From Candidatus Coatesbacteria bacterium (GTDB lineage Bacteria; RBG-13-66-14), in assembly GCA_014728225.1 (NCBI GenBank), contig WJLX01000160.1:1-33086 (forward strand): a stretch of DNA of 33,086 nucleotides. Direction: 5' to 3'. Positions 1 through 33,086 of the stretch are shown here, one piece after another; the stretch's first letter is position 1; each line of letters starts with the position of its first letter. A program made the position numbers and the translations under genes. The notes beneath the pieces were generated by a model. The model saw only the letters and a program-made list of their open reading frames with translations, did no database searches and was not told the origin of the DNA.

Positions 1-110
1 CAGGGATCCCGGACGGGCCGCTATAGACGTTGACGCACGTCGACCGCGTCTACAGAATAGTACATTTTGCCTGCGGCGACAAGTATACCCGTCGTCCGTC
101 GGACGCTCTT

Positions 111-776
111 TCAGCAACCGCCGCTGTCGGTGATCACCGTGGTGGGGACCTCGGCGCCGTCCTCGCCGACGAGGCGGTACTCGGCGTGGAACAGCAGGCC
201 GTAGCTGTTGGGGTCGTCCTCGAGGTCGTTGCGGGCCCAGACGGCGAAGACGTTGTCGCCGACTTCGAGATACTCGGTGACGTCGTGGGGTCCGGAGACC
301 TCCATCCAGTCCTCGTCCTCGCCCATCTCGTCCCGGGCGATCTCGTTGCCGTTGACGTAGAAGATGAAGTCGTCGTTGGCGGTCAGCCAGACGTAGATCT
401 TTTCCTGGCGTTCTTCCTCGTTGAGCAGGCGCCGCGGCAGGCCGAAACGGCGGCGGAAGTAGACCTCGGCGGACCGGCCGCCCCAGATCCACTCGGCCTC
501 GGGGTTGGGCCAGCCCATGACCTGCGAGTAGGCCGCGGCGGTGCCGTCCTCGAAGAAGCCGCCGTCGGCCAGGGTCCAGCTTTCGTCGTCAAAGCCGGGA
601 CGGGTCCATTCCAGGCTCTCGCTCTGCGGTTTGGAGCTGACGATCCAGGCCTTGGCCAGTTGCTGTTGCTCTTCGTAGGTCAGCTCACCCTGAGCCAGGG
701 TGTGGAAGACGAAGGGCCCGACCAGGGCCAGGGCCAGGACGGCGAGGATCAGTCTGGAGAAGCGCTTGAGGGGCAT
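111..776 (-). CDS. Secreted protein with galactose-binding-like beta-sandwich domain
   Basis: A 221-residue protein. Residues 1 to about 29 form a signal peptide (basic start, then a Leu/Ala/Val-rich core ending near HTLAQ), so it is exported to the periplasm or surface. Residues about 40-210 read like the jelly-roll domain found beside glycosidases: a first strand block ending in FDDESW, then YFRRRFGLP, the strand pair VWLTANDDFIFYVNGNEIAR, then DVTEYLEVGDNVFAVWARN and a final LLFHAEYRL strand. This fold usually binds sugars or acts as a structural module; I see no catalytic motif. The chain ends in a cysteine (DSGGC). A GGAG lies about 10 nt upstream of the ATG. It follows the large TPR gene on the same strand after 200 nt and could be the last gene of that operon. 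The fold call is by pattern only; the function is unknown. Confidence 0.75.
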   Translation of the reverse strand: MPLKRFSRLILAVLALALVGPFVFHTLAQGELTYEEQQQLAKAWIVSSKPQSESLEWTRPGFDDESWTLADGGFFEDGTAAAYSQVMGWPNPEAEWIWGGRSAEVYFRRRFGLPRRLLNEEERQEKIYVWLTANDDFIFYVNGNEIARDEMGEDEDWMEVSGPHDVTEYLEVGDNVFAVWARNDLEDDPNSYGLLFHAEYRLVGEDGAEVPTTVITDSGGC

Positions 777-976
777 GGTCGGGTGCTCCGGAGGGGTGGT
801 GTCGCGGGGTTATCTGGCTGCGGTTGACGCGGGCTCGGACCTCGCCGGATCGCGAGCGCCGGGGTGTTTGGGAGCCCTCGTCGTTTGGACAACGAATGCC
901 CCGGGCCGCTGTGTATTCCGGCGGCACTGCTACCGATACAGGGGACGAGAAGCTGCGTCGGCGCGAAAGACAGGGG

Positions 977-4960
<3,984 letters not shown>

Positions 4961-7771
4961 TCACTCATCCGGGGTCTCCTCCTCACCGTTGGCGGGATCG
5001 GAGGGTTCGTCGTCGGCGTCATCCGGCGCCTCCGGCTCGTCCGGGGCGGCTTCATCGGCGCTGTCTACTTCGTCGGTGGTTTCGCCGGCGCCGGCTTCTT
5101 CGTCGGCGGCCTCGGAGTCGCCGGTGTCGGCGGAGTCGGTGGCGCTTTCATCTTCGTTGACGTTCTCCTCGCCGGCCTCCGTCTCGGCATCGCCGTCGGC
5201 GGCCTCGGCTTCACCGTCGGAGTCTTCGCCGGTATCTTGAGCTTCTGCAGCATCTTCTGCATCTGCGGAATCCCCATCGGTGTCTTCCGCGGTGTCTCCT
5301 TCGCCGTCGGTGCCTTCCTCACCCGTCTCGCCGTCGATGACGCCGTTCTCCAGTTCACCCTCTCCCAGGCCGCTGGCGCCGTCGGCGCCCGGATCCACGG
5401 CGGGCTCGAACATACGGATGTGGGCGGTGTTGAGGTCTTCGATCTGCCCGCGGCGCTCCTCGACGAGCAACTCGTACTCGGTCAGGCCGGCCTCGCGCGC
5501 TTCGGCGATCTCGCGCTGCTCGGCCAGCTCGCGCAGCTCCTGCTCGCGATCAGCCAGTAGTTCGGTCTGCTCGCTAAAGGTGTCGGCGGCCTCACCGCGC
5601 TGCTCCTTCATGTCCTGCATGTGAGCGAAGGAGGTGTAGGCGCGGAAGAACTCGGCGTCTTCGGTGATGTCGCGGCCGATGATGTCGCGACCGGAGATCA
5701 GGTTCTGCAGCTCGACGACGGCGTTCTTGAGGTCCTCGGCGTCCCGGGCGGCCTGGTCCAGCTCATCGCGGAACAGGACGTCGCCGCCGGAGTCGCGGAT
5801 TGACTGGATCTCGTGGATGATCAACGAGTTGATGTACTCGAACTCGGCGTTGACATTCTCGACGAGCTCCTGGTAGCGCGGGTGGGCCATCATCAGCTCG
5901 CGGTCGATGGTGTAGCCGTCGACGACGGACTCGAAGGTCTCCGCGGCGTCCGCATACTCGCCCAGGCGCAACTGGCAGTAACCGATCAGGATGTAGGCGT
6001 CCGGGGCCATCTCCGTCTCCGGCATCCGCCGCAGCAGCCCCTTCATCATCGCGATGACCTCTTCGAGGTCGTCGTCGTTGCCGTTGCGCACCAGCAGGTA
6101 GGCCTTGCCCACCTGGGCGTCGTCCCAGTTCTCGATATCGTTGTAGTCGATGAGTTCGTATTCGCTCCAGGCCTCGTCGAAGCGTTCCAGGCGCTGGTAG
6201 AGGTAGGCCAGGATGATGTGGGCCCGGCCCTTGAGGCGCTCGGAGGCCTCGGTGGTCGGGGCGTCGGCCATGCGCTGGAAGGAATCGACGGCGTCGAGGA
6301 GCAGGTTCTGCTTGACCTGGCACAGACCGGCCAGGTAGGCGGCGTAGATGGCGTACTCGCCGGTGGGGCTGATCTCGGAGACGACCTGGACCGCCATGTC
6401 GTACTTGAGCATCCGGTAGTAGCTCATGCCGACGACGTAGCGGCTGGAGTCGTTGAGTTCGTCGTAGTCCATCACCTCGGAGAAGCGGCTGCCCTGCTCG
6501 CTTTCGAGCTGCTGGTAGCGCTCGCGGCTGGTGAAGCCCTGACGGACCGACAGCTCGGTGTAGTACTTCTCGGCCTCGCTGAAGAAGTCCGAGCGGTAGC
6601 TCATGTGCTCGAGAATGTTCAGCGAGTACAGGGCCCACAGACTCTGGGGGTGGTCCTTTTTGCAGCGGATGAAGGCCCGCTGGGCGCCCTGGAAGTCCTC
6701 CTCCTCGTAGAGGCTGTCGCCCCAGCGGTAGAGGATCTCGGGCAGGGAAGACGAGGTCGGGTAGCGCTCGACGATGAATTGGAGCTTCTCGGCGGCGATG
6801 ATGTAATTCTTGTCCAGGTAGAACTCCATCGCCTCCTCGAAGTAGAGCTGGGACAGCTCCTCGAGGCGGGAGAGGGCGGCGCCGAGCTGGCTGTAATCCG
6901 GGTACTTGTTGCGGATGACGTCGTAGCGCTCGCGGGCGGCTTCGCGCTCGCCGAGGTGGAAGTAGCACTCCCCGGCGTAGAAGACTGCCTCGGGCGCTTC
7001 GGTGTAACGATCGTAGGGTTTCTCCAGCAGGGCCAGGAACTGGCCGAGGGCGGCGCGGTACTCCTTGTCGTCGAATTCCTCGAAGGCCCGGTGTCGGACG
7101 ATCCAAACCATCCGCTGCAGGGATTCGCGGTAGACGCGGTCGGTCTGGTTGGGGTAGTCGTCGACGATCCGGCCGTAGTAGTTGCCGGCCTCGTCGTAGT
7201 CGCCGCGGGCGTAGTGACACTCGCCCAGCCTGTAGTAGGCGTCGAAGCGCTTGTTGAAGCCGGGAAAGTCTTCCAGCAGGCGTTCGAGGACGTCGACGGC
7301 CTCGCCGTAATCCTCCAGCTTGAACAGGGAATCGCCCCAGATGAACAGCACCGTGTCCAGCTTGGAGAAGTCCGGATAGTAGTTGTCGATGAACTCGATT
7401 TCCTCGACGGCCTCGCCGTAGCGTCGTTTGGCGTCGGAGAGGTAGCCTTCGGCCTGGGAGGTTTCGTCGCGCTTGAGGGCCCGGGTGTACTTGTCGTAAT
7501 AGTACTCGCCCAGGTTGTACTTGTCCATGGCGGCGATGAAGTCGCGCTGGGCCATGGCCTCGAGCTGGGCGCGGTCGCCCTCGCGTTGGTAGCGGCGGAT
7601 CAGGTCGACCTTGTCGACGTCGGCGCCGGCCAGGTATTCGATCCTATCTTGGGCGTCGCCCTCGCCGTCCGTGTCGGCGCCTTGCAGCTCCTCGAGGGTC
7701 TCGATGTCCTCCTGGGCCGCGACGGCCAGGGCCAGGGGGATGAGCAGCAGGGCTGTAACCAATCGTTTCAT
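4961..7771 (-). CDS. Large periplasmic TPR-repeat protein with acidic C-terminal tail
   Basis: A 936-residue protein. The start is set at the ATG at 7771 because the residues that follow (MKRLVTALLLIPLALAVAAQ) are a clear signal peptide; the upstream in-frame extension is Arg/Thr/Pro-rich and not protein-like. Residues about 50-650 hold many TPR-like units, such as YRLGECHYARGDYDEAGNYY, AVFYAGECYFHLGEREAARE, ILYRWGDSLYEEEDFQGAQR and AYILIGYCQLRLGEYADAAE. They are followed by a helical, probably coiled-coil segment rich in Glu and Arg (about 690-785). The last ~150 residues are Asp/Glu/Ala/Gly/Thr-rich and surely disordered. It is first in a leftward pair with the 1309-residue TPR lipoprotein. 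The architecture resembles a greatly enlarged CpoB/YbgF- or BamD-like envelope protein, but I cannot assign a specific partner. Confidence 0.85.
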   Translation of the reverse strand: MKRLVTALLLIPLALAVAAQEDIETLEELQGADTDGEGDAQDRIEYLAGADVDKVDLIRRYQREGDRAQLEAMAQRDFIAAMDKYNLGEYYYDKYTRALKRDETSQAEGYLSDAKRRYGEAVEEIEFIDNYYPDFSKLDTVLFIWGDSLFKLEDYGEAVDVLERLLEDFPGFNKRFDAYYRLGECHYARGDYDEAGNYYGRIVDDYPNQTDRVYRESLQRMVWIVRHRAFEEFDDKEYRAALGQFLALLEKPYDRYTEAPEAVFYAGECYFHLGEREAARERYDVIRNKYPDYSQLGAALSRLEELSQLYFEEAMEFYLDKNYIIAAEKLQFIVERYPTSSSLPEILYRWGDSLYEEEDFQGAQRAFIRCKKDHPQSLWALYSLNILEHMSYRSDFFSEAEKYYTELSVRQGFTSRERYQQLESEQGSRFSEVMDYDELNDSSRYVVGMSYYRMLKYDMAVQVVSEISPTGEYAIYAAYLAGLCQVKQNLLLDAVDSFQRMADAPTTEASERLKGRAHIILAYLYQRLERFDEAWSEYELIDYNDIENWDDAQVGKAYLLVRNGNDDDLEEVIAMMKGLLRRMPETEMAPDAYILIGYCQLRLGEYADAAETFESVVDGYTIDRELMMAHPRYQELVENVNAEFEYINSLIIHEIQSIRDSGGDVLFRDELDQAARDAEDLKNAVVELQNLISGRDIIGRDITEDAEFFRAYTSFAHMQDMKEQRGEAADTFSEQTELLADREQELRELAEQREIAEAREAGLTEYELLVEERRGQIEDLNTAHIRMFEPAVDPGADGASGLGEGELENGVIDGETGEEGTDGEGDTAEDTDGDSADAEDAAEAQDTGEDSDGEAEAADGDAETEAGEENVNEDESATDSADTGDSEAADEEAGAGETTDEVDSADEAAPDEPEAPDDADDEPSDPANGEEETPDE

Positions 7772-8087
7772 CGTTATCCGTTTGGCCGGGCCGACGGCGC
7801 CGTTCCGGGTCGTCGGTCGTCCTCGATGGGGTGTCACCCGGTTGGTGCTGGTGGTTCGCCACTAGAACTACGGAACCGCGGTTCGGCACTGTGTCGTGTT
7901 CCGGGGTCGCTGGCCGGTCGGGAAGGGTGGCGTCATCCGTTATCCAGCGGCGCCGCGATCGGATCGAGCCGTCGAGCCGACTTGTCGATATGCGGTTCGT
8001 TCAGCGTTTTGTACGGTTCCAGTTAGCGGTTCTGCGTGAATGAAACGCGCTAATCGACGCCGGGTCTCGGCACGGCTTCGGCCGCCG

Positions 8088-8183
8088 CATTCCCCAGGTC
8101 TCAGCATTCCCCAGGTCTCAGCATTCCCCAGGTCTCAGCAATCCCCAGGTCTCAGCAATCCCCAGGTCTCAGCAATCCCCAGG
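8088..8183. repeat. 17-bp tandem repeat, about 5.6 copies
   Basis: Five full units (8088-8104, 8105-8121, 8122-8138, 8139-8155, 8156-8172) plus an 11-nt partial. The first three are CATTCCCCAGGTCTCAG and the last two CAATCCCCAGGTCTCAG, so the array has two sub-types in block order. The units are directly abutting, with no spacers, and the array is not inside a credible gene. Confidence 0.95.
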
Positions 8184-8404
8184 CCGCCGCGTTGTCAGGT
8201 CTCCGTGTTGTCTTCCCTCGACAAGCGGCCCTCGACAAACAGCACAACCTCGGTCGGCTCGCACGACGATCCTGATGTACGTCGTTTTTCGCGCCGTCCG
8301 CGGTTTCGGCGACTCCCGCGTCGGCGATTCTCGTAAGGATTCGCTTTCCGGGAATAGCTCTTCCAGAATCGGTTGTTTTATCTTCCTAGCGTCCTACTGC
8401 TGTA

Positions 8405-8433
8405 GTATTAACAGCTAACTTCCTTCGACGCAA
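8405..8433 (-). promoter_or_regulatory. Possible leftward promoter
   Basis: On the minus strand, TTGCGT (8428-8433) is followed after 17 nt by TAATAC (8405-8410), inside an A+T-rich block. It would point at the large TPR operon, whose start is about 630 nt further on. The -35 match is only moderate and the leader would be long, so this is tentative. Confidence 0.3.
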
Positions 8434-8584
8434 GTCTTGGCTGCATTTCTTTGGCGGGATATCTTATGGGTGGAGTGGTGAGGTTGGTAATCAACTTGGG
8501 TAATGATTGAATGATGACGGCCGGGCTTTCGCCGGGTCGGGTTGCGCCGGATCCGGCCTTACATTACGGCACGGCCGCTCGGGC

Positions 8585-9595
8585 CTACTCTTCGCCGCCG
8601 TCCTCGTTCTCGTCGGCGATGCGCTGGCGCAGCTCGGCCAGCCGGTCCTGGATCTCGCGCCGCCGGATCTGGATCTCACGCAGGCGGTCCTCGCCTTCCT
8701 GGATACGGGAGTCGATCAATTCCAGTTTCTTGACCTCGGTGTCGGTGACGAAGGGGCCGAACTCGACGCCGAAGTGGACGCCCAGACCGACCTGGTCGTA
8801 TTCGTCGATTACTCCGCCGCTGAGCTGCAGAACCTCCTCGTCGGAGTAGAACAGCATCTCCAGCTTGTCGATGGAGATGCCGATCTCCATGCCCCACCAG
8901 GGCAGCTCGTAGAGGACGCCGAAGTTGAGGTCGCGTCCGGTGACCTCGAGGGCCATGGAGAGGAAGTAGAAGGGCCGGTACTCGAGGGCGCCGAAGACGC
9001 CCTGCCAGGTCTCCGAACCGGTGTAGGTGCTGGTGTAGAGCCCCTGAAACATCCCGGTTCCCAATCCCAGATGGCCTGTCAAGGGGATCTCCAGGGCCGG
9101 GTAGAAATCCTTGCTGAAGATGACGTAACCGCTGAACTGCTCGTACCATTCACGCTCGTAGTTCGGGGGCATATAGCGGCTGGCCCCACCGGGTTCGCCC
9201 GGGGTGCCGAAGGAGCTGACCTCGACGTCGCCGCCGATATTGCGCACCCCGACGGCCACGGCCGGGAAGCGCGGCGTCTCGTTGATGAAGCGCAGCTCGG
9301 CCGAGCCGACGTAGGCCGAGGTGTCGAAGTCGTAGGCGGCGAAGGTCAGCTCGAGGCCCAGGCCCCAGAACTCCAGCCCGCCGCTCAGGGAGACGTCGTA
9401 GTAATCGGTGATGTCGGGATCGGTGGGCTGCATACCCAGGAAGAAGCTGCCCGAGTAATTGAGGCGGATGGCGGTGTGTTCGATGGTGTAGGCGTCGGGG
9501 ATCGTCATCAAGCCGGGATTGATGTAGGGCCCGGCGGCGGCGGGAGCCACCGCCAGCAGGACGAGCAGGACGCTGAGTGCGGTTCTGGGTTTCAT
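8585..9595 (-). CDS. YjbH-like outer-membrane beta-barrel protein with C-terminal coiled coil
   Basis: A 336-residue protein. The start is the ATG at 9595, giving the signal peptide MKPRTALSVLLVLLAVAPAAA; upstream in-frame codons give a low-complexity Arg/Pro sequence that I reject. The mature protein begins GPYINPGLMTIPDAYTIEHT, which resembles the start of YjbH/YmcA-type barrels (a Gly-Leu-Ile-Asn-Met-Pro-like motif). It continues with alternating aromatic and hydrophobic strands, for example IRLNYSGSFF, GLELTFAAYDFD, AVAVGVRNIGGDVEV and MEIGISIDKLEMLFY. The last ~50 residues (from about 285) are highly charged and helical, with heptad-like spacing (KKLELIDSRIQEGEDRLREI), and would sit in the periplasm as a coiled coil. 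Family members are linked to polysaccharide export or the envelope. Barrel assignment is moderately sure; function is unknown. Confidence 0.7.
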   Translation of the reverse strand: MKPRTALSVLLVLLAVAPAAAGPYINPGLMTIPDAYTIEHTAIRLNYSGSFFLGMQPTDPDITDYYDVSLSGGLEFWGLGLELTFAAYDFDTSAYVGSAELRFINETPRFPAVAVGVRNIGGDVEVSSFGTPGEPGGASRYMPPNYEREWYEQFSGYVIFSKDFYPALEIPLTGHLGLGTGMFQGLYTSTYTGSETWQGVFGALEYRPFYFLSMALEVTGRDLNFGVLYELPWWGMEIGISIDKLEMLFYSDEEVLQLSGGVIDEYDQVGLGVHFGVEFGPFVTDTEVKKLELIDSRIQEGEDRLREIQIRRREIQDRLAELRQRIADENEDGGEE

Positions 9596-9875
9596 TGAAG
9601 TAAAAACGACCCCGTTGGGTGAGCGCCCGTCGTCGCGGTGCGCGGCCGCGTCCCGGGGTGGGGGCGGCGGCTCGTTTTTGCGTCCCGGAATGCGCTGTAA
9701 GGTGCGGGTATGCTCCGGCGTCCCGGTGCTCAGCACACCGCGGTGCGGGTCGGTCATTCTGCGGCGGGTCGGATTCCCTGCTGTGCGGGCGGCCCGTTGA
9801 CTGGCCATTTACGTGGACTCCAGGGTTTGGTCGGTCGCCCCTCAACGTCCGGCTAACCCTTCAGTCTAACAGCAG

Positions 9876-9902
9876 TTTATACTTAAATTACTGGTCTGTC
9901 AA
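9876..9902 (-). promoter_or_regulatory. Probable leftward sigma-70-type promoter
   Basis: On the minus strand a perfect TTGACA (9897-9902) precedes an A+T-rich segment containing TATAAA (9876-9881, 15-nt spacing) and the overlapping TAAACT (9874-9879, 17-nt spacing). It would transcribe the barrel gene with a leader of about 270 nt. The short spacing of the better -10 lowers confidence. Confidence 0.5.
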
Positions 9903-10065
9903 GGCGTATCGGGCCGTCGACGACGGTCGGATGCCTTTTCACCGCACATCTGCGGGCCTCCCTCCCGGGAGGTTTTACGGCAACGTCTGGAATCGACGAC
10001 CCTTTCCCGGCACCGTCGTCGGGCGGCGACCGCTCCTTAGGTGCCCGTCGCAAGGGTTGGCCGCC

Positions 10066-10094
10066 TTGACAGGTACTCGATGGAGCCCTATACT
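10066..10094 (+). promoter_or_regulatory. Consensus sigma-70-type promoter for the M28 peptidase gene
   Basis: TTGACA at 10066-10071, exactly 17 nt, then TATACT at 10089-10094. Transcription would start near 10101, giving a leader of about 120 nt before the TTG start at 10224. The same hexamers and spacing recur upstream of the FmdB-like gene. Confidence 0.8.
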
Positions 10095-10223
10095 GCTGAT
10101 TGAGTGTCACCCTGCGACCGGCGGCAAACGTCGAGTCCCGACTCGGCTTGTCGGCGGGCGATACACTGTGTGCCGGCCGGACGGCGGAGTTCGTCGGGGC
10201 GCCGGCCATGTTTGGAGCGAGCC

Positions 10224-12638
10224 TTGAAAAACAGAGCCTTGCCGAACCAGGTCCTGATAATCGTGGCGCTGGTTCTGTCGACGGCCCCCGCCGGGGCCGG
10301 TTACCTCTTGTCGGCCGATCCGGCGGCCGTCGAGGCGACCGGCGACGCCTCCTGGTTGGGGAGCTACGCCGGTCGGGAACTCTACCGCACCAGCGATCCC
10401 GTCGGGACTCTGGGCGAGCTGCCCGTCGACCTGACCGAGGTCTACCTGGCCGTCGCCCCGGAGCCCGGTCTGAGCCCCGAACGCGGCGTCGTCCACGCCC
10501 GCCTCGATCAGCGGGCCGTGGTCTGCAGCCTGGAGCCCGTCGAGCTGGCCGAGCTGGCGAGGCGGGGCTGGCGCCTGCGGGCCCTGCGGCCGCTGCTGCG
10601 GGCGCCCGCGCAGCCGACGATCCAGCCCCGGCCCGGTGCTTACGACGACTACGTCGACCTGGTGGAGGTCGATACGCTCGACGGTTTCGTCTACGAGTTG
10701 ACCGAGTTCGCAACCCGTTACACCTACAGCGCTCCGGTCAAAGACGCCCGGGACTACCTGGTCGATCGGCTCGAGGGCTGGGGTTGCTCGGTCGAGGTCG
10801 AGAGCTGGCTGGGCGAGCCGGCGGTCAGTCTGGACGTCGACGGCCAGGCCGTCATCCTGGGCACGCGGATGAGCTACGCCTTCTACTCGACCGACGGCGG
10901 GGCGACCTTCTCCACCTACCTGCCCCCCGAGGGCAACCTCGACGCGCCGGTTGACTGCGCGGCTTTCGCTCCCGGAACCTTTCACTACGCCGCCGGGAGC
11001 GCCTACCACCGCAGCGGCGACGGCGGCGCCACCTGGACGGACCTGGATCTGTCCGGCCTCTTCGAGGAGGGCGAGGTCGCACGGACCCTGACCTTCGCCG
11101 ACGAGGAGCGCGGCTACCTGGCGGGTTCCGCGGGCACGGTGCTGACCACCACGGACGGCGGCGCGAGCTGGAGCGCCGTCACGCCCGTCGATGCCTCGAT
11201 TTACGACTCCCGGGCCGCCGCCGACGACCCCGACCTCGTCGTCCTCGTCGGTGCCTACGAGACGATCCTGCGCTCCACGGACGGCGGCGCGAGCTGGTCG
11301 GAAATCGACACCGACGGCTCCGCCACCCTGCAGGGCGTGGACTTCAACGCCGACGGCGTCGGCGTGGCCGTCGGGCTGGGACGGATCCTGCGCACCGACG
11401 ACGGCGGCGCGAGCTGGAGCGCCGTCACGGCCCCCGGCGTCGGTCCCGGGACGGGGCTCAACGACGTCGTCTTCCACGGCACGGGCAAGGTCTCCATCCT
11501 CGGCGATCTGGGCACGCTCTACCACAGCCTGGACGACGGCCTCAACTGGGAGCGCCGCGAGCTGTCTACGGCCGGCTCGCTCAAATGCGCGGCCTACGAC
11601 GGCGGCGCTCTCTGGCTGGCCGGCCAGGACGGCCCCCTGCTCTCCACGGACGGCGGCTCGACCTTCAGCGACCTCCACGGACGCCTGGACGACGGCTGCG
11701 AGGTCGTCTGGCAGAACGTCATCGCCGAGCGCCCCGGGAGCGTCGACCCCGAGTGGCTGGTCTACCTGACCGCCCACTACGACAGCATCAGCACCGATTC
11801 CGATCCCTACGTCCTGGCCCCCGGGGCCAACGACAACGGCAGCGGCGTCGCCGCCCTGCTCGAAGCCGCCCGGGTCACCGCCGGGGTCGAGACCGAGCGC
11901 ACCCTGCGCTGGGGCTTGTTCACCGGCGAGGAGCTGGGCCTGCGCGGCAGCTCCTACCACGTCAACAACGTCGTCCGGGCGGGCGATCCCGTCGCCGGCG
12001 TCCTCAACGTCGATATGGTCGTCTGGAGCGACCCCGCCGACGAGCAAGAGGACCTGGACCTGATCCACGACGAAGCCAGCACCTGGCTGGCCGGGCTGCT
12101 GCAGCGGGCCTGCGACGACTACGGCGCCGGGATGCCCGGCACCCTGTTCATCGACCAGGAGTTCTACCGTTCCGACCACGCCCCCTTCTGGATCGTCGGC
12201 TACCAGGCCCTGCTGGCCATCGAAGACAAGCACGTCCCCTACCCTTACTACCACACCAGCCGGGACGACTACGAGACCATTCAGGGCTGCTTCGGACTGA
12301 CCCGCCAGGTCACCCGGGCCGTCGTCGCCGCGGCGTTGAGCCTGGCCGGCGGCACGGGCGGCTGGCTCGGCGACCTGGAAACGGCCTACGCCTACCCCAA
12401 CCCCTACCGTCCCACCGAGCACGATCACCTGCGCTTCGTCGGCCTGAGGCCGGGCTGCGAGGTGACACTCTACGATCTGAGCGGCGCCGAGGTCTACACG
12501 GCGACGGCGACGGGCACCTGGCTGGACTGGGACGGCGCCAACACCGGCGGCCGCGAGGTCGCCCCCGGCGTCTACCTCTACGTCCTGCGCGCTCCCGCCG
12601 GCGACGTCGTCCGGGGCAAGCTGACCCTGATCCGCTGA
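10224..12638 (+). CDS. Secreted M28-family zinc peptidase with inserted beta-propeller and C-terminal sorting domain
   Basis: An 804-residue protein. The start is TTG at 10224: GGAG lies 6 nt upstream and the next residues (KNRALPNQVLIIVALVLSTA) form a signal peptide. Residues about 143-194 match the helix that opens M28 domains (ARDYLVDRLEGWGCSVEVE). Residues about 205-490 then hold seven Asp-box-like repeats (STDGGATFS, GDGGATWTD, TTDGGASWS and similar) of a BNR/Ycf48-type propeller. The M28 core resumes at about 493 and keeps all expected metal and catalytic residues: His518 (HYDS), Asp537 (NDNGSG), Glu569-Glu570 (GEELG), Asp597 and His677 (YHTSRD). Residues about 722-804 (AYPNPYRPTE to GVYLYVLRAPAG) are a FlgD/type-IX-like sorting domain. 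It is probably a surface or released aminopeptidase. The stop overlaps the start of the next gene. Confidence 0.88.
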   Translation: MKNRALPNQVLIIVALVLSTAPAGAGYLLSADPAAVEATGDASWLGSYAGRELYRTSDPVGTLGELPVDLTEVYLAVAPEPGLSPERGVVHARLDQRAVVCSLEPVELAELARRGWRLRALRPLLRAPAQPTIQPRPGAYDDYVDLVEVDTLDGFVYELTEFATRYTYSAPVKDARDYLVDRLEGWGCSVEVESWLGEPAVSLDVDGQAVILGTRMSYAFYSTDGGATFSTYLPPEGNLDAPVDCAAFAPGTFHYAAGSAYHRSGDGGATWTDLDLSGLFEEGEVARTLTFADEERGYLAGSAGTVLTTTDGGASWSAVTPVDASIYDSRAAADDPDLVVLVGAYETILRSTDGGASWSEIDTDGSATLQGVDFNADGVGVAVGLGRILRTDDGGASWSAVTAPGVGPGTGLNDVVFHGTGKVSILGDLGTLYHSLDDGLNWERRELSTAGSLKCAAYDGGALWLAGQDGPLLSTDGGSTFSDLHGRLDDGCEVVWQNVIAERPGSVDPEWLVYLTAHYDSISTDSDPYVLAPGANDNGSGVAALLEAARVTAGVETERTLRWGLFTGEELGLRGSSYHVNNVVRAGDPVAGVLNVDMVVWSDPADEQEDLDLIHDEASTWLAGLLQRACDDYGAGMPGTLFIDQEFYRSDHAPFWIVGYQALLAIEDKHVPYPYYHTSRDDYETIQGCFGLTRQVTRAVVAAALSLAGGTGGWLGDLETAYAYPNPYRPTEHDHLRFVGLRPGCEVTLYDLSGAEVYTATATGTWLDWDGANTGGREVAPGVYLYVLRAPAGDVVRGKLTLIR

Positions 12639-13192
12639 TGAAACAACTCGCGACGACAGCCCTGGTTCTGGCGACAACGTTGCTGCCGGCGGGCTGCGGC
12701 GAGGAGCCGGCCGGCCAGGCCGTGACCATGCCTCCCGCTCCCGCCGACGCCGCCGGCACCAGCCGGGTCCTGCTGGAAGCCGACGAGTTGCTGGGCGAGG
12801 CGCTGAGTGATTTCCAGGCCAACAATTTCGGCCTGGCCCTGGACAAGGTCCGCCGGGCCCGGGAGCTGCTAGAACCCGCCGCGCGCATCGAGCTGCCGCT
12901 GATCTGCGTGGCCCAGCACGTCTACGTCGCCGACGCCCACCTGCGCTTCGGCGGCGATCCCGGCGAAGCCAAGCGCCGGCTCGAACAGGCCCGGGACCTG
13001 CTCAAGGAGTGCATAATAGACGCCGCACCCGCGGAGAAGGAGCTTCACGGCGCCTTTCTCGAACGCCTGATCGCCGTCATCGAGGACGCCGACGTCGACA
13101 TCCCGGACAAACTCGCCCAACTGGAGACCCTGCAGCGCGATCTGGCCGAGGCTGTCGTCGCCGCGGAACGACCCCCCGTCGGGGAGCACTGA
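12638..13192 (+). CDS. Small lipoprotein, helical, unknown function
   Basis: A 184-residue protein starting at the ATG that overlaps the M28 peptidase stop codon by one base (TGATG), so translation is probably coupled. Residues 1-20 are a lipoprotein signal with lipobox LPAGC. After a Pro/Ala-rich linker, the rest looks all-helical, with one or two TPR-like hairpins (LLGEALSDFQANNFGLALDKVRRAR and CVAQHVYVADAHLRFGGDPGEAKRR). It is likely held at a membrane face and may accompany the peptidase or envelope assembly. I do not recognise the family. Confidence 0.75.
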   Translation: MKQLATTALVLATTLLPAGCGEEPAGQAVTMPPAPADAAGTSRVLLEADELLGEALSDFQANNFGLALDKVRRARELLEPAARIELPLICVAQHVYVADAHLRFGGDPGEAKRRLEQARDLLKECIIDAAPAEKELHGAFLERLIAVIEDADVDIPDKLAQLETLQRDLAEAVVAAERPPVGEH

Positions 13193-13350
13193 GTCGAGAA
13201 ACACTGAAAGGAGGCCGACAAGCAGCGGAACGATCCGTGGAACGCTCACAACCGCGACGCCGAGACCGGCCGCCGATGCCGGCGACGGCTCGGCGCAATG
13301 CAGACCATACCGCCCGTACCGGGGCGAATTGAATAGGAGAATGATCAAAG

Positions 13351-14700
13351 ATGCTCGGGATCAAACTCGACCTGGCCCCCACGGACGCCCGCCTGATCGG
13401 CGACGCCGGCCTGGACTTCGTTCAATCCAAGGAATGGAACTCCCCCCGGCAAGAGCTGCTGAGCGCCCTGACCGATCCGGCGCCGGGATACACTTCACTG
13501 CCCGATCAACAAGTCGACGGCCTGCTGGAGTTCGCCGCCGCCGTCAGCAGTGACCTCGACGACGTTCTCGTTCTGGGTATCGGCGGCTCGGGTCTGGGGG
13601 CGCGGATGCTCAACTGCGCCTTCATCGAACCGGCTCCCCGCCGGCCGACTTATCCCCGGCTCCACGTCGTCGACAACGTCGACCCCCGCCGACTCTACCA
13701 CCTGCTGGCCGCCCTGGACCCTCAGCACACCCTCGTCGTCGTGGTGACCAAATCCGGCTCGACGGCGGAGACGATGGCCAACTACGCCGTGGTCCGCGGT
13801 TGGCTGGAAGCGCTGCTCGGCGACGACTGCGCCGCCCACTTGGCGGTGGTGACCGATCCGGACAACGGCGATCTGCGCTCCATCGCCGAGAGCGAGGACC
13901 TGGCGAGTTTCGCCGTGCCGCCCGACGTCGGCGGACGCTTCAGTGTGCTCAGCCCGGTGGGCCTGCTGCCGGCGGCCCTGACCGGCCTGGACGTCGAGGG
14001 CCTGCTGCGCGGCGCCGCGGTCATGCGGCGCCGGACCCTGGAGCCGGACTGGCGCGGCAACCCCGCCCTGGCCCTGGCCCTCTGTTTGCACGCCCATCAC
14101 CGCGCAGGACGGCGGATCGTCAGTGTGATGCCCTACGCCGACGGTCTGCGCGACTTCGCCCTGTGGTTTGGCCAGCTGTGGGCCGAGAGCCTGGGCAAGC
14201 GCGCCGACTACGGTCCGACGCCCCAGGCCGCCCTCGGCGCCACCGATCAGCACTCGCAGATCCAGCTCTACACCCAGGGCCCGGCGGACAAGGTCGTCTG
14301 GCTGCTCGAGGTCGCCGAACACAACGTCGAGGTCGAGGTGCCCGACAAGCGCTACGGCTACGCCGCCCTCGACTACCTCGCCGGCACCGGACTGGGCGAG
14401 CTGCTGGCCGCCGAGCGCCGCGGCACCACCCTGGGCCTGGTCAAGGCGGGAACCCCGTCCTTTGTTCTGACGTTACCCAAATTGGAGGAGCCCGAGCTGG
14501 GCGCCCTGATCTACCTCTGCGAAGCAGCCACCAGCCTGACCGGCCGCCTGGCCGAACTCGACGCCTACAATCAACCAGGCGTCGAGGAGGGCAAGAAGGC
14601 GACCTACGCCCTGCTCGGCCGGCCGGGCTACGAAGAGCGCCGCCGCGAGGACGCCGAACTCGAAGCCAACTTCGCCGAGGATCTGGTCAGCCTTGCCTGA
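13351..14700 (+). CDS. pgi: Glucose-6-phosphate isomerase
   Basis: A 449-residue protein of the short bacterial isomerase type. It interconverts glucose 6-phosphate and fructose 6-phosphate in the cytoplasm. Diagnostic segments appear in order: the phosphate-binding VLGIGGSGLGARM (about residue 75), TKSGSTAETM (about 133), YADGLRDFALWFGQLWAESL with the catalytic Glu (about 262), TPQAALGATDQHSQIQL (about 290) and the closing QPGVEEGKKATYALLG with the conserved Lys (about 408). AGGAG lies 10-11 nt before the ATG. The end overlaps the next gene by 8 nt. Sugar-phosphate supply beside a glycosyltransferase gene makes sense, though the link may simply be chance. Confidence 0.97.
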   Translation: MLGIKLDLAPTDARLIGDAGLDFVQSKEWNSPRQELLSALTDPAPGYTSLPDQQVDGLLEFAAAVSSDLDDVLVLGIGGSGLGARMLNCAFIEPAPRRPTYPRLHVVDNVDPRRLYHLLAALDPQHTLVVVVTKSGSTAETMANYAVVRGWLEALLGDDCAAHLAVVTDPDNGDLRSIAESEDLASFAVPPDVGGRFSVLSPVGLLPAALTGLDVEGLLRGAAVMRRRTLEPDWRGNPALALALCLHAHHRAGRRIVSVMPYADGLRDFALWFGQLWAESLGKRADYGPTPQAALGATDQHSQIQLYTQGPADKVVWLLEVAEHNVEVEVPDKRYGYAALDYLAGTGLGELLAAERRGTTLGLVKAGTPSFVLTLPKLEEPELGALIYLCEAATSLTGRLAELDAYNQPGVEEGKKATYALLGRPGYEERRREDAELEANFAEDLVSLA

Positions 14701-15541
14701 GCAACCCCGGGTCAGCGTCGTCGTCGTCAGCTACAACACCCGCGCCGACCTGCGCCGTTGCCTGGACCACCTGGAACGCTCCCGGGAGCCCGTCGAGATC
14801 ATCGTCGTCGACAACGCCTCCCGCGACGGCTCCGCCGCCGAGGCCCGCCGGCACGGGGTGCGGCTGTTCCCCAGCCCGGTCAACCAGGGCTTCGCCGCCG
14901 CCAACAACCTGGGGGCGCGCCGGGCCCGCGGTCGCCTGTTGCTGCTGCTCAACCCCGACGCCTTCGTCGAACCGGACAGCATCGGCCGCCTGGCCGACCT
15001 GTTGGACTCCCGGCCCGACCTGGCCGGTACGGCGCCGCGCCTGGTCGGCCTGGACGGCCAAACCCAGCGCACCTGCCGCCGCCTGCCCACCGTGCGCGAC
15101 GCCCTGTGCGAGCTGACCGGGCTGTCCCGGATCTTCCCGGGGAGCGCCTTCTTCAACCGCTGGAAGATGGGCGGGTTCGACCACGACGAAACCCGAGAGG
15201 TCGAACAGGTCTTCGCCTCCTGCTGGCTGCTGCGCCGCGCCGACTTCCTGCGCCTCGGCGGCTTCGACACCCGCTTTCCCATCTTCTTCAACGATGTTGA
15301 CCTGGCCCGACGCCTGGGCGAGGCCGTCGGACCGACCCTCTACGAACCGTCGATCGCCGTGACCCACATCGGCGGTTCCAGTGTCCGCCGGGTCCGCGCC
15401 CGCAGCGTACTCAACAGCCACCGCGCCTTCTACCGCTATCTGGCCAAGTACGGCCGCTCCTTCGCACCCCTGCGCTGGCTGACCGGCCTGCTGTTGGCCC
15501 TGACAGCGCCGCTGCGCGTGCTGGCCGCCGACCTGAGCTGA
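14693..15541 (+). CDS. Family 2 glycosyltransferase, rhamnosyltransferase-like
   Basis: A 282-residue protein starting with TTG inside the end of pgi (8-nt overlap), which implies coupled translation. It has the GT-A Rossmann start VSVVVVSYNTRADLRRCLDHL, the nucleotide-binding IIVVDNASRDGSAA, the loop NQGFAAANNLG, the metal-binding NPDAFVEPDS (DXD-like) and the acceptor-side ASCWLLRRADFLRLGGFDTRFPIFFNDVDL split across two stretches. The motif set is that of WbbL-type rhamnosyltransferases, which add sugars to O-antigen or other surface glycans. A hydrophobic amphipathic C-terminus may attach it to the inner membrane. The exact donor and acceptor cannot be read from sequence. Confidence 0.92.
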   Translation: MPEQPRVSVVVVSYNTRADLRRCLDHLERSREPVEIIVVDNASRDGSAAEARRHGVRLFPSPVNQGFAAANNLGARRARGRLLLLLNPDAFVEPDSIGRLADLLDSRPDLAGTAPRLVGLDGQTQRTCRRLPTVRDALCELTGLSRIFPGSAFFNRWKMGGFDHDETREVEQVFASCWLLRRADFLRLGGFDTRFPIFFNDVDLARRLGEAVGPTLYEPSIAVTHIGGSSVRRVRARSVLNSHRAFYRYLAKYGRSFAPLRWLTGLLLALTAPLRVLAADLS

Positions 15542-15623
15542 GACGACACGCCGGATGACCACGGCGACGACCGCAAAACCCCCGCCGCAGACCTTGGCAG
15601 ACAAGGAAGCGCCACCCGCCCCC

Positions 15624-15713
15624 GCCCCGGAACTGGCACGGTTTTTGCAACGGCGGGAACCGTAGTCCGTTCGAGCGGTTGCGCTATCGCAAAAACCGTG
15701 CCAGTTCCGGGGC
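15624..15713. repeat. Palindromic element, copy 1 (25-nt arms, 40-nt centre)
   Basis: The left arm 15624-15648 and right arm 15689-15713 are perfect reverse complements over 25 nt. The arm core is GGCACGGTTTTTGC and its complement GCAAAAACCGTGCC. The centre (15649-15688) is 40 nt and has a possible inner stem AACCG/CGGTT (15658-15662 with 15676-15680). Where copies 2 and 3 read AACCGG, this copy reads AACTGG on the left and CCAGTT on the right, so the pair is kept. Confidence 0.95.
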
Positions 15714-15832
15714 CGACGTGCCGGAACCGTTGGAAACGTACAGCGCCGTTCTCCGAAGGTCTGCGGCGGCGGACGGCTGGCTGTTCACTGGATTAGACGA
15801 ACCCGCCCGGACCCCGAGCCGCAGCAGTAGAC

Positions 15833-15838
15833 GGAGGT
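15833..15838 (+). promoter_or_regulatory. Ribosome binding site deciding the C25 peptidase start
   Basis: GGAGGT lies 8 nt before the GTG at 15847. The codons after that GTG encode a signal peptide, so this site overrules longer upstream readings that run through the palindromic element. Confidence 0.85.
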
Positions 15839-15846
15839 CTACCAAC

Positions 15847-18800
15847 GTGACCAGGCTAGCGCTCATCCTGATACTTCTCCCGGTCGCTGTTTGCCTCGCC
15901 GCGCCGACGAGTCTGTCGGGCTCGCCGCCGACGGAGCTGGACGACGTTCACGGCGGGGATTCGGCCGCCGGAACGGCGGCGTCGACGGCGCCCGTGTCTG
16001 TCTCTCCCCGGACGACCCCAAAAGGCCCCGCCGTACCCGTGGTTCATTTGGTCTCTTGCGATGCCGACGGCGCCGTGCTCAGCGTCGAGTTCCCCGAGGC
16101 CCGTCTCGTGGAACGTTTGGTCGAGGGACGGACTTACACGGAGGTCGTCGTTCCGGGCGCTCCGGCGGTGTCGCTGGAGGGCGAGCCCTTGCTGCCGCTT
16201 TTCAACACCCGGCTTTGGGTGCCGCCGGGGGCCGAGCTGCGGGTATCGGCGACGGGTTCCGACGCCTACGGCCGTACCGTCGAAAACCCCCTGCCCGCCC
16301 CCGAGCTTGAGATCGTCGAAGTCAACGGTCTGGAGCGGATCGAGGAACACTACGCTGCTACGGCGCGCACCGTCGCCGTCGAGTGGCCCCGGGCCGCCCT
16401 GGCGCGGACGGAGATCGTCCGCGGTTGGCGTTTGGCCCATCTCGAGTTGCGCCCCGTGGCTCTCGAGGGCTCCAGTCTGCGTGGTTACCGGCGCCTGCGC
16501 GTCGAGGTCGCCTTCGGAGCGTCGCCGGTGAACACACCGCTGGCCCGGGAGCTGGGCGACCACCCGGATCAGCTCGATCTGGCCGCCTCCCTGGCGCCCA
16601 ATTTCGCCACGGCCCGGGAGCTGGGCTGGCGTCTGCAGAGGACAGCGGAGCCGCCGGCGCCCTTCGGTGTGGACGATCTACCGGGTCAACTGTACAAGGT
16701 CGTCGTCGTTGAAGACGGTCCCTACGTCCTGACCCGGGAGAGCCTCGCCGCCGCCGGTGTGGACGTTGACACCTTGGATCCCCGACGCATGGGACTCTAC
16801 ACCTCTTCGGGCCGGATGCTGGACGCCGACGACCTGTTCGACCGCGACCCCCTCTATCCCGTACCCGTCGAGGTCACCGGCTCCGCGGACGGCAGCCTCG
16901 ACGAGGACGACGGCCTCTATTTCTGGGGGCGGGGCAGCTTCCACTGGGAGGTGCCCGACGCGCCGCCGACGGAATCCGCGACCGCCGCTCCGAGCGCGAC
17001 GGGCGTCTTTGCCGATCAGCCCGGCGTACGCAACCACTACAGCGATTACGGTTACTATTGGTTGGTGTTGGATGAGGACGAGCCGCTGCGCTTCGCCGAC
17101 CTCGACGCCGCCCCGGCCGGCGAGCCCGAGCTGACCCACCTCCAGGGCCGCCTGCATCACGAGGACGACGTCGAAAGCCTCAACCGCAGCAAGTACACCA
17201 GCGAGGGGATGGATTTCTATTGGGATCGTACCGTCCCCGAGCCGACGGGCTGGACCTTCGATATCAACCTGGTCGACTACACCCCGGCCGACACCACCTA
17301 CATGGCCTACGGTGTCCACGGCAACGCCAAGAACTACGACTGCGAGTTCCAGATCTACTACGACGAGGACGTCACTCCCGAACGGCTGGTCGACTCCTTT
17401 CCCTTCGATGACGACGACCGCACCGTCTCACGCTGGTTCACCGTACCGGCGGACTATCCCACCTCGGGCAAAAACGAGCTGACCCTTTACGTCGACGACG
17501 GCGGTGATGATGACCTGAACCAGGTCTCCATCGACTCCCTCGAGGTGCTCTATCCCCGGGGATTGGAAGCCCGCAACGGCGCCTTCGAGGCCTGGGGCGG
17601 TTTCGAGCAGAGCGGTCGCCGCCGGTTGACGGTGACCGGGCTGACCTCGGACGACATCGCCGTCTGGGACCTGACGGCGGGAGAGCGGCTGACGAACTAC
17701 GAACTCGAGGGTCCGAGCGGGTTGCGCGACGTGGTCTTCGCCTGGGAAGTCGAGCCGGACCGTCACCTGATCGTCTTCGATCGTCAGCGGGCCCGCGAGC
17801 CCCTGGACATCTATCCCGACGCCCCAGCCGAATTGGACGAATCCGTGGCCGCCGACTTGATCTATGTCAGCCATCCCGCTCTGGCCGCGGCCCTCGATCC
17901 CCTGGCCGACTACCACCGCAGCCGCGGCCTGCGCGTGGAGGTGGTCAACGTCGACGATATCTACGACGCCTACGCCGGGGGGCGGATGGATCCCGTGGCC
18001 ATTCGCAACTACCTCAAGCACGCCTTCGCCGATCCGCTGGGCGATCCCCTGAGCTACGCCTGTCTGGTGGGCGACGGCAGCTACGATTACCGCGACAGCG
18101 AGGGCATCTACAACGGGCCGTTGTGGCGCGACTTCGGCGAGAATCTGATCCCGCCCCACTACCTCCACTACAGCACCTCCTTCGTTCCCAGCGATAATTT
18201 CTTCGCCGCCCTGAACGCCGGGACCACCGAGCCCCAGATCGCCCTGACCCGCCTGAGCGTCGTCGACGACACCGAGCTCGAGCGGATCGTCGAGCGCTGC
18301 CTGGGGTATCCCGAAGTGCCGGCCGGCCGCTGGCAGGTGCGCAATATCCTCGTCGCCGACAACTACGTCGATTACCAGAATCCAGAAGACGGCCGCGACG
18401 AGACCGGCAACTTCGACCGTTACGCCGAGGAGATCTGCAATTACTACAGCAGCTTCTCCATCGAGCCGACCAAGCTGTACATGACCCAGATGGGGATGGC
18501 CCGCACCGGCGAGGAGTTCTACTGCCAGTACTCCCTGGGCGCCCGCCGCAACGCCGTGCGCGAGCTGATCACCCGGGCCGTCCTCGACGACACCGGCTCC
18601 CTGTTCTACAATTACTTCGGCCACGGCGGCTGGCACACCTGGGCCGACGAGCTGACCCTGACCGAGCGCCCGCCGCTCTATCTCGACCGGGAGGCCTGGG
18701 CCAAACCGCAGCCCGCCGTCCTGGTGCAGTCCTCCTGCTCGGTGGCCGATTTCGATCGCAGCAAGAACACCAACGAATACCCGGAGAGCATCGCCGAGTA

Positions 18801-20163
18801 TCTGATGCGGACCCGGGACGGCCTGTTGGCCGGGGTGGGCTCCACCCGGGTCACCGGCGGCGGAACCTGCCAGTCTTACCACGCGGCCTTCTACAACGCC
18901 GTCTACCACCCCGAGGCCCACCTGGACACACCGCGCCTGGGACTGCTGCACCAGAGCGCCCTGCTGACCTCGGGAAACATCGCCCTGCGCTTCAAGTGGG
19001 CCTTCCTCGGCGATCCGGCGACCGAGCTGCGCCGGCCCGTCGGCGGGATCACTCTCTACGATCCGGGGCTGACCAGCGTCGCCCGGGGCGAGGTCATCGA
19101 GATCACCGGGCGGATCGCCGACGCCTCTCTGGGTGTCGAGACCGTCGAGGTGGTGGCCTACGACCGACCGATGATGCCCTATTCCTTCGTCGAGTCCCCG
19201 GTCCGGCTGGTCCGCCCGGTCACCCGGGCGGTGGGCGCCGTCGACGGCAACGCCTTCACCGTCGAGCTGCCCGTTCCCTGGACCATCGACAACGATCTGA
19301 ACCCGGAACCGATCCCCGACGACGCGCTCTACACCCTGGATATCCATGCCTACGCCCTGGCGGCCGACGGCCGGCGCCTGGTCGTCGATGAACCCTGGAA
19401 CATCGGCGAGACGCCGACGCAACGGGAGTTCTCCCAGGCCACCCCCCGGCTGTACACCGAGATCCTGATCGAGGGCGCCGTCGAGCCTCCCGCGGACAAC
19501 GGCGGACCGCAGATCGACTTCACCCTCAACGGCGGTTCGACGGCTTCCGGCGACCTGGTCTCCGGCGAGTTCGACCTCGAACTGACATTGAGCGATCCTC
19601 ACGGCATCCTGACCGTGCGCGACGACGCCGGAATGCCGGGACCGGCCGGGGACATCGACCGGCCCATCGTCCTGACGGCCGACGCCGAGGGTCACAGCCT
19701 GCAGTTCGACCTGACCGACGATTACGCCACCGCGGCCGATGACTACACCCGGGGCGTGGTCTCCCGGACCATCGAGCTGCCTCCGGGACGCTACACTCTG
19801 AGCGCCCTGGCCTACGATCGCTTCGGTGAGCCGGGAACGGCCTCCTTCGAGCTGCGCGTCGAGGACGAGATGTCCCTGGAGCAGGTCCTGGTGGTTCCCA
19901 ATCCGGCCCCCGGCCCGACGGCCTTCACCTTCGTCACCAGCCGGCGGCCCGACCGCGCCCGGATCCGTATTTACACCCCGGCGGGTCGTCTGGTGCGCAC
20001 CATCGACGACATCGTCCCCGTCGCCGGCTTCAACGTCATCGAATGGGACGGCGACGACGACGGCGGTCGTCCCCTGGCCAACGGCGTCTACCTTTACCAA
20101 CTCGAAGTCGGGCTCGACGAAACGGTCTGCGAGACCTACGAGAAGTTCATCATGCTGCGCTAG
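15847..20163 (+). CDS. Gingipain-like C25 cysteine peptidase, PorU-like
   Basis: A 1438-residue protein from a GTG with GGAGGT 8 nt upstream; residues 1 to about 19 are a signal peptide (TRLALILILLPVAVCLAAP). Residues about 65-230 resemble the C25 propeptide (GEPLLPLFNTRLWVPPGAEL). A beta-rich linker follows. Residues about 668-1066 are the C25 peptidase domain, with YVSHPALAAAL and YACLVGDGSYDYRD, catalytic His926 in NYFGHGGW, catalytic Cys964 in VQSSCSVADFD, and the closing GDPATELR. Residues about 1340-1438 (VVPNPAPGPTAF to ANGVYLYQLEV) are a FlgD-like/type-IX sorting-type domain. In Bacteroidota, PorU is the C25 sortase that removes such domains from cargo and works with PorV. Two PorV-like genes follow directly. 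It could instead be a secreted cargo protease; the neighbours favour PorU. Confidence 0.88.
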   Translation: MTRLALILILLPVAVCLAAPTSLSGSPPTELDDVHGGDSAAGTAASTAPVSVSPRTTPKGPAVPVVHLVSCDADGAVLSVEFPEARLVERLVEGRTYTEVVVPGAPAVSLEGEPLLPLFNTRLWVPPGAELRVSATGSDAYGRTVENPLPAPELEIVEVNGLERIEEHYAATARTVAVEWPRAALARTEIVRGWRLAHLELRPVALEGSSLRGYRRLRVEVAFGASPVNTPLARELGDHPDQLDLAASLAPNFATARELGWRLQRTAEPPAPFGVDDLPGQLYKVVVVEDGPYVLTRESLAAAGVDVDTLDPRRMGLYTSSGRMLDADDLFDRDPLYPVPVEVTGSADGSLDEDDGLYFWGRGSFHWEVPDAPPTESATAAPSATGVFADQPGVRNHYSDYGYYWLVLDEDEPLRFADLDAAPAGEPELTHLQGRLHHEDDVESLNRSKYTSEGMDFYWDRTVPEPTGWTFDINLVDYTPADTTYMAYGVHGNAKNYDCEFQIYYDEDVTPERLVDSFPFDDDDRTVSRWFTVPADYPTSGKNELTLYVDDGGDDDLNQVSIDSLEVLYPRGLEARNGAFEAWGGFEQSGRRRLTVTGLTSDDIAVWDLTAGERLTNYELEGPSGLRDVVFAWEVEPDRHLIVFDRQRAREPLDIYPDAPAELDESVAADLIYVSHPALAAALDPLADYHRSRGLRVEVVNVDDIYDAYAGGRMDPVAIRNYLKHAFADPLGDPLSYACLVGDGSYDYRDSEGIYNGPLWRDFGENLIPPHYLHYSTSFVPSDNFFAALNAGTTEPQIALTRLSVVDDTELERIVERCLGYPEVPAGRWQVRNILVADNYVDYQNPEDGRDETGNFDRYAEEICNYYSSFSIEPTKLYMTQMGMARTGEEFYCQYSLGARRNAVRELITRAVLDDTGSLFYNYFGHGGWHTWADELTLTERPPLYLDREAWAKPQPAVLVQSSCSVADFDRSKNTNEYPESIAEYLMRTRDGLLAGVGSTRVTGGGTCQSYHAAFYNAVYHPEAHLDTPRLGLLHQSALLTSGNIALRFKWAFLGDPATELRRPVGGITLYDPGLTSVARGEVIEITGRIADASLGVETVEVVAYDRPMMPYSFVESPVRLVRPVTRAVGAVDGNAFTVELPVPWTIDNDLNPEPIPDDALYTLDIHAYALAADGRRLVVDEPWNIGETPTQREFSQATPRLYTEILIEGAVEPPADNGGPQIDFTLNGGSTASGDLVSGEFDLELTLSDPHGILTVRDDAGMPGPAGDIDRPIVLTADAEGHSLQFDLTDDYATAADDYTRGVVSRTIELPPGRYTLSALAYDRFGEPGTASFELRVEDEMSLEQVLVVPNPAPGPTAFTFVTSRRPDRARIRIYTPAGRLVRTIDDIVPVAGFNVIEWDGDDDGGRPLANGVYLYQLEVGLDETVCETYEKFIMLR

Positions 20164-20239
20164 AGCCGGCCTGATCACCGAAGCGCATGAAGCGCAGCGG
20201 CCTCGACAAGCTACTGCCTCCGCAGTCAAGGAGGGGAAG

Positions 20240-21178
20240 TTGAAACGCGCCCTACCCGCGATCCTGGCCCTTCTGGCGATGCTGAATCCCGCCGCCGCCG
20301 GGGAGACCCTCTACGCCGGAGACTACCTCTCCCTGGGCTTCGGCGCCCGGCCGCTGGCCCTCGGCGGGGCCTACGGCGCCCTGGCCACGGACGCCGCCGC
20401 GGCGGCCTACAACCCCGCCGGGTTGGCCCGGGCCGGGAACTACGGCGGACTGTTCCTGCACTCCAGCCGCTTCGACGGCTTGGTGACCTACGACGCCCTG
20501 TCCGGCTTCTACGGCGCTGCCCCGGACCTGGGCGCCTTCGGCGCCGCCTGGGTACGCAGCGCCGTCGACGAGATCAAGCTGACCCGCTGGGACGATGACG
20601 GCCGCCCCGAGGTTTATGACGTCGTCGACACCGCCGCCGACGCCTTCATTCTGACCTACGCCCGGGCCCTGACCGACGGGCTGGCCGTCGGCGTCAACCT
20701 CAAGTACCTGCGTGACGACCTGGGCGCCGCCACGGCCGACGGTTTCGGTTTCGACCTGGGTGTGCTCTGGTGTCCCCTCGAGGGGCTCGGCCTGGGATTG
20801 ACCGCCCACGACCCCTATACCTTCAAGGAGTGGTCCAACGGCACCACGGACACCTTCGATCCGCGGTTGCGTCTCGGGGCGGCCTACGGGATCGACATCG
20901 CCGAGATCGACAGCGTCGTCACCTTGACCGGCGACGCCGAGCTGATCCTGGCCGATTACGGCTCCAGCGCCCAGGTGGACCTCGACGGCGCCGGGTTGGA
21001 CCTTCACGCCGGACTGGAGTTCGCCGTGGCCGGCGTCTTCGCCGCCCGAGCCGGGGTCGATCGCGGCAAGCTGACCCTGGGCGGCGGTGTCGGACTTTGG
21101 GGGATCAATCTCGATTACTGCTGGCTGTCCCACGAGCTGGGCGACACCCACCGGGTCAGCCTGCAGGCCCTGTTCTAG
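20240..21178 (+). CDS. PorV/UPF0164-family outer-membrane beta-barrel protein
   Basis: A 312-residue protein. The TTG at 20240 has AGGAGG 5 nt upstream and begins a signal peptide (KRALPAILALLAMLNPAAAG). The mature start carries the family signature: FGARPLALGGAYGALATDAAAAAYNPAGLA. The remainder is alternating barrel strands (VGVNLKYLRDDLG, LGLGLTAHDPYTF, LRLGAAYGIDI, HAGLEFAVAGVFAARAGVD) and ends in a strand with terminal Phe (HRVSLQALF), as expected for Bam substrates. PorV proteins receive cargo from the type IX translocon and pass it to the sortase. It lies 76 nt after the C25 peptidase gene and is probably co-transcribed with it. Confidence 0.87.
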   Translation: MKRALPAILALLAMLNPAAAGETLYAGDYLSLGFGARPLALGGAYGALATDAAAAAYNPAGLARAGNYGGLFLHSSRFDGLVTYDALSGFYGAAPDLGAFGAAWVRSAVDEIKLTRWDDDGRPEVYDVVDTAADAFILTYARALTDGLAVGVNLKYLRDDLGAATADGFGFDLGVLWCPLEGLGLGLTAHDPYTFKEWSNGTTDTFDPRLRLGAAYGIDIAEIDSVVTLTGDAELILADYGSSAQVDLDGAGLDLHAGLEFAVAGVFAARAGVDRGKLTLGGGVGLWGINLDYCWLSHELGDTHRVSLQALF

Positions 21179-21321
21179 TTCCTACCGGTCCCCGTGGAGT
21201 CCGGTCACGCACCGCTGGAGTTGCCGATCCCGCGGCGGGAAACTAATCTCGCCCCGCCGCCGTATGCTTTAATCGGTATGTCTTTCACGCCCGCCCGGCG
21301 GGTCAACGGGAGCGATGAGCT

Positions 21322-22344
21322 ATGCGCGCTACAGTTATTGTCTTGATGGCCCTGGTGTTGTTACCCGCGGCGGCCGCGGCCGACGCCGTCACCATCGCCG
21401 CCCCCTGGCTGGTGATGGACCCCGGCGCCCGGGCCGGCGGGATGGGCCGGGCCTTCACCGGCGTGGCCGACGACGTCTACGCCACCTACTTCAACCCCGG
21501 CGGACTGGGCCTGTTCACCGGCCGCCAGGTCGGGATGATGCATTCCGACCGCTCGATCGACGAGTACGACATGTACTACGAGTATCTGGGCGGAGCCTAT
21601 AACTTTCCCGACCTGGGCACCTTCGGCCTCTCGGCCATTTACCATGACACCGGCGAGGTGCCGATCACCAAGGACGACCCCCAGCCGCTGGGCTATATGA
21701 GCATCTACTCCTTCTCCATCGGCGCCAGCTACGGCTATCCCCTGATCCCCGAGGTGTTGGGCCTGGGCGGTTCGGTCAAGTACGTCTACGAGCACCTGGC
21801 CGACGACGCCACCGCCGGGGCCGTGGCCGTCGACGCCGGTATCCTCTGGCGCACACCGCTGCCCAAGCTGTCGGTGGGCGCCGCGGTGATGAACCTCGGC
21901 ATGGACCTGGATTACCAGGGCGGCAGCAGCGACGACGAGGAGGACGATCCCGAGGCCGAGCCCAGCCCCCTGCCGCGGATGCTCAAGCTCGGGCTGGCCT
22001 ACGAGGTGCCCTTCCCCGAGAAGGTCGACCCCGACGATCCCTCCAAGGTCATCAAGCTCAACGAGCTGCGCTTCGCCTTCGATTACACCAAGTACCTGGT
22101 CGAGATGGAGGACGACTTCGCCACCGAGATCGGCGAGGGCATCCTCGGCGTCGGCGCCGAATACTGGTACGCCGGCATCGTCGGTCTGCGCGTCGGCTAT
22201 TACTACGAGGAGGCCGCCAACCTCGAGGGCACCAGCTTCGGCGTCAGCCTGCGCTACGCCGGCTTCCAGTTCGATTTCGCCCAGGTGCCCGAGGGCGAGC
22301 TCTTCGGCATGAAAAACCGTTTCAGTCTGAGCTACGCCTGGTAA
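21322..22344 (+). CDS. PorV-like outer-membrane beta-barrel protein, second paralogue
   Basis: A 340-residue protein from ATG at 21322 with GGGAG about 9 nt upstream; residues 1-20 are a signal peptide. The N-terminal signature is PGARAGGMGRAFTGVADDVYATYFNPGGLG, the PorV/UPF0164 motif. Barrel strands follow (IYSFSIGASYGYPL, LGLGGSVKYVYEHLAD, LSVGAAVMNLGMDLDY, IVGLRVGYYYEEAA, TSFGVSLRYAGFQFDFAQ) and the chain ends NRFSLSYAW, with an aromatic last residue. An acidic loop (SSDDEEDDPEAEPSP, about residue 205) probably faces outside. It differs clearly from the preceding paralogue, so the pair is an old duplication. It lies 143 nt after that gene; a weak TTGCCG, 17 nt, TAATCT promoter (21221-21249) may add expression. 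Confidence 0.87.
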   Translation: MRATVIVLMALVLLPAAAAADAVTIAAPWLVMDPGARAGGMGRAFTGVADDVYATYFNPGGLGLFTGRQVGMMHSDRSIDEYDMYYEYLGGAYNFPDLGTFGLSAIYHDTGEVPITKDDPQPLGYMSIYSFSIGASYGYPLIPEVLGLGGSVKYVYEHLADDATAGAVAVDAGILWRTPLPKLSVGAAVMNLGMDLDYQGGSSDDEEDDPEAEPSPLPRMLKLGLAYEVPFPEKVDPDDPSKVIKLNELRFAFDYTKYLVEMEDDFATEIGEGILGVGAEYWYAGIVGLRVGYYYEEAANLEGTSFGVSLRYAGFQFDFAQVPEGELFGMKNRFSLSYAW

Positions 22345-22349
22345 CCGGC

Positions 22350-22528
22350 CCTCGACTCCGGGCGAAGGTGGGCCTTCTTGGGACGGGTCACTGACAAAGG
22401 TCTATGCCGACCTCGACTCCGGGCGGGATTGGGCCTTCCACCTTCTTCCATTTGCCCCCATCATCTCGACTCCCGGAGGATTCGACCTTGATGGGCGGGT
22501 TTGCAGGTCGAGCATTCGACTCCGGGCG
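22350..22528. repeat. Four dispersed copies of a CTCGACTCCGGG motif
   Basis: CCTCGACTCCGGGCG occurs at 22350-22364 and 22411-22425, each followed five nt later by GGGCCTTC. A diverged CTCGACTCCCGGA lies at 22465-22477 and TCGACTCCGGGCG at 22516-22528. Spacing is roughly 50-60 nt. The first two copies are best explained as a short duplicated segment; the others may be decayed copies. Confidence 0.7.
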
Positions 22529-22576
22529 CGCGGCGGGGAGATCCCGGCCGCCGACCGCCCGTCGTCACGGTTGCGG

Positions 22577-22599
22577 GAGGGTCCCCCGGGACCCTCTTT
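22577..22599 (+). terminator. Possible intrinsic terminator after the second PorV-like gene
   Basis: GAGGGTCCC (22577-22585) and GGGACCCTC (22588-22596) are perfect complements around a tiny loop and are followed by TTT. The stem is strong but the T run is only three bases, so termination is plausible rather than certain. It stands 230 nt after the gene. Confidence 0.45.
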
Positions 22600-22640
22600 G
22601 GAGCCTGGCGGTTTGGAGCCTGGCGGTTTGGAGCCGGCGG
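22597..22640. repeat. 15-bp tandem repeat, three units
   Basis: TTTGGAGCCTGGCGG at 22597-22611 and 22612-22626, then a 14-bp unit lacking one T at 22627-22640. The next TTTG begins the -35 box of the following promoter, so the array abuts the promoter directly and could influence it. Confidence 0.9.
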
Positions 22641-22641
22641 T

Positions 22642-22670
22642 TTGACACTCCGCGGAGCGTCGCGTATACT
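22642..22670 (+). promoter_or_regulatory. Consensus sigma-70-type promoter for the FmdB/parvulin/omega operon
   Basis: TTGACA at 22642-22647, exactly 17 nt, then TATACT at 22665-22670. Transcription would begin near 22677, about 85 nt before the FmdB-like ATG. It is the same hexamer pair and spacing as the promoter at 10066-10094. Confidence 0.85.
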
Positions 22671-22761
22671 TCGCAACTCGAAGGGAGCCGCCGCGGGGCG
22701 AACGCTCCCCGCTGCTTTCAGCCCCTCGACCGACGACCACCCGATCGCAACCCGACAACTC

Positions 22762-23037
22762 ATGCCGACCTACCGTTTTCGCTGTCAAGCCTGCGGCGAG
22801 GTGTTCGAGCGTTTCCTGGCCATCAGTGCGCCCGATCCGGAAACCTGCCCCGCCTGTGAGACCCCGGGGACCGTCAAGCGCCTGCCCCTGGCGGGCAGCG
22901 GTTTGATCTTCAAAGGCTCCGGTTTCTACATCACCGACAATCGTCCCGCCGACTACGAGCGGGCCGCAAAGAAAGAAAACGGTGCCGACGCCGACGGAGC
23001 CGGGGAAAGCACCCCGGCCCAAACCGCCGACGATTGA
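22762..23037 (+). CDS. FmdB-family zinc-ribbon protein
   Basis: A 91-residue protein. It opens with the FmdB signature MPTYRFRCQACGEVFERF and has two zinc-binding pairs, CxxC at Cys9/Cys12 and CPAC near residue 35, then VKRLPLAGSGLIFKGSGFYITDN, which is typical of the family. The acidic/Ala-rich C-terminal 30 residues are disordered. The family was named for a putative regulator of formamidase genes, but its role in most bacteria is not known. It is the first gene after the promoter at 22642-22670 and is followed after 35 nt by a parvulin chaperone. Confidence 0.9.
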   Translation: MPTYRFRCQACGEVFERFLAISAPDPETCPACETPGTVKRLPLAGSGLIFKGSGFYITDNRPADYERAAKKENGADADGAGESTPAQTADD

Positions 23038-23072
23038 GCCGGCCATCACCCGTTACAGAGGTGTTTCCAGCG

Positions 23073-24404
23073 ATGAGAAAAACCCACTGCACGTTCCTGC
23101 TCCTGACGGCCCTGACCCTGTTGACGGCGGGCTGCGCCAACGACGGCGGAGAAAGCGTCGCCGAGGTGGGCGACGCCGTCGTCACCGTTGACGACGTCAG
23201 CGCGACCATCGGTTCACTCGGTCAGCAGGGACAGCGGATGGCGTCCTCCGCCGAGGGACGCCGCCAGCTCATCGAACGGGCGATCAGCGACGAGTTGATC
23301 TACCAGGCCGCCCTCGGCGAGGGCATCGACGAGTTGCCCGAGGTCGAGGACCGCATCGAGCAGGCCGTGCGCAACATCGTCATCGGCTACTACCTGCAGA
23401 CGGCCTTCGCCGACATGGGCTTCACCGCGGATGAGATCGAGGGCTACTACAACACCCACCAGGAAGAGTTCCAGCGCCCGGCCCAGGCCCACATCCGCCA
23501 CCTGCAGCTCGAGAGCGCCGCCGACGCCGCCCGGGCCTTCGAGCGGCTCGAGGCCGGCGAGAGCTTCGGCGAGGTGGCCGAGTCCTTCGGCATCGATCCC
23601 CGCACGACCCAGCAACTGGTGCTGAGCTCGGAAGCCTCGGGCGCCCCGCCGCGGCTGGTCGAAGCCGTTTTCGCCGCCGAGGCCGGCGCGTTGATCGGCC
23701 CCCTGGAGCTGGAGGACGGTTATCACCTGGTCAAGGTCCTCGAGCTGCGCTCCGGCGAGCCGCTGCTGCTGGAGGAGGCGCGACAGCAGGTCATCGAATC
23801 CCTGCTGGTCTCCGAAGAGGACGCCCGGCACTACTACGAGGAGAACCGGGAGCGCTTCGACCGCCCCGAGGCGGCTGAACTGCGTTTCATGATCGTCGCT
23901 GAACGGGAGCGGGCCGAGGAGCTGTCCGCCGAGTTGGCCGCCGGCGCCGACTTCGCCGAGCTGGCCGCCGCCGAGAGTATCGATCCCGTCTACGGACCCC
24001 GCGGCGGACTGGTGGAGCGGTTCTACAAAGGCTCCCAGCTCAGCGGTTTCCAGCAGTCCCCCGATCTGGACACCTTCACCGAGACCGTTTTCTCCCTGGA
24101 GCCCGGCGGGACGGCCGGCCCCGTCGAACTGGACCGGGGTTGGCTGATCGTCCGGGTCGAGGAACGTTTCCCCGCCGAGCAGAGCAGCTACGACGAGGTC
24201 CGCTCCCGGGTCAGGGAGATGCTGTTGCAGGAAAGGTTGATGGAACGTGAAGAGAGCTTCCTCGCCGAACTCGAAGGCGAGGTGGGCATCGATAAGAACC
24301 AGGAACTCATCGATCGCTGGATCGAGACCGGCGAATTCTACGAAACCGCAACCACCCCCCCGGGGGCAGACCAAGCATCCCCGGCGGACGCGGAGGTGAA
24401 CTGA
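23073..24404 (+). CDS. Parvulin-type peptidyl-prolyl isomerase lipoprotein, SurA/PrsA-like
   Basis: A 443-residue protein. I take the ATG at 23073, which gives a lipoprotein signal with lipobox LLTAGC. An N-terminal SurA-like helical region follows (LIERAISDELIYQAALGEGI, about residues 65-130). Two parvulin domains come next: about 139-227 (HIRHLQLES, GESFGEVAESFGID, GPLELEDGYHLVKVLE) and about 269-366 (ELRFMIVAE, ADFAELAAAESID, GPVELDRGWLIVRVEE). Parvulins help outer-membrane and secreted proteins fold in the periplasm. Domain 1 lacks the usual glycine-rich GGDLG stretch (it has RTTQQLVL), so it may only bind and not catalyse. Domain 2 keeps a GPRGGLVE version. It stands 5 nt before the next parvulin gene. 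Confidence 0.9.
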   Translation: MRKTHCTFLLLTALTLLTAGCANDGGESVAEVGDAVVTVDDVSATIGSLGQQGQRMASSAEGRRQLIERAISDELIYQAALGEGIDELPEVEDRIEQAVRNIVIGYYLQTAFADMGFTADEIEGYYNTHQEEFQRPAQAHIRHLQLESAADAARAFERLEAGESFGEVAESFGIDPRTTQQLVLSSEASGAPPRLVEAVFAAEAGALIGPLELEDGYHLVKVLELRSGEPLLLEEARQQVIESLLVSEEDARHYYEENRERFDRPEAAELRFMIVAERERAEELSAELAAGADFAELAAAESIDPVYGPRGGLVERFYKGSQLSGFQQSPDLDTFTETVFSLEPGGTAGPVELDRGWLIVRVEERFPAEQSSYDEVRSRVREMLLQERLMEREESFLAELEGEVGIDKNQELIDRWIETGEFYETATTPPGADQASPADAEVN

Positions 24405-24408
24405 ACCG

Positions 24409-26007
24409 ATGAAGATTGATCGGCGTCTTATCGTACTCGGCATCCTGATCAGTGTTACGGCGTCGTTCGCGCAGAGCGAGGCCGCCGAGGAACCCGTAGT
24501 CGTCATCGACGATAACCCGATGACGCTGGAGGAGTTCTGGGAGAAGGTCGATCAGCTCCCGATGCAGTACCAGTCGATGATGGAGGAGAACGAGGCCCGG
24601 CGCTCCTTCCTCGATCAATTGATCCAGGAGCGGACCCTCTATCTGGCCGCCCTGGAGGAGGACTACCCCGAGGATGAGGAGATCCGCCAGGCCCTGGAGG
24701 ACGCCCGGATCCGCACCCTGGCCTCCTACTACTACCAGCGCAACGTAGGCTCGTTCCACGGCTACTCCGACGAGGAGCTGCGCGAGTACTACGAGGAGAA
24801 TCCCGACTACTTTTTGACTGAAGCCCAGGTGCGGATGCGTCATATCCTGCTCGAGAACGAGGCCCAGGCTCGCGAGGCCCGGCGGGTGCTCGTCGAGGGC
24901 GAGGCCTCCTTTGCCGATCTGGCCAAGGATATCTCCATCGACGCCAAGACCCGTCGACTGGGCGGGATGATCGGCCTGGTCAGCGAACGATCCACCATCC
25001 CCCAGCTCGGGCGCGTTCCCGAGCTGCAGGAAGTCATCTTCGACATGCCCGTCGGCGAGGTTTCCGAGCCCATCCAGAGCGATATGGGCTGGCACCTGGT
25101 GCTGATCGAGGAAAAGATCCCGGCTCAGTTGATGGAATTCGAACGCATCAAACAGAAGGTCGCCGACTACATGCTGGTCGACGAGGAGCGGGCCCGCGAG
25201 TATTACGAGGAGCACCGCGACGAGTACATGACCGAGCCCCAGGTCGACGCCCGGCTGGTTTTCTGCATTGAGGAAGACGATATCGATGCCGCCTACGCCG
25301 CCCTGGAGAGCGGGATGGCCCCCGCCGCCGTCGTCGAGGAATACTCCGACGACGAGAAAACCAAGGAGGATGAGGGCCGGCTCGGTTTCGTCAAGGAGAC
25401 CACCCCGGTGAGCATTTTGGGTCGCGACTCCCGCGAGGTGCTGCGTACCGCCTTCACCGAGCTGGAGGACGGCGAGTACTCCGAGCCGATCCAGACCACC
25501 GAAGGTTGGGCCGTCATCATCCGCGAGGGCCATCGTGAGCCCCGGCTCAAGAGCTTCGAGGAGGTCGTCAGCACGGTGCGCGGCGCCGCCGTCAATGAGG
25601 CCCGGCAGGAACTGCAGCAGAATTTCTTCGACGAGCTGCTGGAACGCTACGATGTCACGGTCTACGAGGAGACGCTTTTCCGCGAGCGTCCGCCCCGGGA
25701 ATCCGCCGCCGAGCTGTACGATAAGGCCGAGGTGGCGCCGCCGCCCACGGCGATCAGTCTTTACCGGGACATCATCGAGTACTACCCCGAGTCCGACGAG
25801 GCCCCCAAGGCCCAGTTCATGATCGGTTTCCTCTACTCGGACAAGCTCAAGAACTACGACGAGGCCGAGGGAGCCTTCCGGATCTATCTGGAGAACTGGC
25901 CCGACGGCGAGTTCGCCGATGACGCCGAGTACATGCTCGAGCACATGCGCGACGAGGAGATCGATATCTCCGCTTCCGAGGACGCCGACGACGAGGAGAG
26001 TGAATGA
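24409..26007 (+). CDS. Parvulin-type peptidyl-prolyl isomerase with C-terminal TPR segment
   Basis: A 532-residue protein. GGAGGTGA precedes the ATG at about 12 nt and the first 22 residues are a signal peptide (RRLIVLGILISVTASFAQ). The N-terminal chaperone helices are followed by parvulin domain 1 (about 141-235: VRMRHILLENEAQAREA, FADLAKDISID, RLGGMIGLV, MGWHLVLIEEK) and domain 2 (about 280-372: VDARLVFCIEEDD, EGRLGFVKETT, EGWAVIIREG). Residues about 445-515 form two TPR-like hairpins (AISLYRDIIEYYPESDEA, QFMIGFLYSDKLKNYDEAE, AFRIYLENWPDGEFADDAEY) of the kind seen in BamD. The tail is acidic. It is probably a periplasmic SurA-like chaperone with a built-in docking module. The stop overlaps the rpoZ-like start. 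Confidence 0.9.
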   Translation: MKIDRRLIVLGILISVTASFAQSEAAEEPVVVIDDNPMTLEEFWEKVDQLPMQYQSMMEENEARRSFLDQLIQERTLYLAALEEDYPEDEEIRQALEDARIRTLASYYYQRNVGSFHGYSDEELREYYEENPDYFLTEAQVRMRHILLENEAQAREARRVLVEGEASFADLAKDISIDAKTRRLGGMIGLVSERSTIPQLGRVPELQEVIFDMPVGEVSEPIQSDMGWHLVLIEEKIPAQLMEFERIKQKVADYMLVDEERAREYYEEHRDEYMTEPQVDARLVFCIEEDDIDAAYAALESGMAPAAVVEEYSDDEKTKEDEGRLGFVKETTPVSILGRDSREVLRTAFTELEDGEYSEPIQTTEGWAVIIREGHREPRLKSFEEVVSTVRGAAVNEARQELQQNFFDELLERYDVTVYEETLFRERPPRESAAELYDKAEVAPPPTAISLYRDIIEYYPESDEAPKAQFMIGFLYSDKLKNYDEAEGAFRIYLENWPDGEFADDAEYMLEHMRDEEIDISASEDADDEESE

Positions 26008-26354
26008 TGGCCGCCGTCGAGGAAGAAGAACTGCGCGAAGTGGAACCCGAGTACCGGCGGCTGACGCCGCGGATCGAGGGGCTCACTGACTACTACGCGC
26101 TGTCCCTGGACCGGATGCTCGAGGACTCCAGCGACCGCGATCGCTACAAGTTGGTCATCGAGGCCGCCAAGAAGGCTCGGGAGATCAACGCCGCCCGGAT
26201 CTATTACAACCTCTCCAGTCCTTTCAAGCCCACCAAGGTGGCCCTCAACGAGGTCCAGTTCGATCGGGTCTTCGAGAGCCGCAGCCCCCGCGACATGGTG
26301 GTCGAGGAAGAGGCCGAGGGGGACGCTCAGGAGGTCCAGGAGGTTGATGACTAG
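26004..26354 (+). CDS. rpoZ: DNA-directed RNA polymerase omega subunit
   Basis: A 116-residue protein. The core RYKLVIEAAKKAREINAARI followed by SSPFKPTKVALNEV matches the omega/Rpb6 signature (RYELVLVAAKRARQIN... KPTVIALREI). Omega binds the beta-prime subunit and aids polymerase assembly. ATG at 26004 overlaps the stop of the parvulin gene (ATGA); a second ATG at 26007 is equally good, and GAGGAGAG serves both. The N-terminal ~25 residues and the acidic C-terminal tail extend beyond the family core. It is the last gene before a strong terminator. In many Bacteroidota the omega gene follows bamD (recalled from general knowledge), which fits the TPR end of the preceding protein. Confidence 0.85.
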   Translation: MMAAVEEEELREVEPEYRRLTPRIEGLTDYYALSLDRMLEDSSDRDRYKLVIEAAKKAREINAARIYYNLSSPFKPTKVALNEVQFDRVFESRSPRDMVVEEEAEGDAQEVQEVDD

Positions 26355-26397
26355 CCCGGGACTGCCGACAGCCGGCGGCGAAGAGTGAACCAATAGC

Positions 26398-26429
26398 AAA
26401 CGAGGGGCCGCTCGGCCCCTCGTTTCTCT
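26398..26429. terminator. Bidirectional intrinsic terminator between convergent genes
   Basis: AAACGAGGGGCC (26398-26409), loop GCTC, and GGCCCCTCGTTT (26414-26425) are perfect 12-nt complements, followed by CTCT. Because the arms start with AAA and end with TTT, it can work for rpoZ on the plus strand and for the convergent Omp28-like gene on the minus strand, which ends 35 nt away. Confidence 0.92.
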
Positions 26430-26463
26430 AACCCTAAGAACGGGATCGTTAGTGGTCGACAGG

Positions 26464-27204
26464 CTAGTCCAGCGCCTTGATCATCCCCCAACTGGTGGGC
26501 GTAACGGCGGTCTGCCAATCATCCACGTCGACGCGGGCGCCCTGGATGACCGTCTTGTTGAAGAAATCCTGCACCACGACGTAGCCCACCAGATCATCGA
26601 GCTTCCAGGCGGAATCGACGTCGAAATACTGGCGGTGGTAGTGGACGCCGGTGTTGCCGGGGACCAGCCAGCCCGGATAATCGGGCTCGACGACGCGCAT
26701 GCTGTAGTCGTACTGGCGGCCGCTGGCGCTGAGGTTGCTTTCGCAGATGATGAAGTAGGCCCGGTAGATACTGTCCTCGACGGTATCGGTCCACTCGAAG
26801 CGGGCGTCCAGGTAGCCCTGGTCACCGGTGATATTGCCGTCGAGGGTGATCTCCATCGGGCTGGGAACGCCGATACGCGAGCTGACGTAACTCGAAGTCT
26901 GTCCGTAGGAGATGGAGGTGCCGTCGCAGAAGGTCGCCGGCACTCCGCTGACACCGTAGAAGTTCTTGCGCTGGTCGTTGTCCGTGGTGTTGTAGTGGTA
27001 GAGCGGATCGTAGCCCGGCCAGCTCATGTGCCAGATGATCAGACCCATGTCGTCGTGATAGGTGTCGTCGGCGGCCTCCCAGGCGGCGTTGGCCGGGGGA
27101 CAGTAGCCGCATTGGGAGTTGGTGAAGCCCTCGAGAATGACGAAGCGCTGGCTGGCGAAAACGGCCAGAGGGAGCAACAATAACACAATAGCTATCTTAC
27201 GCAT
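26464..27204 (-). CDS. Omp28-like secreted thioredoxin-fold protein
   Basis: A 246-residue protein. The ATG at 27204 has AGGA 8 nt upstream and starts a signal peptide (MRKIAIVLLLLPLAVFASQ). The mature protein begins with RFVILEGFTNSQCGYCPPAN, holding a Cys32-x-x-Cys35 active-site pair, and has GVSGVPATF further on, the cis-proline loop of thioredoxin folds. The arrangement EGFT-x-x-x-CGYCPP is that of the Omp28-related family of Bacteroidota. The C-terminal half (about 120-246) is a beta-rich domain. It may reduce or form disulfides in the periplasm or on the surface, but for Omp28 proteins this is unproven. It is transcribed alone from a consensus promoter and ends at the shared terminator. 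Confidence 0.85.
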   Translation of the reverse strand: MRKIAIVLLLLPLAVFASQRFVILEGFTNSQCGYCPPANAAWEAADDTYHDDMGLIIWHMSWPGYDPLYHYNTTDNDQRKNFYGVSGVPATFCDGTSISYGQTSSYVSSRIGVPSPMEITLDGNITGDQGYLDARFEWTDTVEDSIYRAYFIICESNLSASGRQYDYSMRVVEPDYPGWLVPGNTGVHYHRQYFDVDSAWKLDDLVGYVVVQDFFNKTVIQGARVDVDDWQTAVTPTSWGMIKALD

Positions 27205-27250
27205 CGAGTGTCCTTTCTGTTTGAGGATAATTCTCCATATGCGCATATCA

Positions 27251-27279
27251 TTTATACCCTAAGCGGTCCGTCTTGTCAA
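27251..27279 (-). promoter_or_regulatory. Consensus sigma-70-type promoter for the Omp28-like gene
   Basis: On the minus strand TTGACA (27274-27279), exactly 17 nt, then TATAAA (27251-27256). The predicted start near 27244 gives a 40-nt A+T-rich leader with AAAGGA before the ATG at 27204. Confidence 0.85.
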
Positions 27280-27523
27280 GCGCCTCAGACGGCGGGGTCG
27301 GTGTCGATCGTTGCGCAACGACGATGACGCCGCAGTGTTCACGGGCCGGGAACGGCGGCTGCGGCTCAGCGGTCCGCCGGTCCCGAACGCTGCTCGTCTA
27401 GCCCACACCGCCCCCGCCACCACGATAACCCATTCGGCGGCGGAAGAAAAGGCCGTCGTCAAGCTGCGGCGGGCGGCGCGGCAACGGCTCCGCCGCCGAC
27501 GGTCAGGCCGACGCTCGCCGCAG

Positions 27524-27553
27524 TTGTCGGCATCATCGCCGGTCTGTTAAGAT
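27524..27553 (+). promoter_or_regulatory. Probable promoter for the lipoprotein pair
   Basis: TTGTCG (27524-27529), 18 nt, then TAAGAT (27548-27553). The leader would be about 45 nt and contains AGGAGG before the ATG at 27605. Match to consensus is moderate. Confidence 0.5.
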
Positions 27554-27604
27554 ATTTCCGGGCGCGAGTTCTTCGCACCCCTGCCAATCCAGGAGGTTCC
27601 GGCC

Positions 27605-28156
27605 ATGAAGCACACCGTTCTGATCACGATGATCATGCTGAGCGTCTGTCTCGTCGGTTGCGGCGAGGAGGACGACTGGCAGGCGGTCTACGACGCCTAC
27701 CAGGTCGAAATGGCCGAGGACAACGCGGCCGTGATACCCTTGATCGAGGGTTTCGCCGACGTCGTCAAGGCCCTGCGCACCAAAGACCCCGCCGTCATTC
27801 CCGATCTGGCCGACGATTTGATCATCGACGCCGGAGACTACCAGGAGCGGCGGCGCCGGCTGCTGGAGAGCAGCGAGGGTGCCGAATTCGACCTCGAGGC
27901 CCTGCGGTTGTTCGAGAAGGAAAAGCGGGCCGTGCTCCAGGGTTTCGCTGAACTCATCCAGGGCTACGTCATTTTCCTGGACAATTTCGACTACGATCCG
28001 GCCAACGAGGATGCCATTCCCGGCATGCACGAGCTCAAGCTCGATACCTATTGCGACAAGGTCATCGAAGAGGCCGAGCGCCTGGAGAAGCAGTATTCTC
28101 AGGCTCAGCGCCAGCTGAATTCGGTGCTGCTCGACGAAGGGATCGAGCTGCAATGA
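27605..28156 (+). CDS. Helical lipoprotein, unknown function
   Basis: A 183-residue protein with AGGAGG about 9 nt before the ATG. The signal MKHTVLITMIMLSVCLVGC ends in a lipobox, so it is lipid-anchored after Cys19. The mature part is almost wholly helical and charged (IPLIEGFADVVKALRTKD, LEALRLFEKEKRAVLQGF, CDKVIEEAERLEKQYSQAQRQ split in two helices), suggesting a small helical bundle. No enzyme motif is visible and I do not recognise the family. It overlaps the next gene by four bases (ATGA) and is similar in size and design, so the two may form a pair. Confidence 0.8.
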   Translation: MKHTVLITMIMLSVCLVGCGEEDDWQAVYDAYQVEMAEDNAAVIPLIEGFADVVKALRTKDPAVIPDLADDLIIDAGDYQERRRRLLESSEGAEFDLEALRLFEKEKRAVLQGFAELIQGYVIFLDNFDYDPANEDAIPGMHELKLDTYCDKVIEEAERLEKQYSQAQRQLNSVLLDEGIELQ

Positions 28157-28707
28157 ACAGGAGTCCCATCGCGCCGATCCTGCTGGGTTTGCTGGTGCTG
28201 CTGTTGCTCGGCTGCGCCGAGAGCGACTACCAGCAGCTGGCGCGCTATAAGCGCGAGTTGGAGCCTATCGAGGAGCGGATGCAGGAACTGCTGGATACCT
28301 TTCGCGGAGCCGCCCTGGCCCTCGGTGAAGGTTACGGTCCCCGGCTGCCCCTGGAGCCCGCCCGCGGCCGCGAATTACTCACCGAGGCCCGCGGTCTGTC
28401 CCGGCGGCTGACGGCGGTGGAGACGCCGCCGGCCGCCTCTGCGGTGGCCGAGGTCAAAGGCGCGGCGGCGGCGAGCCTCATCGCGGCCTGGGAGGACCTC
28501 GACGCTTTTCTCCACCGCTGGGCCGATCGGGTCCCCGGACCCGGAGCGGATACCGCCGCGGTGCGGTTGGAGGCCGACGAACTCAGCGCTTTCGTCGCCC
28601 AGCGGGAGGCCGTCGAGGCCGCCTTCACCATGGCGCGGCGTCGGCTCGAAGAAGGCGCTCTGGCCCTGGCCCGAGCCATCCTGGCCTCCCGGGGCGAGGA
28701 TTCGTAA
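28153..28707 (+). CDS. Second helical lipoprotein, unknown function
   Basis: A 184-residue protein whose ATG overlaps the stop of the previous lipoprotein gene (ATGA). The signal is followed by lipobox LLLGC, with the Cys at about residue 21. The mature chain is helical, Ala/Arg/Glu-rich, and begins with a likely coiled coil (YQQLARYKRELEPIEERMQE). It resembles the preceding lipoprotein in length (184 against 183 residues), in its signal and in its all-helical design, but not clearly in sequence. Partners at the same membrane face are a reasonable inference. The palindromic element copy 2 lies 112 nt downstream. Confidence 0.78.
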   Translation: MNRSPIAPILLGLLVLLLLGCAESDYQQLARYKRELEPIEERMQELLDTFRGAALALGEGYGPRLPLEPARGRELLTEARGLSRRLTAVETPPAASAVAEVKGAAAASLIAAWEDLDAFLHRWADRVPGPGADTAAVRLEADELSAFVAQREAVEAAFTMARRRLEEGALALARAILASRGEDS

Positions 28708-28818
28708 AACCCAGTTAAGCCGACTCAGGCAAACTCGGCGGCTGAACGTCCACCAGCACCGGCCGCCGGAGTGACTCCCCTGGACACGGGCCCGATTTTT
28801 TACATACGTCGATTAAGC

Positions 28819-28910
28819 GCCGCCGGAACCGGCACGGTTTTTGCACCGTCAGCGACGCTTGATCGTCCGGCAAGCGTCGCTTCCGCAAAAACCGTGCCGG
28901 TTCCGGCGGC
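28819..28910. repeat. Palindromic element, copy 2 (26-nt arms, 40-nt centre)
   Basis: Left arm 28819-28844 and right arm 28885-28910 are perfect 26-nt reverse complements with the same core, GGCACGGTTTTTGC, as copy 1. The centre (28845-28884) is again exactly 40 nt and contains its own perfect 10-bp stem AGCGACGCTT/AAGCGTCGCT (28851-28860 with 28872-28881). It sits between a lipoprotein gene and a GTG-started membrane protein gene. A TTTTTT run at 28795-28800 just upstream could end transcription from the left. Confidence 0.95.
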
Positions 28911-28992
28911 AGCGGCGCGCAGGCGCCGGTATTCTCGCCGGCGGCCGTCCCGGGTCGCTGTCCGACTGCTTGGTTGATCGAAAGGGGTCAGT

Positions 28993-29310
28993 GTGCGCTA
29001 TCGTCTCAACAAGGTGGGTCCCGGGGGGTATTTCCGCCTGGCTTTCTTCATCGGCTGGGTGGTTTGGGCCGTTCTGCTGCTGGTGGTTTTTGTTTTCTAC
29101 CTTTTCGACACCGCCGTCCACGGTTATTCGCTGCACCAGTTCCTGGAGATGCTCCTGGGCACGATCATCGGTCCGCCGTTGTTGTCGCTGATCACGGCGG
29201 GTCTGGGCCTGGTCGTCGTCCGGATGTACAACCGGCTGGCCCGCAAGCGGCCGCTGGTGCTGGAGTTGGACCTGGTCGAGGAAGAGGCGGACGCTAGCGA
29301 AGGGGAGTAG
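28993..29310 (+). CDS. Small two-helix inner-membrane protein
   Basis: A 105-residue protein from GTG at 28993, with AAAGGGG 5 nt upstream. Two membrane helices are evident: residues about 15-37 (LAFFIGWVVWAVLLLVVFVF) and about 53-77 (LLGTIIGPPLLSLITAGLGL). The C-terminal ~25 residues are charged, with positive residues right after helix 2 (RMYNRLARKR), so the tail should be cytoplasmic. It lies 3 nt before a glycosyltransferase gene and is probably co-translated with it. Family and function are not recognised. Confidence 0.75.
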   Translation: MRYRLNKVGPGGYFRLAFFIGWVVWAVLLLVVFVFYLFDTAVHGYSLHQFLEMLLGTIIGPPLLSLITAGLGLVVVRMYNRLARKRPLVLELDLVEEEADASEGE

Positions 29311-29313
29311 CGG

Positions 29314-30258
29314 TTGCGGATCGTGCTCTACTACCATTCGGTGATGCCGGTCAGCAAGTACGGCGGCTCCCAGCGCGTGGTGATGTGGCTGGGCCGCGGC
29401 TTGGCCGAGCTGGGCCACCACGTCTACCTGATGAGCTTTCCGGGTTCCCGGGCCGATTTCGCCGAGTGTATCTGGGTCAGCAATCAGCGCGACCTGGTGC
29501 GCAAGCTGCCCGCCGACGCCGAAGTTGTCCACCTGCGTTCCAATCCCGAGCTCGAGTTCCCGCGCCCCGTGTTGGTAACCATCGGCGGTAACTACTCCGA
29601 CGGCCGCCGCTTCCACCCCGACACCGTCTTCCTCTCCCGCTCCCACGCCCGCCGCCATTACGCCCGCCGCTTCGTCTACAACGGCCTGGACCCGACGGAC
29701 TACGAGTTCCGCCCTGCTCCCGCGGGCTACCTGCTGTTTTTATCCAAGGTGCGCTGGAAGGTCAAGGGCGTCCACTGGGCCCTCGAGGTGGCCCGCCGCA
29801 CCGGGTTGCCCCTGATCGTCGCCGGGGGTTGGCGGCCGACGCTGCGGCGCAACGTCCGCTTCGTGGGCATGGTGGGCGACGAGCGCAAGCGTGAGCTGTT
29901 GGCCGGCGCCCGGGCCCTGATCTTTCCCACCCTCTGGCCCGAGCCCTTCGGCAACGTCGTCACCGAGGCCCTGGCCGCCGGCACCCCGGTGATCACCACC
30001 AACAACGGCGCCATGCCCGAGCTGGTCACCGAAGAGGTCGGCTTCCGCTGCGATTCCGTCGAGGAGATGGTGGCCGCCGTCGGCCGCCTGGACGAGATCG
30101 CCCCCCGCGCCTGCCGCCGCCGCGTCGAGGAGCATTTCAACCACCGCCGCCTGGCCGCGGATTATCTGGAACTGTACCGGTTGCTGCTGGAACGGGGGAC
30201 GATCCTCGAGCCGGGTGAGGAACCGCCCCGGGCCCCCGTCGACGGACTGCGCTGGTGA
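29314..30258 (+). CDS. Family 4 glycosyltransferase
   Basis: A 314-residue protein from TTG at 29314 with AAGGGGAG about 7 nt upstream. It has the GT-B layout: an N-terminal part opening RIVLYYHSVMPVSKYGGSQRVVMWLGRGL, with the Gly-rich acceptor loop and the helix that follows it. The C-terminal donor-binding domain has FLSKVRWKVKGVHWALEVAR, the strand LIVAGGW, RFVGMVGDERKRELLAGARALIFPT, then the diagnostic EPFGNVVTEALAAGTPVITTNNGAMPEL. It is about 50-60 residues shorter than typical GT4 enzymes, the N-terminal domain being compact. It probably transfers a sugar from a nucleotide donor during surface glycan assembly. The end overlaps the next gene's possible GTG. Confidence 0.93.
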   Translation: MRIVLYYHSVMPVSKYGGSQRVVMWLGRGLAELGHHVYLMSFPGSRADFAECIWVSNQRDLVRKLPADAEVVHLRSNPELEFPRPVLVTIGGNYSDGRRFHPDTVFLSRSHARRHYARRFVYNGLDPTDYEFRPAPAGYLLFLSKVRWKVKGVHWALEVARRTGLPLIVAGGWRPTLRRNVRFVGMVGDERKRELLAGARALIFPTLWPEPFGNVVTEALAAGTPVITTNNGAMPELVTEEVGFRCDSVEEMVAAVGRLDEIAPRACRRRVEEHFNHRRLAADYLELYRLLLERGTILEPGEEPPRAPVDGLRW

Positions 30259-30269
30259 TTGGTGAGCCG

Positions 30270-31457
30270 ATGGAAACCGCCGTCTGGAGCCTCGTCGGAC
30301 TGATCGTCTTCGTCTACCTGGGCTATCCCCTGCTGATCGCCCTCATCGGCCTGCTGCGCGACTACCGCCCGCCGACGCGCAGCGCCGACCCGCCCACCCT
30401 GGCCCTGTTGATCCCGGCCCACAACGAGGCCGCCGTCATCGCCGACAAGCTGGCTAACTGCCGGGAGCTGGACTACCCGGCGGAACGCATCGAGGTGATC
30501 GTCATCAGCGACGGCTCGACGGACGGCACCGACGAGATCGTCCGGCGCTGCGCCGCCCAGAGCGGGGACCGGCGGATCCGCCTGATCCGCCAGGAACCCC
30601 GGGAGGGCAAGGTCAACGCCCTCAAGCGGGGTATCGCCGAAACCACGGCCGGGATCATCTGCTTCTCCGACGCCAATTCCCGCTACGAGCCCCAGGCCCT
30701 GCGCCGCCTGGCCGCCGCCTTCGCCGACCCCGAGGTCGGCTGCGCCTGCGGGCGCCTGCGGCTGGCCGGGACCCGGGACTCGGGAACGGCCCACGGCGAA
30801 GGCCTCTACTGGCGCTACGAGGATTTCATCAAGTCCGCCGAGAGCCGCTCCGGTTCAATGTTGATGGGCGCCGGGACCATCTACGCCGCCCGCCGGGAGC
30901 TGATCCCCGACGTCCCCGCCCATCGGGCCGACGACTCCCTGGTACCCCTGGGGATCGCCCTGACCGGCCGCCGCGTGGTCTGGGTCCCCGACGCCGTGGC
31001 CGTCGAGCGTACCGCCGCGTCCGCCGATGAGGAGTTTCGCCGCAAGGTGCGGATGATCAGCCACGACTTCGGCGGCTACTTCTACCTCGGCGGTTGCTGG
31101 CGGCGCCCCTCGATCGGCTTCAAGCTGCTGTTCCACAAGCTGCTGCGCTGGCTGGTGCCCGTCTTCTACCTGGCCGCCCTCGGCCTGGCCCTGCCGACGG
31201 CTCTGGCCGGTAACCTCGCCATGAGCGTCGTCGCCGCGGTCCTCGGCGGTGGATTGCTCTGGGGTCTGGCCGCCTGGTGGGCGATGGCCCGTGGCCGGCG
31301 ACCGCGAAGCCTGCCCGGACGGTTGCTCGCCCTGCCCGGCCATTTCGTCATGGTCAACACCGCTGCGCTGGCCGGCATCTGGCGCTCGCTGGCCGTCGGC
31401 AGTCCGGCCACCTGGCAGACCGCCGACAGCGCCCACGGGGAGCTCGGCGATGACTGA
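30270..31457 (+). CDS. Membrane-bound family 2 glycosyltransferase
   Basis: A 395-residue protein. I prefer the ATG at 30270 (GGTGA upstream, then the helix VWSLVGLIVFVYLGYPLLIA); a GTG at 30255 overlapping the previous stop would add five residues. The GT2 domain has LLIPAHNEAAVIADKL (about residue 48), VIVISDGSTDGTDEIV, REGKVNALKRGI, CFSDANSRYEP (DXD-like, about 135), HRADDSLVPLGIALTGRRVVWVP (catalytic Asp region, about 218) and RRKVRMISHDFGGYF in the place of the QRxRW motif. C-terminal helices span about 291-345. The layout is that of PgaC/hyaluronan-synthase-like enzymes that build and often extrude polysaccharide, or dolichol-type GTs. The missing QxxRW argues against a processive synthase. 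Confidence 0.92.
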   Translation: METAVWSLVGLIVFVYLGYPLLIALIGLLRDYRPPTRSADPPTLALLIPAHNEAAVIADKLANCRELDYPAERIEVIVISDGSTDGTDEIVRRCAAQSGDRRIRLIRQEPREGKVNALKRGIAETTAGIICFSDANSRYEPQALRRLAAAFADPEVGCACGRLRLAGTRDSGTAHGEGLYWRYEDFIKSAESRSGSMLMGAGTIYAARRELIPDVPAHRADDSLVPLGIALTGRRVVWVPDAVAVERTAASADEEFRRKVRMISHDFGGYFYLGGCWRRPSIGFKLLFHKLLRWLVPVFYLAALGLALPTALAGNLAMSVVAAVLGGGLLWGLAAWWAMARGRRPRSLPGRLLALPGHFVMVNTAALAGIWRSLAVGSPATWQTADSAHGELGDD

Positions 31458-32223
31458 ATTCTCGCCCACCCCCGACAGCCGGGCCGCCCGCAGCTTCTAC
31501 GATCGCAGCGAGCCGCCCGAGGGCGGACGCACAGCCCTGGCTCACGGCCCCGGCCGCGGTTTGCGCTCGGCGGTTCTCGAGCCCGTACGCCGGCTGCGCG
31601 ACGAGCTGCTGGGCGGGCTGGCCACGGTACGCCTGCTCGAGCTGGGCTGCGGTTACGGTGACGACCTGCTGCGCCTCGCCGAGCGCGGCGCCCGGGCCGT
31701 GGGCGTCGACTTCGCCTTCGAGCGGCTCCGGCGCGTACCTCAACGGGCACGGGGCGACTACGTCGTGGCCTGCGCCGACTGCCACCGGCTGCCCTTTCCC
31801 GCGGCGACCTTCGGGATCGTCTTCGGCGAGGCCGTCCTGGCCCACCTGGACCGGCGGCGTGCCCTGGCCGAGACCCGGCGCGTTCTCGTCGACGGCGGCC
31901 GCCTGCTGCTGATCGAGCCCCTGAATCGCCATCCCCTGCTGCGCCTCTACCGCCGTCTGGCCATGCGCCGTGGCGAGGTGGTAAGCTACCTAGACTGGAA
32001 CGAGCTGGACGCCGATCACCTCGGCGGCGGCTACCATCTCCTACCCGTCGGGCTCTGCTCCGTCCTGCTGCTGCCTCCCGCCGCCCTGGGCCTCGACGGT
32101 CGCTTCTGGCACGGGCTGGCCCGCCTGCTCTCCCGTTTCGATGCCTGGCTGTTCCGCCGCAGCGCCTGGGCGCGACGCCACGCCTGGATCGCCCTGGCCC
32201 ACTACCGCCGGAGCCCGCGATGA
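31450..32223 (+). CDS. Class I SAM-dependent methyltransferase, paralogue A
   Basis: A 257-residue protein starting at the ATG inside the end of the GT2 gene (8-nt overlap). The SAM-binding fold is clear: motif I LLELGCGYGDDLL (about residue 63), the acidic end of strand 2 in AVGVDFAFERL, CADCHRLPFPAATFGIVFGEAVLAHL (motifs II to III) and RVLVDGGRLLLIEPLN. The downstream gene shares the plan, including an EPLxxHPLLRLYR segment right after strand 5 and a similar C-terminal block (FDAWLFRRSAWARRHAWIALA). The substrate is likely a sugar or lipid intermediate of the neighbouring glycosyltransferases, which is inferred from context only. Confidence 0.9.
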   Translation: MTEFSPTPDSRAARSFYDRSEPPEGGRTALAHGPGRGLRSAVLEPVRRLRDELLGGLATVRLLELGCGYGDDLLRLAERGARAVGVDFAFERLRRVPQRARGDYVVACADCHRLPFPAATFGIVFGEAVLAHLDRRRALAETRRVLVDGGRLLLIEPLNRHPLLRLYRRLAMRRGEVVSYLDWNELDADHLGGGYHLLPVGLCSVLLLPPAALGLDGRFWHGLARLLSRFDAWLFRRSAWARRHAWIALAHYRRSPR

Positions 32224-32972
32224 GCCGCCGCGCCGATCTCGACCGACGGCGACGCTTCTTCGCCCGGGCCCCCGGAGCCGCCCGCCTGGGCGGGCTGGCC
32301 CTCGGCGAAGCCGCCGGGCGCCCCCATGCCTTGACCGAACTGCGCCGCCGCTGGCGGAAGGCCCTCGAACCCCTGGACGGTCGCCGGGTGCTCGAACTCG
32401 GTTGCGCCGCCGGCGGTGAACTGGCCTACCTCACCGGACGCGGCGCCCGAAGCGTCGGCCTCGAACTGACCGCGGCCCGCCTCGAATCGACCTCCGCCGT
32501 CGCCCCCGCGGCCGTCCTCGTCGTCGGCGACGCCGAACGACTGCCCTTCGCCGCCGCGACCTTCGACCGCGTCGTCGGTAACTCCGTCCTCCTGCACCTC
32601 GACCGCCGTCGGGCCTTCGCCGAGCTGGAGCGCGTCCTGGCTCCCGGAGGACGGGCCGTCTTCCTCGAACCCCTCGACGCCCACCCCCTGCTGCGCCTCT
32701 ACCGGAGCTTACTCGCCCGGCGCCGAGGATTGGTCGACTACCCGAGTCCGGCCGAGCTGGCCCGACCGTACCGGCTGGAATTGGTCGAGCTCTCCTGCTG
32801 GTACCTGACGGCGGCCCTGCCCGTGCTCGCCGCGCGGCCGCCCGGCCGCCTGCCCCGCCCCGGGTTGACAAAACTGCTGGGCCGTCTCGACGAGCGGCTG
32901 TTCCGCCGCGCCGGTTGGCGCCGCCGGGCCTGGCTGGCCCTGGCCGTCTACCGCAAACCCGGCGACCTTTGA
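32220..32972 (+). CDS. Class I SAM-dependent methyltransferase, paralogue B
   Basis: A 250-residue protein with ATG overlapping the previous stop (ATGA). Motifs are VLELGCAAGGELAYL (about residue 58), SVGLELTAARL, VVGDAERLPFAAATFDRVVGNSVLLHL and RVLAPGGRAVFLEPLD. It matches paralogue A along its whole length (HPLLRLYRSLLARRRGLVDY against HPLLRLYRRLAMRRGEVVSY; LDERLFRRAGWRRRAWLALA near the end). Two copies side by side suggest two successive or alternative methylations, or a heterodimer. It is the last gene before the third palindromic element, about 40 nt away. Confidence 0.9.
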   Translation: MSRRADLDRRRRFFARAPGAARLGGLALGEAAGRPHALTELRRRWRKALEPLDGRRVLELGCAAGGELAYLTGRGARSVGLELTAARLESTSAVAPAAVLVVGDAERLPFAAATFDRVVGNSVLLHLDRRRAFAELERVLAPGGRAVFLEPLDAHPLLRLYRSLLARRRGLVDYPSPAELARPYRLELVELSCWYLTAALPVLAARPPGRLPRPGLTKLLGRLDERLFRRAGWRRRAWLALAVYRKPGDL

Positions 32973-33011
32973 CAACCGCCGCCGCAACCAACCTCGGCGC
33001 CGGGTCTACAC

Positions 33012-33086
33012 CCGGCCGGAACCGGCACGGTTTTTGCGGAGGCGAAACCGCCCCGCCGTTCGCAGCGTCGCCGAGATGCAAAAACC
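33012..33086. repeat. Palindromic element, copy 3 (cut by the window end)
   Basis: The left arm is visible to 33037 (GGCCGGAACC then GGCACGGTTTTTGC). After exactly 40 nt (33038-33077) the right arm starts as GCAAAAACC at 33078 and is cut at 33086. The centre has a possible inner stem GGCGA/TCGCC (33041-33045 with 33068-33072). The outer left boundary is uncertain because the right arm is incomplete. Confidence 0.9.

Follow-up and report, generated by a model that had tools for sequence, protein, structure and literature searches.

Nested palindromic intergenic elements with paired sigma-54-like arms in a Candidatus Coatesbacteria genome

We describe a family of nested palindromes that lies between the genes of a Candidatus Coatesbacteria genome and that is represented three times in the window, a stretch of 33,086 bases comprising the whole of contig C160. 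The element is a two-fold-symmetric unit of about 195 bp, present in about 300 copies per genome, that probably spread as a non-autonomous mobile element. Selection or homogenisation at the DNA level would now hold its copies intact, and its inner arms, judged by their sequence, may be bound by sigma-54 RNA polymerase. Taken as one chain, from a new element family of mobile origin through DNA-level upkeep to sigma-54-bound arms, this is a tentative proposal, which we consider plausible rather than probable.

The three palindromes of about 90 nt (15624-15713, 28819-28910 and 33012-33086) are all present as an earlier note on this DNA had described them (Table 1). An inverted-repeat search of the window returned the inner arm pairs of copies 1 and 2 as its top two repeats. 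Those of copy 1 (15624-15655 and 15682-15713) match over 32 nt at 91%, with the outermost 25 nt perfect, and those of copy 2 (28819-28844 and 28885-28910) over 26 nt at 100%. Copy 3 is truncated inside its right arm by the end of the contig, and its probable left outer arm overlaps the TGA stop codon (32970-32972) of the upstream methyltransferase gene. A size of about 90 nt is correct for the central palindrome but not for the whole element, because an outer inverted repeat lies about 30-45 nt beyond the arms. Elsewhere in the window, a lone match to the outer-arm motif (GAGCGAGCCTTGAAAAACAGAG) occurs at 10215-10236 with no palindrome near it. The window also encodes an M28 peptidase (10239-12638), which weakly matches the type IX secretion domain CHU_C, and a C25 peptidase (16048-20163) that carries a FlgD-like Ig domain; the pair suggests type IX-like secretion.

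Table 1. Positions of the element's parts in the window and of examples of a second palindrome family in the genome sample
Feature	Position	Strand	Basis
Copy 1, left outer arm CCCCCGCCGCAGACCTTGGCAGA	15579-15601	+	Inverted repeat, 87% complementary to 15750-15772; outer-layer test
Copy 1, left inner arm, sigma-54-like box CTGGCACGGTTTTTGC reading rightwards	15624-15648 (core 15635-15648)	+	Inverted repeat
Copy 1, centre, 40 nt, minority loop type	15649-15688		Sequence, loop comparison
Copy 1, right inner arm, sigma-54-like box reading leftwards	15689-15713 (core 15689-15702)	-	Inverted repeat
Copy 1, right outer arm	15750-15772	-	Inverted repeat, outer-layer test
Copy 2, left outer arm (weak)	28760-28779	+	80% complementary to 28928-28947; below outer-layer listing score of 13
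Copy 2, left inner arm	28819-28844 (core 28831-28844)	+	Inverted repeat
Copy 2, right inner arm	28885-28910 (core 28885-28898)	-	Inverted repeat
Copy 2, right outer arm (weak)	28928-28947	-	Inverted repeat
Copy 3, probable left outer arm CGGCGACCTTTGACAACCGCC	32960-32980	+	By-eye match to outer consensus; partner beyond contig end
Copy 3, left inner arm	33012-33037 (core 33024-33037)	+	Sequence
Copy 3, centre, main loop type (GGAGGC...GCCGAGAT)	33038-33077		Loop consensus
Copy 3, right inner arm, start only, cut by contig end	33078-33086	-	Sequence
Family B, examples	L101:157-216; L101:12250-12309; L107:2196-2255 (C4:22196); L116:2774-2830		G000 sample

The genome of the window (G000) is a draft of 2.96 Mb in 181 contigs, 96.8% complete; a protein of the window shares 59% identity with Candidatus Coatesbacteria RBG_13_66_14, its best named relative. 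The earlier note had proposed a genome search for the arm pair, with a total of only three copies as the outcome that would speak against a family. The pattern GGCACGGTTTTTGC-N20-50-GCAAAAACCGTGCC, counted with both 14-nt cores exact, has 235 matches in G000, far above that number, and the reversed-pattern control has 0. A motif-free search of 1.18 Mb for hairpins spanning 70-150 nt and scoring 18 or more for pairing found 121, every one of which belongs to the family, and this scales up to about 300 copies in the genome. The base-by-base reading covered the same 1.18 of 2.96 Mb, and counts of variants rest on this 40% of the genome. Arms lie within 130 nt of 16 of the 106 contig ends examined, which indicates that the repeats are a frequent site of breaks in the assembly. 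Cores that are solitary or decayed are absent, the exceptions being contig ends, one indel and chance hits. Many of the analyses were chosen after the data had been seen, and their strength lies in effect sizes and in a second genome (G013, a draft from another genus of the same taxonomic family), not in single p-values. That the palindromes form a real family is virtually certain. G000 also carries a second and rarer palindrome family (family B; Table 1), with imperfect arms GGCGCGGTTSTTGC and GCAASAACCGTGAC around a 29-33-nt centre that contains a perfect hairpin of a sequence different from copy to copy; its 15 copies in 0.77 Mb have no outer layer, and none lies in a divergent gap.

Read from one edge, the unit consists of an outer arm resembling GRGACCKTTGAAAAACAGCC, a spacer of about 32 or 42 bp, the inner arm CCGGAACYGGCACGGTTTTTGC and a centre of 40-42 nt, followed by the mirror image. 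In the main loop type of oriented copies, CCGGAACYGGCACGGTTTTTGC is followed by GGAGGC, an inner stem and GCCGAGAT, and then by the mirror arm. The inner arms pair over about 26 bp, the last three to four pairs varying by site yet still pairing, and pairing reaches the background level by the twelfth base outside the core. The outer layer was assessed by comparing the left and right 110-nt flanks: an outer inverted repeat (score of at least 11) is present in 98% of 82 copies versus 19% of shuffled pairings, with mean scores of 18.9 and 9.1, and the same comparison found nothing for direct repeats. The outer arms have the loose consensus GRGACCKTTGAAAAACAGCC, with a more variable KTT step between conserved flanks, and are 80% identical within a copy versus 56% between copies. 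The loops average 70% identity, the inner arms are invariant and the spacers between outer and inner arms have no similarity among 78 copies. Spacer length is nonetheless constrained: in both G000 and G013, the gaps between the outer motif and the core fall into clusters of 31-34 and 41-44 bp, separated by about one helical turn. The periodicity statistic is approximate, since it is anchored on a fitted motif and gives similar scores for neighbouring periods. The unit measures 195 bp (IQR 189-201) and can reach right up to a neighbouring gene's stop codon; the outer arm overlaps the upstream stop at 3 of 84 gene ends in the sample, as it does at copy 3. Matches to the outer motif adjoin cores in 79 of 85 cases. 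A larger transposon bearing this motif was rejected, because the motif occurs almost only beside cores. We are highly confident that the unit of about 195 bp is the element.

One reading of this anatomy is DNA inversion, in which a recombinase would act at the outer arms, requiring them to match within a copy, and would flip the centre. Such a system would account for outer arms that are alike within copies and variable between them, for the KTT step flanked by conserved sequence, and for a loop polarity in G000 that is unrelated to gap polarity. However, G000 and G013 have just two tyrosine recombinases (Phage_integrase) each, as do most relatives, and flipping a near-symmetric centre has no evident use, and we consider inversion very unlikely. 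Recombination of the Xer/IntI type, including integron attC sites, was rejected, as there is no extra IntI-kind integrase.

The arms are conserved as DNA. Pairs next to the core vary as complete Watson-Crick changes (for example, CG in 35 and TA in 20), and G-T is absent from them. Within the core G-T is rare, and the few cases belong to the separate family B; of 11 core variants, 8 are altered alike in both arms. There is no excess of transitions among outer-arm mismatches. An RNA stem would tolerate G-U pairs; the lack of wobble indicates that what is preserved is the identity of the arms as inverted repeats of DNA. The element has no Rfam match, and an RNA stem or RNA-processing hairpin was rejected on both grounds. 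The arms are maintained by selection on DNA, by template-switch correction or by both, which are inseparable here.

The gene context likewise differs from that of terminators, the other RNA-level role that the earlier note had suggested. Gene borders come from a purpose-written codon-model caller that uses no external annotation, and context statistics cover 0.77 Mb (26%) of G000. By these calls, all copies are intergenic. Intrinsic termination, or an RNA 3'-end hairpin, would agree with the window, where all copies do lie just downstream of plus-strand genes as had been noted, and with the position of units nearer to stops than to starts (median 52.5 versus 106.5 nt). Genome-wide, however, the first pattern does not hold: elements follow gap types, occupying 58 of 192 tandem, 15 of 55 convergent and 9 of 70 divergent gaps of at least 120 nt, whereas terminator-like hairpins in the same data number 65 in convergent and 4 in divergent gaps. 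This skew indicates gene calls of sufficient quality and shows that the nested elements are not terminators. In addition, a terminator precedes the element in 13 of the 13 tandem gaps that contain both, and the arms lack G-U wobble. The mapping relative to gene ends thus upholds a closeness to stops but not a restriction to them, and the intrinsic terminator, from which confinement to gene 3' ends and absence from divergent gaps were expected, was rejected as extremely unlikely. The residual tandem gap is below 60 nt in 9 of 56 gaps with an element versus 194 of 395 without, and copies thus avoid short, operon-like gaps.

We compared 14 genomes of the phylum. G013 contains 147 palindromes with arms GGCKTTGGCACRTTTCTTGC, and both the outer layer and the unconserved spacers are as in G000. 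The other five genomes of the taxonomic family have 0-2 palindromes each by the pattern used, and the same pattern found none in seven phylum genomes outside it. There are also no elements in RBG_13_66_14 or in 21 named genomes of other groups, and plasmid records have no match to the element. Among 48 adjacent gene pairs conserved between the G000 and G013 samples, nine have an element in at least one genome and one has it in both, so that a conserved position between genera was rejected on these nine informative pairs. The empty partner gaps can be short (14 versus 377 nt after rpoN, 61 versus 370, 42 versus 333 and 67 versus 250). Mostly empty orthologous gaps indicate that copies were gained or lost by lineage, and a mobile origin of the element is likely. 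Domains of Y1 (PF01797), DDE_Tnp_1 (PF01609) and rve (PF00665) transposases number 0 in both G000 and G013. Target-site duplications are not in excess among 78 copies, two tests being negative save for one copy, in agreement with their reported absence at copies 1 and 2. The exception follows the sigma-54 gene rpoN (L110:10950-11360, G000 contig C26); it alone has a clear direct repeat, of 15 bp (CGCCGCGCCGTCCGC), immediately flanking its outer arms, and the corresponding gap in G013 is 14 nt. Separately, a G013 contig (C19; L181:1-289) begins with a perfect inverted repeat of 123 nt that has an element at its centre; this probably reflects a fold-back artefact of assembly.

Among known systems, REP, REPIN and BIME sequences with their RAYT (Y1) transposases also occur as palindromes between genes, in hundreds per genome and with sequences specific to the lineage, and are defined by a GT(A/G)G head at the palindrome end (PMC2817692). 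Unlike them, our elements have no such head in the inner or outer consensus, no Y1 transposase in the genome and no solitary units, and consist of 26-bp arms around a 40-nt centre plus an outer layer; membership in REP/REPIN-RAYT fails on the missing head and the missing Y1. Like the MITEs Correia and RUP, the elements are small, have inverted ends and are inserted between genes by lineage; the 195-bp unit carries terminal inverted repeats, and orthologous sites are empty (one of nine shared). They differ from MITEs in having no general target duplication, outer ends that agree with each other inside one copy but not with a sequence common to the family, and an extra inner palindrome; no cognate transposase was found among PF01797, PF01609 and PF00665. 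A REP/BIME- or MITE-like nature, as first suggested, is thus right in kind (high copy number, intergenic position, lineage-specific gain and loss), but the elements fail as REPs and qualify only in part as MITEs. No known transposon or Rfam family, either of which was to count against the repeat family, was found. ERIC and the Rickettsia palindromic elements are likewise palindromic dispersed repeats of about 100-200 bp without an evident transposase. Their sequences are different, the present elements have two nested layers with unconserved spacers, and the Rickettsia elements insert in genes, which the nested elements do not. The inverted DNA uptake sequences of Neisseria and Haemophilus also place a conserved short word in intergenic inverted pairs; here, in contrast, single copies of the word, or copies within genes, hardly ever occur, and the pairs are not terminators.

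The elements may be relict MITE- or REPIN-like selfish repeats whose arms served as sites for a transposase now lost or unrecognised, whose arms stay identical within a copy through template-switch correction of quasi-palindromes, and whose likeness to sigma-54 sites is coincidental. High copy number, intergenic position, lineage-specific arms and presence, and the avoidance of operon-like gaps all fit such a relict, as does the better match of the inner arms, with their shorter loop, than of the outer arms. However, there are no decayed copies though the spacers have fully diverged, no transposases of the three superfamilies, and no general target duplication, and chance would have to explain why an exact sigma-54 match persists in two genera despite spacer changes. 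We regard this relict as a doubtful but serious possibility.

We now turn to the sigma-54 match, which, with the outer inverted repeat, goes beyond the earlier note. The arm core TGGCACR-N-TT-N-TTGC fits the -24/-12 consensus TGGCACR-N4-TTGC in G000 and G013, whose arms otherwise differ, and the fit is kept in both despite spacer changes. Both boxes of a copy face inward, and G000 arms have T or C before GGCAC. Most core variants found in both arms sit at positions that we take to be tolerated by sigma-54. G000 has rpoN with an intact RpoN box (ARRTVAKYR), and most of its solitary sites of this form are found upstream of genes and on the correct strand; compared with these, the arm reads TTGCGG and lacks the A/T expected after TTGC. 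The published consensus is tGGcacg/tTGCt, and the arms resemble sigma-54 promoters in fitting it and in the presence of the sigma factor in the host (PMC4641369). Unlike such promoters, they form perfect inward-facing pairs in hundreds of copies, with no preference for gene starts: placement follows gap types, and divergent gaps are depleted. We lean, by a little, towards the arms being bound by sigma-54 in the cell, and of the roles first suggested we favor a protein-binding palindrome, with sigma-54 as the candidate ligand. Our literature search on sigma-54 palindromic repeats or Coatesbacteria repeats found nothing relevant. In viral contigs (L209:3563-3778, L212:10918-11400 and L213:8597-9062), sigma-54-like boxes are clustered, many as inward-facing pairs; L212, a tailed phage by its capsid, portal and terminase hits, has 11 in about 480 bp. 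These clusters are possibly an independent case of paired sigma-54 boxes.

If the boxes acted as mobile bidirectional promoters, transcription would start in the centre and run outward through the opposite arm into flanking genes under the control of an activator. Consensus boxes on both strands, the presence of rpoN and activators, and an outer motif at an activator-like distance with helical phasing all agree with this, but divergent gaps are depleted while convergent gaps are commonly occupied, and the TTGCGG arm lacks the expected A/T. Enhancer-binding proteins are no more numerous in G000 than in element-poor relatives, and an activator expansion was rejected as support for sigma-54 because the numbers are equal. 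We judge bidirectional promoters improbable.

Since most copies are badly placed to serve genes as promoters, sigma-54 binding, if it occurs, would act in place or for the element's own maintenance. The polymerase may form a symmetric closed-complex platform between transcription units, or serve element maintenance, without driving neighbouring genes. Lineage-specific presence, high copy number, an outer layer in both genomes and invariant arms count for this explanation; the lack of the tested transposases, shared spacers, general target duplication and promoter placement counts against it. No two copies share spacers, and consequently there is no sign of recent whole-unit copying. We rank a DNA-level binding platform or element-maintenance role above a gene promoter, with the relict selfish repeat close behind the platform. 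A further step, in which several hundred symmetric sigma-54 polymerase sites between transcription units, spread over the whole genome, would hold closed complexes unable to initiate unaided, as insulators, roadblocks or chromosome organisers independently of promoter function, is unlikely.

Short dispersed palindromes are common in bacteria, but here the repeat has two layers, the outer of which matches only within each copy. To our knowledge, no described family combines a two-layer repeat, paired sigma-54-like arms and hundreds of intact copies without the tested transposases. If sigma-54 binds the arms, the elements would amount to an unusually large collection of sigma-54 sites that are not promoters; if it does not, they would offer a clear example of inverted repeats that remain perfect and that spread with no evident enzyme, in which to study how both come about.
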